The notes below the pieces were generated by a model. It was not told the DNA's origin, ran no database searches, and worked only from the letters and a program-made list of their open reading frames with translations. A stretch of 64,000 nt of DNA from Nocardioidaceae bacterium (GTDB taxonomy: Bacteria > Actinomycetota > Actinomycetes > Propionibacteriales > Nocardioidaceae), in assembly GCA_029266455.1 (NCBI GenBank), contig JAQSWV010000014.1, positions 1-64,000 on the forward strand. Direction: 5' to 3'. The position numbers and the translations under genes were made by a program. Positions 1-64,000 of the stretch are shown here, one piece after another (the first letter of the stretch is position 1; the number at the start of each line of letters is the position of its first letter).

Positions 1-413
1 GCGCGTGCGGCCAGCGCACCGAGCTCGATGTGGTCAGCGCCGGGGACGTGTCCCGCGGCGTACTCGTTGTCCTGCCGGATGTCGAGGACTCGGGCGCCGT
101 CGAGCGCCTCCACGCCTGCCACCGGGATGGATCTGGTGGGCTCACCGGCGGCGGTCCAGGCGGTTAGCCCACCGTCGAGCTCGCCGGTGATCTGGTCGTA
201 ACCGACCTTGCGGGCCTGCCAGAGGATCTCGGCGGGGTCCTGGTCGGCGTTGCGGACGACCACGATGGGCTTGTCGGCCTCGACGAGCCAGCCGAGCCAG
301 GTGGCGAACACCGGCCGCAGCGGGATCGACACCGACCCCGGCACATGGCCGGCGCCGAAGTCCGGCACCCGTGGTGGTGCAGTCGTTCTCCTCACTCGAC
401 GCGCAACCGGCAT
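1..413 (-). pseudogene. C-terminal remnant of MBL-fold/rhodanese hydrolase (runs off left edge)
   Basis: The minus frame reads part of one rhodanese repeat (GAGHVPGS, then IVVVRNADQDPAEI) and then a second repeat (VLDIRQDNEYAAGHVPGA) that leaves the window. This tandem arrangement is typical of the C-terminus of MBL-fold hydrolases fused to two rhodanese domains (persulfide dioxygenase/sulfurtransferase type). Recognisable homology starts abruptly near base 366, in the middle of the first repeat. The roughly 250-residue metallo-lactamase domain that should precede it is missing. The in-frame ATG at 413 adds only unrelated arginine-rich sequence from the antisense of the next gene. The visible first repeat has no catalytic cysteine; the second lies beyond the edge. 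I read it as a 5'-deleted gene, although an assembly join cannot be excluded. Confidence 0.7.
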
Positions 414-757
414 ACGCGCCGTGGGTTCGCATGGTCGCCGGCCACGCCGGACCAGACGCCGCGGAGTTGCTCGGCACCTACTGGGCGCACGGAAACCCCG
501 AGGTCATGCGTGGCCGCTGCGCCGAAGCGCGCCTTCGGGGGGCATCCCTACACGAGCACCTCCGGCCGGCGTACTTCCCGAACATCGAGACCTTCGTGCT
601 CACCGAGGTCAACGCGACACCACTGCGTGATCGACTCCTCCAGGCGGACCTGGACCGGATTCTGGCCGACTCGCAACAGGTGCTCGAACAGTTCATCCAG
701 GACGGCCGGTTGGTCATCCCGCTCGCCGGCTACGTGCTGGCAGCCACCCCCACCTGA
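371..757 (+). pseudogene. C-terminal remnant of SAM-dependent methyltransferase
   Basis: The 128 codons begin GTG-GTG-GTG and match the last part of class I SAM methyltransferases: the segment after the core beta-strand 4 (VVVQSFSSLD), a helical region, FPNIETFVLTEV, and a C-terminal GYVLAATPT. The N-terminal half with the glycine-rich SAM loop is absent. The sequence just upstream is the truncated rhodanese gene on the other strand. With no SAM-binding half it cannot be an active methyltransferase. The stretch RLRGASLHEHLRPAY fits the family poorly and may hide compensating frameshifts. It is most simply the surviving 3' end of a gene once divergent from the rhodanese gene. Confidence 0.65.
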
Positions 758-821
758 CCGGTCGGGCAGCTCAGGTCCACCCGAACGACGCCTCGATGGA
801 CCCGAGCCTGGATCTCTTGGA

Positions 822-848
822 GGCGGGATTTGAACTGTGGCCTCTGGA
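822..848 (-). other. Decayed tRNA 3'-end remnant (possible old attachment-site copy)
   Basis: The plus strand reads GGATTTGAAC, five divergent bases, then CCTCTGG. This closely matches the T-arm and variable-region part of the initiator tRNA at 4556-4578, in the same orientation, with one base missing and a few substitutions. The T-stem no longer pairs, so it is not a functional tRNA. A second copy of a tRNA 3' end lying on the 3' side of the intact gene is the geometry left by integration at a tRNA. No integrase remains between the copies. The surrounding 758-1058 holds no gene I can support; it should contain the promoter of the LuxR regulator. Confidence 0.4.
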
Positions 849-1058
849 GTCACACAGGGCGATTCCGAGTACTACCGAACGTTGCGGGAAACTGCCGAAT
901 CGCTTGTGTTGAGGCGATGTTCGCCGTCTCGAACGATCCCGATCGTACCCCGATCCGGCTCGGGCCGGGGAAGCAGTTGGGGGATCATGCCGGCGCTCAT
1001 CGGGCCAGGTTGACCGGCGGCGTCACCGCCGTCGATTCTGGTTCCGGGGGTGAGGCCG

Positions 1059-2711
1059 ATGCTGGGTGCGGTTGCGCTAGACCGGGGTCGAGCGGCTTTT
1101 GCCCGCATGGCCTGGCGGGAGGCGTTCGAGCAGTTGTCGGCGGCGGACGATGGAGCATCCCTGGAGCCCGCTGATCTCGAACGGCTCGCGACGGCGGCGT
1201 ATCTCGTCGCCGAGGAGGCCGACGCAGCCGCGGTGTGGACGCGCGCGTTTCACGAGTTCCTCGATCGAGATCAGCCCGAGCGGGCAGCCCGGTGCGGATT
1301 CTGGCTGACTCTGACGCTGCTGCTGCGAGGCGATGCTGCGCAGAGCAGCGGGTGGCTGGCCCGAACCCAGCGGCTTCTCGATGAGCGGCGGCTGGAGTGT
1401 GCGGAGCGGGGGCTCACCCTGACGATGGCTGCCCTCATGGCCATGGGCAGCGGGGACGCCGGTGCCGCCCTGGCGACGAACGACGAGGCCGCCAAGATCG
1501 GCGAGCGGTTCGGCGATCCGGATCTGGTCGCCCTTGCCCGGCTGCAGCGGGGTCAAGCGCTGATCCAGAGCGGCCGGCCCGCCGAGGGCGTGCGGCTGCT
1601 CGACGAGGCCATGATCGGCGTCGTGGCGGGTGAGGTCTCACCCGTCACGGCCGGCATCGTCTACTGCGCCGTGATCCTGACCTGTGCACGCGTCTTCGAC
1701 CTGCGCCGGGCGCATGAATGGACCGCAGCCTTGGACGAATGGTCCACGTCCCAGCCCGAGCTGGTCCCCTTCCGCGGGCAGTGCCTGGTGCACCGCTCGG
1801 AGATCTTGCAGCTGCACGGCTCCTGGGCAGAAGCACTGGTCGAGGCCCGTCGCGCCTGCGAGTGGCTGTCGGACACCACCGAGGGTGCGGCCGGGATGGC
1901 GTTCTACCAGTGGGGCGAGCTCCACCGGCTCCAGGGTGCGTACGACCGGGCGGAGGAGGCGTACCGGGAGGCGAGCCGAAGGGGCTACGAGCCGCAGCCT
2001 GGCCTGTCGCAGCTCAGGTTGGCCCAAGGTCGCGTCGATACCGCAGTGGCGGCCATCCGCCGCGCCGCGGCCGAGGCCGCGAGCACGCAGGGTCCCGGGG
2101 CGGGCACCCCGCTGGCCAGGCTGCTCGGTCCGTATGTGGAGGTGATGCTGACAGCGGGCCAGGTAGCCGCGGCGCGCACCGCTGCCGAGGAACTGTCGAC
2201 GATCGCGTCTGTGTTGGATGCACCGTGTCTGCACGCCATGTCCGCGCAGGCGATGGGGGCGGTTCTGCTCGCGGAGGGGAGGATCCGGGAGTCGCTCGAT
2301 GCCCTGCGGGCGGCGCGCAGGGTCTGGCAGGAGCTCGCGGCGCCCTATGAAGGGGCGCGGGTGAGGGTCCTGATCGGCCATGCGCTCCAGCAGCTCGGCG
2401 ACGACGAAGGTGCTGGACTCGAACTGGATGCCGCACACACAGTCTTCAGTCATCTGGGCGCCACCCCCGATCTCGAGGAGGTGGAAGGATTGTCGCGAAC
2501 CCGACGCGGGGAGTCTCCCGGCGGGCTCACGAACCGGGAGGTGGAAGTAGTCGCGCTCATCGCAGCGGGGCGATCGAACCGACAGATCGCCTCCGCGCTC
2601 GGCATCAGCGAGCGGACGGTCGCCCGGCACGTGAGCAATATCTTCACCAGGCTCGATGTCTCCTCGCGGGCCGCCGCCACGGCGTACGCCCTCAAGCACG
2701 GCCTTATCTGA
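1059..2711 (+). CDS. TPR-containing LuxR-family transcriptional regulator
   Basis: The 550-residue protein is a long, alanine-rich alpha-helical array of TPR-like repeats (about residues 10-470) followed by a C-terminal LuxR/GerE helix-turn-helix (about 485-548: [35 protein letters not shown]). There is no N-terminal receiver or Walker A ATPase, so it is neither a NarL response regulator nor a full MalT/LAL protein. The TPR part presumably senses a ligand or protein partner. I chose ATG 1059 over GTG 1050 because GGGGGTGAGG lies just upstream of it. It is 170 bp upstream of, and codirectional with, the FAD monooxygenase, which it may regulate (inference). Confidence 0.85.
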
Positions 2712-2881
2712 CGTGCCTCCTGGCGTGAAATGACCAGGCGGCCACCCCGCGAGTTTGGTCATTCCAGCCGACGCGGTCCCCACCGGCTCCTGCCTACGGT
2801 GACTCATCTTGCCTCGCGGAAGCACAACAGGACACGGGCGATCGGCGAGGACACGCTGACTGATCCAGAAAGGAGCTGGAC

Positions 2882-4096
2882 ATGTCCAAGTCCGACTATG
2901 ACGCGATCGTGGTGGGCGCGCGGTGCGCCGGATCGCCCACGGCGATGCTGCTGGCGCGCAAGGGCTACCGCGTCCTCCTCGTCGACCGAGCAACCTTCCC
3001 GAGCGACACGGTCTCGACACACCTCATCCATCACCCTGGCGTGGCGTCCCTGAACAGATGGGGGCTCCTGGATCGCGTCGTCGCGACCGGATGCCCGCCC
3101 ATCCATACCTACGCGTTCGACTTCGGCCCGTTCACGATCTCCGGGGTGCCCGGCATCGACGAAGCTCCCGTCGCATACGCGCCTCGCCGAACCGTGCTGG
3201 ACAAGCTCCTCCTGGACGCTGCCGCCGAGGCCGGCGCCGAGGTACGCGAAGGCTTCAGTGTCGAGGAAATCGTCTTTGACGACGGCCGGGTCACCGGCAT
3301 CCGTGGTCATGGCAAAGCAGGCGCGACCATCATCGAGCACGCGCGCGTAGTCGTCGGAGCGGACGGGCGACACTCGCTGGTAGCCGAGGCCGTGGCCGCC
3401 GAGCAGTACAACGAGAAGCCACAACTCCAGGGCAGCTACTACAGCTACTGGAGCGGCCTTCCCATGGACGGCCGGTTCGAGACCTACATCCGCCCCGGAC
3501 GGGGATTCGCGGCCTGGCCCACGAACGACAACCTGACCCTGGTCATCGTCGGAAGGCCGTTCGCGGAGTTCTCCGCATATCGGGAGAACATCGAGGAGAC
3601 CTACATGGCGACGTTCGGGCTGGTCCCAGGCTTTGCCGAAAGGATCAGCGCCGCAGCCCGCGAGACGCGCTTCGTGGGCACCGCGGTGCCGAACTACCTC
3701 CGCAAGCCCTACGGACCCGGTTGGGCGCTTGTCGGGGACGCCGGCTACAACAAGGACTTCATCACCGCGTTCGGCATGGACGACGCGTTCCGCGACGCCG
3801 AACGATGCGCCCGCGCACTCGACGAGGGGTTTACCGGCACACGCCCCTTCCACGAGGCCCTGGCGGACTACCACTCTGCGCGCGACCACCACGTCCTGCC
3901 CTTCTACCAGCTCACCGCCCAGATCGCGGCGCTCGAGCCACCGCCGCCCGACCTCGCCCAACTCCTCAGCGCCGCCTCACGCAACCAGGAAGCCATGGAC
4001 GACTTCGTCAGGGTCACCGCCGGCGTCACCTCGCCGGCCGAGTTCTTCTCCGAGGACAACGTCCGCCGCGTTCTCGCGGTCGCGACTGCGAACTAA
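2882..4096 (+). CDS. FAD-dependent aromatic monooxygenase-like oxidoreductase
   Basis: The 404-residue protein has the fold signatures of the p-hydroxybenzoate hydroxylase/squalene epoxidase group. There is an N-terminal FAD-binding Rossmann motif (AIVVGARCAGSPTAMLLA, residues 8-25), the DG motif (VVGADGRHSLVAEAV, around 160) and the third FAD motif (WALVGDAGYNKDFITAFGM, around 280). Such enzymes use FAD, NAD(P)H and O2 to hydroxylate or epoxidise an organic substrate in the cytosol; the substrate cannot be read from sequence. AAAGGAG sits 6-12 bases before the ATG. The gene stands alone behind the LuxR regulator, with its own upstream region at 2712-2881. Confidence 0.85.
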   Translation: MSKSDYDAIVVGARCAGSPTAMLLARKGYRVLLVDRATFPSDTVSTHLIHHPGVASLNRWGLLDRVVATGCPPIHTYAFDFGPFTISGVPGIDEAPVAYAPRRTVLDKLLLDAAAEAGAEVREGFSVEEIVFDDGRVTGIRGHGKAGATIIEHARVVVGADGRHSLVAEAVAAEQYNEKPQLQGSYYSYWSGLPMDGRFETYIRPGRGFAAWPTNDNLTLVIVGRPFAEFSAYRENIEETYMATFGLVPGFAERISAAARETRFVGTAVPNYLRKPYGPGWALVGDAGYNKDFITAFGMDDAFRDAERCARALDEGFTGTRPFHEALADYHSARDHHVLPFYQLTAQIAALEPPPPDLAQLLSAASRNQEAMDDFVRVTAGVTSPAEFFSEDNVRRVLAVATAN

Positions 4097-4352
4097 GAGC
4101 CCGCAGATCCGAGCCTGCTGCTCACCGACGGCGGACTCGCCCACCGGTCGGAAGAGCCACGACGGCGGGTGCCGTCCCGGCGGACTTGACCGCCACGCCG
4201 TGTCACGGTTCGTGACCTACATGGACGTGTCACTCCGCCGCCTATGACTGTCAAGCTCTTGCACTGCCCAGCTCCCCTCCCTTGCTAGGGCGCACAGGGG
4301 CAACGTTCACAGCCATGGCGCTCTTGCCGAGAACCGTTCATGCCTAGCGATC

Positions 4353-4380
4353 GGTGACCTCTGGGGGCCAAGAGGTCACC
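4353..4380. terminator. Perfect 10-bp hairpin in the 4097-4490 intergenic region
   Basis: GGTGACCTCT and AGAGGTCACC form a perfect 10-bp stem around an 8-base loop (GGGGGCCA). No long T-run follows on either strand. It lies between the plus-strand monooxygenase (ends 4096) and the minus-strand tRNA (3' end 4545), so it could act as a bidirectional terminator. It could also be an operator-like palindrome. I see no gene in the rest of 4097-4490. Confidence 0.45.
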
Positions 4381-4490
4381 GGATTCGAGCTTGCGCAGCC
4401 TTTCCCAAAGTTTCGCCGTCCCTCGCGATGAATCCCGCTGTGGGTCGATGTCGAGGCGATGTCAGCAGACGCCATGCTGACACAACGCAA

Positions 4491-4524
4491 GAACCGGGCC
4501 CGCGGTACCCCACGAACCCGGCTC
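4491..4524 (-). terminator. Hairpin terminator downstream of tRNA-fMet
   Basis: On the minus strand GAGCCGGG and CCCGGTTC pair over 8 bp (one G-U pair) beginning about 20 bases after the mature tRNA 3' end, followed by TTG. Position and orientation suit termination of the tRNA transcript. Confidence 0.55.
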
Positions 4525-4544
4525 TGACCTACAGTTTTGCTTTG

Positions 4545-4618
4545 TAGCGGGGGCAGGATTTGAACCTGCGACCTCTGGGTTATGAGCCCAGCGAGCTACC
4601 GAGCTGCTCCACCCCGCG
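4545..4618 (-). tRNA. Initiator tRNA-fMet (CAT anticodon)
   Basis: The 74-base cloverleaf reads from 4618: acceptor CGCGGGG, D-arm GAGCAGCTCGGTAGCTC, anticodon stem-loop CTGGG-CTCATAA-CCCAG, T-arm GCAGG-TTCAAAT-CCTGC, then CCCCGCT and A73. Initiator hallmarks are visible: three consecutive G-C pairs at the base of the anticodon stem (GGG/CCC) and an unpaired 1:72 position (C1 opposite U72). CCA is not encoded; the next bases are CAA. It supplies formyl-methionyl tRNA for translation initiation and has its own promoter and terminator. Confidence 0.97.
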
Positions 4619-4629
4619 TCGGCGGTGCC

Positions 4630-4658
4630 AGCATAGGACCTCGGCGGCACCGGCTCAA
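4630..4658 (-). promoter_or_regulatory. Sigma-70-type promoter of tRNA-fMet
   Basis: On the minus strand TTGAGC (4658-4653), a 17-base spacer and TATGCT (4635-4630) precede the tRNA 5' end by 11 bases. Hexamers and spacing fit a vegetative promoter. It sits wholly in the gap after the UPF0182 stop codon. Confidence 0.65.
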
Positions 4659-4659
4659 A

Positions 4660-7600
4660 TCAGTCGGTGGAGGTGGGCTCGGTCCCTGCGGCAGCGCCAC
4701 TGTCGGGGTCGGGTGCAGGCTCGTCCGGGGGAGGCGGCTCCGTGTCCGCCGGCTCCTCGAGCTGTTGCTGCGCCTGCTCGATCAGCGAGTTGTACTGCTC
4801 GATCAGGTCCTGGTAGTTCCCGAGCTCACCTGCCGCCAGCTCGTCCTGGGCACGCTCGTAGATCTCGCTGGCGCGGGCGAGCAACTCGGCCACATTCGCG
4901 TCCCCGGGCGGGCCGCCATCACCGCCGCCGCCTCCGCCTCCGTCGCCGCCTCCGTCGCCATCGCCGGCAGAACCATCGCCGTCGCCACCGTCACCAGGAG
5001 GCTCCGTACCCAATGCGTCAGCCAGAGCGTCTTCCAGGGTCTTGGCGATGCCGACGTTCTCGCCGAAGGACGCGAGCACGAACTGCAGCTGGGGATAGGT
5101 GCCGGTGCCCGACGTGCTGGAGCGCTGCGTGTAGATCGGCTGCACGTACAGCAGCCCATTGCTCACCGGCACCGTGAGCAGGTTCCCGTAGAGCACCGAT
5201 ACGTCGGCCTGCCGGTACGACAGCAGCGCATCGGCGACCCCCTCGTCGCTCTGGAACTGGGTGGCGATCTGGCGGGGACCCGATATCTGCTCGGCCGGCG
5301 GCACGAGCAGGCCGAAAGTGCCGTAGTCGTCGCTGGTCGGATCAGAGTTGACCGCGACGAACGCGGAGAGGTTCTGGCGGCCCCGCGGGGTGTAGACGCT
5401 GGTCAGCGAGAACGCCGGGTCTCCCGTGCCGGTGACGGCGCCTTCCTCATCGACCTCCGGCATCTGCACGGACAGGTAGTAGGGCGGCTGCAGCACGCTC
5501 TCGCTGCTGGCCGCCGGGTCGGTCGGTACCTCCCACCGCTCGGTGCCGCTGTAGAACGTAGAGGCATCCTCGACGTGGTACGTCTGCAGCACCTCCCGCT
5601 GCACCTTGAACAGGTCCTCGGGGTAGCGCAGGTGCTGGAGCAGGGGGTCGGAGATGTCCTCCTTGGGCAGCACCGTGTCGGGGAAGGTGTCGCTCCACGC
5701 CTGCAGGATCGGGTCATCCTCGTCCCACTCGTACAGCGCCACCTCACCTGTGTAGGCGTCGACCGTCGCCTTGACCGAGTTACGCAGATAGGTGATCTGG
5801 TCACTGGGCAGGGCAGTGGTCGAGCCCTCCTCGGTGTTGGTGTCGGCCGTGGCGGAGTCGAGGTCGACGCGGTCGGACATCGGGTAGGTGTTGGCCGTCG
5901 TGTAGCCGTCCACGATCCACACCATCTGCCCGCCCACCACGGCGGGGTAGGTGTTGCCGTCGACGGTGAGCCAGGGCGCGACCTTCTCCACCCGCTGGCG
6001 GGGATCGCGGTCGTAGAGGATCTGGGAGTCCTCATGCACTCGGCTGGACAGCACGATGTTGGGCTCACCGAACTTCAGGGCGTACAGCACCTTGTTGATG
6101 AGGCCCCCGACCTCCACCCCCCCGTCGCCCTCGTAGGTGTTGAGCGTCGGTTCCGAGCTGCTGTCCGTCGAGGTCGGATAGTCGACCTCGACCGGGCTCT
6201 CGGTGCCGCCCACGATCGAGTACTCCGGTGTGTCCTCGCCGAAGTAGATGCGTGGCTGGTAGGGCTCGTCGTCCTCCGACTGCTGCACCGACAGCTCACT
6301 GATCGCACCTCGGGGCGGGATCTGGGACTCCGCCCACTCCGGCTGACCCTCGGCGCCCCGGCGGTCGCCGTAAGCTCCGATCACACCGAAGCCGTGGGTG
6401 TAGACGGTGTGGTCGTTGGCCCAGTTGCGCTGGGTCTGGTCCAGGCCCTCGAGGTTGACCTCGCGAGCGGCGATCACCACGTCCTGGGGATACCGGTCGT
6501 CGCCGAAGCGGTATCGGTCGACGTCCAGGGTCTCGGGCACCGAGTAGAAGCCGCGCACCTGCTGCAACTGGGTGAAGGCGGGCGAGACCAGGGTGGGATC
6601 GAGCAGCCGGGTGTTCGGCAGCGACTCGCCCTGCTGTTTGAGGGCGCGGGCAGTGACCTCGGTGCTGGCCTCGTACCGAGTCTCCTCGACGTCAGTGACG
6701 TCGTAACCGTCTCGCGTGGCCTCGATGTTGAGTCCGATGTACGGGCCCTCCCGGTCGGGCTCGGACGGCTGCACCTGGAACTGCTGCATGATCGCCGGCC
6801 ACACGCCCGACAGCAGGATCGAGCTGAGAAGGAGCAGGCCCAGGCCGAGGCCGGGAAGCAGCCAGTTGCGGCGGATGGCGTTCGCGAACAGCAGCAGCGA
6901 GCAGATCACCGCGATGATGACCAGGATCTCCTTGGCCGGTATCCGCGCGTTGGCGTCGGTGTACTGCACCCCGGTGAACAGGCCCCCGTCGGACATGGCG
7001 AACGCGAACCGGTCGAGCCAGTATGCCCAGGCCTTCAGCAGCACGAAGAGGCCGATCAGGATCGACAGGTGGGTCTGGGCGGCTCCCGTGAGCCGGCCGC
7101 GCCGCGCCTGCAGGTCGATGCCGCCGTACAGGTAGTGCGTGACCCCCGCAGCGATGATGCTCACGGCGAGTGTCACGAAGATGAACGACGTGACGAAACG
7201 GAGCCAGGGGTAGTCGAAGACGAAGAACCCGATGTCCGTGCCGGTGAAGTAGACGTCGTTCTGTCCCCAGTCACTTCCGTTCAGCCACAGCATGAACGAC
7301 TGCCACTGGCCGGCCGCGACGCTGCCGGCGAGCACCGCGAGTACCAGCGTCAGCACAGCCAGGACCCGCCCGCGGACGGGGTCGATCGAGGCGCGCCAGC
7401 GGTCGAGCGACTCGTTGCGAGGAGCCGCAGCAACGCGGGCGAGGGGGCGCGAGCGGTACGCCAGCACGGCGTTCAGAGCTGCGGACCCCGCCAGGATCAG
7501 CGCACCGACGACGAACAGCCCGGCGCGCGTGAAGAGCAGGGTGCTGAACACTGACGAGTAGTCGTCGGCCGTGTCGGCGACCCCGACCGACGAGAACCAC

Positions 7601-7752
7601 AGGCGGTCGGTCCATACCCCGGTGAAGACCGCCATCAACAGCAGCAATACGCCGAGCGTGACCAGGGTCGGCAGGAGCACGGACCGCTGTGGCGGGCGTT
7701 GTGGGGCCCTCGGCGCCGGTCCCGCGACGCTGCCGCCGATACCTTCGCTCAC
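4660..7752 (-). CDS. UPF0182 family large membrane protein
   Basis: The 1030-residue protein has seven clear transmembrane segments in its first 320 residues (roughly 27-47, 73-95, 126-146, 179-202, 220-245, 268-290, 294-315). A large soluble region of about 550 residues follows, then a Gly/Asp-rich linker near 900 (GDGGDGDGSAGDGDGGGDG), a short helical segment (ANVAELLARASEIYERAQDELA) and an acidic Pro-rich tail. This matches UPF0182/COG1615, a conserved actinobacterial and cyanobacterial family of unknown function; the length is normal. The start is GTG at 7752. It lies 33 bp downstream of the PPA1309 gene and likely shares its transcript. Confidence 0.9.
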   Translation of the reverse strand: MSEGIGGSVAGPAPRAPQRPPQRSVLLPTLVTLGVLLLLMAVFTGVWTDRLWFSSVGVADTADDYSSVFSTLLFTRAGLFVVGALILAGSAALNAVLAYRSRPLARVAAAPRNESLDRWRASIDPVRGRVLAVLTLVLAVLAGSVAAGQWQSFMLWLNGSDWGQNDVYFTGTDIGFFVFDYPWLRFVTSFIFVTLAVSIIAAGVTHYLYGGIDLQARRGRLTGAAQTHLSILIGLFVLLKAWAYWLDRFAFAMSDGGLFTGVQYTDANARIPAKEILVIIAVICSLLLFANAIRRNWLLPGLGLGLLLLSSILLSGVWPAIMQQFQVQPSEPDREGPYIGLNIEATRDGYDVTDVEETRYEASTEVTARALKQQGESLPNTRLLDPTLVSPAFTQLQQVRGFYSVPETLDVDRYRFGDDRYPQDVVIAAREVNLEGLDQTQRNWANDHTVYTHGFGVIGAYGDRRGAEGQPEWAESQIPPRGAISELSVQQSEDDEPYQPRIYFGEDTPEYSIVGGTESPVEVDYPTSTDSSSEPTLNTYEGDGGVEVGGLINKVLYALKFGEPNIVLSSRVHEDSQILYDRDPRQRVEKVAPWLTVDGNTYPAVVGGQMVWIVDGYTTANTYPMSDRVDLDSATADTNTEEGSTTALPSDQITYLRNSVKATVDAYTGEVALYEWDEDDPILQAWSDTFPDTVLPKEDISDPLLQHLRYPEDLFKVQREVLQTYHVEDASTFYSGTERWEVPTDPAASSESVLQPPYYLSVQMPEVDEEGAVTGTGDPAFSLTSVYTPRGRQNLSAFVAVNSDPTSDDYGTFGLLVPPAEQISGPRQIATQFQSDEGVADALLSYRQADVSVLYGNLLTVPVSNGLLYVQPIYTQRSSTSGTGTYPQLQFVLASFGENVGIAKTLEDALADALGTEPPGDGGDGDGSAGDGDGGGDGGGGGGGDGGPPGDANVAELLARASEIYERAQDELAAGELGNYQDLIEQYNSLIEQAQQQLEEPADTEPPPPDEPAPDPDSGAAAGTEPTSTD

Positions 7753-7785
7753 GCGTGAACTCCCCGTGTCGTCGCGACCATGCCG

Positions 7786-8319
7786 TCAGTCTTGCAAACT
7801 GGTGGTAAGCGTCTCGGACAGCAGCCGTACCAGGCCGGGCACCAGGTCCGGCCCCTCCACCAGGTCCTGTGGCTCGTCGTGGCCCCGCACCCTCAGGGCG
7901 CAGTGTGCACTCCCGTCGCGCAGCACCGCTGCCACGATCCGCACCTCCTGCCGTTGTGGGTGCCCTGCTGCGTACGAGCGCTGCGCGGCCGGTTCGTCGG
8001 GCAGGAACTCCTCCGCCGACGGCGGCAGCACCAGTCGTTCGACCGCTGCGGCGCAGCCGTCCACCTCGGGCGGCCACTCGATATCCCCCAGCACGTCCTC
8101 CAACGAGCGACTGCTGTCGAGTGGTTCCTGCTCGACGGCGGTGAATCCGCTCGACTCGACGGCCGCACCGAGACTGGTCGCCAGCGACGGTTCCCGCGCC
8201 AGCAACCGTCCGGTTTCGACGAGCGCATACAGCCGGGCCGGCTGGTCCCAGCCGGCCTGCGTGCTCGCCGCGTCGATCTCCAGCGTTGCGCGCCGCAGGT
8301 CCGACTCCCTCACCCGCAT
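7786..8319 (-). CDS. PPA1309 family protein
   Basis: A 177-residue soluble acidic protein matching the actinobacterial PPA1309 family, whose biochemical role is unknown. Visible features are an N-terminal helical stretch (LRRATLEIDAASTQAGWDQP), conserved WPPEVDGCAAAVERLVLPPSAE in the middle and a C-terminal domain (RIVAAVLRDGSAHCALRVRGHD). Its ATG lies inside the last codons of the PDZ protease gene (10-bp overlap), which indicates translational coupling. PDZ protease, PPA1309 and UPF0182 form a standard three-gene order in this phylum. Confidence 0.85.
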   Translation of the reverse strand: MRVRESDLRRATLEIDAASTQAGWDQPARLYALVETGRLLAREPSLATSLGAAVESSGFTAVEQEPLDSSRSLEDVLGDIEWPPEVDGCAAAVERLVLPPSAEEFLPDEPAAQRSYAAGHPQRQEVRIVAAVLRDGSAHCALRVRGHDEPQDLVEGPDLVPGLVRLLSETLTTSLQD

Positions 8320-9365
8320 GTGTCGACCTCCGCGGCCGGGTCGTCGGTCAGGGTGCTCAGCGCGTCGACGGCATCCTTCAACGTGGCCACGTCGACGAGC
8401 GTGATGTCGGAGGTGTCGACGGCCCCTCCGAGCGCCTCCTCGCAGTTGGCGGCCGGCACCAGGAAGACGCCGGCCCCGGCATCCTGGGCCCCGACGACCT
8501 TCTGCTGGATGCCCCCGATGCTCTCCACCGTGCCGTCGGCGAGGATCGAACCCGTTCCGGCGACCTCCATCCCGCCGACGAGACTTCCCTTCGTGAGCTT
8601 GTCGTAGATCGCCAGGGCGAAGACGGTGCCCGCGCTCGGCCCCCCGATCTCGTCGCCGACGTTGATGCGTACGTCGAACGGCAGGATGTAGTCGACGCCC
8701 ACCTGGATGCCGATCACCGGTATGGCCTTGTCGTCGGGGCTCGGTCGCGTCTCGAGCGTGAAGACGCGACGCTGCCCGTCACGTCGGACGGCGACCTCGA
8801 CGTCGCTCCCCGGCTCGCGTGCCCGCAGATCCGCCAGGCCCTGCTCGGCGCTGACCACACGAGCACCGTCGATCCCGATGATGCGGTCACCCTGCCGGAG
8901 CGACTCGTCAGCGGGCCCGTCGTCGTCGACCTCAGTGACCATGAGCTTCTCGGGGACCCGATCGCCCAGCAGTCGGAGCGCGGCGACAGCGGAGATCTCC
9001 TGTGAGCTGGCCATCTGCTCTGCCGACTCCTGCTCCGCCTCCTCCGCAGTCTGCTCCGGCGGGTAGACGGAGTCGCGGGGAACGATCGCGTCGGTGGACG
9101 AGAACCACGCCTGGAACGCCTCCAGCAGCCCGACCTCCTGCCCGGCTGAGGTGACCGACACCGTCGTGAGCGACAGCGAACCCTCGGTCGGGTACGTGCG
9201 GTGACCGTCGATCTCGACGATCGGCTTGCCGTCTGACGCCGCCAGCACGTCGCGGGTCGGCCCCGGGCGGAGGGTGACGTACGGCACCGGCAGCAGCAGC
9301 GCCACACAGGTGAGTACCACCAGTACGACCCCGGCCGTCGTCGAGGTGGCGGTCCGGCGGGTCAC
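8310..9365 (-). CDS. Membrane-anchored PDZ/Lon-like serine protease (YlbL type)
   Basis: In this 351-residue protein residues 11-30 form an N-terminal signal anchor (VVLVVLTCVALLLPVPYV). A PDZ domain spans about 140-205 (VDDDGPADESLRQGDRIIGIDG). The C-terminal domain carries the Lon-type catalytic serine in GGPSAGTVFAL (Ser244) and the paired lysine in GGIQQKVVG (Lys289), 45 residues apart as in Lon's Ser-Lys dyad. There is no ATPase domain, so it is the ATP-independent extracytoplasmic YlbL class, probably cleaving misfolded or regulatory proteins outside the membrane. It is the first gene of the coupled run into PPA1309 and UPF0182. Confidence 0.9.
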   Translation of the reverse strand: MTRRTATSTTAGVVLVVLTCVALLLPVPYVTLRPGPTRDVLAASDGKPIVEIDGHRTYPTEGSLSLTTVSVTSAGQEVGLLEAFQAWFSSTDAIVPRDSVYPPEQTAEEAEQESAEQMASSQEISAVAALRLLGDRVPEKLMVTEVDDDGPADESLRQGDRIIGIDGARVVSAEQGLADLRAREPGSDVEVAVRRDGQRRVFTLETRPSPDDKAIPVIGIQVGVDYILPFDVRINVGDEIGGPSAGTVFALAIYDKLTKGSLVGGMEVAGTGSILADGTVESIGGIQQKVVGAQDAGAGVFLVPAANCEEALGGAVDTSDITLVDVATLKDAVDALSTLTDDPAAEVDTCG

Positions 9366-9377
9366 CGAGCCAGTTTC

Positions 9378-9665
9378 TCACCCGGCCCGACGCGCATCCG
9401 TACCGGCGGGAGGCCGTGGAGGACGTCGGCGCACCGCCACCCCAGTGGCGCTCGGCACGTTCTGATGCGTGACATGCGTGGCCCGGGGGGGCAGCGGCTT
9501 GGACAGGGCGAGTCCCAAGCGGGCACGGGCGGCGTCGTCGTCGGCGGTCGAGCGGCGACGCATCTCGCTGGACTCCGCGCGCTGCCGACGCCCTGCCCAC
9601 AGCGCCCAGAGCATCGCCAGGACCGTGGCGATGGCCGTCGGCACGAGCCACAGCAGGACTTCCAC
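9378..9665 (-). CDS. Small single-pass membrane protein, unknown function
   Basis: A 95-residue protein starting MEVLLWLVPTAIATVLAMLW, which is one hydrophobic helix at the extreme N-terminus. A basic and polar cytosolic tail follows (RRQRAESSEMRRRS, then a Pro/Arg-rich end). I recognise no domain. It lies 12 bp upstream of the PDZ protease gene on the same strand, so it is probably cotranscribed. GC3 is typical of the neighbours, which supports coding. Confidence 0.6.
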   Translation of the reverse strand: MEVLLWLVPTAIATVLAMLWALWAGRRQRAESSEMRRRSTADDDAARARLGLALSKPLPPRATHVTHQNVPSATGVAVRRRPPRPPAGTDARRAG

Positions 9666-9712
9666 CCGCGCAGCGTAGGTCTACCCACCGGCACAGCCGG
9701 GGACGCGCGCCG

Positions 9713-10171
9713 TCAGGGAGTGCCGACCCACTCCTCGCTGCCGTCGGCGAACAGCTGGTGCTTCCAGATCGGTACGGTCGCCTTCAGCTCGTCGATGAGC
9801 GCCCGGCACGCCTCGAACGCCTCGCCGCGGTGCCCCGTCGCGACGGCCGCGACCACGGCCAGGTCGCCTACCGCGAGCTCGCCGACCCGGTGAACCACCG
9901 CGACCCCTCGGGCGTCGTGCCGCAGCGCCACCGACCGGGCGAGGTCGCGCATGCGGTCGAGAGCCGTCGGATGCGCCGAGTAGCCCAGGCCCCGCACGTC
10001 GCGTCCCCCGTCGGAGTCACGGACCGCGCCCACGAACACGCACACTCCCCCAGCCCGCGGGTCGGCTACGGCAGCGCGGACAGCCTCGGCGTCGAGCGCC
10101 TCGTCGAGCAGCGCGACCAGACGTACCGGATCCGGCGGTGGGTCGCCCGGCGCGGGCTGCACCTGCGTCAT
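9713..10171 (-). CDS. moaE: Molybdopterin synthase catalytic subunit MoaE
   Basis: The 152-residue protein, read from ATG 10171, inserts sulfur into precursor Z to make molybdopterin, together with MoaD. Visible family motifs are GGVCVFVGAVRDSDGGRDV (substrate loop), LGYSAHPTALDRM, VVHRVGELAVGDLAVVAAVATGHR and the C-terminal PIWKHQLFADGSEEWVG, which carries the conserved lysines. The open frame extends well upstream, but homology begins at this ATG. No moaD is adjacent. MoeZ at 27709 may serve the same pathway. It is divergent from the DUF2342 gene across only 30 bp. Confidence 0.92.
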   Translation of the reverse strand: MTQVQPAPGDPPPDPVRLVALLDEALDAEAVRAAVADPRAGGVCVFVGAVRDSDGGRDVRGLGYSAHPTALDRMRDLARSVALRHDARGVAVVHRVGELAVGDLAVVAAVATGHRGEAFEACRALIDELKATVPIWKHQLFADGSEEWVGTP

Positions 10172-10201
10172 GCCGCGCAGCGTACGAGTACGTTGGAATG
10201 C

Positions 10202-11668
10202 ATGGCTACAGACCCCGACAAGCCCGACGACGCCGGCGACGAGTCGGCGGACACACCTGCCGGCGAGTCCTCGAAGCCTCCGGCTGGCGGGCCCCCGGAG
10301 CGTCCGACCGGTGGAGGCTCGGAGCCGTCGTCCGGGCAGCCGCCGAACCCGTTCGCCGGCACTCCGTTCGAGCACATGCTCGGCGCGATGTCCGGTCCTG
10401 GCGGGCTGGGTGGGGCCGGGGGGCCCGGAGGGATCGGCGGGCCGGGTGGCATCGACCTGGCCGCGTTGTTCGGCCAGATGCAGCAGTGGCTCGCCCCCCA
10501 CGACGGCCCGGTGAACTGGGACCTGTCCATCCAGGTGGCCAGGCAGGTCGTCGCCCAGCAACCGGATCCGTCTCCGAGCATGGGCCAGCAGTCCGCCGTG
10601 TCGGACGCCGTCCGGCTGGCCGACCTGTGGCTCGACAGCGTCACGGACCTGCCCAGCGGTGTCTCGGTGGCGCAGGCGTGGAGCCGCGCGCAGTGGATCG
10701 AGAGCACCCGCCCCGTCTGGGCACGGGTCGTCGAGCCCGTGGCCGAGCACGTCACGGCTGCAGTCGGGCAGGCCATGCCCGACGAGATCAAGGCCATGGC
10801 GGGCCCGCTCGTTGGCCTGCTAGGTCAGGCCGGAAGCGCCATGTTCGGCCAGCAGCTGGGGCAGGGCCTCGGCGCCCTCGCCGGCGAGGTGCTCTCCGGC
10901 ACCGATGTCGGGTTGCCGCTGGCACCCGCGGGCACCGCCGCCCTGCTGCCCGCCAACATCGCGGCGTTCGGCGAGGGGCTGGACCAGTCCGCCGCTGACG
11001 TCCTGCTGTACATGGCGCTTCGCGAGTGCGCCCACCAGCGGCTCTTCGTCCACGTACCGTGGCTCGGCCCGCATCTGCTCGGCTCGGTCGAGGCGTACGC
11101 ACGGGGAACCCGCATCGATCTGTCCGCGATCGAGGAGGCCGTACGCGGTCTCGACCCGACAGACCCGCAGGCCATGCAGGAAGCGCTGGCAGGAGGGATG
11201 TTCGAGCCGCGGAGCACGCCCGAGCAGCAGGCGGCCCTGATCCGGCTGGAGACTGTCCTGGCGCTGGTGGAGGGATGGGTCGACGAGGTCGTCGGCCAGG
11301 CGACGATCGACCGGATGCCGAGCGCCGCGCCCCTGCGGGAGGCCGTCCGCCGGCGGCGTGCAGCGGGCGGCCCGGCGGAACAGACCTTCGCCTCGCTGGT
11401 GGGCCTCGAGCTGCGGCCTCGTCGGCTCCGCGACGCGGCCACCTTGTGGGGAGCCCTGCGCGATCGCGAGGGCGCGGCCGCGCGCGACGCGGTGTGGGCG
11501 CATCCCGACCTTGCACCCACCGCCGAGGACCTCGACGACCCGTTGGGCTTTCGGCCGGGCGCTGCCCCAGCCGGCGCGGGCACTGGTGCCGACGGTGACG
11601 GCGACGACATGGACGCCGCCCTGCGTCAGCTCCTGGACGACGACGAACGCGGCAGTGCGGGCACCTGA
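10202..11668 (+). CDS. DUF2342 (zincin-like) family protein
   Basis: In this 488-residue protein the first 80 residues are a disordered Pro/Gly/Ser-rich leader ending in a GGLGGAGGPGGIGGPGG run. The rest is a conserved helical domain with RECAHQRLFVHVPWLGPHLLGSVEAYARG near the centre and IDRMPSAAPLREAVRRRRA and PRRLRDAATLWGALRDREG nearer the C-terminus. This matches the actinobacterial DUF2342/putative zinc-dependent hydrolase family. No canonical HExxH is present; the nearest element is ECAHQRLF, so protease activity should not be assumed. ATG 10202 has no Shine-Dalgarno and the MoaE gene starts 30 bp away, so the transcript may be leaderless. Confidence 0.85.
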   Translation: MATDPDKPDDAGDESADTPAGESSKPPAGGPPERPTGGGSEPSSGQPPNPFAGTPFEHMLGAMSGPGGLGGAGGPGGIGGPGGIDLAALFGQMQQWLAPHDGPVNWDLSIQVARQVVAQQPDPSPSMGQQSAVSDAVRLADLWLDSVTDLPSGVSVAQAWSRAQWIESTRPVWARVVEPVAEHVTAAVGQAMPDEIKAMAGPLVGLLGQAGSAMFGQQLGQGLGALAGEVLSGTDVGLPLAPAGTAALLPANIAAFGEGLDQSAADVLLYMALRECAHQRLFVHVPWLGPHLLGSVEAYARGTRIDLSAIEEAVRGLDPTDPQAMQEALAGGMFEPRSTPEQQAALIRLETVLALVEGWVDEVVGQATIDRMPSAAPLREAVRRRRAAGGPAEQTFASLVGLELRPRRLRDAATLWGALRDREGAAARDAVWAHPDLAPTAEDLDDPLGFRPGAAPAGAGTGADGDGDDMDAALRQLLDDDERGSAGT

Positions 11669-12230
11669 CCCCATTGTCGAGCCTGATCCACTGCACGCCG
11701 ATGCCGTCCGGGTGCTGCACGACTGGGCGGGCGCGGACGAGAGTCAGGAGCAGCTGCGACTCGCGTACCTGCACCACCTGGTCGAGCACCCGGACGGGAT
11801 GTGGCGCACCTGCCGGCCCGACCACCTCACCGCCAGCACTGTCATCGTCGGTTCAAGCGCGGACCGGGTACTGCTGACGCTGCACAGCCGCCTCGGCCGG
11901 TGGCTGCAGACCGGCGGTCACTGCGAGCCTGGCGACCACACCCTGCTCGCCGCTGCGCTGCGCGAGGCCGTCGAGGAGAGCGGCATCCGGGGGCTACGGG
12001 TCGACCCGGTGCCCCTGCGCCTTGATCGGCACCTCGTCGTCTGCGGCTCCGGGGAGCCGGCCCGCCACCTCGACGTGCAGTTTCTGGCGCTGGCGCCGGC
12101 CGTGGCGCAGGAGCGGGCGAGCGCGGAGTCCACGGCTCTCGGCTGGTTCGGCGTCGAAGCGCTGCCCGACTCGGCTGACAGCAGCGTGCGAGCCCTGGTC
12201 GCCGCCGCGCGGACCCGGCTCACCTCGTGA
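11655..12230 (+). CDS. Nudix hydrolase
   Basis: A 191-residue protein starting at a GTG (11655) inside the end of the DUF2342 gene, giving a 14-bp overlap and probable translational coupling. The Nudix motif is GGHCEPGDHTLLAAALREAVEESGI: the REAVEESGI core is intact, while the upstream Glu of the textbook box is a His. That variant is common in this actinobacterial subgroup (GGHxExGD). It probably hydrolyses a nucleoside diphosphate derivative; the substrate is unknown. It is transcribed toward the 22-bp repeat array and the convergent metallopeptidase gene. Confidence 0.82.
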   Translation: MRAPDPIVEPDPLHADAVRVLHDWAGADESQEQLRLAYLHHLVEHPDGMWRTCRPDHLTASTVIVGSSADRVLLTLHSRLGRWLQTGGHCEPGDHTLLAAALREAVEESGIRGLRVDPVPLRLDRHLVVCGSGEPARHLDVQFLALAPAVAQERASAESTALGWFGVEALPDSADSSVRALVAAARTRLTS

Positions 12231-12307
12231 CGCACGACTCGGCGGGTCTGGTGCGGAGAGGGTCCAGGGAACGGATGTCGGGGCGGGGCTACGTTGGCGG
12301 GCCACAA

Positions 12308-12410
12308 GCCGCGGATCACGCAACCCAAAGCCGCGGATCACGCAACCACGAGCCGCGGATCGCGCAACCACGAGCCGCGGATCGCGCAACCACGAGCCGC
12401 GGATCGCGGG
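12308..12410. repeat. Tandem 22-bp intergenic repeat (4 full copies plus a partial)
   Basis: Copies start at 12308, 12330, 12352, 12374 and 12396. Each begins GCCGCGGATC(A/G)CGCAAC and ends in CACGA or a variant. Units 3 and 4 are identical. The array fills the gap between the convergent Nudix and metallopeptidase genes. On the minus strand the core reads GATCCGCGGCTTGTG or GATCCGCGGCTCGTG, resembling the GATCCGCGAGTTGTG core of the arrays at 35032 and 36264. There are no unique spacers, so it is not a CRISPR. Confidence 0.9.
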
Positions 12411-12422
12411 GGCGGGGTTGGC

Positions 12423-12953
12423 TCAGGGGTCCGTGGCGGGTGACCCGGTTGCGTCGGAGTAGCCCTCGAGATAGCCGCGGGCCTGCTCCGTGCGCGGGTA
12501 GCGCTGCAGGAGTGCCCAGAAGTCGGGGCCGTGCCCGGGCACCAGCAGATGCGCCAGCTCGTGCAGCAGGACGTACTCGATGACCCAGGGCGGCATGCCC
12601 CGCAGCCGGTCCGACAGCCGGATCGACCGGTCATCGATGGTGCACGACCCCCAGCGCGCCTGCTGGTTGTCGACCCACCGGACCGAGCTCGGCTCGGCGC
12701 GCCCGTCGAGGTACTGCGCGGACAACCGGCTGGCCTGCGTGGCCAGGGTGTCGTCGCTGGGCCGCCGTCGGGTCTCGCGGCGCGCGAGCCGTTCGAGCAT
12801 GGTCTCGACCCACTCCGACTCCTCGGCACGGGTCAGGCGATCCGGGATCAGGACCACGACGGTCTCACCGTCGCGGTAGGCGGAGACGGTGCGGCGCCGT
12901 CGCCTGCTGCGCCGAACCTCGACAGTCGGTCTCGCGCCGGTATCGGATGCCAC
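12423..12953 (-). CDS. YgjP-type (M48/SprT-like) zinc metallopeptidase
   Basis: A 176-residue protein read from GTG 12953. The zinc site is HELAH (residues 131-135) with the third ligand His141 in GHGPDFW, the usual YgjP/DUF45 arrangement. The upstream signature WVDNQQARWGSCTIDDRSIRLSDRLRGMPPWVIEYV is characteristic. The N-terminal 25 residues are basic (VRRSRRRRRTVSA). The open frame continues upstream without family homology, so I cut it at this GTG. It is a predicted cytosolic metalloprotease of unknown substrate, convergent with the Nudix gene across the repeat array. Confidence 0.85.
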   Translation of the reverse strand: MASDTGARPTVEVRRSRRRRRTVSAYRDGETVVVLIPDRLTRAEESEWVETMLERLARRETRRRPSDDTLATQASRLSAQYLDGRAEPSSVRWVDNQQARWGSCTIDDRSIRLSDRLRGMPPWVIEYVLLHELAHLLVPGHGPDFWALLQRYPRTEQARGYLEGYSDATGSPATDP

Positions 12954-13201
12954 GCCGTCAACGTAGTCGGCGATCCGGACAACCGGCCGCGCTCTTCCCA
13001 GCCGCGCACGCCGTACCCGGCGTACTCGGCGCCTCGCGAGGTGGCCGTCCACACCCTGGGGACGTGCCCCGGGCGAACGTCGCGGGTAGCGGGTGGCCGG
13101 CGCCTTCACCGGGCTATGGCAGGTCACGGCGGCATGCGTCGCCGGCCCGGCACAGACCGTCGCCGGCCCGGGCGGCCCTCCCATTACCCGGGCGACCCGA
13201 C

Positions 13202-13244
13202 ACGTCCACAGGCTGTCCCCAGACTTATCCACAGGAGTGGACAA
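13202..13244. promoter_or_regulatory. Cluster of DnaA-box-like sites
   Basis: Three nonamers lie within 43 bp: ACGTCCACA (13202-13210, two mismatches to TTGTCCACA), a perfect TTATCCACA (13225-13233), and AGTGGACAA (13236-13244), which is TTGTCCACT on the minus strand (one mismatch). The 433-bp gap 12954-13386 holds no gene I can support. It also carries the promoter of the zinc-ribbon gene. No dnaA, dnaN or gidB is nearby, so this is not oriC itself. It could be a DnaA-titration or DnaA-regulated site. Confidence 0.45.
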
Positions 13245-13386
13245 GCGGTCTACGGCGACGGCACGCGTGTTTGGGCCGGGATGTGCTGCCGCGCTGTCGT
13301 AGGGTGACCGCTGTCCGGGTGGCCATCGCCCGGTCTCGGTTCCACCGGTGTCGTCCGGCGGGGCGGGTCGAGCGAAGGAGAGCGTC

Positions 13387-13545
13387 ATGGCGGAGTCCTG
13401 GAGCGGTGAGTTCTACTGCGTCAAGTGCAAGGCCAAGCGTGAGGCGACCGGCGAGGTCAAGGTCAGCGACAACGGCCGACGGATGGCGAAGGGCACCTGT
13501 CCCGTCTGCGGCACGAACCTCAACCGGATCCTCGGCAAGGCCTGA
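13387..13545 (+). CDS. DUF5679 zinc-ribbon protein
   Basis: A 52-residue protein with two CxxC knuckles (FYCVKCKAK and GTCPVCGTN) separated by about 27 residues, the treble-clef/zinc-ribbon pattern of DUF5679. A basic KVSDNGRRMAKG loop lies between them. GAAGGAGAG precedes ATG 13387 at good spacing, so I prefer this start over the in-frame upstream one at 13348. Function is unknown; the family is small, cytosolic and widespread in actinobacteria. A strong terminator follows at once. Confidence 0.85.
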   Translation: MAESWSGEFYCVKCKAKREATGEVKVSDNGRRMAKGTCPVCGTNLNRILGKA

Positions 13546-13574
13546 CCGCCGCAGTCACGGCGACGTACCGCCCG

Positions 13575-13600
13575 ACCCCCGGCCAGGTGCCGGGGGTTTG
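13575..13600 (+). terminator. Rho-independent terminator after the zinc-ribbon gene
   Basis: ACCCCCGGC and GCCGGGGGT form a perfect 9-bp stem with a 5-base loop (CAGGT), followed by TTGG, 30 bp after the zinc-ribbon stop codon. Confidence 0.8.
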
Positions 13601-13642
13601 GTTCGTCGGGCTGATCCGGCGCCCAGCAGGGAGAATGGCCAG

Positions 13643-14983
13643 GTGAGTGACACGGAAGAGGAAGCCCGCAAGCCGTTGCCGCGCCGCGCGGCGGCCCGCA
13701 CAGCCCGGCTGGCGTCGCTCCCGATCGGGTACGCGGGTCGCACCACGCTCGGCCTCGGCAAGCGGTTGGTGGGCCGCCCGGCCGAGGCCGTCGTCTCCGA
13801 CGTGCAGATGCGCACCGCTGAGCAGCTGTTCCGGGTCCTGGGAGAGCTGAAGGGCGGTGCGATGAAGTTCGGGCAGGCCCTGTCGGTCTTCGAGGCCGCG
13901 CTGCCCGATGAGCTGGCCGGCCCGTACCGCGAGACGCTCACCAGACTGCAGGACGCCGCGCCGCCGATGGATCGCACGGCAGTGCACACGATGCTGGCCC
14001 AGGAGCTGGGGCCGCGGTGGCGGAAGCTGTTCCTGTCCTTCGACGACGACCCGGCCGCGGCCGCATCCATCGGCCAGGTGCACCGGGCCGTCTGGCACGA
14101 CGGCCGCGAGGTCGCGGTCAAGGTCCAGTATCCGGGCGCGGGCGAGGCGATGCGTGCCGATCTGCGTCAGATCGCCCGGGCCGCCAAGGTCTTCGGCAGC
14201 GCACTGCCCAACATCGACGTGAAGCCACTGGTGGAGGAGCTGCAGGCGCGGGTCGGCGAGGAGCTCGACTACCGGCTCGAAGCCGACGCCCAGCACCGCT
14301 TCCACGAGGCGTTCGCCGACGACTCCGAGGTCGTCGTTCCCGCCGTCGTCGAGGGCAGCGAGCGGGTGCTGGTGACGACGTGGATGGACAGCGTCGGGTC
14401 GCTGGCCCGGCTCATCGCCGAAGGCGACCAGGAGACGCGCAACCACTTCGGCACGCTCTACGTACGGTTCATGTTCTCCGGCCCGGACCGCGCGGGGATG
14501 CTGCATGCCGACCCCCACCCGGGCAACTTCCGGATGCTGGCCGACGGGAGGCTGGGAGTGGTCGACTACGGCGCTGTCGCGCGGCTGCCTGACCGCAGCC
14601 TGCCGCCGGTCATCGGCCGGCTGCTGCGGGCGGCGGTGGACGACGACTGGCCCGCGGTCCTGGACGGTCTGCGCGACGAGGGGTTCGTCAAACCCGGCGT
14701 GGACCTGGACGTCGACGTACTGCGTGACTACCTGACGCCGTTCATCGAGCCGGCCATGGTCCCCACCTTCACCTTCAACCGGGCCTGGATGCGCGAACAG
14801 GCTGAGCGGATCGCCAACCCGCGTCAGGAGGCGTTCGCAACCGCGACCCGGATCAACATGCCGCCGAGCTACCTGCTCATCCACCGGGTGTGGATCGGTG
14901 GCATCGGCGTGCTCTCCCAGCTCGGGGCCGAGGCTGACTTCCGGAGCCTGCTGGAGGACTCGCTGCCCGGCTTCGCCGACTGA
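13643..14983 (+). CDS. ABC1/AarF (UbiB-like) atypical kinase
   Basis: A 446-residue protein starting at GTG 13643. Family signatures in order: KFGQALS (the KxGQ motif, residues 76-79), ASIGQVHRAVW (modified glycine-rich loop, about 141-151), VAVKVQYPG (catalytic-loop lysine, Lys160), ELDYRLEADAQ, LHADPHPGNF and VVDYGAVARL (metal-binding DFG-equivalent). ABC1/UbiB proteins bind ATP and support isoprenoid-quinone or lipid metabolism; the actinobacterial role is not settled. There is no transmembrane helix at the end, unlike UbiB. The strong hairpin at 15021 ends the transcript. Confidence 0.92.
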   Translation: MSDTEEEARKPLPRRAAARTARLASLPIGYAGRTTLGLGKRLVGRPAEAVVSDVQMRTAEQLFRVLGELKGGAMKFGQALSVFEAALPDELAGPYRETLTRLQDAAPPMDRTAVHTMLAQELGPRWRKLFLSFDDDPAAAASIGQVHRAVWHDGREVAVKVQYPGAGEAMRADLRQIARAAKVFGSALPNIDVKPLVEELQARVGEELDYRLEADAQHRFHEAFADDSEVVVPAVVEGSERVLVTTWMDSVGSLARLIAEGDQETRNHFGTLYVRFMFSGPDRAGMLHADPHPGNFRMLADGRLGVVDYGAVARLPDRSLPPVIGRLLRAAVDDDWPAVLDGLRDEGFVKPGVDLDVDVLRDYLTPFIEPAMVPTFTFNRAWMREQAERIANPRQEAFATATRINMPPSYLLIHRVWIGGIGVLSQLGAEADFRSLLEDSLPGFAD

Positions 14984-15020
14984 CCGAGCCGGGTTCTGGC
15001 TGACCCGGGTCCGAACGCAG

Positions 15021-15054
15021 CGATGCCCCGGTACCTCGGGGTACCGGGGCATCG
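15021..15054. terminator. Strong 15-bp hairpin terminator
   Basis: CGATGCCCCGGTACC and GGTACCGGGGCATCG pair perfectly over 15 bp around a 4-base TCGG loop, 38 bp after the ABC1 kinase stop. There is no U-tract on either strand. Because it also faces the end of the minus-strand small gene at 15121, it probably serves as a bidirectional terminator. Confidence 0.75.
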
Positions 15055-15120
15055 CCCGGGCTGCCTGCCAGTTCCCTGACGGGCAGTGTGGAAGTGTCCG
15101 CCAGCCTGCCACCGCCGGCC

Positions 15121-15285
15121 TCAGACGAGGCGGGCGAGGTGCAGACGGGCGCGCATCGCGTTGCGCTCGGCGCGACGCGCGAGCCGGCGCGCCATGGCCA
15201 GCTCGTTGCCGAGTCGGCGGTCGGCCGACTCCGCGAGTAGGGCGCGACTATGCGCGCGGGCCAGGTCTTCGTTCAACAAGCTCAT
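15121..15285 (-). CDS. Small basic helical protein downstream of whiB7
   Basis: A 54-residue protein, starting MSLLNEDLARAHSRALL. It is almost entirely amphipathic helix with many Arg and Ala (MARRLARRAERNAMRARLHLARLV). I recognise no named domain. Small proteins of this look, MNEDLAR-type start and Arg-rich end, recur in actinobacteria. AGGAG lies 5 bases before ATG 15285, so I prefer it to the upstream ATG at 15318. It lies 86 bp downstream of whiB7 on the same strand and could be cotranscribed with it. Confidence 0.6.
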   Translation of the reverse strand: MSLLNEDLARAHSRALLAESADRRLGNELAMARRLARRAERNAMRARLHLARLV

Positions 15286-15371
15286 CTCGGTGCTCCTGAT
15301 CGGCTGGTGCTGGGTCATGGGAGAGGTTCAGCTCCGTGGTGGTGATGTCGGGTCGGTGTGGTCGACGGCGC

Positions 15372-15665
15372 TCAGGCCGCGACCTCGGACTTCCGCGGGC
15401 GGCCACGGGGCCGCTTGCGGGGGATCACGACGCCCTGCAGGAACAGCTCGCCGCCCCACACCCCCCACGGCTCCCGACGATCCCGGGCGCCGTTGAGGCA
15501 CTCGGCACGGACGGGGCAGCCCAGGCACAGCGCCTTGGCGATCTCGACGTCCTGCGGGGTCTCCGCGAAGAACAGCTCGGGATCGTTGACCCGGCACGGC
15601 AAGACGCTGTGGTCGATCTCGTCGAGCCCCACGGGCGCCAACGCTTCGAGAACGCTGGTACTCAT
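15372..15665 (-). CDS. whiB7: WhiB-family transcriptional regulator WhiB7
   Basis: A 97-residue protein. Four iron-sulfur cysteines are C24, C47, C50 and C56 (C-x22-C-x2-C-x5-C). The turn motif GVWGGE is at 68-73, and a C-terminal AT-hook RGRPRK at 87-92. The AT-hook is the mark that separates WhiB7 from other Wbl proteins. In actinobacteria WhiB7 binds the primary sigma factor's region 4 and an AT-rich site upstream of -35, and switches on intrinsic antibiotic-resistance genes and itself. AGGAGGT precedes the ATG. Upstream lie a leader peptide, an attenuator hairpin and a promoter of the WhiB7-dependent type, each annotated separately. Confidence 0.93.
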   Translation of the reverse strand: MSTSVLEALAPVGLDEIDHSVLPCRVNDPELFFAETPQDVEIAKALCLGCPVRAECLNGARDRREPWGVWGGELFLQGVVIPRKRPRGRPRKSEVAA

Positions 15666-15730
15666 GTGCCACCTCCTGTGGCCGGTTTCGTTGTGGTGAT
15701 GAGGTTCGGGGCGGCCGACCCCGGGAATGA

Positions 15731-15766
15731 CAAAGGCCGCGGAATCCGATATGGATTCCGCGGCCT
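15731..15766 (-). terminator. Attenuator terminator in the whiB7 leader
   Basis: On the minus strand AGGCCGCGGAATCC and GGATTCCGCGGCCT form a perfect 14-bp stem with a 5-base loop, followed by TTGTCATT. It lies 22 bases after the leader-peptide stop and 65 bases before the whiB7 ATG, so it would end transcription before whiB7 unless bypassed. This is the layout described for ribosome-mediated attenuation of whiB7/wblC genes. Confidence 0.85.
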
Positions 15767-15788
15767 GGAGGCGCCGAGCTGAGCAGTC

Positions 15789-15980
15789 TCAGGTCGGTGG
15801 ACTCCAGGCAGGTGAACCCACAGGGGTGCCGTCGAAGGCGAGATCCGTGCCGGTGGTCGTCCGCACACGCGGAGCGGCTGAGGGCATACGGGTGCCGCCG
15901 ATGCACAGCGGGGTGGACGCGATACGGCGCACGGCAGCCCGCTTGCGAGCGACGACAGTCGCGTCGTAGATCGTGATCAT
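15789..15980 (-). CDS. whiB7 leader peptide (upstream ORF)
   Basis: A 63-codon ORF starts at ATG 15980 behind GAGGAGGTGG and ends at 15789, just before the attenuator hairpin. The peptide begins MITIYDATVVARKRAAVRR, has a central STPLCIGGTRMPSA, and ends SPAWSPPT, with prolines close to the stop. An upstream ORF with a strong ribosome site in front of an intrinsic terminator is what is known for whiB7/wblC leaders. There, ribosome stalling or slowing by translation inhibitors lets transcription read through. It is probably a regulatory ORF rather than a stable protein. Confidence 0.75.
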   Translation of the reverse strand: MITIYDATVVARKRAAVRRIASTPLCIGGTRMPSAAPRVRTTTGTDLAFDGTPVGSPAWSPPT

Positions 15981-16035
15981 GCAGGCCACCTCCTCGGTGT
16001 CTGTCGGAGCGCGCCGACGTTCAGCCGGTGAGAGG

Positions 16036-16074
16036 AGCGTACGCGCAGCTCCCGGAGACGTGCAACGCAATTAA
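16036..16074 (-). promoter_or_regulatory. Candidate WhiB7-type promoter of whiB7
   Basis: On the minus strand TTAATT (16074-16069) stands three bases before a -35 TTGCAC (16065-16060), then an 18-base spacer and a -10 TACGCT (16041-16036). An A/T-rich patch next to the -35 is the known requirement for WhiB7 with the primary sigma factor. The implied 5' leader is about 360 bases. The AT patch overlaps the uvrD2 stop codon. Confidence 0.6.
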
Positions 16075-18305
16075 CGAGAAGTTGTTCCGGGCCGGGCCAG
16101 CAGGTCCAGCAGGTCATCGCCGTAGCGGTCGAGCTTGACCCGGCCGACACCCGGGACGCGCGCCAGCCCGACGGTGTCGACCGGCATCTGCTCGGCGATC
16201 GCGGTGAGAGTGGCGTCGGTGAGCACGCAGTACGCAGGGACCTTCTGCTCGCCCGCCTGCTGGCGGCGCCACTCGCGCAGCCGAGCGAACACCGCCTCGT
16301 CATAGGTCGGCGGGCAGCCGTCACAGCGGCCGATCTTCAGCTGGGCGCCGCCGCGGAGCGGGACGCCGCAGCCGCGGCACTGCGCCGCCTGGCGGACGCG
16401 GCGACGGCCTGGGCCGTTCGTGGAGCTCCGCGGGCCCCCTCCCGATCCGTCCGGACGATCGAGCACGGCGTCGAGGAAGCGGGTGGGTCCGCGGGCGCCT
16501 CGGCCACCGGGAGAACGGGTCGCCGCCCAGGAGATCAGCAGCTCGGTCCGGGCCCGGGTGATGCCGACGTAGAACAGGCGCCGCTCCTCCTCCACCGCAG
16601 CCGGTGTGGTGGCATGCACGATCGGCATGGCTCCCTCGTGCATGCCCGCCAGCGCGACCACGTCCCACTCCAGGCCCTTGGCGGAGTGCAGCGTCGCCAC
16701 GGTGACGCCCTCGGCGACCGGTGCGTCCTGCACGTGGATGCGCCGGTCCAGCTCCGCCACCAGACTCCCCAGTCCCGCGCCCGGCTCGGTGGCGGCAAGC
16801 TCCTCGGCGGTCGCGACGAGAGCATGCAGGGACTCCCACCGGTCCCGGACCTGGCCCGTGCCGGCCGGCGGCTCGGGCGCGTGGTTCATCGTGGCCAGCA
16901 CCGCCAGGGTGTCCGCGACGAGGGCTCCCGCCATACCGTCCTCGCCGGCGCGGGCAGCCCCGCGGAGCAGGGTGACCGCCTGCCGGACCTCCGGCCGGTC
17001 GAAGAAGCGCTCGGCGCCGCGGAGTGTGTACGCGATCCCGCGAGCGGCGAACGCCTCCTCCAGGGCCTTGGTCTGCGCGTTGATGCGCACGAGCACCGCC
17101 ATGTCGCGCAAGGTGGCCCCAGCGGCTCGACGTCGGGTCAGCTCCGTGGCGAGCCACTCCGCCTCGGCGACCTCGTCGGGCTGGCCGAGCATCGTCACCG
17201 TCGGCCCGTCCGGCCGCTGCGCCTTCAGCACGACACCCTGCTGGGAGGGGACCCGGGTGGTGGCGACGGTGTTGGCCAAACCGACGATCTGAGGCGTGGA
17301 GCGGTAGTTGCGGACGAGCTCGCGCCGCACGCCACCGGGGAAGTGCCGGGAGAACTCGGCCAGGTGCGAGGTGGAGGCACCCGCGAACGTGTAGATCGTC
17401 TGCCACGGGTCACCGACCACGCACAGGTCGTCGCGGCTCCCCAGCCAACGACGCAGCAGCGCCACCTGCACGGGGCTGACGTCCTGGTACTCGTCGACGG
17501 TGAACCAGCGGTACTGGCGACGCACCTGGGCGGCCACCCGGTCGTCGTCGTCCAGCAGGGCCACCGCGGCGAGCAGCAGGTCCTCCATGTCGAAGCGCCC
17601 GCGCTCGCGCTTGACCTCCTCGTACGCCGCGAACACGTGCGCGACCGTCACCGCGTCCAGCCCGGCGACCACCCGGCCGGCCGCGGGAGCAAGCCGCGGG
17701 TAGTCGTCGGGGCGGCAGTTCGAGACCTTCGCCCACTCGATCTCGCCGGCGAGGTCACGCAGCAGTGCCTGTTCGGTGCCGACGCGGGCGCGACGTGCCG
17801 CCTCACCGAGGAACGGCAGCTTCGACACCGAGAGCTCGGGCAGCTCGCCGCCGTACACCTTCGGCCAGAAGTATCGGGCCTGCCGGAGCGCCGCGGAGTG
17901 GAAGGTGCGCGCCTGGACCCCCGGTGCGCCCAACGCGGCCAGCCGGGTGCGCATCTCACCGGCGGCCCGGCTCGTGAACGTCACCGCGAGCACCTGCTCA
18001 GAGGCGTAGGTGCCCGTGGCCACTCCGTAGGCGATCCGATGGGTGATCGCGCGGGTCTTGCCCGTGCCGGCCCCGGCCACGACGCACAGCGGACCGGTGA
18101 GTGTGGTCGCCACCTCGCGTTGCTCTGGGTCGAGGTCGGCCAACAGCGCGTCTGGCGAGAGCCGCGGGCTGCCGCCGGAGGTCGGCGAAGTGGGCTCCGT
18201 CGCGCTCAGGGGCCGTTCCTCTCGTACGGGGCGGACGGTGACGGGTGTGACCCGCACCGGTGGCCGGCTGCACACGGAATAGTGAGCCGGAGCCGACGTT
18301 GACAA
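16071..18305 (-). CDS. uvrD2: ATP-dependent DNA helicase UvrD2
   Basis: Superfamily 1A helicase with a Walker A (VVAGAGTGKTRAI), the SF1 motifs FTSRAAGEM, FTVDEYQDVS, GDPWQTIYTFAGA, LVRNYRSTP and VATLHSAKGLEWD, a four-cysteine metal knot (CRGCG then CDGCP) and a C-terminal HRDC domain (about 665-740). This layout identifies UvrD2, a 3'-5' DNA translocase used in DNA repair. The coordinates give the open frame to TTG 18305. The true start is probably inside it, because a promoter-like pair at 18276-18305 covers the first codons. The best ribosome-site-supported candidate is CTG 18209, with AGAGGA 7 bases upstream. Its 3' end overlaps the whiB7 promoter. Confidence 0.93.
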   Translation of the reverse strand: MSTSAPAHYSVCSRPPVRVTPVTVRPVREERPLSATEPTSPTSGGSPRLSPDALLADLDPEQREVATTLTGPLCVVAGAGTGKTRAITHRIAYGVATGTYASEQVLAVTFTSRAAGEMRTRLAALGAPGVQARTFHSAALRQARYFWPKVYGGELPELSVSKLPFLGEAARRARVGTEQALLRDLAGEIEWAKVSNCRPDDYPRLAPAAGRVVAGLDAVTVAHVFAAYEEVKRERGRFDMEDLLLAAVALLDDDDRVAAQVRRQYRWFTVDEYQDVSPVQVALLRRWLGSRDDLCVVGDPWQTIYTFAGASTSHLAEFSRHFPGGVRRELVRNYRSTPQIVGLANTVATTRVPSQQGVVLKAQRPDGPTVTMLGQPDEVAEAEWLATELTRRRAAGATLRDMAVLVRINAQTKALEEAFAARGIAYTLRGAERFFDRPEVRQAVTLLRGAARAGEDGMAGALVADTLAVLATMNHAPEPPAGTGQVRDRWESLHALVATAEELAATEPGAGLGSLVAELDRRIHVQDAPVAEGVTVATLHSAKGLEWDVVALAGMHEGAMPIVHATTPAAVEEERRLFYVGITRARTELLISWAATRSPGGRGARGPTRFLDAVLDRPDGSGGGPRSSTNGPGRRRVRQAAQCRGCGVPLRGGAQLKIGRCDGCPPTYDEAVFARLREWRRQQAGEQKVPAYCVLTDATLTAIAEQMPVDTVGLARVPGVGRVKLDRYGDDLLDLLARPGTTSR
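18276..18305 (-). promoter_or_regulatory. Candidate uvrD2 promoter sharing its -35 with mrx1
   Basis: On the minus strand TTGTCA (18305-18300), an 18-base spacer and TATTCC (18281-18276) resemble a vegetative promoter. The same bases on the plus strand contain TTGACA (18299-18304) facing mrx1, so the two divergent genes could share overlapping -35 boxes. No convincing plus-strand -10 is seen at 16-18 bp. Confidence 0.4.
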
Positions 18306-18340
18306 TGTAAGCCCACTGTAGATGCTGGAGAGGACACTGG

Positions 18341-18583
18341 ATGCCTGCGCTCTTGACCTTGTACTCCACCCCGTGGTGCGGGTACTGCCACCGACTCAAG
18401 GCGCAGCTGCAGCGTGAGGGCATCTCGTTCGAGATCGTCGACATCGAGCAGCAGCCGGAGGCAGCGGAGGTCGTCCAGCGCGTCAACGGCGGCAATCAGA
18501 CCGTGCCCACCCTGGTGTTCCAGGACGGCAGCGCCCTGACCAACCCCTCGCTGGTGCAGGTCAAGGCCAAGCTCGCCGCCTGA
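18341..18583 (+). CDS. mrx1: Mycoredoxin (glutaredoxin-fold, mycothiol-dependent)
   Basis: An 80-residue protein with a CGYC active site (STPWCGYCHRLKAQL), the cis-proline motif QTVPTLVF and the C-terminal SALTNPS. Mycoredoxins reduce mycothiol-mixed disulfides on proteins in actinobacteria, with electrons from mycothiol and its reductase. Length and motifs are typical. It is divergent from uvrD2 over 35 bp, the same pairing as in mycobacteria. Confidence 0.92.
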   Translation: MPALLTLYSTPWCGYCHRLKAQLQREGISFEIVDIEQQPEAAEVVQRVNGGNQTVPTLVFQDGSALTNPSLVQVKAKLAA

Positions 18584-18623
18584 GCCCGGCTGCGCGTCAG
18601 AGCCCAGGGCAGGCAGTCGACCG

Positions 18624-19571
18624 TCACCAGGAGCCGCTCAGCCCCGCGCCGTGCCAGGTGTCGATCAGCCAGCGGGAGATCGACACACCCCCCGGGATGA
18701 CCACGTCGCCCGATCGGGTCAGCTCGGACAGCTCGGCGCGGGTGAACCACCGCGCGTCGTCGACCTCGTCACCGTCGACCGTGATCTCGGTCGCGGTGGC
18801 CCGAGCGGCGAAGCCCAGCATCAGGCTCGCCGGGAACGGCCACGGCTGGCTGCCGGCGTACGTGACCTGGTCCACCGGCACCGCCGTCTCCTCGGCGACC
18901 TCGCGGCGAACGGCGTCCTCCAACGACTCCCCCGGCTCGACGAAGCCCGCCAGGGTCGAGAAGCGCCGCTGCGGCCACGCCGGCGAGTGGCCGAGCAGGG
19001 CGCGGTCGTCGTCGTCGGTGACGAGCATGATCACCGCGGGGTCGGTGCGGGGGAAGTGCTGGGCCCGGCAGACCCGGCAGCGGCGCGAGTGCCCGGCCTG
19101 GGCGACCTCGGTGGGGGCGCCGCAGCGGGCGCAGCAGGGGTGGGTGCGGTGCCAGTTCTCCAGCCCCAGGGCGTGCATGACCAGTCCTCCGTCGACCCCG
19201 TCCAGTGCCGGGGTCAGCGCGCGTGCGTGCTCGGGTTCGAGCTCCTCGGGCACCTCGGGAAGCCCGATCGCCGCCACGGGTCCGTCAGCGGTCTCGCCCA
19301 GAAGCAGCCTGGTCGCCCCGGGCTCGAGGACCACCAGCCCCGCAGCCTCGGCGGGGGTCAGCCGCCGCAGGCGGCCGGCGTCGGTCGCCACCCGTCCGTG
19401 GCCCACCACGAGCACCCGGGACCGCCGGTCGGCGGCGACACGAGCCCACCAGTCGTCGGCCTTGCGCCACTCGCCGTGACGATCGTGTCCCGTCACCGCC
19501 AACGGTGGGGCGGGAGCGGGCTCGGAGGTGGGCTCCGGGGCGGGGGCGGGGGTGGGATCCGCGCTGGGCAC
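18624..19571 (-). CDS. nudC: NAD(+) diphosphatase NudC
   Basis: A 315-residue protein. The N-terminal 25 residues are Pro/Ala-rich. A zinc ribbon (CCARCGAPT and RRCRVCRAQ) precedes the Nudix domain, whose box GFVEPGESLEDAVRREVAEETAV is intact. The NudC-specific tail motif SQPWPFPASLMLGF follows it. NudC hydrolyses NAD(H) to NMN and AMP and in some bacteria removes NAD caps from RNA. It is cytosolic. It converges with mrx1 over 40 bp and diverges from deoD over 38 bp. Confidence 0.94.
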   Translation of the reverse strand: MPSADPTPAPAPEPTSEPAPAPPLAVTGHDRHGEWRKADDWWARVAADRRSRVLVVGHGRVATDAGRLRRLTPAEAAGLVVLEPGATRLLLGETADGPVAAIGLPEVPEELEPEHARALTPALDGVDGGLVMHALGLENWHRTHPCCARCGAPTEVAQAGHSRRCRVCRAQHFPRTDPAVIMLVTDDDDRALLGHSPAWPQRRFSTLAGFVEPGESLEDAVRREVAEETAVPVDQVTYAGSQPWPFPASLMLGFAARATATEITVDGDEVDDARWFTRAELSELTRSGDVVIPGGVSISRWLIDTWHGAGLSGSW

Positions 19572-19609
19572 GTGCAGACCCTACGGGGGCGCCGAATAGC
19601 CTGCGGCCC

Positions 19610-20326
19610 ATGAGCATCCACATCTCTGCCGCGCCCGGCCAGATCGCTGCCCGCACCCTGATGCCGGGCGACCCGCTCCGGGCCCGATGGATCGCCGAGA
19701 AGTTCCTCGACGACGCGACGTGCTACTCCGAGGTGCGCAACATGCTCGGCTACACCGGCACGTTCCGCGGTGAGCCGGTCAGCGTGCAGGGGTCCGGCAT
19801 GGGTCAGCCGTCGGCGGCGATCTACGCCAACGAGCTGTTCCGGGACTACGACGTGCAGCAGCTCGTGCGCGTGGGCTCCTGCGGCGGGCTGAGCCTCGAC
19901 CTGAACCTGCGCGACGTCGTGCTGGCGATCAGCGCCGCCACCGACGCGTCGATGAACAGGCACCGCTTCCACGGCTTCGACTACGCGGCGACCGCGTCCT
20001 TCGACCTGCTGCGGGCGGCGTACGACGCCACCGTCGCCAAGGGCGACAACCCGGTGGTGGGGCAGGTGTTCACGAGCGACTCCTTCTACCACCCGCGTCC
20101 CGAGCTGACCGACATCCTCATCGAGCACGGCGTGATCGCGGTGGAGATGGAGGCGAGCGCGCTGTACACCCTGGCGGCGGGGTACCGGCGACAGGCCCTC
20201 GCGGTGTGCACCGTCTCGGACCACGTCAAGACCGGTGAGCAGACGTCGTCGCAGGAGCGTGAGCAGACGTTCGGCGACATGGTCGAGATCGCCCTGGAAG
20301 CGATGCTGGCCACACCGTTGCCCTGA
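19610..20326 (+). CDS. deoD: Purine-nucleoside phosphorylase (DeoD type)
   Basis: A 238-residue protein, the usual length for the hexameric bacterial type. Visible motifs are MSIHISAAPGQIAARTLMPGDP (phosphate site), GMGQPSAAIY, RVGSCGG, VFTSDSFYHP, VEMEASALYTLAA (ribose-binding Met-Glu) and VSDHVKTGEQ, which carries the catalytic Asp. It cleaves purine (deoxy)nucleosides to base and sugar-1-phosphate for salvage. I chose ATG 19610 because homology begins there, although the frame is open farther upstream. Confidence 0.95.
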   Translation: MSIHISAAPGQIAARTLMPGDPLRARWIAEKFLDDATCYSEVRNMLGYTGTFRGEPVSVQGSGMGQPSAAIYANELFRDYDVQQLVRVGSCGGLSLDLNLRDVVLAISAATDASMNRHRFHGFDYAATASFDLLRAAYDATVAKGDNPVVGQVFTSDSFYHPRPELTDILIEHGVIAVEMEASALYTLAAGYRRQALAVCTVSDHVKTGEQTSSQEREQTFGDMVEIALEAMLATPLP

Positions 20327-20368
20327 TGGCCTGCCCCTGACCCGCCCGCCGGCTGCCCGGCCCGCGGC

Positions 20369-23300
20369 TCAACCGGCGAGCAGCACTGCCTCCAGCCCGG
20401 CCCGCCCCGGGAGGTCCGGCGGCTCGACCACGCGACCCGTGCGCACGTGGCAGAAGACCGCGCTCACCTGGTCGAGCGGTATCCCGGCGAGCTCGGACCA
20501 CGCAAGGCGGTACACCGCCAGCTGCAACGGGTCGGGCGCCTCACCGCGGCCGGTCTTCCAGTCGACGACCTGGTAGGAGCCGTCCGGCTGCCGGTAGACG
20601 GCGTCGATTCGGCCGGCGACCACCTGACCGGCGAGCACCAGCTGGAACGGCGCCTCGACCGCGTGCGGCACCCGCTCGCCGTACGGACCGCGACGGAACC
20701 GCTCGATGAGGTCGGCGAGCTCGGCGTCGTCATCGATGTCGGACTCGCCACGCCCCGGGATCTCGTTCGGGTCGAGCAGTGCCGGCTGCCCGGCCTGGCG
20801 CTCGACCCAGGCATGGAAGCGGACACCGAAGCGTGCCGCGGCCGACGGGCGCCGTGGCATGGGCCGGACGAGATCGCGCGCGACCGAACCGGGGTCGTCG
20901 CGCAGCCGCGCCAGCAGCGTCGCCGAGACGGTGGCGGGCAGCCGTACCGGCACCTCGTCGGCGCGGGGGGCACGCGCCTCCGCCAGCAGGGCGTCGAGCT
21001 CGCGGTCGAGCTCGCCGAGGCGGGCGAGCCGCTCGCGGTCGGCGGGGCCGACCCGGGAGATGCCCACGCCGTCGTGGCCCCGGCCCACGCCCGGTGATCC
21101 GTCGCCGGACATGGCCTCGGTCACGACCTCGGCCACCCGGCGCCGCCGCCCGAGCAGATCGGCGTCGAGCGCACCGGGGAACCCGACCGGTGCCCTGCCC
21201 ACGACCATGGGGTTGGCCTCGTCGCCGGCGGGTTCCTCGGCGGACCAGGGGTCGTCATCGCTGATCGCGCCGACGCTCTGCAGGTGCTGTCGGGTCTCGT
21301 CGAGGAAGAGCGAGGGCCCGCGCGGTCGCTCCTGCGTGCGTCCCCACCAGTGACCGCTCAGCACGACCTCCGACCTCGCACGGGTGACCGCCACGTAGAC
21401 GAGCCGCCGCTCCTCGAGCAGGTCGACCTGCTGGCAGTCCCGCTTGAAGGCGTCGATCCCGGCCGTGGTCCAGGTGTCGAGGGCCGGCAGCGCGGGAGCG
21501 TCGCCGCGCAGTGGCCACGGCACCTCGGAGGCCACCCACTGCCAGCGCGCCCGTGGCTGCGAGGACGGGAACGACCGCGCCGAGCAGAAGGGCACCAGCA
21601 CCGACCGCCACTCCAGCCCCTTGGCCGAGTGCACCGTCAGCAGCGTCACCGCGTTGGTGAGCGCGGGCTCGGCGACGGACATGCCCTTGGCGAACTGCAG
21701 CTCGGCGTCGAGATAGGCCAGCAGACCGGGCAGGGATGCCCCGACCTCGGCGCCGGCGAACTCGGCGACGGCGTCCACGAACAGTGCCAGGTTGTCGCGT
21801 GCCTGCTCGGAGTCGGGTCCGGGAGTAGCGGCCAGCTCCACCTCGAGCCCGAGCGCGTCCACGGTGCGGCGCACCAGCTCGACGAGCGGCTCGCCGGCAT
21901 GGCGGCGCAGCGAATCGAGCTCGGCGGCCAGCAGGCCGAAGCGCCTCCGCGCATCGGCGGAGTACGGCTTGTCACCCGGGTCGGACAGTGCGTCCGCCAG
22001 CGCCACCACGTCGGTGGGGTCACTGCCGCGCACAGCGAGGTCGAGGCGGTCCCGCAACCCGCTGGGGCCACCGCGGTCGGCGTCGACGAGGTCGTGCGCC
22101 CGCTCACCCAGCAGGGCCAGGTCACGGACCCCGATCCGCCAGCGCGGGCCGGTGAGCAGCCGCAGCAGATCGGCGTTGGCGGTGAGCTCGTGCACGACCC
22201 GGAGGGTCGCGAGCACGTCGGCGACCTCCGGCTGCGAGAGCAGGCCGGACAGCCCCACCACCTCGACCGGCACGTGGCGGCGGCGCAGCGCCCTGGCGAG
22301 CTCGGCCACCTCGTTGCGGTCTCGCACGAGCACCGCGATGTCCGACCAGGCGGAGTCGGGGCCTCCCGCCCGAGAGTCCGCCTCGGTGTGCCGGGCATGC
22401 AGGCGTCGTACCTCGTCGGCCACCCACTCCACCTCATCGGCCACGGTGGCGTGCAGCGTGGCACGGACCGCGCCGGGAGCCGCGGCGGGCGGCGCTGTCA
22501 GCGGCTCGGCCGCGGGATGCGCGTCGTACAGCGGGCCGGCGAGCGTGTTGGCCAGCGCCAGCACCTCCGGCGTGGACCGGCGGTTCACGAGCAGCTGGTG
22601 GCGCCGTGCCTCCCGGCCGTCGGCGCGGGGGAAGTGAGCACCGAACGCGTCGATGTTGTCGGCCGAGGCTCCGCGCCACCCGTAGATCGCCTGACAGGGA
22701 TCGCCGACCGCGGTCACCGGGTGGCCGGCGCCGCCGGGGCCGCTGAACAGCCCCTGCAGCATCCGCCGCTGGGACACCGACGTGTCCTGGTACTCGTCGA
22801 GCAACACGACCCTGAACCGCTCGCGCTCCGCCTGGCCCACCTCGGGGCACTCGATCGCCAGCCGGGCACCTCGCGCCATCTGATCGGCGAACTCGGCGAT
22901 GCCCAGGTCGGCCTTGGCCTCCCGGTAGGCCGCCACCAGTCCCAGCAGGTCGTCGCGGGAGCGGGTGGTGTCGACGACCCTGACCACGTCCTTGAGCTGC
23001 TTCTCGCCGGCGAGCTGCGCCCGCAGCACCCGGGCATGGGCCCGGACCTGCTCCGGGCGCACGAGGTGGTCCTGCAGCTGGGCGTCGAGGTCCAGCAGGT
23101 ACTGCACGACCGTGGGCAGGTGACCCGACAGCGACGTCTGCAGGCCGGCGGCCGCGCCGACGACCCGGGCGGCGAGCTGGTACCGGGTCGCGTCGGAGAC
23201 GACCCGCAGGTCGGGCTCGAAGCCCAGTCGCAGCCCGTGCTCGGTGATGAGGCCCCCCGCATAGGCGTGGTAGGTGGACACGGTGGGCTCACCGCTGTCC

Positions 23301-23677
23301 TCACTCTGGCCGCTCTGCACGCTCCGCGAGTCTGCGATCACCAGGCGGGTGCCGGCCGCCTGATCGACCGGCCGGGGGGCAGGGAGCAGCTGGTGCAACG
23401 CGCCTCGTACGCGGGTGGCCAGCTCGGCAGCGGCCTTGCGGCTGAACGTCAGCCCGAGCACCTGGTCCGGTCGCACCAGGCCCCGACCGACGAGCCAGAC
23501 CACCCGTGCGCACATCACGGTGGTCTTGCCGGACCCTGCCCCGGCGACGATCAGCCCGGGCTCGAGCGGAGCCGTGATCGCGGCCATCTGGTCGGGGCTG
23601 AATGCGGTCTGCAGCACGGCGCAGAGGTGCTTCTCGTCGCGCAGCAGCGCCGGTGCGGAGATCTCGAGGACGGTCAT
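20369..23677 (-). CDS. adnB: AdnB-like helicase-nuclease subunit
   Basis: A 1102-residue protein read from ATG 23677. It has an N-terminal UvrD-type motor (Walker A VAGAGSGKTTVM, LLDEYQDTS, DPCQAIYGWRGA, LVNRRSTPEV, LTVHSAKGLEWRS) and a C-terminal RecB-like nuclease (GRIDAVYR, then YQVVDWKTGRG and LQLAVYRLAW). In mycobacteria AdnA-AdnB is a heterodimer that resects double-strand breaks. The length is close to mycobacterial AdnB and the order is the same. Its ATG overlaps the AdnA stop (ATGA), so the two subunits are translationally coupled. Confidence 0.92.
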   Translation of the reverse strand: MTVLEISAPALLRDEKHLCAVLQTAFSPDQMAAITAPLEPGLIVAGAGSGKTTVMCARVVWLVGRGLVRPDQVLGLTFSRKAAAELATRVRGALHQLLPAPRPVDQAAGTRLVIADSRSVQSGQSEDSGEPTVSTYHAYAGGLITEHGLRLGFEPDLRVVSDATRYQLAARVVGAAAGLQTSLSGHLPTVVQYLLDLDAQLQDHLVRPEQVRAHARVLRAQLAGEKQLKDVVRVVDTTRSRDDLLGLVAAYREAKADLGIAEFADQMARGARLAIECPEVGQAERERFRVVLLDEYQDTSVSQRRMLQGLFSGPGGAGHPVTAVGDPCQAIYGWRGASADNIDAFGAHFPRADGREARRHQLLVNRRSTPEVLALANTLAGPLYDAHPAAEPLTAPPAAAPGAVRATLHATVADEVEWVADEVRRLHARHTEADSRAGGPDSAWSDIAVLVRDRNEVAELARALRRRHVPVEVVGLSGLLSQPEVADVLATLRVVHELTANADLLRLLTGPRWRIGVRDLALLGERAHDLVDADRGGPSGLRDRLDLAVRGSDPTDVVALADALSDPGDKPYSADARRRFGLLAAELDSLRRHAGEPLVELVRRTVDALGLEVELAATPGPDSEQARDNLALFVDAVAEFAGAEVGASLPGLLAYLDAELQFAKGMSVAEPALTNAVTLLTVHSAKGLEWRSVLVPFCSARSFPSSQPRARWQWVASEVPWPLRGDAPALPALDTWTTAGIDAFKRDCQQVDLLEERRLVYVAVTRARSEVVLSGHWWGRTQERPRGPSLFLDETRQHLQSVGAISDDDPWSAEEPAGDEANPMVVGRAPVGFPGALDADLLGRRRRVAEVVTEAMSGDGSPGVGRGHDGVGISRVGPADRERLARLGELDRELDALLAEARAPRADEVPVRLPATVSATLLARLRDDPGSVARDLVRPMPRRPSAAARFGVRFHAWVERQAGQPALLDPNEIPGRGESDIDDDAELADLIERFRRGPYGERVPHAVEAPFQLVLAGQVVAGRIDAVYRQPDGSYQVVDWKTGRGEAPDPLQLAVYRLAWSELAGIPLDQVSAVFCHVRTGRVVEPPDLPGRAGLEAVLLAG

Positions 23678-26600
23678 GACACCCGCGCTCCCGACGGCCC
23701 CGGCTCGACGGGGGCGGCGGGGTCCTGGTCGAGCGGGCCGGCGGACGACACGATGCTGGCGCCCTCGGGCTGTGCCGGACAGCTGGTGCGTACGTCGCAG
23801 TATGTGCACGAAAGGCCGGGTGTAGCCGGGAAGGACTCGGCCCGGATGGTGCGCACGACACCGGCCAACTGCTCGTCGCCCGCCCAGGCGGCGCTGTCGG
23901 CCGGTGGCGGCTGGTGCTGCACCTTGACCCTTCCCCGCGTCTCGCTGCGCAGATGCACCAGCTCGGCTCCCCCGACGGCGGCGTCGCCGTCCGGTGCCTC
24001 GTCGCCGAGCAGCTCCGTGGCGGCGCCGGAACGTACCGCGATCTGGTAGACGCCGAGCTGCGGGTGGGCGGGCACGTCCATCTCGCGCGGAGGGTGCTTG
24101 CCGGTCTTGAAGTCGACGACCACGACTCGCCCCTGCTCGTCCCTCTCCAGCCGGTCCATCGACCCGCGCAGCGTCACCTCGTCGTCGCCGACGCCGAGAG
24201 TGACCCGGAACTCGTGCTCGGCGGCCAGCACCTCGCGACCCCGCTCGGCCGTGTGCCAGGCGACGAACCGCGCCACCGCCCGCTCGGCCTCCAGCCGTTC
24301 GGCCGCCGAGGCCCAGGGCACGGCGAAGTCCAGCTGGTCCCATACGCGGTCCAGATGCGCGACCATCGCGTCCACATCAGGGGTCACCTCACCGCGGACG
24401 ACGGCCTCCGCGAGGCCGTGCACGAGGCTCCCGAAGCCCTGCGCGACCGTGCTGGCGCGCATGCCACCCGCCTCCCGGGTCAGGAACCACCGCAGCGGGC
24501 AGCCGACCACGGAGTCGACGGCGCTGGCAGACAGCGCCAACGGCTGGTCGGCCGGGCGTACCGGGGTGTCGGCGCGGGTGACGTCGCGCACACCCCACCA
24601 GGCGTCGGGGCGCGCACCCACCCCAGCGTCTCCGGCCACAGCCAGGCGGGAGATGCGGAGCGCGATCTCGCGGCGCACCCCGGCGTCGTCCGTGGCCTCG
24701 GCCATGGCGCGCAGCTCCCCGAGCAGCCCGGGTAGCGAGAGCGGTCGCCGGGGCCGTCCCTCCGGAACGGCCGGCACCGCCACCCCAAGCTCATGCACGA
24801 ACCGGGAGGGCTGGTCCCCGCCCTCGCTCGGGCTGGCGACGGCCGTGACGACGACACGCTCCCGGGCGCGGGTGACGGCCACGTAGAACAACCGGCGCTC
24901 GTCGGCCAGCAGCGCGGTGACGCCCGGCCGGCCCCGGCCGGGGCCTGGGCCCGGGTCCGGTGGGCTCTCCTCGCGGTCGATCCGGTCGGCATGCAACAGC
25001 GTGCCGCGCCGGCGCAGGTCGGGCCAGGAGCCGTCCTGCACGCCGGCCACCACCACCAGGCGCCACTGCAGACCCTTGGCGCGGTGCGCGGTCAGCAGCC
25101 GGACGCCGTCACCGCGCACGCCCTGCTCGGCGAGGGTGTCGGCGGGGATCTGCTGCTCGTCGATCTCGTCGAGAAAGGCCTGCAGGCCGAGCCCCCGCTG
25201 ACGCTCCTCGACCCGAGCGGCCAGATCGAAGAGCGCCACCACCGCGTCGAGGTCACGGTGCCCCGCCCGGACGGCGGCCGACCGAGCGGTCGGAGCCGAC
25301 ACTGCGGACAGGACCGACGCGACCGGCGGGCAGGCGGCCTCCCTGAGCCGCTCGGGCCAGCGCGACCCCTCCCACACGTGCCACAGCACCGATTCGGCCG
25401 AGCCGCCGGCGTCGAGCAGCCGGGCCCCGTCGGCCAGCAGCCGGGCGAGCCGGCCGGCGCGCTCGGCCTCAGGCCCGCCGACCGCCAGCAGCATCGAGGG
25501 ATCGGCCAACGCCTCGGCGAGGAGCCGCGCCGAGGGGCGCGGCAGCCGCGCGTCGGCATGCTCGTCGCGGTCGTGGCGGCGCAGCCGACGCGCCAGCCGC
25601 CGGACCGCGCCCGGGTCGAGCCCGCCCAGTGGCGACACCAGCAGCGCCTCGGCCTCATCCGGACGGACCAGCGTGGGCCCTGCCCCGCCGAAGAACCCGT
25701 CGTTGTCGGTGGTGCTCCCCGGCGCAGCGCGGTGCAGGCGGCCGATGACCCGCAGGGCCTGCAGCAGCACCTGTACGGCGGGCTCGCTGCGCAGCGGCAC
25801 CTCGTCACCGGCCACCTCGACCGGGACTCCGGCCGTCGTCAACGCCCGGCGCAGCCGCGGGATCGAGGCCCGGCCGGACCGCACGAGCACGGCCATCTCG
25901 GCCCACGGGACGTGGTCCTCCACGTGGGCCCGGCGCAGCAGGTCGGCGACCTGCTCGGCCTCGGCCGAGGCCGAGGCGAACAGGCGCACCTCGACGCGGC
26001 CGTCGCCGTACGCGGGCTCGACGGACCGCGGCGCGCGGAACCGGGCGAACTCGTCGGGGTCAGCCAGTGCCGGGACCGGAAGGCGTCCGCTCACCGAACG
26101 GGCAGCAGCCAGGATGGCGGGCCCGAACCGGCGGGTCGACTGCAACGCGCGTACTTCGGCGGGCCGGCCGTCGCGGCGTCGGAAGTCGGAGGGGAAGCGC
26201 AGGATCCCCGAGACGTCGGCACCGCGGAAGGCGTAGATGGACTGGTCGGGGTCGCCGACGACCAACAGGTCGTGCCCGTCACCGGCCAGCGCCTGGAGCA
26301 GGGCCACCTGTGCCGGGTCGGTGTCCTGGAACTCGTCGACCACGACGTAGCGGAACTCCGAGCGCAGCTGCTGCTGCTGTGCGGGGTCGCGCGCGATCAG
26401 CAGCGCCCGGTGCACCAGCTCGCCGTAGTCGAGCAGGCCCTGCGCGTCGAAGACGTCGAGATACGTGGCGAAGAAGTCGGCGGCGGCCACCCAGGCCGGC
26501 TGCCCGTCGCGCCGCCCGATCGCGGCCAGCTGGTCGGGGTCGAGCCCCAGCGCCCGCGCCCGGGCGAGCACCGCCTGCAGCTCGCGCGCCATCCCCCGGG

Positions 26601-27216
26601 TGCGCAGCGCCGGGTACAGCCCCCGCGGCCAGTCGATGGCGGTGCTGACGTCACCGGTCACGCTGGGCGTCGGTGCCGACCCGAGCAGCAGCTCGCGGAT
26701 GCGCACGTCCTGCTCGGGCGCGGAGACGAGCGTGGGCGGGCGCCACCACAGCGGCTCGGGGTCGGCGCCGAGCGGCAGGACCAGCTGACCTCCGGGGCCC
26801 TCCTCGGGCTCGTCGACCGGGTCGGGGTGCTGGGCGGACTGGGTGAGCGAGAAGCGCCGCACCAGTGCGTAGCAGAAGGCGTGGAAGGTCATGGCCACCG
26901 CACCGCTGGTGGTCCGCCCCAGGCGGGTGGTGATCCGGGTGCGCAACTCGTCGGCCGCCTTGCGGCTGAACGTCAGTACGAGCACCTGGTCGGCGCGCAG
27001 GCCGCGCCGCTCCACGCGGTCGACGACGGACTCGACCAGCGTCGTGGTCTTGCCCGTCCCGGGGCCGGCCAGCACCAGCTGGGGCCCGCCGTCGTGGTCC
27101 ACCACCGCCTGCTGGTCCTCGTCCAGGACGGGCACGCGCGCCTGCGCTCCACCTGGTCCGGGGGTGTCTGCCACCGCACGGGGCTGCAGCACGTACCGGA
27201 CGCTCACCTGGTTCAT
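23674..27216 (-). CDS. adnA: AdnA-like helicase-nuclease subunit
   Basis: The SF1 motor begins with LDEDQQAVVDH and Walker A LAGPGTGKTTTLVE, and continues with TFSRKAADEL, VVVDEFQDTD, GDPDQSIYAFRGA and TAHRAKGLQWRLVVV. The C-terminal nuclease has GSMDRLERDEQG and VVVVDFKTGKHPP. Four cysteines (VVGCPLRWF, and SCTYCDVRTSCP near the end) flank the nuclease in the way of AddB-type Fe-S cages (inference). The ATG at 27216 gives 1180 residues, longer than mycobacterial AdnA. The frame stays open to 27300, and a start a few codons further inside is possible. It lies directly upstream of adnB. Confidence 0.9.
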   Translation of the reverse strand: MNQVSVRYVLQPRAVADTPGPGGAQARVPVLDEDQQAVVDHDGGPQLVLAGPGTGKTTTLVESVVDRVERRGLRADQVLVLTFSRKAADELRTRITTRLGRTTSGAVAMTFHAFCYALVRRFSLTQSAQHPDPVDEPEEGPGGQLVLPLGADPEPLWWRPPTLVSAPEQDVRIRELLLGSAPTPSVTGDVSTAIDWPRGLYPALRTRGMARELQAVLARARALGLDPDQLAAIGRRDGQPAWVAAADFFATYLDVFDAQGLLDYGELVHRALLIARDPAQQQQLRSEFRYVVVDEFQDTDPAQVALLQALAGDGHDLLVVGDPDQSIYAFRGADVSGILRFPSDFRRRDGRPAEVRALQSTRRFGPAILAAARSVSGRLPVPALADPDEFARFRAPRSVEPAYGDGRVEVRLFASASAEAEQVADLLRRAHVEDHVPWAEMAVLVRSGRASIPRLRRALTTAGVPVEVAGDEVPLRSEPAVQVLLQALRVIGRLHRAAPGSTTDNDGFFGGAGPTLVRPDEAEALLVSPLGGLDPGAVRRLARRLRRHDRDEHADARLPRPSARLLAEALADPSMLLAVGGPEAERAGRLARLLADGARLLDAGGSAESVLWHVWEGSRWPERLREAACPPVASVLSAVSAPTARSAAVRAGHRDLDAVVALFDLAARVEERQRGLGLQAFLDEIDEQQIPADTLAEQGVRGDGVRLLTAHRAKGLQWRLVVVAGVQDGSWPDLRRRGTLLHADRIDREESPPDPGPGPGRGRPGVTALLADERRLFYVAVTRARERVVVTAVASPSEGGDQPSRFVHELGVAVPAVPEGRPRRPLSLPGLLGELRAMAEATDDAGVRREIALRISRLAVAGDAGVGARPDAWWGVRDVTRADTPVRPADQPLALSASAVDSVVGCPLRWFLTREAGGMRASTVAQGFGSLVHGLAEAVVRGEVTPDVDAMVAHLDRVWDQLDFAVPWASAAERLEAERAVARFVAWHTAERGREVLAAEHEFRVTLGVGDDEVTLRGSMDRLERDEQGRVVVVDFKTGKHPPREMDVPAHPQLGVYQIAVRSGAATELLGDEAPDGDAAVGGAELVHLRSETRGRVKVQHQPPPADSAAWAGDEQLAGVVRTIRAESFPATPGLSCTYCDVRTSCPAQPEGASIVSSAGPLDQDPAAPVEPGPSGARVS

Positions 27217-27263
27217 CAGACCAGATCCCACGGACATCGCGGTGGACCCGTCCAGCGCGTTCG

Positions 27264-27306
27264 GTGGGTCACCCGCACGGGTCCTGTGGGTCACCCACAC
27301 GGGTCC
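27264..27306. repeat. Two-copy 22-bp direct repeat between ATL gene and adnA
   Basis: GTGGGTCACCC(G/A)CACGGGTCC occurs at 27264-27284 and again at 27286-27306, differing at one base. Each half is a partial dyad (GTGGGTCACCCAC). The second copy contains the stop codon of the alkyltransferase-like gene; both lie upstream of adnA. Confidence 0.8.
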
Positions 27307-27665
27307 GGCTGGTCAGCGGCCGGGACCGGCCCCGAGCCCGACTCTGCCGCCGCAGCCAGTTGCACCGCAGCCCGGCGCAGGTCCACCCGGGTCGTCCCGT
27401 CCCGTCGCTCCAGCAGCGGCGTGCCCTCCGCCCGCCAGTGCCGGGCGGCGGACCTCCGCAGGAAGTCGGGCGCGCTGCCGTCGGCACGCACCACCCGCCA
27501 CCAGGGCACCGCGGCGCCGTACTGCGACATCACCCGCCCGGCGAGGCGGGGACCGCCGCGGCCCACGGCGTCCGCGAGCTCCCCGTAGGTGGTGACTCGG
27601 CCCGGCGGCACCTGCTCGACCCGGCGCAGCACCGCCTCGACGTACGCCTCGTCCACGACCCTCAC
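27291..27665 (-). CDS. Alkyltransferase-like protein (MGMT family, no active-site Cys)
   Basis: A 124-residue protein made of the winged-helix DNA-binding domain of O6-alkylguanine-DNA alkyltransferase (PPGRVTTYGELADAVGRGGPR, GRVMSQYG). The reactive PCHR motif reads PWWR, so it cannot accept an alkyl group. Alkyltransferase-like proteins bind alkylated bases and flag them for nucleotide excision repair. A 40-residue C-terminal extension (LERRDGTTRVDLRRAAVQL) follows the domain. It sits just upstream of adnA on the same strand, so it may be in the same DNA-repair transcript. Confidence 0.88.
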   Translation of the reverse strand: MRVVDEAYVEAVLRRVEQVPPGRVTTYGELADAVGRGGPRLAGRVMSQYGAAVPWWRVVRADGSAPDFLRRSAARHWRAEGTPLLERRDGTTRVDLRRAAVQLAAAAESGSGPVPAADQPDPCG

Positions 27666-27708
27666 CCTGGCAGGCCAGGGGCAGGGCGGGAACGGCAGCG
27701 CAGGCCGG

Positions 27709-28914
27709 TCAGTACGCCGGCTGGCTCGGGTCGATCTGGTTCACCCAGGCCACCACGCCACCGCCGACGTGCACGGCGTCGGAGAAGCCGGCCCCCTTGA
27801 CCACCGCCAGCGCCTCGGCCGAGCGCTGTCCCGACTTGCAGTGCAGCACCACCGGCTTGTCCTGGGGCAGCTGCTCCAGAGCCACCCCGGACAGGAAGTC
27901 GCCCTTGGGGATGAGCACCGAGCCCGGGATGCGGTTGATCTCGTACTCCGTGGGCTCGCGGACGTCGACCAGGGTGAAGTCGCGGCTGCCCTCGTCGCGC
28001 TCCTTGAGCATCGAGGCGAGCTGGGTCACCGAGATGGTCGATCCGGCCGCGGCCTCGGCGGCCTCGTCGCTGATGGCGCCGCAGAACGCCTCGTAGTCGA
28101 TCAGCTCGGTGATCGGCTCGGCGTTGGGGTCCTTGCGGATCCTGAGCTCGGAGTAGCTCATCTCCAGCGCGTCGAACACCATCAGCCGGCCGATCAGTGG
28201 ATCGCCGATGCCGCAGATCAGCTTGATGGCCTCGTTGACCATGATCGAGCCGATGGAGGCGCACAGGACACCGAGAACTCCACCCTCGGCGCACGAGGGG
28301 ACCATGCCCGGCGGCGGCGGCTCGGGGTACAGGTCGCGGTACTGCGGGCCGTGCTCGGCCCAGAACACCGACGCCTGCCCGTCGAAGCGGTAGATCGATC
28401 CCCAGACGTACGGCTTCCCGAGCAGCACCGCGGCGTCGTTGACCAGGTAGCGGGTCGCGAAGTTGTCGGTGCCGTCGACGATCAGGTCGTACTGGCGGAA
28501 GATGTCGAGGACGTTGTCGTTCTCGAGCCGCTCGTCGTGGACGACGACGTTCACGTAGGGGTTGGTCTCGGCGACGGACTCCTTGGCCGACAGCGCCTTC
28601 GACTTCCCGATGTCGCCCTGCCCGTGGATGATCTGGCGTTGCAGGTTCGACTCGTCGACCTCGTCGAACTCGACGATGCCCAGCGTGCCGACTCCCGCCG
28701 CGGCGAGGTACAGGAGGGCAGGGCTGCCGAGCCCGCCGGCGCCGATCACGAGGACCTTCGCGTTCTTCAGCCGCTTCTGTCCGGTCATCCCGACGTCGGG
28801 GATGATCAGGTGGCGGCTGTAGCGGCGCACCTCGTCGATCGTCAGCTCGGCCGCCGGTTCGACCAGCGGCGGGAGCCGGGTCGGGGCCAGCGGTGCAGTT
28901 CCCGTGTCGGTCAC
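27709..28914 (-). CDS. moeZ: Adenylyltransferase/sulfurtransferase MoeZ
   Basis: A 401-residue two-domain protein. The N-terminal E1-like/ThiF domain has the ATP loop VLVIGAGGLGSPALLYLAAAG and the adenylation region SNLQRQIIH. The C-terminal rhodanese domain starts near TLVDVREPTEYEI and carries the catalytic cysteine in VVLHCKSGQRSAEAL. MoeZ adenylates and then thiolates the C-terminal Gly of MoaD- or CysO-type carriers for molybdopterin and cysteine synthesis. I chose GTG 28914 because GAGGAGG ends 8 bases before it; the frame continues upstream to 29238 without homology. It is divergent from the TetR gene. Confidence 0.93.
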   Translation of the reverse strand: MTDTGTAPLAPTRLPPLVEPAAELTIDEVRRYSRHLIIPDVGMTGQKRLKNAKVLVIGAGGLGSPALLYLAAAGVGTLGIVEFDEVDESNLQRQIIHGQGDIGKSKALSAKESVAETNPYVNVVVHDERLENDNVLDIFRQYDLIVDGTDNFATRYLVNDAAVLLGKPYVWGSIYRFDGQASVFWAEHGPQYRDLYPEPPPPGMVPSCAEGGVLGVLCASIGSIMVNEAIKLICGIGDPLIGRLMVFDALEMSYSELRIRKDPNAEPITELIDYEAFCGAISDEAAEAAAGSTISVTQLASMLKERDEGSRDFTLVDVREPTEYEINRIPGSVLIPKGDFLSGVALEQLPQDKPVVLHCKSGQRSAEALAVVKGAGFSDAVHVGGGVVAWVNQIDPSQPAY

Positions 28915-29055
28915 CAGCACATCCTCCTCGTACGCTTCGGCGGGTCTCGTCCGCGCCGTAAGGGTGCAACCGAGGCGACGAGCCCGCTGTTCCCCCATCA
29001 TCGGCGGCGGCTCCGGTCGGAAGACGGTCGTCCCACCCATCGGTACGCTGCCCGG

Positions 29056-29706
29056 GTGACCGAGCGCGCGCCAGTGCGAGAGGCCGTCCCGCGACGTGGC
29101 CGGCTGCCCCGCAGCGCGCGGCGCGCCCAGCTCCTCGACGCGGCGCTGGAGGTGTTCGTCGCGCAGGGCTACCACGCCGCCGCCATGGACGACATCGCCG
29201 AGCGGGCCGGGGTCTCCAAGCCGGTGCTCTACCAGCACTTCCCGGGCAAGCTCGAGCTGTACCTGGCGCTTCTCGACATCTCCTGCGAGGCGGTCGTGGC
29301 CGACGTGCGGACGGCGCTGGCGTCCACCGACGACAACAAGGAACGCGTCGTGGCGACGATGCAGGCGTTCTACACCTACGTGGCCAACGACAAGGCCGCG
29401 TTCCGCCTGGTCTTCGAGTCCGATCTCACCAGCGAGCCGGCCGTACGCGAGCGGGTCGAGCGGGTGACGGCCGCCAACGCCGCCGCCATCGCCACCGTGA
29501 TCCGCGACGACACCGGCCTGCCCGAGGCGCAGTCAGAGCTGCTCGCGGTCAGCCTCGTCGGCATGGCCCAGGTCAGCGCGCGCTACCTGACCGGCTCCGA
29601 CCACCCGGTCGAGCCGGCCGAGGCCGTGGCGCTGGTCTCGACGCTGGCGTGGCGCGGGATCAGCGGCTACCCGCGGCACGATGCCACCGACGGTGGGGTC
29701 GACTGA
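29056..29706 (+). CDS. TetR-family transcriptional regulator
   Basis: A 216-residue protein starting at GTG 29056. The N-terminal TetR helix-turn-helix is clear (LLDAALEVFVAQGYHAAAMDDIAERAGVSKPVLYQHFPGKLELY, about residues 25-70), followed by a helical ligand/dimer domain. It lies next to DUF3107 and divergent from moeZ, the same neighbourhood as a mycobacterial TetR regulator. The target is not visible; its own promoter region (28915-29055) is the first candidate. Confidence 0.9.
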   Translation: MTERAPVREAVPRRGRLPRSARRAQLLDAALEVFVAQGYHAAAMDDIAERAGVSKPVLYQHFPGKLELYLALLDISCEAVVADVRTALASTDDNKERVVATMQAFYTYVANDKAAFRLVFESDLTSEPAVRERVERVTAANAAAIATVIRDDTGLPEAQSELLAVSLVGMAQVSARYLTGSDHPVEPAEAVALVSTLAWRGISGYPRHDATDGGVD

Positions 29707-29791
29707 CCAGCCTGGCTACAGTCGGGGTCAGTGAGGCGGCCAGGAGCAGGTGACCTGCCCGCCGCCGGTAGACATCGAGACAGGAGTGACC

Positions 29792-30022
29792 GTGGAGGTC
29801 AGGATCGGCGTGCAGAACGCCAACCGCGAGCTGGTGCTGGACTCCGACCAGTCCGGCGACGATGTGGCCACGGCCGTCGAGAAGGCCCTGACCGACGACT
29901 CGGGCATCCTGGTCCTCAGCGACCGCAGCGGCCGCCGGGTGGTGGTGCCGACGGTGTCGCTCGCCTACGTGGACATCAGCGAGGGCACGGTGCGCAAGGT
30001 GGGCTTCGGCGCCATCCGCTGA
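29792..30022 (+). CDS. DUF3107 family protein
   Basis: A 76-residue protein: VEVRIGVQNANRELVLDSDQ, then DDVATAVEKALTDDSGILVLSDRSGRRVVVPTVSLAYVDI and a C-terminal VRKVGFGAIR. This is the whole of the conserved actinobacterial family DUF3107, function unknown. AGGAG lies 5 bases before GTG 29792, so I use that start rather than the GTG at 29786 or 29750. It follows the TetR gene by 85 bp. Confidence 0.85.
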   Translation: MEVRIGVQNANRELVLDSDQSGDDVATAVEKALTDDSGILVLSDRSGRRVVVPTVSLAYVDISEGTVRKVGFGAIR

Positions 30023-30105
30023 CCTCCCGCTGCGCCCGCCGGGCCCGCCGCGCCGACTCGTTCCGCCGTTGACTCTGCCCTGGTGCCGCGTCCGGACGAC
30101 AGACG

Positions 30106-30921
30106 TCAGGACGACAGACCCAGTGCCGCCATGCGCCGCGCATGGTTCTCGGTGAGGCGGGCGAACATCCGCCCGATCGCGGCCAGGTCCATGCCGGGGC
30201 GGTCCACCCCACCGGCCAGCAGCGCGGCGAGCGCGTCGCGCTCGGTGGCCACCGACTGCGCCTGGGTGATCGCCTCTCCCACCAGCCTCCTGCCCCACAG
30301 CGCGAGCCGTCCACCGACCCTGGGGTCCTCGGCGATCGCGGTCCGGACCCTGTCCACCGCGAAGGCGGAGTGCCCCGAGTCGTCGAGGACGTCCAGGATC
30401 AGCGCACGGGTCTGCTCGTCCAGGTAGGCCGCCACCTCGCGGTAGAAGTCGCCGGCCAGCCCGTCGCCGACGTACGCCTTGATCAGGCTCTCGAGCCAGT
30501 TCTTCGGCTTCGTGTTGGTGTGGAAACGGTCGAAGGTCTCGCGGAACGGCGCCATCGCGTCGTACGGGTCGGCCCCGAGCTGCTCGAGCCGGTCCCGGAG
30601 TCGGCTGAAGTGCCCGAACTCCGCGCAGGCCATCGCCGCGAGTGCGGCCTTGTCGGCCATCGTCGGCGCGGTCGTGGAGTCCTCGGCCAGCCGGTCGAAG
30701 GCGGTGAGCTCGCCGTAGGCCAGTGCTCCCAGCAAATCCACGACAGCCTCGGCGTACGCGGGATCCGCGAATGCGGGGGGCAGCTCGGGCTCGGCTCGGG
30801 GCTCGGCTCCCGGGTCGACTCCGGTGTCGACTGTGGAGTCGGCTGCCCCGTCATGACCGGTGCCGTCGGCACGGTCACCGGGGCTGTTCTCGGTGCTGAC
30901 CTGGTCGCCGGCTGGGGACAT
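30106..30921 (-). CDS. Ferritin-like-fold protein (MiaE-like hydroxylase family)
   Basis: A 271-residue protein: a 50-residue acidic, Thr/Asp/Pro-rich leader, then an all-helical four-helix domain. Glu/His pairs are placed as in di-iron carboxylate proteins (AYGELTAFDRL, AMACAEFGHFSRLRDRL, DFYREVAAYLDEQTRAL, LTENHARRMAALG). Such proteins are annotated in actinobacteria as ferritin-like or tRNA-2-methylthio-N6-isopentenyl-adenosine hydroxylase-like. The precise substrate is unknown. It is divergent from the DEAD-box helicase gene. Confidence 0.78.
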   Translation of the reverse strand: MSPAGDQVSTENSPGDRADGTGHDGAADSTVDTGVDPGAEPRAEPELPPAFADPAYAEAVVDLLGALAYGELTAFDRLAEDSTTAPTMADKAALAAMACAEFGHFSRLRDRLEQLGADPYDAMAPFRETFDRFHTNTKPKNWLESLIKAYVGDGLAGDFYREVAAYLDEQTRALILDVLDDSGHSAFAVDRVRTAIAEDPRVGGRLALWGRRLVGEAITQAQSVATERDALAALLAGGVDRPGMDLAAIGRMFARLTENHARRMAALGLSS

Positions 30922-31063
30922 GCGGGCAGCGTACTGCCGGGGTGTCGGGTGCAGCGGGGTCCGGGCTGAGGGAGCGTCGGCGTAGACTCGGGGTGACGCG
31001 CAGCGTGCGCCCTGCCCGCACGGGGCGGTGGCGCCGCGAGCACCTCCCTGAAACGAGGACATC

Positions 31064-32554
31064 CTGACCAGCTTCTCCGAGCTCGGCGTGAGCGCCGAGA
31101 TCACCAGCGCCCTGGACGAGGTGGGCATCACGTCGGCCTTCCCCATCCAGGAGATGGCGCTTCCCATCGCCCTTCTCGGCACCGACATGATCGGCCAGGC
31201 CCGCACCGGGACCGGCAAGACGCTCGCCTTCGGCATTCCCGCGTTGCAGCGCACGGTGTCCGGGCACGACCCCGACTACGACCAGCTGGCGGCACCCGGC
31301 AAGCCGCAGGCGCTGGTGGTCGCGCCGACCCGTGAGCTCGCGCTCCAGGTCGCCACCGACCTCGAGACCGCCGCGAAGCACCGCGGCACCCGCAGCGTCA
31401 CGATCTACGGCGGTGTCCCGTACGAGCCGCAGCTGGAGGCGCTCGAGCGCGGCGTCGAGATCGTCGTGGGCACCCCCGGGCGCCTGCTCGACCTGGCCAA
31501 CCGGCGTGCGCTCGACCTCAGCCACGTCAAGGTGCTGGTGCTCGACGAGGCTGACGAGATGCTCGACCTCGGGTTCCTGCCCGACGTCGAGAAGCTCATC
31601 GCCAAGACTCCTGAGACCCGGCAGACGATGCTGTTCTCAGCGACCATGCCGGCCGCGATCGTCTCGTTGGCGCGCACGCACATGCGCCACCCGGTCAACA
31701 TCCGCGCCGAGTCGTCGTCGGACAGCCAGACGGTCCCCACCACGGCCCAGTTCGTCTACCGCGCCCACGACCTCGACAAGCCCGAGGTGGTGGCACGCAT
31801 CCTGCAGGCCGCTGACCTCGGCAAGGTGCTGATCTTCGCGCGGACCAAGCGGGCTGCCCAGCGCGTCGCCGACGACCTGTCCGAGCGCGGCTTCCCCGCC
31901 TCACCGCTGCACGGCGACATGGCACAGGTGGCGCGGGAGAAGGCGATGACGCGGTTCCGCGACGGCAGGGTCCAGGTCGTGGTGGCCACTGACGTGGCCG
32001 CGCGAGGCATCGACGTCGACGGCGTCAGCCACGTGATCAACTACCACTGCCCCGATGACTCCAAGACGTACCTGCACCGGATCGGCCGCACCGGCCGCGC
32101 AGGTGCCAGCGGTATCGCCGTGACCTTCGTGGACTGGGCCGACCTCGCCCGGTGGAAGGTCATCGCGGCCGAGCTGGACCTGCCGTTCGACGAGCCGGAG
32201 GAGACCTACTCCACCTCCCAGCACCTGTTCCACGACCTCGGAATCCCCCCCGGCGTGACCGGGCGGCTGCTGCCGGCTGCCGACATCCCGCCCCGCGCGA
32301 CCTCCGGCTCGTCCGAGCGGCGTACGGAGGCCCCGTCCGGCGGCCGGAGCGATCGGCCGAGGCGCACCCGCCAGCGACAGCGCACTCGCGGCGGTCAGCC
32401 CGTGGTGGACGGCGCGACCCCTGAGTCGTCGGGCGGGACGTCGACGACGACTGACAGCTCGGCGGCCCGTGACGGCGGCCAGCGTCGTCGGCGTCGCCGA
32501 CGCAGCAGTGGCAGCAGCAGCGCTGGCGAGCAGCCGCCCGCCAGCACCGGCTGA
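31064..32554 (+). CDS. DEAD-box ATP-dependent RNA helicase (RhlE-like)
   Basis: All DEAD-box motifs are present: Q motif (FSELG ... FPIQEMALP), I (ARTGTGKTLAF), Ia (PTRELALQV), Ib (TPGRLLDL), II (VLDEADEML), III (LFSATMP), IV (LIFARTKRAAQ), V (VATDVAARGIDVDG) and VI (HRIGRTGRAG). A basic Arg/Ser-rich tail of about 90 residues follows. It unwinds structured RNA, probably in ribosome assembly or mRNA turnover. The in-frame stop at 31049 and the need to keep the Q-motif phenylalanine place the start at CTG 31064, with GAGGA just upstream. The first GTG (31088) would delete that phenylalanine. Confidence 0.92.
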   Translation: MTSFSELGVSAEITSALDEVGITSAFPIQEMALPIALLGTDMIGQARTGTGKTLAFGIPALQRTVSGHDPDYDQLAAPGKPQALVVAPTRELALQVATDLETAAKHRGTRSVTIYGGVPYEPQLEALERGVEIVVGTPGRLLDLANRRALDLSHVKVLVLDEADEMLDLGFLPDVEKLIAKTPETRQTMLFSATMPAAIVSLARTHMRHPVNIRAESSSDSQTVPTTAQFVYRAHDLDKPEVVARILQAADLGKVLIFARTKRAAQRVADDLSERGFPASPLHGDMAQVAREKAMTRFRDGRVQVVVATDVAARGIDVDGVSHVINYHCPDDSKTYLHRIGRTGRAGASGIAVTFVDWADLARWKVIAAELDLPFDEPEETYSTSQHLFHDLGIPPGVTGRLLPAADIPPRATSGSSERRTEAPSGGRSDRPRRTRQRQRTRGGQPVVDGATPESSGGTSTTTDSSAARDGGQRRRRRRRSSGSSSAGEQPPASTG

Positions 32555-32603
32555 GCAGCGGGTCGGTACGGCCGAGGCCTCAGCCGTACCGCCCACCGGC
32601 ACC

Positions 32604-33323
32604 TCAGCGGACGACGACCACCCGGGTGCCGAGGGCGGCGAAGTCCCACAGCGTCTTGGCATCCCGCGGTCGCTGTCGGATGCACCCGTGCGACTGCGGA
32701 GTGCCCAGCTGGCCGACGGTCTGCAGCGGTTCCCCTGAGAGGTCGCGGGGAATGGAGTGGAAGCCGATCGCGGCACGTGCGCCCTCGGTGAAGCGGACCA
32801 TCCACCGCATCGTGCTGGCGTAGTCGTAGCTGGTGGCCCGCTCCGAGCGCGAATAGACGGCGTAGCGGCCCGGTTTCAGGTTGTCCGTGGTGCTGCCAGA
32901 GACCGGGTACGTGTCGAGGACGGACCCTCCGTCGCGTACGAGCCACACCTGCTGGGCCGACATGTCGAAGACGACGCGTCGTCCGCTGCCGGACCGTGCG
33001 GGCGGTGGTGCCTGATGATCGGTGGGCTTGTCGCTCCGCTGGCCGGACTGCTTGTCGACGCGCTGGTCAGCGCGCCGGTGGGTCCGCTCGGCGGCCGGAG
33101 CAAGCGCATGCAGCTGCTCCTCGAGACCGGCCACCGGCTGCAGTGACGGCTGCGCACCGGATGCCGACGGCGGAGGCTGGGAGCTGCCCACGCCGGCCAC
33201 GGACGCGGTGGGGAGCAGCCCGGCCGCTCCGACCACGGCCAGCAGCGTGAGGGCCAGTGAGACCGCGAAACCGACCGCCCGGGCTGGGCGGAGACGCATA
33301 CCGTCGTCCCGGTGTCGGCTCAT
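32604..33323 (-). CDS. L,D-transpeptidase (YkuD domain), exported
   Basis: A 239-residue protein. Residues 13-40 form a signal anchor or signal peptide (AVGFAVSLALTLLAVVGAAGLLP). A disordered Pro/Ser/Gln/Arg-rich linker runs to about 115. The YkuD domain follows with the catalytic signature IGFHSIPRD and SHGCIRQRPRD, carrying the catalytic Cys in SHGC. It makes 3-3 peptidoglycan cross-links or attaches proteins outside the membrane. It converges with the helicase gene. Confidence 0.9.
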   Translation of the reverse strand: MSRHRDDGMRLRPARAVGFAVSLALTLLAVVGAAGLLPTASVAGVGSSQPPPSASGAQPSLQPVAGLEEQLHALAPAAERTHRRADQRVDKQSGQRSDKPTDHQAPPPARSGSGRRVVFDMSAQQVWLVRDGGSVLDTYPVSGSTTDNLKPGRYAVYSRSERATSYDYASTMRWMVRFTEGARAAIGFHSIPRDLSGEPLQTVGQLGTPQSHGCIRQRPRDAKTLWDFAALGTRVVVVR

Positions 33324-33442
33324 CGCGTCCACTCTAGTGTGACTGGGGCCGCCGGGCGGGCGCGGACAGGCCGGTGTGGACAGACCGTCGTGGACAGGCC
33401 GGTGTGGAGGCGGGTGCGGTGTGGGGCGTTGCCGGGTCTGCG

Positions 33443-34219
33443 TCAACCGCTGCGGGTGGGGGCGCCTGCTCCGATCAGCTGTTGGGCCAGCTCGCGGTAG
33501 GCCTGGGCCCCCCGGTGGCGCCGCGCCGTCGACAGGATCGAACGGCCCACGGCCGGCGCCTCGGCGAATCGGATCGTCTTCGGCACCGGCGGTTCGAGCA
33601 CCCGGAGGTCGTAGGTGCTGGAGATGGTGTCGAGCACCGCGCGGGAGTGCGACGTACGTCCGTCGTACAGCGTGGGCAGGACGCCGAGGACCCCGAGAGC
33701 CGGGTTGGCGAAGCGGCGGACGTCGTGGACGGTGTCAAGCAGCTGCCCGACGCCGCGATGTGAGAGCGTCTCGCACTGCAGCGGTACCAGGACCTGGTCG
33801 GCAGCGGCCAGTGCGGCCACCGTGAGCACCCCCAGGGACGGCGGGCAGTCGATGAGCACCCAGTCGTAGTCGCCGGACGCCTCCTCCAGCGCGACGCGGA
33901 GCACGTGCTCCCGGCCGGTGCGCGTCAGCAGCTGCATCTCCGCCGCGGCCAGGTCGATGGTGGCCGGCAACAGGTCGGGCCCCTCGTCGACGGTCACCAG
34001 CACCGCGTCCATCCCCACGTCGCCGAGCAGCACCTGGTGCACCGACTTGTCGAGGTCCTCGGGGTCGAGCCCGAGGGAGAACGTGAGGCACGACTGCGGG
34101 TCGAGATCGATCAGCAGGACCCGTTGCCCGAGCTCGACCAGCGCCGCTCCCAGCGAGGCCACTGTGGTGGTCTTGGCCACGCCCCCCTTCTGGTTTGCGA
34201 CGGCGAGCGTGGTGACCAT
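33443..34219 (-). CDS. ParA/Soj-family ATPase
   Basis: A 258-residue protein with a deviant Walker A (ANQKGGVAKTTTVASLG, residues 8-24), Walker A' (RVLLIDLDPQSCLT) and Walker B (DWVLIDCPPSLG). No ParB gene or parS-like site is adjacent, so it is more likely an orphan partitioning or positioning ATPase than the chromosome-segregation Soj. Its gene neighbourhood resembles an orphan soj-like gene of mycobacteria. It is divergent from the SDR gene over 41 bp. Confidence 0.9.
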   Translation of the reverse strand: MVTTLAVANQKGGVAKTTTVASLGAALVELGQRVLLIDLDPQSCLTFSLGLDPEDLDKSVHQVLLGDVGMDAVLVTVDEGPDLLPATIDLAAAEMQLLTRTGREHVLRVALEEASGDYDWVLIDCPPSLGVLTVAALAAADQVLVPLQCETLSHRGVGQLLDTVHDVRRFANPALGVLGVLPTLYDGRTSHSRAVLDTISSTYDLRVLEPPVPKTIRFAEAPAVGRSILSTARRHRGAQAYRELAQQLIGAGAPTRSG

Positions 34220-34260
34220 GCGGCCATACTGCCGGATCCTGTGGCTGAGATGCTGGGGGC

Positions 34261-35019
34261 GTGCCGCCGCGGACCCAGACATCACTCGTGACCGGTGCCA
34301 CAGCGGGGATCGGGCTGGCGTTCTCGCGGGCGCTGGCTGCGCGGGGCGACGACCTCGTCCTCGTCGCCCGTGACGAGGACCGCCTGGACCGCGTCGCCGA
34401 GGAGCTGCTGTCCGCGTACGGCGGTGAGGTGCGGGTCGTGCCGGCCGACCTCGCGACCGACGACGGGACCGAGCGGGTGGCCGAGATGCTGCGCGAGGAG
34501 GCGATCGACCTGCTGGTCAACAACGCCGGCCACGGGACCCGCACCTCGTTCCTGGCCACACCGGTGGCCGACGAGGACGTCTCGCTCGACCTGATGGTGC
34601 GCGCTCCGATGCGGCTGTGCCATGCCGCGCTGCCCGGCATGCTCGACCGCAGGCGCGGCGCGGTGCTCAACGTGGCCAGCGTTGCGGCGTTCGTGCCGCG
34701 CGGGACCTACGGGGCGCACAAGGCGTGGCTGGTCAGCTTCACCCGCTGGCTTTCCGTCAGGCACCGCCGGCGGGGCGTGCGGGCCATGGTGCTGTGCCCG
34801 GGCCTCGTGCGGACCGAGTTCCACCAACGGATGCAGGTCGACGTGAGCAGCGTGCCCCGCTGGATGTGGCTCGACGCCGACCGGGTGGTGCGAGACGCCC
34901 TGACCGACCTCAGCCGCGGGGTCATCGTCTCGGTGCCGTCCCGCCGCTACCAGGTGCTGACCCGGCTGGCTCGCCTCACCCCACCCTCCGCCGCCGAGCG
35001 GTTCAGCCGACGTGGCTGA
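34261..35019 (+). CDS. Short-chain dehydrogenase/reductase
   Basis: A 252-residue protein from GTG 34261. It has the cofactor motif TGATAGIG (residues 11-18), NNAGHGT, the catalytic serine region NVASVAAFV and the catalytic YGAHK (Tyr and Lys), followed by CPGLVRTEFH. This is a classical SDR that reduces a carbonyl or oxidises an alcohol with NAD(P)(H). The Arg after the first strand (VARDEDRLDR) hints at NADP. The substrate is unknown. It is followed directly by the repeat array at 35032. Confidence 0.9.
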   Translation: MPPRTQTSLVTGATAGIGLAFSRALAARGDDLVLVARDEDRLDRVAEELLSAYGGEVRVVPADLATDDGTERVAEMLREEAIDLLVNNAGHGTRTSFLATPVADEDVSLDLMVRAPMRLCHAALPGMLDRRRGAVLNVASVAAFVPRGTYGAHKAWLVSFTRWLSVRHRRRGVRAMVLCPGLVRTEFHQRMQVDVSSVPRWMWLDADRVVRDALTDLSRGVIVSVPSRRYQVLTRLARLTPPSAAERFSRRG

Positions 35020-35031
35020 GGCGCCCCCCAG

Positions 35032-35190
35032 GCGACGATCCGCGAGTTGTGCAGGACCTCCCGCCCCTCCCAAGCGACGATCCGCGAGTTGTGCAGGACC
35101 TCCCGCCCCTCCCAAGCGACGATCCGCGAGTTGTGCAGGACTTCCCGCCCCTCCCCAAGCGACGATCCGCGAGTCGTGCAGGAGCTCCCG
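35032..35190 (+). repeat. Array A: 4 copies of a 42-bp repeat upstream of the PHP gene
   Basis: Copies start at 35032, 35074, 35116 and 35159. The conserved core is CGATCCGCGAGTTGTGCAGG, followed by a C-rich stretch (CTCCCGCCCCTCCCAA). Two further diverged inverted copies of the core follow (GCACAAGTCGCGGACC near 35193 and ACAGGTCGCGGACC near 35241). Units are nearly identical end to end, so there are no variable spacers. The array lies between the SDR stop and the PHP start; 35020-35307 holds no gene. The same core recurs inverted at 36264. Confidence 0.93.
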
Positions 35191-35307
35191 ATCGCACAAG
35201 TCGCGGACCAGCGCGTACGGGCGGCGGGAGGACCACGTTTACAGGTCGCGGACCAACCCGGATGTGGGGCGCGGAGGCAACGCAGCGCCGTCGCTTACCC
35301 TCTGCGG

Positions 35308-36216
35308 GTGCGTGCCGACCTGCACACCCACTCGCAACGCTCCGACGGGACGGACAGTCCGGCCGGCGTGATGCAGGCTGCCGCCGCCGCGGGTCTGGAC
35401 GTCGTCGCGCTCACCGATCACGACAGCGCGGCCGGCTGGGCAGAGGCGGCCGATGCCGCCCGGGTGGCAGGTATCGGTTTCCTTCCCGGCATGGAGATCT
35501 CCTGTGTCCTCGAAGGCCGGGCGGTCCACCTGCTGGCCTACGGCGTCGATCCGGAGCACGCGGGACTGCATGACGAGTTGTCGGCGGTGTTGGCAGGACG
35601 CACATCAAGGCTCCCCGCCATCCTTAGCCAGCTGAGCAGCCTGGGCATCAGCGTCAGCGAAGAGGACATTCGCGCCGTGAGTGGCCACGCGACTGCGGTG
35701 GGCAGGCCCCACGTGGCCGACGCCCTTGTCGCGTCAGGGCATGTCGCTGACCGTACCGAGGCGTTCGACCGCTATCTGTCGCCCGGCCGGCCGGCGTACG
35801 TCAACCGCCGATCCGCGCCGCTCCGCACAATGCTCGGTCTGGTCGCCTCGGCCGGCGGGGTCAGCGTCGTGGCCCACCCGTGGGCGCGGGCAAGCCGACG
35901 CGTGCTCACCCCGGACACGGTGGCGTCGCTGGTCGCTGACGGACTGACCGGTCTCGAGGCCTGGCACCAGGACCACTCCGCCGAGGACGCAGCCCAGCTG
36001 GCGATGCTGGCAGGCGATCTCAACCTGGTCGCGACCGGCGCGAGCGACTACCACGGCACCGGCAAGGTGAATCACGAACTGGGCTGCCACACCACGCCAC
36101 CGGCGCAGTTTGAGCAACTGCTCGAGCGGATGGTGGTCGCCGGCGACGCGGCACGGCAGCGTGACCCGTCGGTGCGACCCACCCCGTGGTGCCGACCCGC
36201 GCCCGGACCGCGCTGA
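35308..36216 (+). CDS. PHP-domain metal-dependent phosphoesterase
   Basis: A 302-residue protein beginning RADLHTHSQRSDGTDSP (GTG 35308) with the PHP metal-ligand motifs: motif I HTHSQRSDG, motif II ALTDHDS, a glutamate in FLPGMEIS, HPWAR and the C-terminal GASDYHGTGK. It matches the YciV/TrpH-like family, which removes 3'-phosphates or degrades short oligoribonucleotides 5' to 3'; the substrate here is not proven. The frame is open upstream through the repeat array, but homology begins here. It is flanked on both sides by arrays of the same short repeat in opposite orientation. Confidence 0.9.
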   Translation: MRADLHTHSQRSDGTDSPAGVMQAAAAAGLDVVALTDHDSAAGWAEAADAARVAGIGFLPGMEISCVLEGRAVHLLAYGVDPEHAGLHDELSAVLAGRTSRLPAILSQLSSLGISVSEEDIRAVSGHATAVGRPHVADALVASGHVADRTEAFDRYLSPGRPAYVNRRSAPLRTMLGLVASAGGVSVVAHPWARASRRVLTPDTVASLVADGLTGLEAWHQDHSAEDAAQLAMLAGDLNLVATGASDYHGTGKVNHELGCHTTPPAQFEQLLERMVVAGDAARQRDPSVRPTPWCRPAPGPR

Positions 36217-36263
36217 AGGTGAGATTCGGCTGACGGCCAACTGCGACTTTCACCGCTAGTACC

Positions 36264-36442
36264 CCTGCACAACTCGCGGATCGCCACCCTCGGGGGGAGA
36301 GCGAGGCGCAGCACCCCTGCACAACTCGCGGATCGTCACGTTTCGGGAGGGGGAGGGCGCAGCACCCTGCACAACCCGCGGATCGTCACGTTTCGGGAGG
36401 GGGAGGGCGCAGCACCCCCTGCGCAACTCGCGGATCGTCACC
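36264..36442 (-). repeat. Array B: 4 inverted copies of the same core, period about 50 bp
   Basis: Cores CCTGCACAACTCGCGGATCG or close variants start at 36264, 36316, 36366 and 36418, the reverse complement of the array A core. The intervening sequence (GTTTCGGGAGGGGGAGGGCG) is also repeated. The array fills the gap between the PHP gene and the convergent DUF6758 gene; the last copy contains the DUF6758 stop codon. Confidence 0.93.
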
Positions 36443-37079
36443 CAGGCGCGGGGTGCAGCCGTGGGGAGAGGCCGGTCAGCGGGAGCAGCTCGAGCTCGCC
36501 GACCAGCCGCCGCAGGTCGACGACGGTCGGGGCCTCCATCAGCACCGCGGCAGCGGCCAGCGGTGGCCAGGCGACCAGCCAGAACCAGCATCCACCTGCC
36601 TCGCCGACGCACACCTGCCGGTCGTCGCCGGAGTCGACGAACCACAACGGCGTGGGGTGTCCACCGACGGTGATCCGGGCATCCGCCGGCCGGGCGACCA
36701 CGACCGGTCCCGGGTCAGGCGAGACGAGCCCGGCGTAGTGGGCGCCGAGGCCGACGCCCGGCTCCTCCGCGACCAGCACGAGGTCACCCGGACCACCGAG
36801 CGGGTCGGTGCCGGACAGTGCCAGCACGGTGCCGACGGTCGTCTGCTCCACCGCTCTGCCCACCCCCGCTACTGACCACACTTCCGGCAGGGGCCACGGC
36901 AGCCAGGTCGGTGCGCCGGTAGCGGCGACATGCCTCAGCAGGGCGTGCACCGACGGGTCGCTGAACCCGTACAGACCGGGTACGTGCCCGTGCTGCCCGC
37001 ATACCCAGCCTTCCCCGGTCTCAAGGTCCGGCGCCAGCGCTGCCCCGCAGCGCGGGCACCACACGGACTCAGGCGGCAT
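36438..37079 (-). CDS. DUF6758 family protein
   Basis: A 213-residue protein from ATG 37079. A short N-terminal zinc-ribbon (VWCPRCGAALAPDLETGEGWVCGQHG) with two CxxC-like elements precedes a conserved domain rich in Trp and Pro (TWLPWPLPEVWSVAGVG, WFVDSGDDRQVCVGEAGGCWFWLVAWPPLAAA, VDLRRLVGELELLPLTG). This fits the actinobacterial DUF6758 family of unknown function, which commonly neighbours a PHP-domain gene. It is convergent with the PHP gene and divergent from the Nudix gene over 36 bp. Confidence 0.8.
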   Translation of the reverse strand: MPPESVWCPRCGAALAPDLETGEGWVCGQHGHVPGLYGFSDPSVHALLRHVAATGAPTWLPWPLPEVWSVAGVGRAVEQTTVGTVLALSGTDPLGGPGDLVLVAEEPGVGLGAHYAGLVSPDPGPVVVARPADARITVGGHPTPLWFVDSGDDRQVCVGEAGGCWFWLVAWPPLAAAAVLMEAPTVVDLRRLVGELELLPLTGLSPRLHPAPG

Positions 37080-37115
37080 GCACAGACGGTGACCGACCGC
37101 CTGTGACCCGTCAAG

Positions 37116-37556
37116 ATGGGACGCATGCGCACCCGTCCGCCCGCGAGCGCGGCCGCCCGACCGCGGGTGCGCTGTGTGGGCGCGGTGGTGCGTGACGAGT
37201 CCGGCCGGCTGCTGCTGGTCCTGCGTGGACGGGAGCCGGCGGTCGGCACCTGGTCGCTGCCCGGCGGGCGGGTGGAGGTGGGTGAGACCGACGCGGAGGC
37301 GCTGCGCCGGGAGCTGGCTGAGGAGACCGGTCTGGACGTGGTGCCAGGCGCCGAGGTGGGCACGGTCCTGCGCGACGGTGGCGGCGGGGTGACGTACGAG
37401 ATCCACGACTACGCGTGCGACGTGGCCGCCGGGTCCCTCGTGGCTGGTGACGACGCCGCGGAGGCGCGGTGGGTCGCCGCGGCGGACGTCCGCCTGCTGC
37501 CGTGCGCCCCCGGCCTCGTCGAGACCCTCACGAGCTGGGGCGTCCTCGGCGAGTGA
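37116..37556 (+). CDS. Nudix hydrolase (MutT-like)
   Basis: A 146-residue protein. The Nudix box GGRVEVGETDAEALRRELAEETGL is complete. The sequence before it (RCVGAVVRDESGRLLLVLRGREPAVGTWSLPG) is typical of small MutT/ADP-ribose-type enzymes. The substrate is undetermined. ATG 37116 or 37125 could be the start. It converges with the histidine phosphatase gene with only 6 bp between stop codons. Confidence 0.85.
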   Translation: MGRMRTRPPASAAARPRVRCVGAVVRDESGRLLLVLRGREPAVGTWSLPGGRVEVGETDAEALRRELAEETGLDVVPGAEVGTVLRDGGGGVTYEIHDYACDVAAGSLVAGDDAAEARWVAAADVRLLPCAPGLVETLTSWGVLGE

Positions 37557-37562
37557 GCGTCG

Positions 37563-38138
37563 TCAGCCGTTCCAGCGCACCAGCACGGGCGAGCCACGGT
37601 CGTCACCCAGCACGCAGACGGTGCCGGTGTCGAGCAGCAGGTGCCGGCCGAAGTCATACCGTTCGTCCACCCAGCGGGCGGCCAGCACCCGCAGCAGGTG
37701 TCCGTGCGCGACGAGCAGCGAGCGTCCGCCGCGCTCGCGGCACCGGGCGATGACGCGGTCGCAGCGGGCGGCGACCTCGGCGCCGGACTCCCCGCCGGGA
37801 GAAGGGTGGGTCCAGACGGTCCAGTCGGGCACCGTCTCGCGGATCTGCGGCGTGCTCACCCCCTCGTACTCGCCGTAGCGCCACTCGTGCAGGTCGGCGT
37901 CGACCTCGTCGACCTTCAGCCCGGCCAGCTCGGCGGTGCGCTGCGCGCGCTCCAGCGGGCTGCTGACGACCCGGTCCAAGGACGCACCGGACAGCCGATC
38001 GCGGAGCAGGCGGGCCTGCTCCTCGCCCTTGGGCGTGAGCGGCAGGTCGGTGACGCCGGTGTGCCTGCCGTCGCGGCTCCACTCGGTCTCACCATGCCGC
38101 ACCAGCCACACCTCGGCCGCGGTCTCCTCGACGGGCAT
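37563..38138 (-). CDS. Histidine phosphatase (phosphoglycerate mutase-like)
   Basis: A 191-residue protein with the RHG motif (VWLVRHGETEWSRDGRHTG), SSPLERAQRTAEL, the catalytic Glu region HEWRYGEYEG and the second catalytic His in LLVAHGHLLRVLAARW. Broad acid-phosphatase-type members of this branch act on sugar or small phosphomonoesters. The sequence does not point to glycolytic mutase. A single cytosolic domain. Confidence 0.9.
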   Translation of the reverse strand: MPVEETAAEVWLVRHGETEWSRDGRHTGVTDLPLTPKGEEQARLLRDRLSGASLDRVVSSPLERAQRTAELAGLKVDEVDADLHEWRYGEYEGVSTPQIRETVPDWTVWTHPSPGGESGAEVAARCDRVIARCRERGGRSLLVAHGHLLRVLAARWVDERYDFGRHLLLDTGTVCVLGDDRGSPVLVRWNG

Positions 38139-38171
38139 CCGCGCTCAGCTCCCGACCGGCTCGGGACGTGG

Positions 38172-38194
38172 GCGGTGCCGGTGGCCGGCACCGC
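38172..38194. terminator. Perfect 10-bp hairpin after the DUF2332 gene
   Basis: GCGGTGCCGG and CCGGCACCGC pair perfectly around a 3-base loop, 108 bp downstream of the minus-strand DUF2332 stop and just before the histidine phosphatase start. It has no U-tract. It is a plausible terminator for the DUF2332 transcript. The rest of 38139-38302 holds no gene I can support. Confidence 0.45.
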
Positions 38195-38302
38195 TCTCAC
38201 ACTGGTCGTACGTGGAGCCGAGCTGCATGCTGGGTCCTTCCGAGTGCCGTGCGGGCGGTCGAGCGGGGCCGTCGGTGGTGCTGGCGAGGGGTTGCAGGTG
38301 GG

Positions 38303-39292
38303 CTAACGCTCCCACGTCACCGGCAGCCCGTGGGCAGCGGCCGTGCCGAGGATGCGAGCCGGACCGGTGGACTGGTGCGACCACTGCTCGTCGACCACGA
38401 GGAACTCATGGTCGGCGCCGGGCGCCCGCCTGGTCGGCTCGAGGTAGACATGGGCGAACGGGCTGTCCGGGCTGCTCTGCCCGGCCAGCCGCCGCACGTG
38501 GTCGCGCAGCACCGCCTGCTCCGCCGGGTCGACGTACTGCCACATCACCGAGTGCCACAGCACCGTGCAGTGACCAGGTTCCAGGCGCAGGTCGGCGACG
38601 AACTCGCCGGCAGGCTGACGGCGGACCTCGGCCGGGACACGGGCGGCGACGTCGAGGGCGCACCGCAGCCGCTCGAGCCGGTCTGACTGGTCGGCCCACA
38701 CGTACGCGCTCAGCAGGATCCGGCCGGACGGAGTCGTCGGGTCGATGGGCGCCGGGTCGCACCCGGTGCGCTCGACCAGGTGCAACCGTCGGTCGGTCGG
38801 AGTCGAGACGCCCGCCCACGCGGCGGCGAGCCTGACCGGGCTGTCCGGAGGACCCCACGCGCCTCCGGCACCGGAGTACCGGTAGTGGTCCGCTCGCAGG
38901 TTGAGCCCGGCGCTGGCACCGAGCTCGAACAGGCGGACCGGCAGCTCCGCTCCAGGCACGCGCAGCAGGGCTCCGACGAGCGCGGCCGCCCGGCCGACCT
39001 CGTTGGTCTGCGGCGGCCGGGCCAGTCCGGAGACCACGTCGTCCGACCGCTCGTCCAGCAGGTCCTCCAGCAGCGGCCAGGCGGCGTCGAGGTCGAAGTG
39101 GCCACCCGTGCTGGGGTAGTACCGCGCCAGCGGCTCCGCCCGGCGCTCCAGCACCAGCCGGTGCACGGTTCCCAACAGGCGCAGGGCGACAGCCGACGGG
39201 CCGGGTGCGTCCTCGTGCCCGGCGACCACCCGGTCGAGCGGCCCACCCGTACCCAGCTCGGCCGTCATCCGCCACAGCAGCGCTTCGTACAT
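38303..39292 (-). CDS. DUF2332 family protein
   Basis: A 329-residue protein with the DUF2332 signatures YYPSTGGHFDLDAAWPLLEDLL, QTNEVGRAAALVGALL, RLFELGASAGLNLRADHY (a glycine-containing loop resembling a SAM-binding motif), DPTTPSGRILLSAYVWADQ and VLWHSVMWQYVDPAEQ. The family is common in actinobacteria and unstudied. The ELGASAGLNL loop suggests a methyltransferase-like fold (inference). It ends upstream of the histidine phosphatase on the same strand. Confidence 0.82.
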   Translation of the reverse strand: MYEALLWRMTAELGTGGPLDRVVAGHEDAPGPSAVALRLLGTVHRLVLERRAEPLARYYPSTGGHFDLDAAWPLLEDLLDERSDDVVSGLARPPQTNEVGRAAALVGALLRVPGAELPVRLFELGASAGLNLRADHYRYSGAGGAWGPPDSPVRLAAAWAGVSTPTDRRLHLVERTGCDPAPIDPTTPSGRILLSAYVWADQSDRLERLRCALDVAARVPAEVRRQPAGEFVADLRLEPGHCTVLWHSVMWQYVDPAEQAVLRDHVRRLAGQSSPDSPFAHVYLEPTRRAPGADHEFLVVDEQWSHQSTGPARILGTAAAHGLPVTWER

Positions 39293-39299
39293 CGGCGAG

Positions 39300-39779
39300 T
39301 CAGCGCGGCATCGACAGCCGCGCCAGCACCGCGCGCGCGTCCTCCGCGTGCTGGTACTTGCACAGCACGTCGTACGTGGTCGCGACCACGGAGCTCTGCG
39401 AGGTGAAGTCTCGCTTGCCGCCGGTCAGGGCGTAACCGATGATCCCGAAGACGGCGCCGAACACGGCACCGGCGATGGTGGTGAGCAGGAGCAGCAGGAA
39501 CCCGTCGGCCTCCGCCGTGGAGAAGATCATCAGGATCACGCCGATGAACAGCCCCCACCATGCCCCGCCTGCCGCACCCGTGGCCGCGGCCCGTCCCTGG
39601 GTCAGGCGCCCGGTGACCCGCTCCACCATGCGCAGCCCGTTGCCGACGATCGTGACGTTCTCCACGGGGAACTGCTCGTCGGCCAGGAAGTCGACGGCGC
39701 GTTGCGCCTGCTCGTAGGTCTCGTAGGTGCCGACCGGCACACCGGTCGGCGGCGTCGGCAACTTGGGTGGGGTGGCCAT
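39300..39779 (-). CDS. General stress protein 17M-domain membrane protein
   Basis: A 159-residue protein. The N-terminal domain (GTYETYEQAQRAVDFLADEQFPVENVTIVGNGLRMVERVTGRL) is the GSP17M fold. Two closely spaced transmembrane segments follow (WGLFIGVILMIFS and LLLLLTTIAGAVFGAVFGIIGYAL) and a short basic tail. It is predicted to be a membrane stress protein; its activity is unknown. It lies 7 bp upstream of DUF2332 on the same strand, suggesting one transcript. Confidence 0.85.
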   Translation of the reverse strand: MATPPKLPTPPTGVPVGTYETYEQAQRAVDFLADEQFPVENVTIVGNGLRMVERVTGRLTQGRAAATGAAGGAWWGLFIGVILMIFSTAEADGFLLLLLTTIAGAVFGAVFGIIGYALTGGKRDFTSQSSVVATTYDVLCKYQHAEDARAVLARLSMPR

Positions 39780-39975
39780 GGGAGCTCCTCGTCCGCTACG
39801 TCGGCATCGACTTCGACATCGTCACCGGCACCCATTCTCCCACTGGCGTCGGGACGTCGGCGTGGCGCCAGGGCGGCGGTCGAACGGCGTCCACTATCGT
39901 CGCCGACCAGACCGGGGGCCGCCCGTTGAGGCAGATCCAAGGCATCGCCACGAGGACATCGAGGGACGGGTCAGC

Positions 39976-40851
39976 ATGCAGAACGGCAGCCAGTCAGAGG
40001 CATCCGACGGCGGGAGCGACGGGGACACCAAGCGGCGGCCGCGGCTCCGGCAGCGGCGGCGCCGCGCCAGCGGCTGGTTCGACAGCCACCCGCGCTTCCT
40101 CGAGACCAGTCACACCGCCATCAATCCTGGTCGGCTGAACATGCGCTACCAGGCTCTGATCGCGGACAACGCCGACATCCTCGCGGGGGCACGGGTGCTC
40201 GACATCGCGAGCCATGACGGGCGATGGGCGCTCGCGGCGCTCGAGGCGGGGGCGGCACACGTGACCAGCATCGAGGCTCGGCCCGATCTGGTCGACAATG
40301 CGCACGAGACGTTCGCCCACTACGGCGCCGACCCGAGCCGGTACACGATGATCGCCGGCGACGTCTTCGCCGTCCTGAAGGAGCAGCGGTTCGACGTCGA
40401 CGTGATCCAGTGCTTCGGCTTCCTGTACCACACGCTGCGGTACCCCGAGCTGTTCTCGGCGCTGCGCAAGCTCGAGCCGCGCCACCTGGTGGTGGACACG
40501 CGGGTGCACCGCGCCTCTGCCTCGCTCATCAGGGTGTACGTCAACGAGACCACCGTGCAGAGCAACGCCGCGTTCGACGACTACACGGAGGGCACCAAGA
40601 CGCTGGTGGGGTCGCCGTCGCCGAAGGCACTGCGCCGGATGCTGGGCGTCTTCGGCTTCACGGTCGAGCGCGAGTACGACTGGGAGGCGGCGAGCCGTGA
40701 CGCAGGGGCCGCCGTCGGCACCTACGAGCGCGGCGAGCGGATCACCTGGCGGTGCTCGTGGGACGTTCCCCGTCGCTCGAAGCAGTACACCGACCATGAC
40801 CCCGACGGGGACGCCGACGCCGACGCCGACGCCGAGGCCGAAGGGGACTAG
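39976..40851 (+). CDS. SAM-dependent methyltransferase
   Basis: A 291-residue protein from ATG 39976. A basic low-complexity N-terminus (KRRPRLRQRRRRASG) precedes a class I methyltransferase core: ARVLDIASHDGRWALAALEAGA (SAM loop), VTSIEARPDLVDNA (acidic ribose contact), MIAGDVFAVL and VDVIQCFGFLYHTLRY. The C-terminus is an Asp/Ala repeat (DGDADADADAEAEGD). The substrate is unknown. The following lyase converges with it over 11 bp. Confidence 0.82.
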   Translation: MQNGSQSEASDGGSDGDTKRRPRLRQRRRRASGWFDSHPRFLETSHTAINPGRLNMRYQALIADNADILAGARVLDIASHDGRWALAALEAGAAHVTSIEARPDLVDNAHETFAHYGADPSRYTMIAGDVFAVLKEQRFDVDVIQCFGFLYHTLRYPELFSALRKLEPRHLVVDTRVHRASASLIRVYVNETTVQSNAAFDDYTEGTKTLVGSPSPKALRRMLGVFGFTVEREYDWEAASRDAGAAVGTYERGERITWRCSWDVPRRSKQYTDHDPDGDADADADAEAEGD

Positions 40852-40862
40852 ACCTCCCCGGC

Positions 40863-41816
40863 TCACCCGCCGTGCGGTTCCCAGACGTCCGCACGCGTCA
40901 TCCCTGCCGCCCGACCCTTGGCCACCACGACGAGCGCCATCTTGCGGCTGGCCTCGTCGATCATCTCGTCGCCGAGCATCACCGACCCTTTCCGGCCGCC
41001 GGCCTCAGAGGTGTGGTACTCGTACGCGTCGAGGATGTTCTCGGCGTGGTCGTAGTCTCCCTGGCTCGGCGAGTAGACCTCGTTGGCGGCGGCGACCTGG
41101 TCGGGGTGCAGGACCCACTTGCCGTCGAACCCGAGCGCCGCCGACCGGCCCGCCACCCGGCGGAAGGACTCGACGTCGCGAACCTGCAGGTACGGCCCGT
41201 CGATGGCCTGCCGACCGGACGAGCGAGCGGCCATCAGGATGCGCATCAGGATGTAGTGGTAGGCGTCGCCGACGTCATAGCCCGGTGGCTGCTCCCCCAC
41301 GACCAGCGACTTCATGTTGATGCTGGCCATGAAGTCGGCGGGACCGAAGATCAGCGACTCCAGGCGGGGGCTCGCGGTGGCGATGGCATCGATATTGGTC
41401 AGGCCGAGCGCGTCCTCGATCTGCGCCTCGATGCCCAGCCGGCCGACCTCGAGACCGCTCGCCTTCTCGACCTGGGACAGCAACAGGTCGAGCGCCACGA
41501 CGTGGTCTGCCGACTGGACCTTCGGCAGCATCACGCAGTCGAGGTCGGCGCCGGCTTTCCCCACCACCTCGGCGACGTCCTGGTAGGTCCACTGCGTCGT
41601 CCAGTCGTTGACCCTGACGACCCTGACAGTGTCGCCCCAGCCGCCCTCGGTCAGCGCGTCCACGACGTTGCGGCGGGCATCGGCCTTGGCCAGCGGGGCG
41701 ACTGCGTCCTCGAGGTCGAGGAAGACCTGGTCAGCGTCGAGGCCCCTGGCCTTCTCGAGGAACCGCGGGTTGGACCCGGGCACGGCCAGACAGGAGCGGC
41801 GGGAGCGCAGCGGCAT
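40863..41816 (-). CDS. HpcH/HpaI aldolase-citrate lyase family CoA-ester lyase
   Basis: A 317-residue protein from ATG 41816. Motifs: SCLAVPGSNPRFLEKA, VFLDLEDAVAP (acidic metal/CoA site), VMLPKVQSADHV, LGIEAQIEDALGLTNID (catalytic Glu), LIFGPADFMASI, DGKWVLHPDQV. This is the CitE/L-malyl-CoA/beta-methylmalyl-CoA lyase family, using Mg2+ to cleave or form 3-hydroxyacyl-CoA. The long region GPYLQVRDVESF resembles malyl-CoA-type enzymes. No citrate-lyase alpha or gamma subunit is nearby, so it is not classical citrate lyase. Confidence 0.88.
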   Translation of the reverse strand: MPLRSRRSCLAVPGSNPRFLEKARGLDADQVFLDLEDAVAPLAKADARRNVVDALTEGGWGDTVRVVRVNDWTTQWTYQDVAEVVGKAGADLDCVMLPKVQSADHVVALDLLLSQVEKASGLEVGRLGIEAQIEDALGLTNIDAIATASPRLESLIFGPADFMASINMKSLVVGEQPPGYDVGDAYHYILMRILMAARSSGRQAIDGPYLQVRDVESFRRVAGRSAALGFDGKWVLHPDQVAAANEVYSPSQGDYDHAENILDAYEYHTSEAGGRKGSVMLGDEMIDEASRKMALVVVAKGRAAGMTRADVWEPHGG

Positions 41817-41892
41817 GCGCGGCACCCTAGTGGGGCGGCCGCGCGACCCGTCCAGCATGCGCAGCGGAGCCGGCGTCCTCGGCGTGCCTCGG

Positions 41893-42780
41893 TCAGTCGA
41901 CGCCAGGCTCGACCGGCGGTGGGGTGCGGCGCGCCGACACCACCAGACCGAGGCCGACGACGATCAGCACCAGTCCGGCGTACACACCGGCAGGCGGGGC
42001 CTGGCCGAGGAAGACGGCGGCCAGCAGCGCGGCGCCGGGGACCTCGAGGAGCAGCACGAGCGAGACGACGGTCGGCCCCATCGTCACCAGCAGATGGTTG
42101 AACACCGAGTGTCCGAGCAGCTGCGCCGACAGCGCCACGGCTCCCAGCTTGACCCAGTCCTCGGTGGCGTATCCCGACAGCGCCTGGCCCCCGCCCACGC
42201 ACACGACCAGCAGCACCAGTGCACAGATGCCGTAGCAGAGGGTCGTGTACACCGTCGTCGACAGCGTGCGCCGCAGCTCGGCGCCCGTCCAGGTGTAGAC
42301 GGCGCCGAAGATGCCGCCGGCCAGCGCCAGCAGGTCGCCGACCAGCGCCTCGGTCGAGACGGTGACGTCGACACCGGAGACCACGAGCACACCCGCGAAC
42401 GCCGCGGCCAACCCGACCAGGACACCCCGCGAGACCCGCGCGCCGTACCACCGCCCGATCAGCACCACGAAGCCCGCCTGCAGGCAGACCAGGGCGGTCG
42501 CCGAGGCGACCGAGGTGAGCTGCAGAGCGGTGATCCAGCAGGCGAAGTGCCCAGCCAGCGTGAGCCCGGCCACCGCCAGGAGCCGGGCGTGGCGCCGGTC
42601 GAGCCGGGTCAGCTCACGTCGGCGGGAGCCGGCGGCCACCGGTACCAGCACCGCGGTGGCCAGAGCGTTGCGCCAGAACGCGATGGCGAGCGCGGGCGCC
42701 GCTATCGAGGCCATCAACGGTCCGGAGGCGGAGACTCCGAGCACCCCCACGACCGCCAGCGCCCATCGCACGGAGGCCAT
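41893..42780 (-). CDS. EamA/DMT-family transporter
   Basis: A 295-residue protein from ATG 42780 with about ten hydrophobic segments in two repeats of five, the EamA duplication. The signature ISPASATALVCLQ-type region here reads LTSVASATALVCLQAGFVVLIG, and the C-terminal repeat is PTVVSLVLLLEVPGAALLAAVFLGQ. It is predicted to export or import a small metabolite; the substrate is not readable. The frame is open to 42882 upstream, but the added 34 residues are basic and not membrane-like. Confidence 0.85.
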   Translation of the reverse strand: MASVRWALAVVGVLGVSASGPLMASIAAPALAIAFWRNALATAVLVPVAAGSRRRELTRLDRRHARLLAVAGLTLAGHFACWITALQLTSVASATALVCLQAGFVVLIGRWYGARVSRGVLVGLAAAFAGVLVVSGVDVTVSTEALVGDLLALAGGIFGAVYTWTGAELRRTLSTTVYTTLCYGICALVLLVVCVGGGQALSGYATEDWVKLGAVALSAQLLGHSVFNHLLVTMGPTVVSLVLLLEVPGAALLAAVFLGQAPPAGVYAGLVLIVVGLGLVVSARRTPPPVEPGVD

Positions 42781-42869
42781 TGTGGGCGCTGCCCGGTGCT
42801 GGGACGCCGGCCGCACCCCGCGGAGCGGCAACCGCGGCGACCGTCCGCGCCCGACTACCCTGAGCGACC

Positions 42870-44153
42870 GTGAGCGGCGCACCGACCCGGGTCTATGTCG
42901 CCCGGCTGGCCGGGCTGCCCGTCTACGACCCGCAGGGCGACCAGGTCGGCAAGGTGCGCGACGTGGTGGTGTCGATGCGCGGCACCAGCGCCCGTCGCCG
43001 CGTGCTCGGGCTGGTGCTGGAGGTCTTCGGCCGGCGCCGGATCTTCCTGCCGATCGGGCGGGTGACGTCGATCGACGCCGGGCAGGTCATCTCCACCGGG
43101 CTGGTGAACATGCGTCGTTTCGAGCAGCGCCCCGGCGAGACGCGCGTGCTCGGCGAGCTGCTCGACCGCACCGTACGCATCCCGGGCACGGATAAGACCG
43201 GCACGGTCTACGACATCGCGATGGAGCAGGACCGGAACCGTGACTGGTTCCTGGTCAAGGTCGCGGTGCGGCAGCGGTCGAGCCGGTTCGGGCGCAAGGG
43301 GCAGGACCACGTGGTCGACATCGCCGACGCAGCAGGGCTGATCGGCGAGGAGGAGGGCCAGGACGCCACCAACCTCTTGGCGAGCTTTGACACGCTGCGT
43401 GCCGCCGACCTGGCCGATGCACTGCACGACCTGTCGCCCAAGCGCCGCCACGAGATCGTCGACGCCCTCGACGACGACCGGTTGGCCGACGTGCTCGAGG
43501 AGCTGCCCGAGGAGGACCAGGTCGAGATTCTCAGCCGACTCGACACCGAGCGCGCCGCCGACGTGCTCGACGAGATGTCGCCCGACGACGCGGCGGACCT
43601 GATCGCGGAGCTGCCCACGGAGACCGCCGAGACCCTGCTCGCACTCATGGAGCCCGACGAGGCCGAGGACGTGCGGAGGCTCCTCAGCTACGAGGAGCGC
43701 ACCGCCGGTGGCCTGATGACGACGGAGCCGGTGATCCTCGCCCCCGATGCGACCGGCGCCGACGCGCTGGCCCAGCTGCGCCACCCGGAGCTCACGCCGT
43801 CCCTGGCCGCCATGGTCTACGTGTGCCGGCCGCCGCTGGAGACCCCGACCGGCAAGTTCCTCGGGATGGTGCACTTCCAGCGGCTGCTGCGTGAACCACC
43901 CTCGACCCTGGTGAGTGCCGTCGCCGACAACGACATCGAGCCGCTGCGGCCCGAGGCGTCGCTTCAGGAGGTGGCCCGGCTGCTCGCCGCGTACAACCTG
44001 GTCGCCAGTCCCGTGACCGACGACAACGGTCACCTCGTGGGCGTCGTGTCGATCGACGACGTGCTCGACCACATGCTGCCGGAGGGGTGGCGCGAGCACG
44101 ACGAGGTCGATGCCGCTCAGCGGCCCACCAGGGAGGCCGGCCGTGGCTCGTAG
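42870..44153 (+). CDS. PRC-barrel/MgtE_N/CBS protein (magnesium-sensor half of MgtE, no membrane domain)
   Basis: A 427-residue protein. An N-terminal PRC-barrel region (VYVARLAGLPVYDPQGDQVGKVRDVVV) precedes a superhelical MgtE N-domain of acidic repeats (DLADALHDLSPKRRHEIVDALDDDRLADVLEELPEEDQVEIL, about 165-265) and two CBS modules (GGLMTTEPVILAPDATG and the end, LVGVVSIDDVLDHMLP). The transmembrane pore of MgtE is missing. It therefore cannot transport by itself and may sense Mg2+ or nucleotides for a partner. The DUF1003 membrane gene starts inside its last codons, which makes that protein the obvious partner (inference). Confidence 0.88.
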   Translation: MSGAPTRVYVARLAGLPVYDPQGDQVGKVRDVVVSMRGTSARRRVLGLVLEVFGRRRIFLPIGRVTSIDAGQVISTGLVNMRRFEQRPGETRVLGELLDRTVRIPGTDKTGTVYDIAMEQDRNRDWFLVKVAVRQRSSRFGRKGQDHVVDIADAAGLIGEEEGQDATNLLASFDTLRAADLADALHDLSPKRRHEIVDALDDDRLADVLEELPEEDQVEILSRLDTERAADVLDEMSPDDAADLIAELPTETAETLLALMEPDEAEDVRRLLSYEERTAGGLMTTEPVILAPDATGADALAQLRHPELTPSLAAMVYVCRPPLETPTGKFLGMVHFQRLLREPPSTLVSAVADNDIEPLRPEASLQEVARLLAAYNLVASPVTDDNGHLVGVVSIDDVLDHMLPEGWREHDEVDAAQRPTREAGRGS

Positions 44154-44688
44154 GGACAGACGGTCGCGACTGGATGCCCCGGTCGACACCCGGAGGGCGC
44201 TGGTGCGGCGCCCGGAGTACGACGCCGAGCTGTTCGGCCGGGTCTCGGAACGGATCGCCCGCTTCATCGGGACGGCGAGCTTCATCGTCTGGATGACCGC
44301 GGTCATCATCGTGTGGGTGCTGTGGAACACCCCCTGGGGCCCCGAGCGTCCCCGGTTCGACACCTACCCGTTCATCTTCCTGACCCTGATGCTGTCGCTG
44401 CAGGCGTCGTACGCCGCGCCGCTCATCCTGCTGGCCCAGAACCGGCAGGAAGGCCGCGATCGGGTGAACCTCGAGCAGGATCGGGAGACCAACGCGCGCG
44501 CCCACGCCGACATGGAGTTCCTGGCCCGCGAGGTGGCGGGGCTGCGGATGGCGTTGGGTGAGGTCGCCACGCGCGACTTCCTGCGCTCAGAGCTCCGGGG
44601 CCTTCTGGGCGAGCTGGGCGGCCGCAGCGAGGGTGACGGTGATGCCGCCGGCGCCCCACAGAGCCGCGAGGGTTCCCGGCGGACGTAG
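44143..44688 (+). CDS. DUF1003 membrane protein
   Basis: A 181-residue protein from GTG 44143, overlapping the previous gene by 11 bp with GGGAGG 6 bases upstream. It matches DUF1003: RVSERIARFIGTASFIVWMTAVIIVWVLWN (first membrane span), FDTYPFIFLTLMLSLQASYAAPLILLAQNR (second span) and then a long helical cytosolic region (RDRVNLEQDRETNARAHADMEFLAREV). It is predicted as an inner-membrane protein of unknown function, coupled to the MgtE_N/CBS protein. Confidence 0.9.
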   Translation: MARRDRRSRLDAPVDTRRALVRRPEYDAELFGRVSERIARFIGTASFIVWMTAVIIVWVLWNTPWGPERPRFDTYPFIFLTLMLSLQASYAAPLILLAQNRQEGRDRVNLEQDRETNARAHADMEFLAREVAGLRMALGEVATRDFLRSELRGLLGELGGRSEGDGDAAGAPQSREGSRRT

Positions 44689-44698
44689 CATCGACACC

Positions 44699-45880
44699 AT
44701 GTCACCCGCGGAGCCCACCGCCCAGCACGACAGCTCGACACCGTCTCTGGACCAGGTGCGCGCCGCCCTGGCCACCGTCAACGATCCGGAGATCAAGCGC
44801 CCGGTGACCGAACTGGGCATGGTCGACGACGTCACCATCGCGGCCGGCGGCGTCGTGAGCGTGCAGATCCTGCTGACGGTCGCCTCCTGTCCGCTGAAGG
44901 ACACGCTCACCCGCGACGTGACGGCAGCAGTCAGCGGCGTTCCCGGGGTCGCGCGGGTCGAGGTATCGCTCGGTGTGATGTCGGACCAGCAGCGGCAGGG
45001 CCTTCGGGAGCAGTTGAAGGGCCCGGGCAGCACCCGGGACATTCCCTTCGCCTCGCCGGGCTCGCTGACCCGCGTGCTGGCGGTGGCCTCCGGCAAGGGC
45101 GGTGTCGGCAAGTCGTCGGTCACGGTCAACCTCGCGGTGACAATGGCTGCCCGCGGTCTGTCAGTGGGCGTCGTCGATGCCGACGTCTACGGCCACTCGG
45201 TGCCGGACATGCTCGGCATCGGCGACCGTCGGCCCACCCAGGTCGAGGACATGATCATGCCGGTGGACGCCCACGGGGTGCGCGTCATGAGCATCGGCAT
45301 GCTCAAGCCGCGGCGCGACCAGGTGGTCGCGTGGCGCGGTCCCATGCTCGACCGGGCGCTGGTGCAGATGCTGGCCGACGTCTTCTGGGGCGACCTCGAC
45401 GTGCTGCTGCTCGACCTGCCTCCTGGCACCGGAGACGTGGCCATCTCCTTGGGCCAGCATCTGGCCAACGCGGAGGTGGTGGTCGTCACCACGCCCCAGC
45501 AGGCCGCGGCCGAGGTGGCCGAGCGCGCCGGGACCATGGCCTCGATGATGCACCAGCGGGTCGCGGGCGTCGTCGAGAACATGTCGTTCCTGCCGTGCCC
45601 GCACTGCGGGCCGGGGCACCGGCTCGAGGTCTTCGGCTCGGGAGGCGGAGCTCGGGTCGCCGCCACCCTGAGCCAGCGCTTCGGCTACGACGTACCAGTT
45701 CTGGGTGAGGTGCCCCTGGACCCACGGTTGCGCGCCGGTGGCGACAGCGGTGTCCCTCTCGTGCTCACCGAACCCGATGCTCCGGCTGCCCGGGCGCTGG
45801 CGGACGTGGCGGGCGGGCTCACCCGTGGCGGGCGGGGCCTGGCCGGCCTGCAGCTCGGGCTCACTCCGGTCGGCCGCTGA
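44699..45880 (+). CDS. Mrp/NBP35-family iron-sulfur carrier ATPase
   Basis: A 393-residue protein from ATG 44699. It has an N-terminal MIP18/DUF59 domain (about 15-100, NDPEIKRPVTELGMVDDV and TVASCPLKDTLTRDV) and a deviant Walker A P-loop (VASGKGGVGKSSVTVNLA). Also present are VDADVYGHSVPDMLG, LLLDLPPGTGDVAISLGQ, and a CPHC motif (SFLPCPHCGPGH) that binds Fe-S. Mrp/ApbC proteins assemble and transfer Fe-S clusters in the cytosol. It is 10 bp downstream of the DUF1003 gene and just upstream of tatB. Confidence 0.94.
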   Translation: MSPAEPTAQHDSSTPSLDQVRAALATVNDPEIKRPVTELGMVDDVTIAAGGVVSVQILLTVASCPLKDTLTRDVTAAVSGVPGVARVEVSLGVMSDQQRQGLREQLKGPGSTRDIPFASPGSLTRVLAVASGKGGVGKSSVTVNLAVTMAARGLSVGVVDADVYGHSVPDMLGIGDRRPTQVEDMIMPVDAHGVRVMSIGMLKPRRDQVVAWRGPMLDRALVQMLADVFWGDLDVLLLDLPPGTGDVAISLGQHLANAEVVVVTTPQQAAAEVAERAGTMASMMHQRVAGVVENMSFLPCPHCGPGHRLEVFGSGGGARVAATLSQRFGYDVPVLGEVPLDPRLRAGGDSGVPLVLTEPDAPAARALADVAGGLTRGGRGLAGLQLGLTPVGR

Positions 45881-45926
45881 GTCCCGCGATGCTGGGGATG
45901 GGGGTCCCGCGATGATGGGGATGGGC
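45881..45926. repeat. 23-bp tandem duplication over the tatB start
   Basis: Copies at 45881-45903 and 45904-45926 match at 21 of 23 bases (GTCCCGCGATG and GGGGATGGG are common to both). The second copy contains the TatB start codons. The first copy yields an 8-codon ORF from ATG 45889 whose TGA (45913-45915) overlaps the tatB ATG at 45912. Confidence 0.85.
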
Positions 45927-46235
45927 TGGCCGGAGCTCTTGGTGGTCGGCATCGTGGCCGTGTTCGTGTTCGGGCCCGACCGGTTGCCGGAGCTGGCGAG
46001 ACAGGCGGGGAGCTTCCTTCGCACTGTGCGGCGGATGGTGGACAGCGCCAAGAACGACCTGGCCCAGGAGCTCGGACCGGAGTTCAAGGACCTGAACCTG
46101 CGCGATCTCGATCCGCGCGAGCTGGTCCGGCGCAACGTGCTCGAGGCGATGGACGAGGAGCAGCCGGTGGTGCCGAACGGCAAGCGACCCCTCAGGTACG
46201 GCGAGCGGCCTCCGTTCGACGCCGAGGCGACCTGA
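45912..46235 (+). CDS. tatB: Sec-independent (Tat) protein translocase subunit TatB
   Basis: A 107-residue protein. The N-terminal membrane helix is followed by the TatA/B-type amphipathic helix (GWPELLVVGIVAVFVFGPDRLPELARQAGSFLRTVRRMVDSAK). The PDRLPEL motif and Glu in the first helix fit TatB rather than TatA. A charged tail ends with PFDAEAT. It is part of the folded-protein export complex with TatA and TatC, which are not in this window. The synteny sigE, anti-sigma, htrA, tatB and mrp is that of mycobacteria. The start is ATG 45912 or 45915. Confidence 0.9.
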   Translation: MMGMGWPELLVVGIVAVFVFGPDRLPELARQAGSFLRTVRRMVDSAKNDLAQELGPEFKDLNLRDLDPRELVRRNVLEAMDEEQPVVPNGKRPLRYGERPPFDAEAT

Positions 46236-46360
46236 CCGCGTCATGCGCAGACGGGGCCGGCCGCCCGGGCGCCCTTGGAGGGACTGACCGAGCGGCCGGT
46301 CTGGACCCTCACCATCGGGATGAGGCTTGTGGTCGCCGACGTACCGGGTAGCCGGCGGGC

Positions 46361-47344
46361 TCAGGGAAGGCGGGCGGACTCGGCCGAGGCGACGGCTGCC
46401 CGGTAGGCCTTGGTCTTGCCGGAGCTCTCGTTGAGGGGCCAGTAGACGCCGTCGCGGGAGTTGCGTGAGCTGTTGAAGTACGACACCGCACAGATCGTGT
46501 CGGTGTTGTTCTGGCACCAGCGCCACTGCTCGCTCCACCAGCTGGTGGCTCCGGGTTTGCCGTAGTACTCGGTCGCCCCGGTCTCTCCCAGGCCGATCAT
46601 CTTGTCAGGGAAGCCGCGCGTGATGAGGAAGTCCTTGATGAACCCGACGCGTTGGGCGTAGCCGGCCATGGAGGCGTTCTGATAGAGGTCGATGCCGAGG
46701 AATGCGCAGTTGCCGAGGACATCGTTGGTGAGGAACTTGCCGGCGTTGGCGTCGCGGTTCTGGGGGTTGAAGGCCCAGTCACCGATGATGGGGACGAACC
46801 GGATCTTGGACGCGCCGATCTCGTCCCTGATCACGGCGCGGATGTGCAGGTACGCCGCGGCCCACTCCGCACCGGTGCCCGTGGTGTCGTTGGTCGGCTC
46901 GTGATGGAACGTGAGCAGGGTCGGCTTCTGGTAGGCGGCGTAGCGGCGGGCCCGGGCGCGCAGGGCGCTGTCGTGGCTGCCTGAGGCGAGGGCGGCCCAG
47001 CCACCGGGCTGTGACGTCGGCGGTTTGAACGATAGCCACGGAAGCCGGTCGGCCGCGTGGTCGGCGGCGACGGTGGCGTCCTCGCGGCGGCCGTCGTCCC
47101 AGCCGTAGAAGGAACGCTGCAGGCCGACGTCGCCGGTGGCGGAGGTGGCGGCCGCGATGCCGGTGACGCTGGACATGCCGAGGAAGATCTTCCCTGGCTG
47201 ATGCCCTCCCCACTGCCGGCCACCCGCGCGGCGCGGGGCGGCGGCCGCTGGTGCTGCCAGGGCGGGAACTGCGGCCAGGGCGGCAGGCACGGCGACGGCG
47301 CTTCCGAACAGGCGGAGCGCGGTGCGGCGGGAGAGGGTGTCCAT
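46361..47344 (-). CDS. Tat-exported glycosidase-like protein (clan A/GH26-like fold)
   Basis: A 327-residue protein with a perfect twin-arginine signal (LSRRTALRLFGSAVAVPAALAAVPALAAPAAAA). The mature part has the features of a TIM-barrel glycosidase: FHHEPTND (candidate acid/base Glu) around residue 160, FLGIDLYQNAS, and GLGETGATEYYGKPGATSW (candidate nucleophile Glu) around 260. This resembles mannanase/GH26-type exported enzymes found in actinobacteria; the substrate is unproven. It is inserted between tatB and htrA, which are neighbours in mycobacteria. ATG 47344 fits the signal peptide, and the GH-like domain has no frameshift. Confidence 0.75.
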   Translation of the reverse strand: MDTLSRRTALRLFGSAVAVPAALAAVPALAAPAAAAPRRAGGRQWGGHQPGKIFLGMSSVTGIAAATSATGDVGLQRSFYGWDDGRREDATVAADHAADRLPWLSFKPPTSQPGGWAALASGSHDSALRARARRYAAYQKPTLLTFHHEPTNDTTGTGAEWAAAYLHIRAVIRDEIGASKIRFVPIIGDWAFNPQNRDANAGKFLTNDVLGNCAFLGIDLYQNASMAGYAQRVGFIKDFLITRGFPDKMIGLGETGATEYYGKPGATSWWSEQWRWCQNNTDTICAVSYFNSSRNSRDGVYWPLNESSGKTKAYRAAVASAESARLP

Positions 47345-47670
47345 ATCCGTGACGTTATGACCACGTAGAGTGAGATCCAAACGTCGCGCGGGGACGCGAT
47401 CACCCCACGGCAGGCTGTCGCGCCCGGGCTATACCCGTGTATTACCGGACGTACCGCCTCCGTCTCGGCGCTTCCCACCCCTCGGCGGTGATCACGGACC
47501 GTGACCGCATGACGAGGACGGGACACCGGTCGACAGCGGGACGACTCCGGCCGACCCGACAAAACCCACCGATCGGCGCGCGGATGCCCCGTTCGGCCGA
47601 TGCCGGCATCGCCGCCGATGGAGCCCTGTCCCGAAGGGGCACGTCCGTCCGGGTCGCGGGAAGGAGGTGC
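47345..47670. other. 326-bp intergenic region, no gene seen
   Basis: Upstream of the Tat-exported hydrolase and downstream of htrA, both on the minus strand. It must hold the hydrolase promoter. A weak candidate is TTTGGA, 16 bases, then CATAAC about 15 bases before ATG 47344. I found no repeat, tRNA or convincing ORF. A GGAGGTGCCTACCCCTCC dyad sits over the htrA stop codon. Confidence 0.4.
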
Positions 47671-49077
47671 CTACCCCTCCTGCTCGCCGAGCGTGACCTG
47701 GGCGGTCAGCCGGTCGCCGTCTCGCACGTACTCGATCGCGACGGTCTCGCCGGGAACCCGGCTTCGGATGGTGACGATCAGCTCGATGCCGTCGGCCACC
47801 GGGTCGCCGTCGACGCTGCGGAGGATGTCACCTTGCTGCAGTCCGGCCTCCTCGGCCGGGCTCCCGGGGGTGACGGAGCTGATCTCCGCGGGCTGACCCT
47901 CGGTGCTGGTCACCTTGGCCCCGATCACCGGATAGACCGCCTCGCCCGTCTGGATGATCTGCTCGGCGGTCAGCCGTACCTGGTCGATCGGAATCGCGAA
48001 GCCGACGCCGATGTTGCCTGCCGCTCCGCCGAGGCCTGCCCCGACGGTGGCGATGGCCGAGTTGACGCCCACCACCCTGCCCTGGAGGTCGACCAGTGGA
48101 CCGCCCGAGTTGCCCGGGTTGATCGCAGCGTCGGTCTGGATGGCGTTGATGAACGAGGCATCCCCGCTGCCGCCCGCCGTCACCGGCCGGTCCACGGCGC
48201 TGACGATCCCCGAGGTCACCGTGCTGGTGAGGCCGAGCGGTGATCCGAAGGCCACCACCGGCTGACCGACCTGGAGAGCTCGGGATGCCCCCAGCCGGGC
48301 AGGGGTCAGGTCGCGGGGCCTGATCGTCAGCACCGCCAGGTCGTAGGCCGCCGAGCGTCCGAGGAGCTCCGCCGGTCGTCGCGTGCCGTCGGCGAGCACC
48401 ACGGCGATGGAGCCGTCGTCAGCGGCCGCCTCGATCACGTGGTTGTTGGTGATCACGCGGCCACGGCCGTCGAGGACGAAGCCCGACCCGGTGGAGCCCT
48501 GGCCGCCGTTGCGCACCTGGATCTGCACCACGCTGGGCAACAGGGTGTTGGCCACCTTGGCCACGTTGACGTTGCCGCTCGGTAGCGGGGCAGCATCCTC
48601 GCGGATCGGGTCCACCCGGGAGATGTCGGAGGTCTGACTGCCGTCGCTGTCGAGAGCCACCACGCTCAGAGCGGCCAGCGTGCCGGCTACCAGCCCGACG
48701 ACCGTCGCCACGGCGCAGATCGCGAGCCACGGCACGGGTCGCCGGGGGCCGCCGCCGGAGACTTCCTGGCCGGTGCCGTACTGCCCCGTGCCGTACTGGC
48801 CGGCCCCGTACTGGCCGGACCCGTACTGGCCGGAGTCGTACTGGCCGGACCCGTACTGGCCGGACCACTCCGGACTGCCGTAACCGGGGTACGGCGGAGT
48901 CGCACGCGGGTGGAACAGCGACGCGGTGGCCTCCGGTTCTGCGGCCACCGGCGCCGACGACGGGGGTGCCGGGGCCGGCGCAGGAACGGCCTCAATCGAC
49001 CGCTGTTGCTCGGCATCGGTGGCCGCCCGGCGCGACTCGTCGCCGGAAGGCACGCCCGGGCGCTCGTCGTCGGTCAC
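47671..49077 (-). CDS. htrA: HtrA-family PDZ serine protease (membrane-anchored)
   Basis: A 468-residue protein from GTG 49077 (GGGGAG 8 bases upstream). Order of parts: a cytosolic, disordered N-terminus with a Gly-Gln-Tyr pentad repeat (GQYGSGQYDSGQYGSGQ); one membrane helix (WLAICAVATVVGLVAGTLAALSVVAL); a trypsin-like domain with the catalytic triad His in VITNNHVIEAA, Asp in AYDLAVLTI and Ser in AAINPGNSGGPLVD; and a C-terminal PDZ domain (GLQQGDILRSVDG). It is the surface protease of the SigE envelope-stress locus, cleaving misfolded proteins and possibly the anti-sigma factor. It lies directly downstream of sigE and its anti-sigma factor. Confidence 0.94.
   Translation of the reverse strand: MTDDERPGVPSGDESRRAATDAEQQRSIEAVPAPAPAPPSSAPVAAEPEATASLFHPRATPPYPGYGSPEWSGQYGSGQYDSGQYGSGQYGAGQYGTGQYGTGQEVSGGGPRRPVPWLAICAVATVVGLVAGTLAALSVVALDSDGSQTSDISRVDPIREDAAPLPSGNVNVAKVANTLLPSVVQIQVRNGGQGSTGSGFVLDGRGRVITNNHVIEAAADDGSIAVVLADGTRRPAELLGRSAAYDLAVLTIRPRDLTPARLGASRALQVGQPVVAFGSPLGLTSTVTSGIVSAVDRPVTAGGSGDASFINAIQTDAAINPGNSGGPLVDLQGRVVGVNSAIATVGAGLGGAAGNIGVGFAIPIDQVRLTAEQIIQTGEAVYPVIGAKVTSTEGQPAEISSVTPGSPAEEAGLQQGDILRSVDGDPVADGIELIVTIRSRVPGETVAIEYVRDGDRLTAQVTLGEQEG
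48773..48862 (-). repeat. 15-bp tandem repeat inside htrA (6 copies)
   Basis: Units of GCCCCGTACTGGCCG-like sequence start at 48773, 48788, 48803, 48818, 48833 and 48848. On the coding strand each codes one GQY-G/D/A/T-S/T/A pentad of the cytosolic N-terminal segment. Because the period is a multiple of three, copy-number change would lengthen or shorten the protein without frameshift. Confidence 0.9.
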
Positions 49078-49134
49078 TCTGGAGGCTCCCCGCAATCGTC
49101 AACAGTGCCCCTCCAGCATGACGCACGTGCCAAG

Positions 49135-49830
49135 TCACCGCCCGGCGATCACTCGCACCGACGCCGGGTCGAACCCGAGGGACTGTCCGGGCGGGACGGC
49201 AGGCGCCGTGGAGATGGCGGACTCCCCCACGCCGAGGCCGTGGGACAGCGGGATCATCGAGACCAGAGCCGTCGGGAGCGGCCCAGCCGGGACCAGGGCG
49301 GAGGCGAGCCCCACCGGGGAGAATCCGGCGGCAACCACAGGCGCCGCAGGGGCGGCATCCGCCACTGCAGAAGCGACGTCCACGCTGGCCGACGGCTGGG
49401 CGGTGTCAGCCGCTGCTGCCGATGCCACGTCGCTCGCCGCTACGCCGTTCGACGGGAGACCGGCCGGCGACGACCACACGGCCGCGACGAGCCACACCGC
49501 GGCACCCGCCCCGATCGCGGCGCCCCGCAGCCTCCCGCTCGCGGCGTCGTGGTGACCGTCCCCGCACCTGGCCTGGTGCGCACGACGCACGGCACGGTCG
49601 CGTTCGGCCTGCGGCACGGTCATCAGCACGCTCAGCAGGTCGGGGGCCGGCCGCACCGCACCTGCCTCGGCCCGCAGCGAGACGGTTCGCCACTTGACCT
49701 GACGCTCAGCCCTCGCCGCCCGGGCGCACCGTACGCAGCGGGCGACATGGCTCTCGACCTCGGCCGCCGGAGGCCCCACCACCTCGCCGTCGACCCATGC
49801 CGCGAGCGCGGCTCCGTCGGGGCACCTCAC
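49135..49830 (-). CDS. Zinc-finger anti-sigma factor (RseA-like)
   Basis: A 231-residue protein from GTG 49830, with the stop of sigE overlapping its start (GTGA). The zinc-binding anti-sigma motif is [18 protein letters not shown] (HxxxCxxC, residues 27-34). A membrane helix is probable around residues 105-120 ([18 protein letters not shown]). The remainder is a low-complexity Ala/Pro-rich region. It should hold SigE inactive at the membrane until released. Its order sigE, anti-sigma, htrA is the known mycobacterial one. Confidence 0.88.
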
Positions 49831-50489
49831 GTGACGACGGTAACCGCGTCGAGGGGTCCGGAAAAGCGGGTGCGACCGGCCGCCGGAGCCCGGTGCGCCA
49901 GTGCGCTGCGCAGCATCCTGCGCCCGCGATGGATCCGTGACCGCACGGTGCCGAGCTTGACGTCGAGGACCTCGGCGATCTCCTCGTAGGACAGCCCCTC
50001 GACGTCGCACAGCACCACCGCTGCGCGGAACTCCTCCGGCAGCTCCCCGAGGGCCAGCTCGATGTCGGCATCGAACATCGCGTCGGTCACGTCGTGTTCG
50101 GAGGCCGGGGCGGCGCCCACCAGCCGCTCGACCGCGTCGTCGCCGAGGGCATCGAAGCGCAGCCGCGAGCGCCGTCGCGCCTTGTCGAGAAAGAGGTTGG
50201 TGGTGATCCTGTGCAGCCAGCCGGGGAAGTTGTCCGGTGTGTAGGTGTGCAGCGAGCGGAACACGCGCACGAACACCTCCTGGGTGAGGTCCTCGGCCTC
50301 GTGCGGGTTGCCGGTGAGCCGGTAGGCGAGCCGATACACGCGGGCAGAGTGCTCGCGCACGATGCCCTCCCACGACGGGACATCTGTGCTCACGGCACCG
50401 GCTGCGGCCGTTCCGGACGGGCCTGGGCCGGCCGCGTGTCCGTCCGGGTCCCGGCGCCCGGTGACGCTGCGGCGCAACATGGCAGCCAT
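49827..50489 (-). CDS. sigE: ECF RNA polymerase sigma factor SigE
   Basis: A 220-residue ECF sigma factor. Region 2: [41 protein letters not shown]. Region 4: [44 protein letters not shown]. In actinobacteria SigE responds to cell-envelope stress and controls the htrA/rseA locus. A basic N-terminal extension of about 30 residues precedes region 2; a GTG at 50393 is an alternative start, and SigE is known to use multiple starts in relatives. Its stop overlaps the anti-sigma start. Confidence 0.92.
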
Positions 50490-50704
50490 CCCCAGCTCCT
50501 CTCGCCGGCACCTGGACCCAGGACCCGGGGTCTGCCGTGCCGCGGACGGCGTCGGCCGTCAACAGGGCCCACGCTGCCGGTCCTCCCTGAGAGGACGATG
50601 AGAGCCCCCTGACGGTTGGTCAAGATCACGCCTGTGCGGCGCACCTCACGCCCCGAGGTACGCACTAGGCTGCCGCCACGGAGAACCGACGAGGGAGAGC
50701 CACC

Positions 50705-51343
50705 ATCACCACCTCGATCACGCCCACGAGCTGGGCATATGCGGAGGAGTTCGTCCCCGAGGACGAGCCGCTGCGTGCGGCCAGGGCCCGGGCGCAGGAG
50801 GTCGGCGTCACGCCGGTCGGATCCGGCGGGGGCGCGGCCCTGCGGTTCCTGGCCGCGCTGCTCGAGGCCCGTGCCGTCGTCGAGATCGGCACCGGGACCG
50901 GCGTGTCGGGGCTATGGCTGCTGCGCGGCATGGCCCCTGATGGCGTACTGACCAGCGTCGACCTGGAGGCCGAGCACCAACGGCTCGCCCGCGAGACCTT
51001 CCGCGAGGCGGGCATCCCCGCGCAGCGGTACCGGCTCATCGCCGGCGCGGCGTTGGAGGTGCTCCCCCGGCTCACCGACGGCCACTACGACATGGTCCTC
51101 TGCGACGCCGCGAAGGCCGAGTACGCCGACTATCTGCGCGAGTCGGTGCGGCTGCTGCGGCCTGGCGGGCTGGTCGCCATCGACAACGCCCTGTGGCACG
51201 ACCGGGTGGCCGATCCGTCTCAACGCGACGAGGAGACGGTGGCCATCCGTGAGCTCGGCCGGGCGATCCGCGAGGACGAGAACCTCCTGCCCGTCCTGCT
51301 CCCGGTGGGCGACGGCCTGCTGGTGGCCCGCAAGCTGAGCTGA
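50705..51343 (+). CDS. O-methyltransferase (class I SAM)
   Basis: A 212-residue protein divergent from sigE, the same place as a mycobacterial O-methyltransferase gene. Core motifs: VVEIGTGTGVSGLWLLRGM (SAM loop, about 60-78), LTSVDLEAEHQRLARE, RLIAGAALEVLPRL, YDMVLCDAAKAEYADYLRE and LLRPGGLVAIDNALWHDRVADP. The frame is closed by TAG at 50666 and contains no ATG, GTG or TTG before the SAM loop. ATC 50705 has GGGAG 7 bases upstream and is the likely start. The GTG at 50903 would delete the SAM loop. Confidence 0.88.
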   Translation: MTTSITPTSWAYAEEFVPEDEPLRAARARAQEVGVTPVGSGGGAALRFLAALLEARAVVEIGTGTGVSGLWLLRGMAPDGVLTSVDLEAEHQRLARETFREAGIPAQRYRLIAGAALEVLPRLTDGHYDMVLCDAAKAEYADYLRESVRLLRPGGLVAIDNALWHDRVADPSQRDEETVAIRELGRAIREDENLLPVLLPVGDGLLVARKLS

Positions 51344-51403
51344 GCGGCACGGCCGCTGCCTGCCTGCCGAGCCGACGTACGGCGAGAGCTCCGCTGGACG
51401 GGG

Positions 51404-53113
51404 CTACTGGCGCACCGGTCGCACCCCGGCCAGGGGGTCAGGGCTGGTGAGCCAGCTGAGCAGGACTCGGGCTCCGAACCCGGTCGGGCCCTCGGTCCAC
51501 ACATCGGCGTCGCGCGCCGCGTCGCCGACACTGGACAGGTCGAGGTGCGCCCATGGCACACCGCCCGCGAACGGCCGCAGGAACAACGCGGCCGCGATCG
51601 AGCCCGCACCGTGCAGGCCCGCCGCGCCGCCCGTGTTGCGGGCGTCGGCGATGTCGGAGGCGATGTCGGGCAGGTAGTCGTCGACGAGCGGGAGCCGCCA
51701 CAGAGGCTCCCCAGCGCGCCGGCCGGCCGCGAGCAGCGCCTCCGCCAGCGCGTCATCGTCGGCGAACAGGCCCCCGAGCGAGCGACCGAGTGCCACCTTG
51801 ACCGCGCCGGTCAGCGTGGCGACGTCGACGAGTACGTCCGGATCCAGCGCGCCGGCGGCATGCGCCAGCGCGTCGGCCAGCACGAGCCGCCCCTCGGCGT
51901 CGGTGTTGAGCACCTCGCTGCTGCGTCCACCGGGGTGCCGCACCACGTCCCCCGGACGCTGGGCGCCGGAGCCGATCGCGTTCTCGGCCGCGGCCACCAG
52001 ACCGGTCACGTTCAGGCCGACATCGAGCGATCGCAGCGCACCCATCACGGCCAGCACCACCCCACCGCCGGTGACGTCGCGCTTCATGGTCGACATGCCC
52101 TCGGCCGGCTTGAGCGACAGCCCACCGGTGTCGAAGGTGATGCCCTTGCCGACCAGCACCACGTGCTGGTGCGCTTCCACGCCGGGTCGGTAGGCCAGCT
52201 CCACCAGGCGAGGCGGTCTCGTCGAGCCGCAGCCCACGCCGACGAGTCCGCCGAACCCCTCCCGTGCGAGCGCATGCTCGTCCCGGACCCGGCAGTCGAG
52301 GCCGGCGTCCGCGGCCAGCGCGACCGCCCGCTGGGCCAGCCACTCCGGTGACTTCTCCCGGGACGGCCAGGTGGCGATCTCGCGGGCCAGCCGGCTCGCC
52401 CGGCCGCAAGTGACACCGACGTGCACCGCCTCGTCGACCGCCCGCCTGCGGCCGTCCGCAGGAGTGCACAGCACCACCCGTGGCACCGGAGCCCCGTCCG
52501 GGCCGGCCCGGCGCCAGGTCAGCGCGAAGGAGGCGAGCAGCAGCCCCTCGACGAACGCCTGCACAGCCGCAGGCTCCATGCCCGTCCCCGAGCCCGTCTC
52601 CGAGCCCGTCCCCGCGCCCGTCCCCGGGCCCGTCCCCGAGCCCGTCCCCGGGCCAGTCTCCGAGCCCGACGTCCGGCCGGCTGCCACCGTGGTGGCCACT
52701 GTCCCGCGGCCGCGGGCGGCCCGGGCCAGCGCGGCGCCTGCCGTCCGGAGGTCGGCCGGCGTGCCGCCGCCGACACCGATCACCAGCAGCGACCGGGCAG
52801 CGGACCGGGACGCCGGCGAGACAGGGGAACTCGCGACGGACAGCGACTGCCACGCGGTCTCTCCGGCCCGGCCGGTCAGCTTCTGGTGGGCGGCAACCGC
52901 AGCGAGGTCGATGCCGTACGCGGCGGCTGCCTGTTCGGAGCCCGGGCCGAGCCGGACGTCGCCGGCGACCGACCCCGATCCCGGTGCGATGGGCACGGCC
53001 AGCACCTCGGCGGCGGCGACGTCGAACAGCGACTCCGGACCGGTCTCGACAGCGGGCGGGGCCGACGCCGGCGCCGGCCCTGGTTCTGGCCCTGGTTCCC
53101 GCGCTGGGTCCAC
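51404..53113 (-). CDS. pepA: Leucyl aminopeptidase (M17)
   Basis: A 569-residue protein. The C-terminal catalytic domain has the M17 signatures VLVGKGITFDTGGLSLKP (metal-binding Lys and Asp), MKRDVTGGGVVLAVMGAL, NTDAEGRLVLADAL (the NTDAEGRL box) and DVATLTGAVKVALG. The N-terminal domain is low-complexity and carries a Gly-Thr-rich insertion (about residues 150-178) from a 12-bp tandem repeat. It removes N-terminal residues from peptides in the cytosol, with two metal ions. GTG 53113 is used; the true start could be a few codons inside because the first 30 residues are disordered and Pro-rich. Confidence 0.92.
   Translation of the reverse strand: MDPAREPGPEPGPAPASAPPAVETGPESLFDVAAAEVLAVPIAPGSGSVAGDVRLGPGSEQAAAAYGIDLAAVAAHQKLTGRAGETAWQSLSVASSPVSPASRSAARSLLVIGVGGGTPADLRTAGAALARAARGRGTVATTVAAGRTSGSETGPGTGSGTGPGTGAGTGSETGSGTGMEPAAVQAFVEGLLLASFALTWRRAGPDGAPVPRVVLCTPADGRRRAVDEAVHVGVTCGRASRLAREIATWPSREKSPEWLAQRAVALAADAGLDCRVRDEHALAREGFGGLVGVGCGSTRPPRLVELAYRPGVEAHQHVVLVGKGITFDTGGLSLKPAEGMSTMKRDVTGGGVVLAVMGALRSLDVGLNVTGLVAAAENAIGSGAQRPGDVVRHPGGRSSEVLNTDAEGRLVLADALAHAAGALDPDVLVDVATLTGAVKVALGRSLGGLFADDDALAEALLAAGRRAGEPLWRLPLVDDYLPDIASDIADARNTGGAAGLHGAGSIAAALFLRPFAGGVPWAHLDLSSVGDAARDADVWTEGPTGFGARVLLSWLTSPDPLAGVRPVRQ
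52581..52664 (-). repeat. 12-bp in-frame tandem repeat inside pepA (7 copies)
   Basis: Units CCCGTCCCCGAG and variants start every 12 bp from 52581. On the coding strand they encode Gly-Thr-Gly-Ser/Ala/Pro-type tetrads between the N-terminal and catalytic regions. The multiple-of-three period means slippage changes length, not frame. Confidence 0.9.
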
Positions 53114-53215
53114 GGTGGATCACCCGGCTTCCCTGGGTCGTCCTGGTCTCTGCGCTCTGCTGATCCGCGCCGGTCCTGGGCCGGTGACCGCCCCGTGAGC
53201 CGATCCGACACACAC

Positions 53216-53249
53216 GAGGTCCCGGGACCCGAAGCGGCCCCGGGACCTC
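53216..53249 (-). terminator. Terminator between DUF3117 and pepA genes
   Basis: GAGGTCCCGGG and CCCGGGACCTC form a perfect 11-bp stem around a 12-base loop, just 9 bp after the DUF3117 stop. No strong U-tract is visible. It separates DUF3117 from pepA on the minus strand. Confidence 0.65.
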
Positions 53250-53258
53250 AGAAGGTGG

Positions 53259-53426
53259 TCAGGAGACGACGGCCTTGAGCGCGTCGCCGAGCTCACCCGC
53301 CTCCTGCGCGTTCAGCTCCACGACGAGGCGGCCGCCGCCCTCCAAAGGGACCCGCATCACGATGCCTCGCCCCTCCTTGGTCACCTCGAGCGGTCCGTCG
53401 CCCGTTCTCGGCTTCATGGCCGCCAT
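53259..53426 (-). CDS. DUF3117 family protein
   Basis: A 55-residue protein starting MAAMKPRTGDGPLEVTKEGR and ending ELGDALKAVVS, the full DUF3117 family seen across actinobacteria, function unknown. AGAAGG precedes ATG 53426. Its length, position between tag/DivIVA genes and pepA, and near-identity to the family pattern make coding certain despite the small size. A strong hairpin follows. Confidence 0.9.
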   Translation of the reverse strand: MAAMKPRTGDGPLEVTKEGRGIVMRVPLEGGGRLVVELNAQEAGELGDALKAVVS

Positions 53427-53602
53427 GCGCGCACCTTCTCTCTCCTCCGCCGCGAGCTACCCAGAGCAGGGCGGCGATCAGCGCGACGTGGTTCGTCCGC
53501 TGCCATTATTCCGTACGCGGTCTCCGGGCTCGTGCAGGTCCCGACGGCGACTGACCAAGGGCGCTCCCGGGCTGCCCGGCACCCTCATCGACAAGGAGCG
53601 AC

Positions 53603-54430
53603 ATGACGGACCCGACGACGAGCGTGTCGACGCCTGGCCGAGTCGAGCCGGTGGACTACACGGTCGATGACGGACTGGCCACGATCACCCTCCAACGGCC
53701 CGAGTCGAGGAACGCGCTCGACACCGTCACCAAGGAGGCGCTCAGAGCAGCAGTCGACGAGGCGGCGGGCGACGCCGGCGTGCGGGCGGTGCTGCTCACA
53801 GGATCGGGCCAGGCCTTCTGCGTCGGCCAGGATCTGCACGAGCACGTCCGACGGCTGGCCGACCTGACGCTCGACGAGGTGTGGTCGACCGTGGAGGAGC
53901 ACTACGCGCCACTGGCGATGGCGCTGGCCACCATGCCCAAGCCCGTGGTCGCCGGTGTCAACGGCGTCGCCGCCGGGGCCGGCGCCTCCCTGGCGTTCGC
54001 CTGCGATCTGCGGGTGCTCTCCGACCAGGCCGGCTTCAACCTGGCCTTCGCGGGCGTCGGCCTGTCCTGCGACACCGGAGCGTCGTGGACGCTGCCGCGG
54101 CTGGTCGGGCACGCCCGCGCCATGGACTTGCTCTACCGGCCACGGACCGTGGACGCAGCAGAGTCCGAGCGGATCGGCCTGGCCACGATGGTGGTACGTC
54201 ACGCTGACCTCATGGCCGAGGCGACCGCCCTGGCGCGGAGCCTGGCAGCGGGACCGACACTCGCCTACGCGGGCATCCGACGCTCGCTGGCCTACGCCGC
54301 GGGTCACGACCTCGCCGAGTCGCTCGCCTTCGAAGCGGACCAGATGGCTCGTACGGGCGGGTCCCAGGACCACCGTGACGCGGTGGCGGCGTTCACCGCC
54401 AAGCAGCGACCGGTGTTCACCGGGCGCTGA
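53603..54430 (+). CDS. Enoyl-CoA hydratase/isomerase family protein
   Basis: A 275-residue crotonase-fold protein: DGLATITLQRPESRNALD, the oxyanion-hole region GQAFCVGQDLHEH, and GVNGVAAGAGASLAFACDLRV. In the region where hydratases carry their catalytic Glu pair, only the second position is readable (GLSCDTGASWTLPRLVG), a pattern typical of PaaG-like ring-opening isomerases and 1,2-epoxyphenylacetyl-CoA isomerases. Reaction on an enoyl- or epoxyacyl-CoA is likely. An AAGGAG site is 6-11 bases before the ATG. It stands alone, not in an aromatic-degradation cluster. Confidence 0.88.
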   Translation: MTDPTTSVSTPGRVEPVDYTVDDGLATITLQRPESRNALDTVTKEALRAAVDEAAGDAGVRAVLLTGSGQAFCVGQDLHEHVRRLADLTLDEVWSTVEEHYAPLAMALATMPKPVVAGVNGVAAGAGASLAFACDLRVLSDQAGFNLAFAGVGLSCDTGASWTLPRLVGHARAMDLLYRPRTVDAAESERIGLATMVVRHADLMAEATALARSLAAGPTLAYAGIRRSLAYAAGHDLAESLAFEADQMARTGGSQDHRDAVAAFTAKQRPVFTGR

Positions 54431-54472
54431 GCGGCAGTCGTCGCACCGGCCCGGTGCCAGGACCGGCGCGGC

Positions 54473-55321
54473 TCAGCGATGGCCACCTATGGCGCGCAGC
54501 AGGCCGTTGGGGGCAGTGCTGCGCAGGTAGCGTGCCGACGGGCGCTGAGAGAACTCCGCGGTGATGGAGTCGCCGTCGCGACGAGCGTTGAACCACTGCG
54601 TCATGGTCCCGTGGCAGGCTCCGCCGCAGTCGATGCGGTGCAGCGGCAGACGCATCTCGCGGGCGAGCCGCCGGGCGAAGGCAGGGTTCTTGGTGCGGGG
54701 GTCGACCCCGAACAGGGGCTGGTGCAGGGACACGACGTGGTCGGGGTCGATCCGGCGCAGAAAGCGCATCGCCGCCCGGGTCTCGGGCTCCGACGCCGGC
54801 CCCGGACCGGACTCGGTCTCGCCGTCGAGATCCCTCCAACGGACCGGGAAGTTCCGGTTCAGGTCGACGCCGCGCGCGTTCTGCCGGTCGTGTCGGGCGT
54901 AGCCGTCCGGGTTCAGGACGGGAATGACCCACAGGTCGGCGCCGACGACCGGCCGATGGTCGCGCAGGTGCCGCAGCGGCCGCGCCGACCGGCGTTCGTT
55001 GCCGTGCATCGCGGCGATCGCTACCACGGTGCTGCCGGCCCGCCGCGGCTGACCGAGGTGGAAGGCCCGGATGGGTCGGTCGCGCACGCTGCGGCCGATG
55101 ATGCGCGACCCGATCACGGCCGGTCCGTCCGCTCCCTCCGCCGCAGTCACCGGCGGCGCTGCGGCCGGGCGCGCCGTCGACGGGGCGGCCGCCGCCGGCG
55201 CGGTGACCCCGAACAGGGACGGAGCCGCCAAGGACAGCGTCACCACGACGAGCGCCACCGAGGGCAGGGCCCTCGAGGACAGCATCGTCGGGGAAGGGGG
55301 GCGGTGGTGGTGTCGCGTCAT
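54473..55321 (-). CDS. Exported M14-family zinc carboxypeptidase-like protein
   Basis: A 282-residue protein from ATG 55321. The N-terminal signal region is ALPSVALVVVTLSLAAPSLFGVTAPAAAAP. Zinc-site motifs of M14 peptidases follow: AAMHGNERRS (HxxE) and, after about 50 residues, RGVDLNRNFP (the NR motif), then VVSLHQPLFG with the third-ligand His. The C-terminal catalytic Glu is in SITAEFSQRPS. Small exported M14 enzymes of this branch cleave cell-wall peptides (murein-peptide amidase type). It sits minus-strand upstream of tag with a 14-bp gap. Confidence 0.85.
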   Translation of the reverse strand: MTRHHHRPPSPTMLSSRALPSVALVVVTLSLAAPSLFGVTAPAAAAPSTARPAAAPPVTAAEGADGPAVIGSRIIGRSVRDRPIRAFHLGQPRRAGSTVVAIAAMHGNERRSARPLRHLRDHRPVVGADLWVIPVLNPDGYARHDRQNARGVDLNRNFPVRWRDLDGETESGPGPASEPETRAAMRFLRRIDPDHVVSLHQPLFGVDPRTKNPAFARRLAREMRLPLHRIDCGGACHGTMTQWFNARRDGDSITAEFSQRPSARYLRSTAPNGLLRAIGGHR

Positions 55322-55335
55322 CTGTGCCTCCGGCT

Positions 55336-55935
55336 CTAGGAGGCACCCCGGTTCACGCCCCCGCGTGCCCAACAGCCTGACAGGTGGTCGTCGACCAGCC
55401 CCGCCGCCTGCATCAGCGCGTACGCCGTGGTCGGACCCACGAAGCGAAAGCCGCGCCCCTTGAGCTCCTTGGCCATGGCCACCGACTCCGGCGTCGTCGC
55501 GGGGATGTCCGAGAGCGACCGCGGTGCCGGTCGGGGGGGTGGGGCGAAGTCCCACACCAGCTCAGGGAGCGGTACGTCGAGTGCCTGGACCGCGCGGGCG
55601 TTCGTGATGGTGGCCTGGATCTTGGCCCGGTTGCGCACGATGCCCGGGTCGGCCAGGAGACGGTCCACGTCGGGCGGCTCGTAGGCGGCGACGGCTGCCG
55701 GGTCGAAGCCGGCGAAGGCAACCCGGAACGCCTCGCGCTTGCGCAGGATCGTCAGCCAGGACAGCCCGGACTGGAAGGCTTCCAGGCTGATCCGCTCGAA
55801 CAGATCACGGGTGCTCGTCACGCGACTGCCCCACTCGGTGTCGTGATACGCGCGGTAGATCGGCGGGGCGTCCCCCCAGGGGCACCGCGCCCGACCGTCG
55901 TCACCGATCACCGGACCGGCTGCGGACCCGCTCAC
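55336..55935 (-). CDS. tag: DNA-3-methyladenine glycosylase I
   Basis: A 199-residue protein from GTG 55935. Tag signatures: RCPWGDAPPIYRAYHDTEWG (zinc-site Cys and His), SLEAFQSGLSWLTILRKREAFRVAF, IVRNRAKIQATITNARAV, KELKGRGFRFVGPTTAYALMQAAGLVDDHLSGCW. It removes 3-methyladenine from alkylated DNA in base-excision repair. The start overlaps the SRPBCC stop by 4 bp (translational coupling). Confidence 0.95.
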   Translation of the reverse strand: MSGSAAGPVIGDDGRARCPWGDAPPIYRAYHDTEWGSRVTSTRDLFERISLEAFQSGLSWLTILRKREAFRVAFAGFDPAAVAAYEPPDVDRLLADPGIVRNRAKIQATITNARAVQALDVPLPELVWDFAPPPRPAPRSLSDIPATTPESVAMAKELKGRGFRFVGPTTAYALMQAAGLVDDHLSGCWARGGVNRGAS

Positions 55936-56390
55936 GACGACGTCGAGGCCGCCTCCGCCTCGGCCAGCCGGGGCAGCCGGCGCAGGGCCCATCCGAAGCC
56001 CCACCGGGTCAGCGGGCCGCCCACCCACCACAGCGGGCGGGCCAGCGGCCCACCGGGCACCTCTACGCGCTCCCACCAGCGGAAGCGGCTGCGGGCGCCC
56101 TCCGGCTCGACCACGAAGGCTCCCACCCCCTTGACCACCCGCCCTGTGTGCAGGATCTCGTACCGGTGCGGAGCGTCGACCAACGTCACCGTCATCGGGT
56201 CGACGATGGCCAGGGGCCCGACACCTGTCCGGGCGGTGATGCGCGTTCCCACCCCCAGCCGGGGGCCGTCCACGTGCTCGACCCTGGTGCACGGCATCCA
56301 CTCGCCCTGCCGCTCCCAGTCGACCAGCAGCCGCCAGAGCTGGTCCGGGGCCACGTCGACCACGATCTCCAGCGTGACCTCAGCCTGCAC
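55932..56390 (-). CDS. SRPBCC (START-like) domain protein
   Basis: A 152-residue protein from GTG 56390. Polyketide-cyclase/SRPBCC pattern: VTLEIVVDVAPDQLWRLLVDWERQGEWMPC, RTGVGPLAIVDPMTVTLVDAPHRYEILHTGRVVKG, RFRWWERVEVPGG. It probably binds a hydrophobic ligand; the role is unknown. The gene overlaps DivIVA (11 bp) upstream and tag (4 bp) downstream, giving one coupled three-gene unit. Confidence 0.85.
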   Translation of the reverse strand: MQAEVTLEIVVDVAPDQLWRLLVDWERQGEWMPCTRVEHVDGPRLGVGTRITARTGVGPLAIVDPMTVTLVDAPHRYEILHTGRVVKGVGAFVVEPEGARSRFRWWERVEVPGGPLARPLWWVGGPLTRWGFGWALRRLPRLAEAEAASTSS

Positions 56391-56694
56391 GGTCGCCGCC
56401 GGTGACGTCAGGGGCCTGCAGCTCGTGCCCGCGAGCCGCGTCCCCGTCGTGCTCGTCGATCTGGGCGGCCAGCCGGTCGAGCAACGCGTCGACCTCTGCC
56501 ATCCGGTAGCCGCGGAACGCGGTGGTGAACCGCACCGCCCGCACGTCGTTCCCGACCAGCGGCCGGTCACCGGGGACGAGCACATCGGGCCGATCGTCGT
56601 AGGCCGGGCCCATGCCGGTCCTCACCCAGCCGGCGGCGATCACCGCGGATCCGGCGACGACGAGCAATGGCAGCGTCCACAGCACCCAGGTCAC
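56380..56694 (-). CDS. DivIVA-domain membrane protein
   Basis: A 104-residue protein. An N-terminal membrane helix (LWTLPLLVVAGSAVIAAGW) is followed by a DivIVA/Wag31-type domain entry (FTTAFRGYRMAEVDALLDRLAAQID), which has the RGY-MxEVD pattern. It is likely a small envelope-associated protein that could bind the pole- or septum-localised DivIVA network. GGGAGG ends just before GTG 56694, so the GTG at 56685 is an alternative start with better spacing. It is the first gene of the DivIVA-SRPBCC-tag unit. Confidence 0.82.
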   Translation of the reverse strand: MTWVLWTLPLLVVAGSAVIAAGWVRTGMGPAYDDRPDVLVPGDRPLVGNDVRAVRFTTAFRGYRMAEVDALLDRLAAQIDEHDGDAARGHELQAPDVTGGDRAG

Positions 56695-56712
56695 CCTCCC
56701 GATGGTGTCACG

Positions 56713-56845
56713 TCGGCCCGACAACCGGGCCGACACGGGGGCCCACAACGGAGCCGACACCGGGGCCGACGACGGAGCCGACACCGGAGCCCGACAACGG
56801 AGCCCGACAACGGGGCCCGACAACGGGGCCCGACGACGGGGCCTG
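56713..56845. repeat. Degenerate tandem repeat in the DivIVA-folP2 intergenic region
   Basis: About nine units of 12-15 bp, all based on GGGCCCGACAAC or GGAGCCGACACC. They fill most of the 164-bp gap between the divergent DivIVA-domain gene (start 56694) and folP2 (start 56859), where both promoters would be expected. Unit length varies, so it is not a strict microsatellite. Confidence 0.8.
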
Positions 56846-56858
56846 CGATCCTGTCCGG

Positions 56859-57788
56859 GTGGCAACCCCCGCAGCTGCCGCTGACGGCTCCCCCGCCTGC
56901 GCCCCGCTCGACGTCCCAGGGTCGTCCGGTCTCCTGCGCCTCGGCAGCGGCGCGTTCGCACCGGGGCAGGCGCTGGTGATGGGTGTCGTCAACGCGACGC
57001 CCGACTCCTTCTACGACCGCGGAGCGACGTACGCGGCCGCCGCTGCGCTCGACCTGGTGGACGCCATGGTGGAGCAGGGCGCAGACCTGGTCGACCTCGG
57101 TGGGGTCAAGGCCGGTGTGGGCGACGACGTCGACGTCGCCGAGGAGCTGCGACGCACCACCCCGCTGGTGAGTGCGGTACGCGAGCGTCATCCGCACCTC
57201 GTGATCAGCGTCGACACCTGGCGGGCAGAGGTGGCCGATGCGGTCTGCGACGCCGGAGCCGATCTGATCAACGACCCCTGGGCCGGCTCGGACGCCCGCC
57301 TGGCGGAGGTCGCCGCACGGCACGGCGTCGGTCTGGTGTGCAGCCACACCGGGGGCCAGCTCCCCCGCCGCAGCATGGGCCGCGTGCGCTACGCGGACGT
57401 GGTCGCCGACGTGGTGGCGGGCACGACCGGGCTCGCCGCGAAGGCGCTGGCAGCAGGGGTCCGGCCGGACGGGATCGTGCTGGACCCGACCCACGACTTC
57501 GGCAAGACGACCGCGCACTCTCTGGAGGTGACCCGCCGCCTGGACGAGCTCGTCGCCACCGGCTGGCCCGTCCTGGTGGCGGTGTCCAACAAGGACTTCG
57601 TCGGCGAGACCCTGGACCTGTCGATCGACCAGCGGCTGGCGGGCACGCTGGCGGCCACCGCCGTGGCCGCCTGGCACGGGGCACGGATGTTCCGGGCTCA
57701 CCAGGTCGCCGCGACCCGTCAGGTGGTCGACATGGTGGCGTCGATCCGCGGGGACCGTCCGCCGGCAGCACCAGTGCGGGGGTTGTGA
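56859..57788 (+). CDS. folP2: FolP2-type dihydropteroate synthase-like protein
   Basis: A 309-residue protein from GTG 56859. It has the pterin-binding motif MGVVNATPDSFYDRG and a TIM-barrel pattern, with SVDTWRAEVADAV and DPWAGSDARLAEV. The second DHPS motif, normally DxGGESTRPG, is DLGGVKAGVGD: the pABA-loop Ser-Thr-Arg-Pro is lost. This is the hallmark of the FolP2 paralogue, which in mycobacteria lacks dihydropteroate synthase activity. In M. tuberculosis gpgS lies between folP2 and the DivIVA gene; it is missing here. The pterin-binding site may still be used (inference). Confidence 0.88.
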   Translation: MATPAAAADGSPACAPLDVPGSSGLLRLGSGAFAPGQALVMGVVNATPDSFYDRGATYAAAAALDLVDAMVEQGADLVDLGGVKAGVGDDVDVAEELRRTTPLVSAVRERHPHLVISVDTWRAEVADAVCDAGADLINDPWAGSDARLAEVAARHGVGLVCSHTGGQLPRRSMGRVRYADVVADVVAGTTGLAAKALAAGVRPDGIVLDPTHDFGKTTAHSLEVTRRLDELVATGWPVLVAVSNKDFVGETLDLSIDQRLAGTLAATAVAAWHGARMFRAHQVAATRQVVDMVASIRGDRPPAAPVRGL

Positions 57789-57796
57789 GCCCGCCG

Positions 57797-57887
57797 GTCA
57801 CTGCGGCCTGTCACTGCGGCCTGTCACTGCGGCCGGTCACTGCGGCCTGTCGCTGCGGCCGGTCAGTCCGGCCCGTCACTCTGGGCT
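57797..57887. repeat. 13-bp tandem repeat between folP2 and LOG genes (7 copies)
   Basis: Units GTCACTGCGGCC(T/G) start at 57797, 57810, 57823 and 57836; the copies at 57849, 57862 and 57875 are progressively diverged. It lies between convergent folP2 (stop 57788) and LOG (stop 57863), and its last two copies encode the LOG C-terminus. The 13-bp period is not a multiple of three, so expansion would shift that reading frame. Confidence 0.9.
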
Positions 57888-58663
57888 ACCCACGAGCCCG
57901 ACGTGTCGTCGCTGCGCTCCCGCTCGGCCGTGAGCAGCATCTCGACCGCCTCCTCGACGTCGTCGGTGAGATGCAGCATGGCGAAGTCACCCGGGCTGAC
58001 CATCCCGTGTGCCTCCACCGTCCCGTGCAGCCACTCGAGGAGACCCTGCCAGTAGCCGGTGCCCATGAGGACGACAGGGAACCGGGTCACCTTGCGGGTC
58101 TGGGCGAGGGTGATGGCCTCGAACAGCTCGTCGAGCGTGCCGAATCCACCGGGCAGCACGATGTAGCCCTGCGAGTACTTGACGAACATGGTCTTGCGCG
58201 CGAAGAAGTAGCGGAAGTCGATCCCGATGTCGACATACGGGTTGAGCCCCTGCTCGAACGGCAGCTCGATGCCGAGGCCCACCGACATCCCGCCGGCGAG
58301 CGAGGCGCCCTTGTTGGCCGCTTCCATGACACCCGGGCCGCCTCCGGTGATCACCGCGTACCCCGCCTCGGCCAGCGCTGCTCCGAGCTTCTGGCCGGTC
58401 TCGTACGCCCAGGCGGTCTGGGGGGTGCGAGCGCTGCCGAACACGCTCACGGCCGGTCCGAGCTCGGCGAGCGTGCCGAAGCCCTCGACGAACTCCGACT
58501 GGATGCGGAGCACCCGCCAGGGGTCCGCGTGAACCCAGTCGGTGGGTCCACGGGAGTCGAGCAGCCGTTGGTCGGTGGTGCTGGTCCCGGCACGGGTGCG
58601 GCGCTGCAGCACCGGACCCCTGGGACGCATCCCAGGAGCGCCGGCGGTGGGGGAGTCGGTCAT
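57863..58663 (-). CDS. LOG-family cytokinin riboside 5'-monophosphate phosphoribohydrolase-like protein
   Basis: A 266-residue protein from ATG 58663. It has the LOG signatures SVFGSARTP, VITGGGPGVMEAANKGA and the PGGFGTLDELFEAIT box (PGGxGTxxE). Such proteins cleave the ribose-base bond of nucleoside monophosphates; in bacteria they were often misnamed lysine decarboxylases. Its ATG overlaps the dapE stop (ATGA), so it is translationally coupled to it, though a lysine role is not implied. Its last six codons lie in the 13-bp repeat. Confidence 0.9.
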   Translation of the reverse strand: MTDSPTAGAPGMRPRGPVLQRRTRAGTSTTDQRLLDSRGPTDWVHADPWRVLRIQSEFVEGFGTLAELGPAVSVFGSARTPQTAWAYETGQKLGAALAEAGYAVITGGGPGVMEAANKGASLAGGMSVGLGIELPFEQGLNPYVDIGIDFRYFFARKTMFVKYSQGYIVLPGGFGTLDELFEAITLAQTRKVTRFPVVLMGTGYWQGLLEWLHGTVEAHGMVSPGDFAMLHLTDDVEEAVEMLLTAERERSDDTSGSWVAQSDGPD

Positions 58664-59730
58664 TCCTGGGAGGTTAGCCAGGACCGCATCCGCTCGTCGC
58701 AGTGCCACAGCTGCTCGAGCGGAACCCGCTCGCCCTGGGTGTGGGCCAGCGACGGGTCGCCCGGGCCGAAGTTGACCGCCGGCACCCCCAGCCCGCTGAA
58801 CAGCGAGACGTCGGTCCAGCCGAACTTCGGCCGCGGCTCACCCCCTACCGCGTCGACGAACGCAGCCGCCGCCGGACGGTCGAGGCCGGGCATCGCTCCC
58901 GGAGCCGAGTCACGCAGCTCGAGCTCGAAACCCTCGAACACCTCGGCCAGATGGTCGTAGGCATCCCCGACGCTGCGGTCGGGCGCGAAGCGGTAGTTGA
59001 CCGCTACGCGGCAGATGTCGGGAAGCACGTTGCCGGCAACGCCGCCCGTGATGGACACCGCGTTCAGACCCTCGCGGAAGGTGAGGCCGTCGATCACCGG
59101 TTCTCGCGGCCGGTAGTCCACCAGCCGATCCAGCACCGGTGCCGCCGCGTGGATCGCATTGGCTCCCATCCATGCCCGGGCGCTGTGCGCACGCTCACCA
59201 CGCGCGATCACGTCGACGCGCATGGTGCCCTGGCAGCCGGCTTCGACGACGGCGCTGCTCGGCTCCATGAGAATGGCGAAGTCGGCGGTGAGCAGCTCGG
59301 GCCGAGTACGGGCCAGTCGGCCCAGCCCGTTGTGCTCGGCCTCGATCTCCTCGGACTCGTAGAAGACGTACGTGACATCACGGATCGGCGCCGGCAGTCC
59401 CGCGGCAAGGCGCAGCCCCACCGCGACGCCGCCCTTCATGTCGCAGGAGCCGAGGCCGTGCAGGTGCTCGGCATCCAGCCGTGACGGGAGGTTGGCGTTG
59501 ACCGGCACGGTGTCCAGGTGGCCGGCCACCACCACCCGCTCGGTGCGGCCGAGGTCGGTGCGAGCGACCAGACTGTGACCGTCGCGGACGACGTCCACGT
59601 GCGGCACGGAGCGGAGGGCCGCCTCGACGGCGTCAGCGATGGCGGCCTCGTCCCGGCTCACCGACTCGATGTCGACGAGGGCGGCGGTGAGGGTGACGAC
59701 GTCGGAGGTCAGGTCCAGCGGCGCGGGCAT
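58660..59730 (-). CDS. dapE: Succinyl-diaminopimelate desuccinylase
   Basis: A 356-residue protein from ATG 59730. M20-family metallopeptidase motifs: VVAGHLDTVP (His/Asp ligands), LGSCDMKGGVAVGL, the catalytic Glu pair in YESEEIEAEHNGLGRL, ILMEPSSAVVEAGCQGT, GERAHSARAWMGANAIH, and SLFSGLGVPAVNFGPGDPSLAHTQGERV. It removes succinate from N-succinyl-LL-diaminopimelate in lysine and cell-wall DAP synthesis. It is adjacent to dapD (divergent across a VOC gene) and coupled to LOG. Confidence 0.95.
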   Translation of the reverse strand: MPAPLDLTSDVVTLTAALVDIESVSRDEAAIADAVEAALRSVPHVDVVRDGHSLVARTDLGRTERVVVAGHLDTVPVNANLPSRLDAEHLHGLGSCDMKGGVAVGLRLAAGLPAPIRDVTYVFYESEEIEAEHNGLGRLARTRPELLTADFAILMEPSSAVVEAGCQGTMRVDVIARGERAHSARAWMGANAIHAAAPVLDRLVDYRPREPVIDGLTFREGLNAVSITGGVAGNVLPDICRVAVNYRFAPDRSVGDAYDHLAEVFEGFELELRDSAPGAMPGLDRPAAAAFVDAVGGEPRPKFGWTDVSLFSGLGVPAVNFGPGDPSLAHTQGERVPLEQLWHCDERMRSWLTSQE

Positions 59731-59769
59731 GCGCAGCATCGTGCCAGGCCGGCGCGGCAAGGCCGGTCG

Positions 59770-60441
59770 TCAGCGGTCGAAGACGCAGAACTCGTTGCCC
59801 TCGGGGTCGGCCAGCACGTCCCAGTCGATGTCGTCGTCACGTGCACGCAGCAAGGTCGCCCCCACGTCGACCAGCGGCTGTGCGGAGTCGGCGGTGAGAT
59901 CCCAGTGGATCCGGTTCTTGACCGTCTTCGGCTCCGGGACGGGCGCGAAGGTGATCGCCTCGAACGGCGCCCCCGGGATGTGGTCGACGTAGGAGAAGCC
60001 GCGCTCGTCGTCGACGAGGCGGCCTCCCAGGACCTCGGCCCACCACCGGGCGACGGGTCCCGGATCGACGCAGTCGACAGCCACCTCGTAGAGCCGGTAG
60101 TCGGGGACCACGTCGCGCACGAACACACACAGCTCCCCGCCCTCGGGATCGGCCATCACCGTCCAGGGGAACTCGCCCTCGCCCGACAGCCGGGTGGCAC
60201 CCAAGGACTCGATCTCCACGCCCGAGCGCGCGTGCACGTCGAGGTGGACCCGCTGCTTTACGGTGCGTGGCTCCGGGACCTGGTTGACCCACACCGTCTG
60301 CTCGGGGGTGCTCCCGCGCAGCACCGCATCGCCGCCGTCCTGGTACGAGAGGTCCAGACCGAGCACCGCGCCCCAGAAGGGGGCCAGGCCGCGGACGTCG
60401 GTCGCGTCGACACACAGGTCCTTCCACCGCGCGAGAGCCAT
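59770..60441 (-). CDS. Two-domain VOC/glyoxalase-like protein
   Basis: A 223-residue protein from ATG 60441. Two tandem vicinal-oxygen-chelate modules: LARWKDLCVDATDVRGLAPFWGAVLG ... WTVMADPEGGELCVFV, then VAVDCVDPGPVARWWAEVLGG ... WDVLADPEGNEFCVFDR. Each ends with a DPEGxE box. Family members bind metal and various small molecules or act as resistance proteins; the substrate is unknown. It lies between divergent dapE and dapD. Confidence 0.88.
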   Translation of the reverse strand: MALARWKDLCVDATDVRGLAPFWGAVLGLDLSYQDGGDAVLRGSTPEQTVWVNQVPEPRTVKQRVHLDVHARSGVEIESLGATRLSGEGEFPWTVMADPEGGELCVFVRDVVPDYRLYEVAVDCVDPGPVARWWAEVLGGRLVDDERGFSYVDHIPGAPFEAITFAPVPEPKTVKNRIHWDLTADSAQPLVDVGATLLRARDDDIDWDVLADPEGNEFCVFDR

Positions 60442-60530
60442 GCCCGGCACCCTAGAGCCCGCCACCCACCGTCCGCCCGCGGCCGGCGCACCGGCTGCGC
60501 CGCATCTGTCCGGGGCACTACGGTGCGCGC

Positions 60531-61544
60531 ATGGCGGACGCACACACCGACCCTGAGACCGACACCTCCGCGGAACCCCGTGAAGGCACCGCTGAGCGCA
60601 CCGACGCGGAAGCCCCGGTCCGGGCCTGGGGTGTCGGCATCGCCACCGTCACCCAGGCCGGGACGATGCTGGAGTGCTGGTACCCCGCACCGGTGCTCGG
60701 CGACCTCGTCGACTCTGCTGCCGAGGCCGACGAGAGCCGGCTGGGGGGGCTGACGAGTGACGACGACGTCCGGCGCGTGCGCCGCACGGTGGTCCGCACC
60801 GTGATCGACCTGTCGGAGCCTCCCGAAGGCGCCGCCGACGCCTACCTGCGCCTGCATCTGCTCTCGCACCGCCTCGTGGCGCCGCACCAGGTCAACCTGG
60901 ACGGAATCTTCCGCACCCTCAGCAACGTGGCGTGGACCTCGATAGGGCCCTGCGCCCTCGAGGAGTTCGAGGCCACCCGCACCCGCGCGCGGGAGTCGGG
61001 TGTGCACCTGCAGGTGACGAGCATCGACAAGTTCCCGCGGATGACCGACTACGTGGTGCCCACGGGCGTGCGCATCGGCGACGCCGACCGGGTCCGCCTC
61101 GGGGCGCACCTGGCCGAGGGCACGACCGTCATGCATGAGGGGTTCGTCAACTACAACGCCGGGACCCTCGGGCCTGCCATGGTCGAAGGCAGGATCTCGG
61201 CCGGGGTGGTCGTTGGCGAGGGCACCGACATCGGTGGGGGGGCCTCCATCATGGGGACGCTGTCCGGTGGCGGCTCCGAGGTGATCTCCATCGGCCGCAA
61301 CTGCCTGCTCGGGGCCAACGCCGGGATCGGCATCTCACTCGGCGACGACTGCGTGGTGGAGGCCGGCTGCTACGTGACCGCCGGCACCAAGGTGACCCAG
61401 CCCGACGGGCGCGTGGTCAAGGCGGCCGAGCTGTCCGGGAGCAACGGGCTGCTGCTGTGGCGCAATTCGGTGACCGGTGCCATCGAGTCGCGAAGCCGCA
61501 CCTCCGGCGGCGTGGCGCTCAACGAGGACCTGCACGGCAACTGA
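60531..61544 (+). CDS. dapD: Tetrahydrodipicolinate N-succinyltransferase (actinobacterial DapD)
   Basis: A 337-residue protein. The N-terminal acidic and charged leader precedes the acyltransferase core with a left-handed beta-helix ([58 protein letters not shown]) and a C-terminal [12 protein letters not shown]. It succinylates tetrahydrodipicolinate in the DAP pathway, using succinyl-CoA. Its length and architecture match actinobacterial DapD rather than E. coli DapD. It is divergent from the VOC gene and followed by an exported protein. Confidence 0.95.
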
Positions 61545-61607
61545 CGCCTCCCGGGGGTCGCGTGGGCACCCGGGCCGACCCACCACGGCACGTACTGTTG
61601 ACGGCCC

Positions 61608-62588
61608 ATGTCCCCGTCCTCCTCCCCCGCCGGCCGCGCCGGGCTCGCGCTGCTCGTCGGTGCCGCCCTGCTGCTCGGCGCCGTCGGTGTGGGGGTTCTC
61701 GGACTGGAGCGGCTGGGAGGCTCGCTGGGTGCCCTGCTCGAGCGGTCGTCGCCGTGCACTGCCGAGGTCGACGGGCGCGAGGTCACCCTCGACACCGACC
61801 AGGCGGCCGAGGCGGCGGTGATCGTCGCCGCGAGCGTACGCCGCGAACTGCCCCCGCGGGCAGCGGTGATCGGCCTCGCCACCGCGATGCAGGAGTCGAA
61901 GATCCGCAACCTCGACTACGGCGACCGCGACTCCGTCGGCGTGTTCCAGCAGCGGCCGAGCCAGGGCTGGGGCCGCGCGGCCAAGATCATGGACCCCTAC
62001 TACGCCAGCAACCGCTTCTTCGCGGCACTGGAGCAGGTCGACCGGTACGCAGAGCTCCCCGTGGCCGAGGCCGCGCAGCGGGTGCAGCGCTCGGCCGACG
62101 GCAGCGCCTACGCCCAGCACGTCCCGGACGCCCGGGTTCTCGCCTCCGCGCTGACCGGCCGGAGCCCGGCCGCCCTCACCTGTGCGGTGGACGGCCCTGC
62201 GGGGAGCACGCAGCAGCCCGGGCGCAGCGGCCTGACGCCCGAAGCCCTCGCCGTGCGGGCAGACGTCCGCAGGGCCTACGGGCCGCTGCCGGACGGCGGC
62301 TACGCGCCGGAGGGAGTGCGGACCGGCCATCAGGAGGGATCGGCGCACTACGACGGTCGGGCCGTGGACTTCTTCTTCCGCCCGGTCGGCCCCGCGAGCA
62401 ACCGGGCCGGCTGGTCACTGGCGCACTTCCTGGTCGCCCGGGCCGAGCGGCTGGGGGTGGCCACGGTGATCTACGACGACTCGATCTGGACCGCGGCACG
62501 CTCCGGCGAAGGGTGGCGACAGTACGACGTCGACAGCGACGACCCGGTGCTGCGGCACCTCGACCACGTCCACGTGGACGTCGCATGA
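61608..62588 (+). CDS. Exported protein with lysozyme-like and C-terminal peptidoglycan-associated-type domain
   Basis: A 326-residue protein. An N-terminal signal-anchor (GLALLVGAALLLGAVGVGVLGLERL). Residues about 85-150 (VIGLATAMQESKIRNLDYGDRDSVGVFQQRPSQGWG) resemble a transglycosylase/lysozyme-like fold with a Glu (QESK) in the catalytic position. The C-terminal part (GHQEGSAHYDGRAVDFFF ... LDHVHVDVA) has the HxxGxAxD-HVH pattern of D-Ala-D-Ala/ARB-07466-type peptidase domains. It is conserved in actinobacteria, often loosely named heavy-metal transporter. The sequence suggests a cell-wall function (inference). Confidence 0.75.
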   Translation: MSPSSSPAGRAGLALLVGAALLLGAVGVGVLGLERLGGSLGALLERSSPCTAEVDGREVTLDTDQAAEAAVIVAASVRRELPPRAAVIGLATAMQESKIRNLDYGDRDSVGVFQQRPSQGWGRAAKIMDPYYASNRFFAALEQVDRYAELPVAEAAQRVQRSADGSAYAQHVPDARVLASALTGRSPAALTCAVDGPAGSTQQPGRSGLTPEALAVRADVRRAYGPLPDGGYAPEGVRTGHQEGSAHYDGRAVDFFFRPVGPASNRAGWSLAHFLVARAERLGVATVIYDDSIWTAARSGEGWRQYDVDSDDPVLRHLDHVHVDVA

Positions 62589-62613
62589 GGCGGCTGCGGG
62601 CCCTCTTGGACCC

Positions 62614-63756
62614 CTAGCCGTACGACGGCGTCAGCCGGGACACCGCGGCGGCGACGCGCTCGTCGGTCGCGGTCAGCGCGACGCGCACGTGGTGGGCACC
62701 GTGGGGGCCGTAGAAGTCCCCGGGAGCGACCAGGATGCCCCTGTCGGCAAGCCACGCGACGGTGTCGTCACAGGGCTCCCCGCGGCTCGCCCACAGGTAG
62801 AGACCGGCCTCGGAGTGGTCGACGCGGAAGCCGGCCGCCAGCAGCGCCCCGCGCAGCTCGCGCCGCCGCGCCGAGTAGGTCTCCCGCTGTCGCGTCACGT
62901 GCCGGTCGTCGCCGAGCGCCACGGCTGCGGCGTGCTGGACCGGTCCGGGCATCATCAGGCCGAGGTTCTTGCGTACCGCCAGCAGCTCGCCCAGCACGGC
63001 CGGGTCACCGGAGGCGAACCCCGCCCGGTAGCCCGCCAGGTTGGACCGTTTGGACAGCGAGTGCAGCGCCAGCACACCCCGCACCGAGCCGCCGCAGACG
63101 TCCGGGTGCAGAACCGACACCGGCTTCGGGGCCGACGGCTCGGTGGCGCCCAGCTCGAGGTAGCACTCGTCGGACACCAGCAACGCGCCACGCTCGCGGG
63201 TCCAGGTCACCAACTTGGCCAGGTGCTCGGCAGGAAGAACGCGTCCGGTCGGGTTGGCCGGCGAGTTGACCCACACCAGCGCCGGACGCCGCGGCCCGAG
63301 CGCGAGCGTCGAGTCGGCGGCGACCACCTCGCAGCCGGCGAGCCGGGCGCCGACCTCGTACGAGGGGTAGGCCAGCTCGGGGACGACCACGAGGTCGCCC
63401 GGACCGAGACCGAGGTGCAGGGCCAGGCTGGCGACCAGCTCCTTGGACCCGATCGTCGGGAGAACACATCCGCGGTCCAGAGCGATGGCCCCGCAGCGCC
63501 GCTCCAGCCAGCCGAGCACGGCGTCGCGCAGCTGTGTGGTGCCGACGGTGGTGGGGTAGCCGGGCGCGTCCGACGCGTCGGCCAGCGCGGCGCGGACCAC
63601 TGAGGGCACCGGGTCGACCGGGGTCCCGACCGACAGGTTCACGATCCCGTCGGGATGGGCGTCCGCGCGGGCGCGCGCGCCGGCCAGCCGGTCCCAGGGG
63701 AAGTCGGGCAGGCGCGCCGACACCGGCGTGGCGGCGCGGCCTCCGGCCGACGTCAC
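62614..63756 (-). CDS. dapC: Succinyldiaminopimelate transaminase
   Basis: A 380-residue protein from GTG 63756. Fold type I aminotransferase: GIVNLSVGTPVDPVP, AYPSYEVGARLAGCEV, VWVNSPANPTGRVLP (the Asn-Pro-Thr-Gly motif), LLVSDECYLELG and the PLP-lysine motif ALHSLSKRSNLAGYRAGF. The combined pattern and its place beside ferredoxin and dapD fit the DapC of actinobacteria, which makes N-succinyl-LL-2,6-diaminopimelate. Its GTG overlaps the ferredoxin stop (GTGA). Confidence 0.93.
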   Translation of the reverse strand: MTSAGGRAATPVSARLPDFPWDRLAGARARADAHPDGIVNLSVGTPVDPVPSVVRAALADASDAPGYPTTVGTTQLRDAVLGWLERRCGAIALDRGCVLPTIGSKELVASLALHLGLGPGDLVVVPELAYPSYEVGARLAGCEVVAADSTLALGPRRPALVWVNSPANPTGRVLPAEHLAKLVTWTRERGALLVSDECYLELGATEPSAPKPVSVLHPDVCGGSVRGVLALHSLSKRSNLAGYRAGFASGDPAVLGELLAVRKNLGLMMPGPVQHAAAVALGDDRHVTRQRETYSARRRELRGALLAAGFRVDHSEAGLYLWASRGEPCDDTVAWLADRGILVAPGDFYGPHGAHHVRVALTATDERVAAAVSRLTPSYG

Positions 63757-64000
63757 TCCTGGGGCTGCGGCGGGAGGTCCGCGACGAGCGGGTGGTCCTT
63801 GTCGATCTCCCCGAGCTTGGCCGCGCCGCCGGGCGAGCCGAGGTCGTCGAAGAACTCCACGTTGGCCTTGTAGTAGTCCTTCCACTGCTCCGGCGTGTCG
63901 TCCTCGTAGTAGATCGCCTCGACCGGACACACCGGCTCGCAGGCTCCGCAGTCGACGCACTCGTCGGGGTGGATGTAGAGCATCCGCTTGCCCTCGTAGA
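63753..64000 (-). CDS. fdxA: Ferredoxin (7Fe-8S type, partial at right edge)
   Basis: The visible 82 residues read ...YEGKRMLYIHPDECVDCGACEPVCPVEAIYYEDDTPEQWKDYYKANVEFF and end PLVADLPPQPQE. The second cluster box is CVDCGACEPVCP. The N-terminal box, with a three-cysteine 3Fe-4S motif, lies beyond the window. Family length is about 106-110 residues. This is the low-potential 7Fe ferredoxin FdxA that supplies electrons to P450s and other enzymes. It overlaps dapC by 4 bp (GTGA), the same pairing as in mycobacteria. Confidence 0.93.
   Translation of the reverse strand, partial: YEGKRMLYIHPDECVDCGACEPVCPVEAIYYEDDTPEQWKDYYKANVEFFDDLGSPGGAAKLGEIDKDHPLVADLPPQPQE

Follow-up and report, generated by a model that had tools for sequence, protein, structure and literature searches.

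In the genome of a Nocardioidaceae bacterium (assembly GCA_029266455.1), a single PHP-domain gene lies between two arrays of one short repeat, and these arrays point in opposite directions. What such an arrangement is, and whether it concerns this gene in particular, was studied in a window of 64,000 nucleotides (contig JAQSWV010000014.1, positions 1 to 64,000; 72% G+C). The earlier note on this DNA had described four plus four oppositely oriented copies of one 20-base core around the gene, with periods of 42 bp in array A and 50–52 bp in array B, and both points were borne out. When up to three mismatches were allowed, the core CGATCCGCGAGTTGTGCAGG had eight matches in the window, four forward and four reverse. 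The mean number of matches in shuffled windows was 0.02, and none of 100 shuffles reached eight. Neighbouring copies were spaced by 42, 42 and 43 bp in array A and by 52, 50 and 52 bp in array B. The locus contains the following features:

34261–35019, plus strand: SDR (short-chain dehydrogenase) gene (PF00106, 2.9e-37)
35027–35190, plus strand: array A (TRF and core search), four forward copies with a unit of about 42 bp, at 35036–35055, 35078–35097, 35120–35139 and 35163–35182
35193–35209, minus strand: degenerate reverse copy of the core with 2 mismatches, 12 bp from array A and facing it
35308–36216, plus strand: PHP-domain gene (PF02811, 6.4e-11)
36261–36441, minus strand: array B (TRF and core search), four reverse copies with a unit of 50–52 bp, at 36264–36283, 36316–36335, 36366–36385 and 36418–36437
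36438–37406, minus strand: DUF6758 gene on the outer flank of array B, given as the longest ORF (PF20544, 1.8e-55, over residues 116–317)

The first copy of array A is located 17 bp from the SDR stop, and the outermost copy of array B is located 1 bp from the DUF6758 stop. The true start of DUF6758 is probably internal to the longest ORF because the Pfam match begins at residue 116. For PHP, the best NCBIfam models, both below cut-off, were 3',5'-nucleoside bisphosphate phosphatase and RNase RNM. The degenerate copy at 35193–35209 is followed near 35241 by a weaker degenerate reverse copy, and the array A gap is itself a facing cluster that can be written as '++++ -(-)'.

The bases between the cores had been described as constant within each array, which was found to be true in part. 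Identity to the first unit of array A (51 nt) was high for copies 2 and 3 (94 and 92%) and dropped to 76% for copy 4; in array B (50-nt units), the two middle copies were 98% identical, and the outer two were only 66% identical. The arrays had also been called a large inverted repeat around a single gene. They are inverted and enclose one gene, but they do not form a long perfect repeat. Between the gaps that flank PHP, exact inverted matching extends over 22 nt at most, within imperfect inverted matches of 58 nt (71% identity) and 41 nt (80% identity), and the spacers of the two arrays differ from each other. Comparison of positions 34000–38000 with the Rfam covariance models gave no match at E <= 1.

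The reading favoured here, with a probability of about 0.7, is that the core belongs to a lineage-specific interspersed repeat whose inverted arrays served as portable homology and mediated local inversions, including that of PHP. The evidence for the repeat family, for the inversions and for the link between them is considered in turn.

The genome search for the core that had been proposed together with the first description revealed a dispersed element. In the source genome (3,428,888 bases, 128 contigs), the degenerate core SATCCGCGASTTNTGCA had 105 exact matches (55 forward and 50 reverse), and the reversed-pattern control had none. The pattern TCCGCGRSTYGTGC was matched 107 times in this genome and at most four times in each of the other 293 family genomes (294 were searched). 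When GATCCGCGAGTTGTGCA was used with one mismatch, 2 of 39 genomes gave matches, namely the source genome (109) and one genome with a single match. The one congener sampled, G001, had no match to either TCCGCGRSTYGTGC or GATCCGCGAGTTGTGCA. As sampled, the repeat expansion is confined to the source genome.

Copies were then counted with up to two mismatches in 42 stretches chosen around listed matches and in the window, a set that is not a complete census. There were 142 core copies in 70 runs in these stretches, where they formed about 50 core-bearing regions, and 137 of the 142 copies lay outside gene calls, which were made by a hexamer script outside the window. Two copies at L052:3038–3108 are located inside a long gene call (2203–4257) and are perhaps translated. 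The consensus of 138 full copies consists of a C-rich tract at positions -13 to -7 (53–77% C), then C-G-A-C, then GATCCGCGA[C/G]TTGTGCA-GG; as a pattern, it can be written as a C-rich tract and then CGAC-GATCCGCGA[G/C]TTGTGCAGG. Core bases 4–8 (CCGCG) and base 15 are conserved at 100% after rounding, and C and G share base 10 equally. The spacing between neighbouring copies has a mode of 41–42 bp (21 of 71). Helical phasing of the copies was considered and rejected: the value of R = 0.39 at 10 bp (62 distinct spacings) disappeared when the mode of 40–44 bp was removed.

A role of this first class of repeat as an RNA element was also rejected. There was no Rfam match, and the sense strand of 97 distinct units was less structured than its shuffles (-3.73 vs -4.58 kcal/mol). 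The antisense strand was slightly more stable than shuffles (-4.69 vs -4.04 kcal/mol), and its commonest fold was a 4-bp stem (43 of 97), that is, a weak hairpin at best.

Related variants occur in the same genome. One array of a second class lies in the window:

12302–12408, minus strand: second repeat class, five copies of a 22-bp unit between convergent genes, motif GATCCGCGGCTCGTGG...

This class, ATCCGCGGSTYGTGG, with its 22-bp period, recurs on other contigs. In a set of 34 units, which includes two copies of the first class and at least one other stray, the sense strand folded at -10.83 kcal/mol compared with -8.69 for shuffles, and the antisense strand folded at -6.90 compared with -6.48 kcal/mol. 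A third variant, ATCCGCGCGTTGTGG, was observed on source-genome contig C88 (L171:1–836) as +++ before and - after a gene at 126–818, and this bracketed gene could have been flipped.

Whether PHP had changed its orientation was judged from the loci of relatives, in which the window's neighbour genes were placed by tblastn. Of the 24 relatives' loci examined, 16 contained DUF6758 as well as PHP, and the two genes ran in the same direction in every one of these, with PHP just downstream of DUF6758. The two genes converge in the window, opposite to all of these loci. The order in G013, ParA(-), SDR(+), PHP(-), DUF6758(-), is that of the window with only PHP turned. In G016, the order was SDR(+), MarC(-), PHP(-), DUF6758(-), HisPhos(-), and in the congener, it was PHP(-), DUF6758(-), NUDIX(+), HisPhos(-). 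Judged by this comparison of gene order, PHP is the only gene that has been flipped, and it has kept its place between the inverted arrays. The locus has probably had a further change. Among the 24 relatives' loci, nine have a MarC gene (Pfam) after PHP, as does the congener (L083:348–965), and this gene is absent from the window between SDR and PHP and from 55 other stretches examined; therefore, the window locus appears to have also lost or moved a gene.

The relatives' loci do not carry the repeat as arrays. With up to three mismatches, the 25 PHP loci contained no array and just two isolated 3-mismatch matches, both in one locus, and all 40 relatives' loci taken together (25 PHP, 15 exonuclease) contained six such isolated matches in five loci. 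The earlier note had staked its proposal of a structural or regulatory element linked to PHP on the presence of arrays near this gene in relatives. That proposal is not supported, and regulation specific to PHP was rejected, as the arrays are missing there and the same element occupies the many other regions counted above. Its other suggestion, a non-autonomous mobile origin of the repeat, is plausible.

A second gene that appears to have been flipped between facing arrays is that of a 5'-3' exonuclease on contig C35. The order on this contig is HelY-type helicase(+), array ++++, ABH(-), exonuclease(+), array +--, M24 peptidase(+), where HelY stands for the Pfam DSHCT helicase and ABH for alpha/beta hydrolase. 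Both the helicase and the exonuclease were found in 13 of 15 relatives' loci, where their directions were opposite in all 13; in the source genome, the directions are the same. The longest exact inverted identity across the exonuclease segment is 29 nt. Since ABH had no match in the 15 relatives' exonuclease loci, it is an addition, and this locus has undergone more than a simple flip.

The leaders of the neighbouring genes help to place the breakpoints. At M24, the leader CCGCTAGCCTGGCGGCGTGAC is kept directly after the C-rich tract of the array, and G001 has CCGTTAGCCTGGCCGGGTGAC at this place (21 bases, 3 differences). The motif TACCCTC before the PHP start is common to the window and G016, and in the local alignment of the window with G001 few bases upstream of PHP are kept before the start. 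Because leaders are kept at M24 and PHP, the breakpoints must fall within the array-bearing gaps, at a resolution coarser than a base.

Pairwise gene orientations were compared with those in the source genome in three neighbourhoods; in these counts, pairs from the same locus depend on one another. Pairs that included PHP were the same in 0 cases and opposite in 45, and pairs that included the exonuclease were the same in 0 cases and opposite in 29. All other pairs were the same in 70 cases and opposite in one, the exception being a weak IspD match in L137 (30% identity). These counts bear on the possibility that the inversions occurred first by other means and that the repeats accumulated later in the same gaps. 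Many intergenic gaps hold arrays anyway, and the crossover points were located only to gaps, both of which suit such a coincidence. However, both informative bracketed resident genes were flipped, whereas the unbracketed pairs agreed in 70 of 71 cases, and a coincidence of this kind is considered unlikely. Flipped loci were found at two places only.

Other genes also lie between facing arrays:

L036:9128–10048 (source-genome contig C55): AbiEi/MTES_1575-type gene, between facing arrays in the IspD/IspF gap

In G001, IspD and IspF converge in the same way and the AbiEi-like gene is absent; by this comparison, the AbiEi-like gene is an insertion between conserved convergent neighbours, and no flip is involved. 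An inversion of IspF was rejected, as IspD and IspF are convergent in the relatives too. A homologue of the AbiEi-like gene detected by BLAST (L161:2803–3795, no Pfam match) has a 22-bp array about 8 bp from its end. Another homologue, in G008 (L119), lies between helicase and exonuclease, where there are no arrays. For a bracketed polyketide cyclase (C91), none of its own neighbours was beside it in 13 relatives' loci, so this case is uninformative. A further bracketed gene is a 154-aa ORF on C115 (L053).

The arrays follow a clear rule of layout. Among 17 regions of mixed orientation, 15 had the order '+ then -', one had '- then +' and one was mixed; for 15 of 16 two-run regions, p = 0.0005. 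Many core regions have no gene between their facing runs. With respect to genes, the 53 copy-bearing regions comprised 16 convergent (one of which, L035:1024, carries a second-class copy), 17 co-directional and 6 divergent regions, and the remaining 14 either bordered a contig edge or fell within a gene call. The outer edge of a run was nearer to the gene when it faced a stop (median 36 bp, n = 37 runs) than when it faced a start (median 112 bp, n = 26).

This placement raises the possibility that the repeat is a 3'-end element whose tandem runs would work at the RNA level or as roadblocks after stops, in termination or mRNA stability, and that the inverted layout only reflects convergent genes. 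The shorter distance to stops agrees with this, as does the excess of convergent over divergent array regions (16 vs 6, compared with 40 and 39 among sample gaps of at least 40 bp; two-sided p about 0.05), and the sense strand of the second class folds better than its shuffles. On the other hand, the core of the first class is less structured than shuffles in its sense strand, and the runs in co-directional regions were sense in 12 cases and antisense in 11; therefore, the direction of a run agrees with the facing rule rather than with the gene. Stop-proximal placement is expected if the element prefers 3' ends, but also if insertions near promoters were removed, and such loss would yield the same distances. 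An element of this kind would also leave the inversions unexplained, and this explanation is regarded as doubtful.

If the arrays mediated the inversions, as is preferred here, the events may be pictured as follows. The core family would have spread to about 50 regions, mostly intergenic, by transposition or copying, and the core would have been amplified locally into tandem runs. Facing runs on both sides of a gene would then form an inverted repeat, and recombination between them would invert the segment while the arrays stayed facing. At the PHP locus, an ancestral SDR(+) / PHP(-) / DUF6758(-) would have become SDR(+) / PHP(+) / DUF6758(-). The arrays would have served as the substrate for homologous recombination or template switching. 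At 22–29 nt, perfect identity is short and low for RecA, which makes a frequent switch less likely than rare recombination or template switching in the course of evolution. Altogether, the repeat family probably mediated the inversion of PHP and of one other gene.

A more elaborate version, in which the directional core is the site of a recombinase or transposase that pairs inward-facing arrays, captures genes (AbiEi-like, ABH) and flips residents (PHP, exonuclease), is considered quite improbable. If it were true, the genome would have a dispersed system of gene inversion and cargo capture that is not driven by RAYT.

It is very unlikely that the bracketed genes form an invertible switch, with a dedicated recombinase that recognizes the core and flips them reversibly (phase variation). 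Two bracketed genes were indeed flipped as intact genes, and the core has a direction, is highly conserved and faces inward in almost all cases. Against this, no recombinase was found among nine genes scanned with Pfam near PHP (nine of the genes between 31.1 and 39.3 kb), and many of the core regions lack a gene to be switched. It is highly improbable that the PHP segment was joined the wrong way across the repeats in the assembly. The exact inverted identity (just 22 nt at PHP, 29 nt at the exonuclease) is shorter than the usual assembly words, and the spacers of the two PHP arrays are not alike. On the other side, a listed repeat copy is found within 50 bp of at least 14 of the 256 contig ends, so the arrays do break this assembly.

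The inversion-mediating repeat family proposed here was compared with known systems, of which the arrays of neisserial intergenic mosaic elements with dRS3 repeats (NIME/dRS3) are the closest functional parallel. In passages of the sources on these arrays, dRS3 is given as ATTCCC(N8)GGGAAT, with 6-bp terminal inverted repeats and almost 700 copies. There, pilC1 is an example of a single gene with NIME arrays on its flanks, and the arrays are held responsible for rearrangements, inversions among them (PMC3898611, PMC3454330). As in NIME/dRS3 so described, the present repeats are about 20 bp long and form intergenic arrays with spacer repeats, and arrays are found at rearrangement breakpoints, here as two in-place inversions bounded by array-holding gaps. 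In contrast to dRS3, the present consensus does not have the termini ATTCCC...GGGAAT, and the number of exact copies is 105 rather than the almost 700 given in those passages. Unlike in NIME, single genes were flipped in place here.

REP elements are palindromic (20–40 bp, hairpin-forming), and those of the GTAG type are linked to Y1 transposases. According to passages on REP, BIME and REPIN elements (GTAG and CGTC superfamilies), they are extragenic, lie mainly downstream of genes and exceed 100 copies; oppositely oriented copies are often close to each other, and some of the elements are species-specific (PMC3733652, PMC2817692, PMC3116915). The present repeat is similar in its copy number, in its location outside gene calls and in the inward-facing order of its mixed regions (15 of 17). 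In contrast to REP elements, its core shows no clear palindrome, its sense strand folds worse than shuffles, and it forms tandem runs in one orientation. The consensus from -13 to +41 contains no GTAG; its outer edge is C-G-A-C-G, and CGTC is found only on the opposite strand. A RAYT-type Y1 transposase (PF01797) had no match in the source genome (a draft, 97.15% complete) or in the congener, and 2 of 25 genomes searched have one. The family works like NIME and REP repeats and, by the features tested, is a member of neither.

The MIRU/VNTR arrays of mycobacteria are intergenic tandem units of some 40–60 bp or more, and the present arrays resemble them in being intergenic tandem units; the definition of MIRU/VNTR is not known to include an inverted layout or gene inversions. 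A search of the open-access literature for 13-mers of the core as letter strings gave no related paper, and nothing on such repeats in this bacterial group was found there among the matches listed.

Rearrangements ascribed to short interspersed repeats are usually large. In this genome, two single genes appear to have turned in place, each enclosed by facing arrays with a core of about 22 bp, and the sampled relatives are without the repeat. The loci may therefore serve as a natural before-and-after comparison of how little homology inverts a gene and of the effect of inversion on expression. They also offer a case for how REP-like repeats that are not clearly palindromic spread without RAYT.

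A motif scan of other sequences gave 24 stretches in genome contigs and 2 in viral contigs, most of which look like unrelated tandem repeats; two of them (L064 and L067) lie partly on a tRNA-Lys gene. More than one stretch was present only in Actinobaculum suis (8) and in one Nocardioidaceae MAG (2), and because the query pattern itself imposes similarity, this does not demonstrate shared descent with the present family. In the MAG, MGR_bin125 (L057 and L074), 22-bp arrays of ATCCGCGGATTGTGG at two loci resemble the second class of the window genome. Arrays of AATTCCGCGGTTTGTG are dispersed in Actinobaculum suis, where they enclose single genes, with + copies mostly to the left and - copies mostly to the right:

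L060:2760–4173: pyrroline-5-carboxylate reductase gene
L072:2358–3534: SRAP gene
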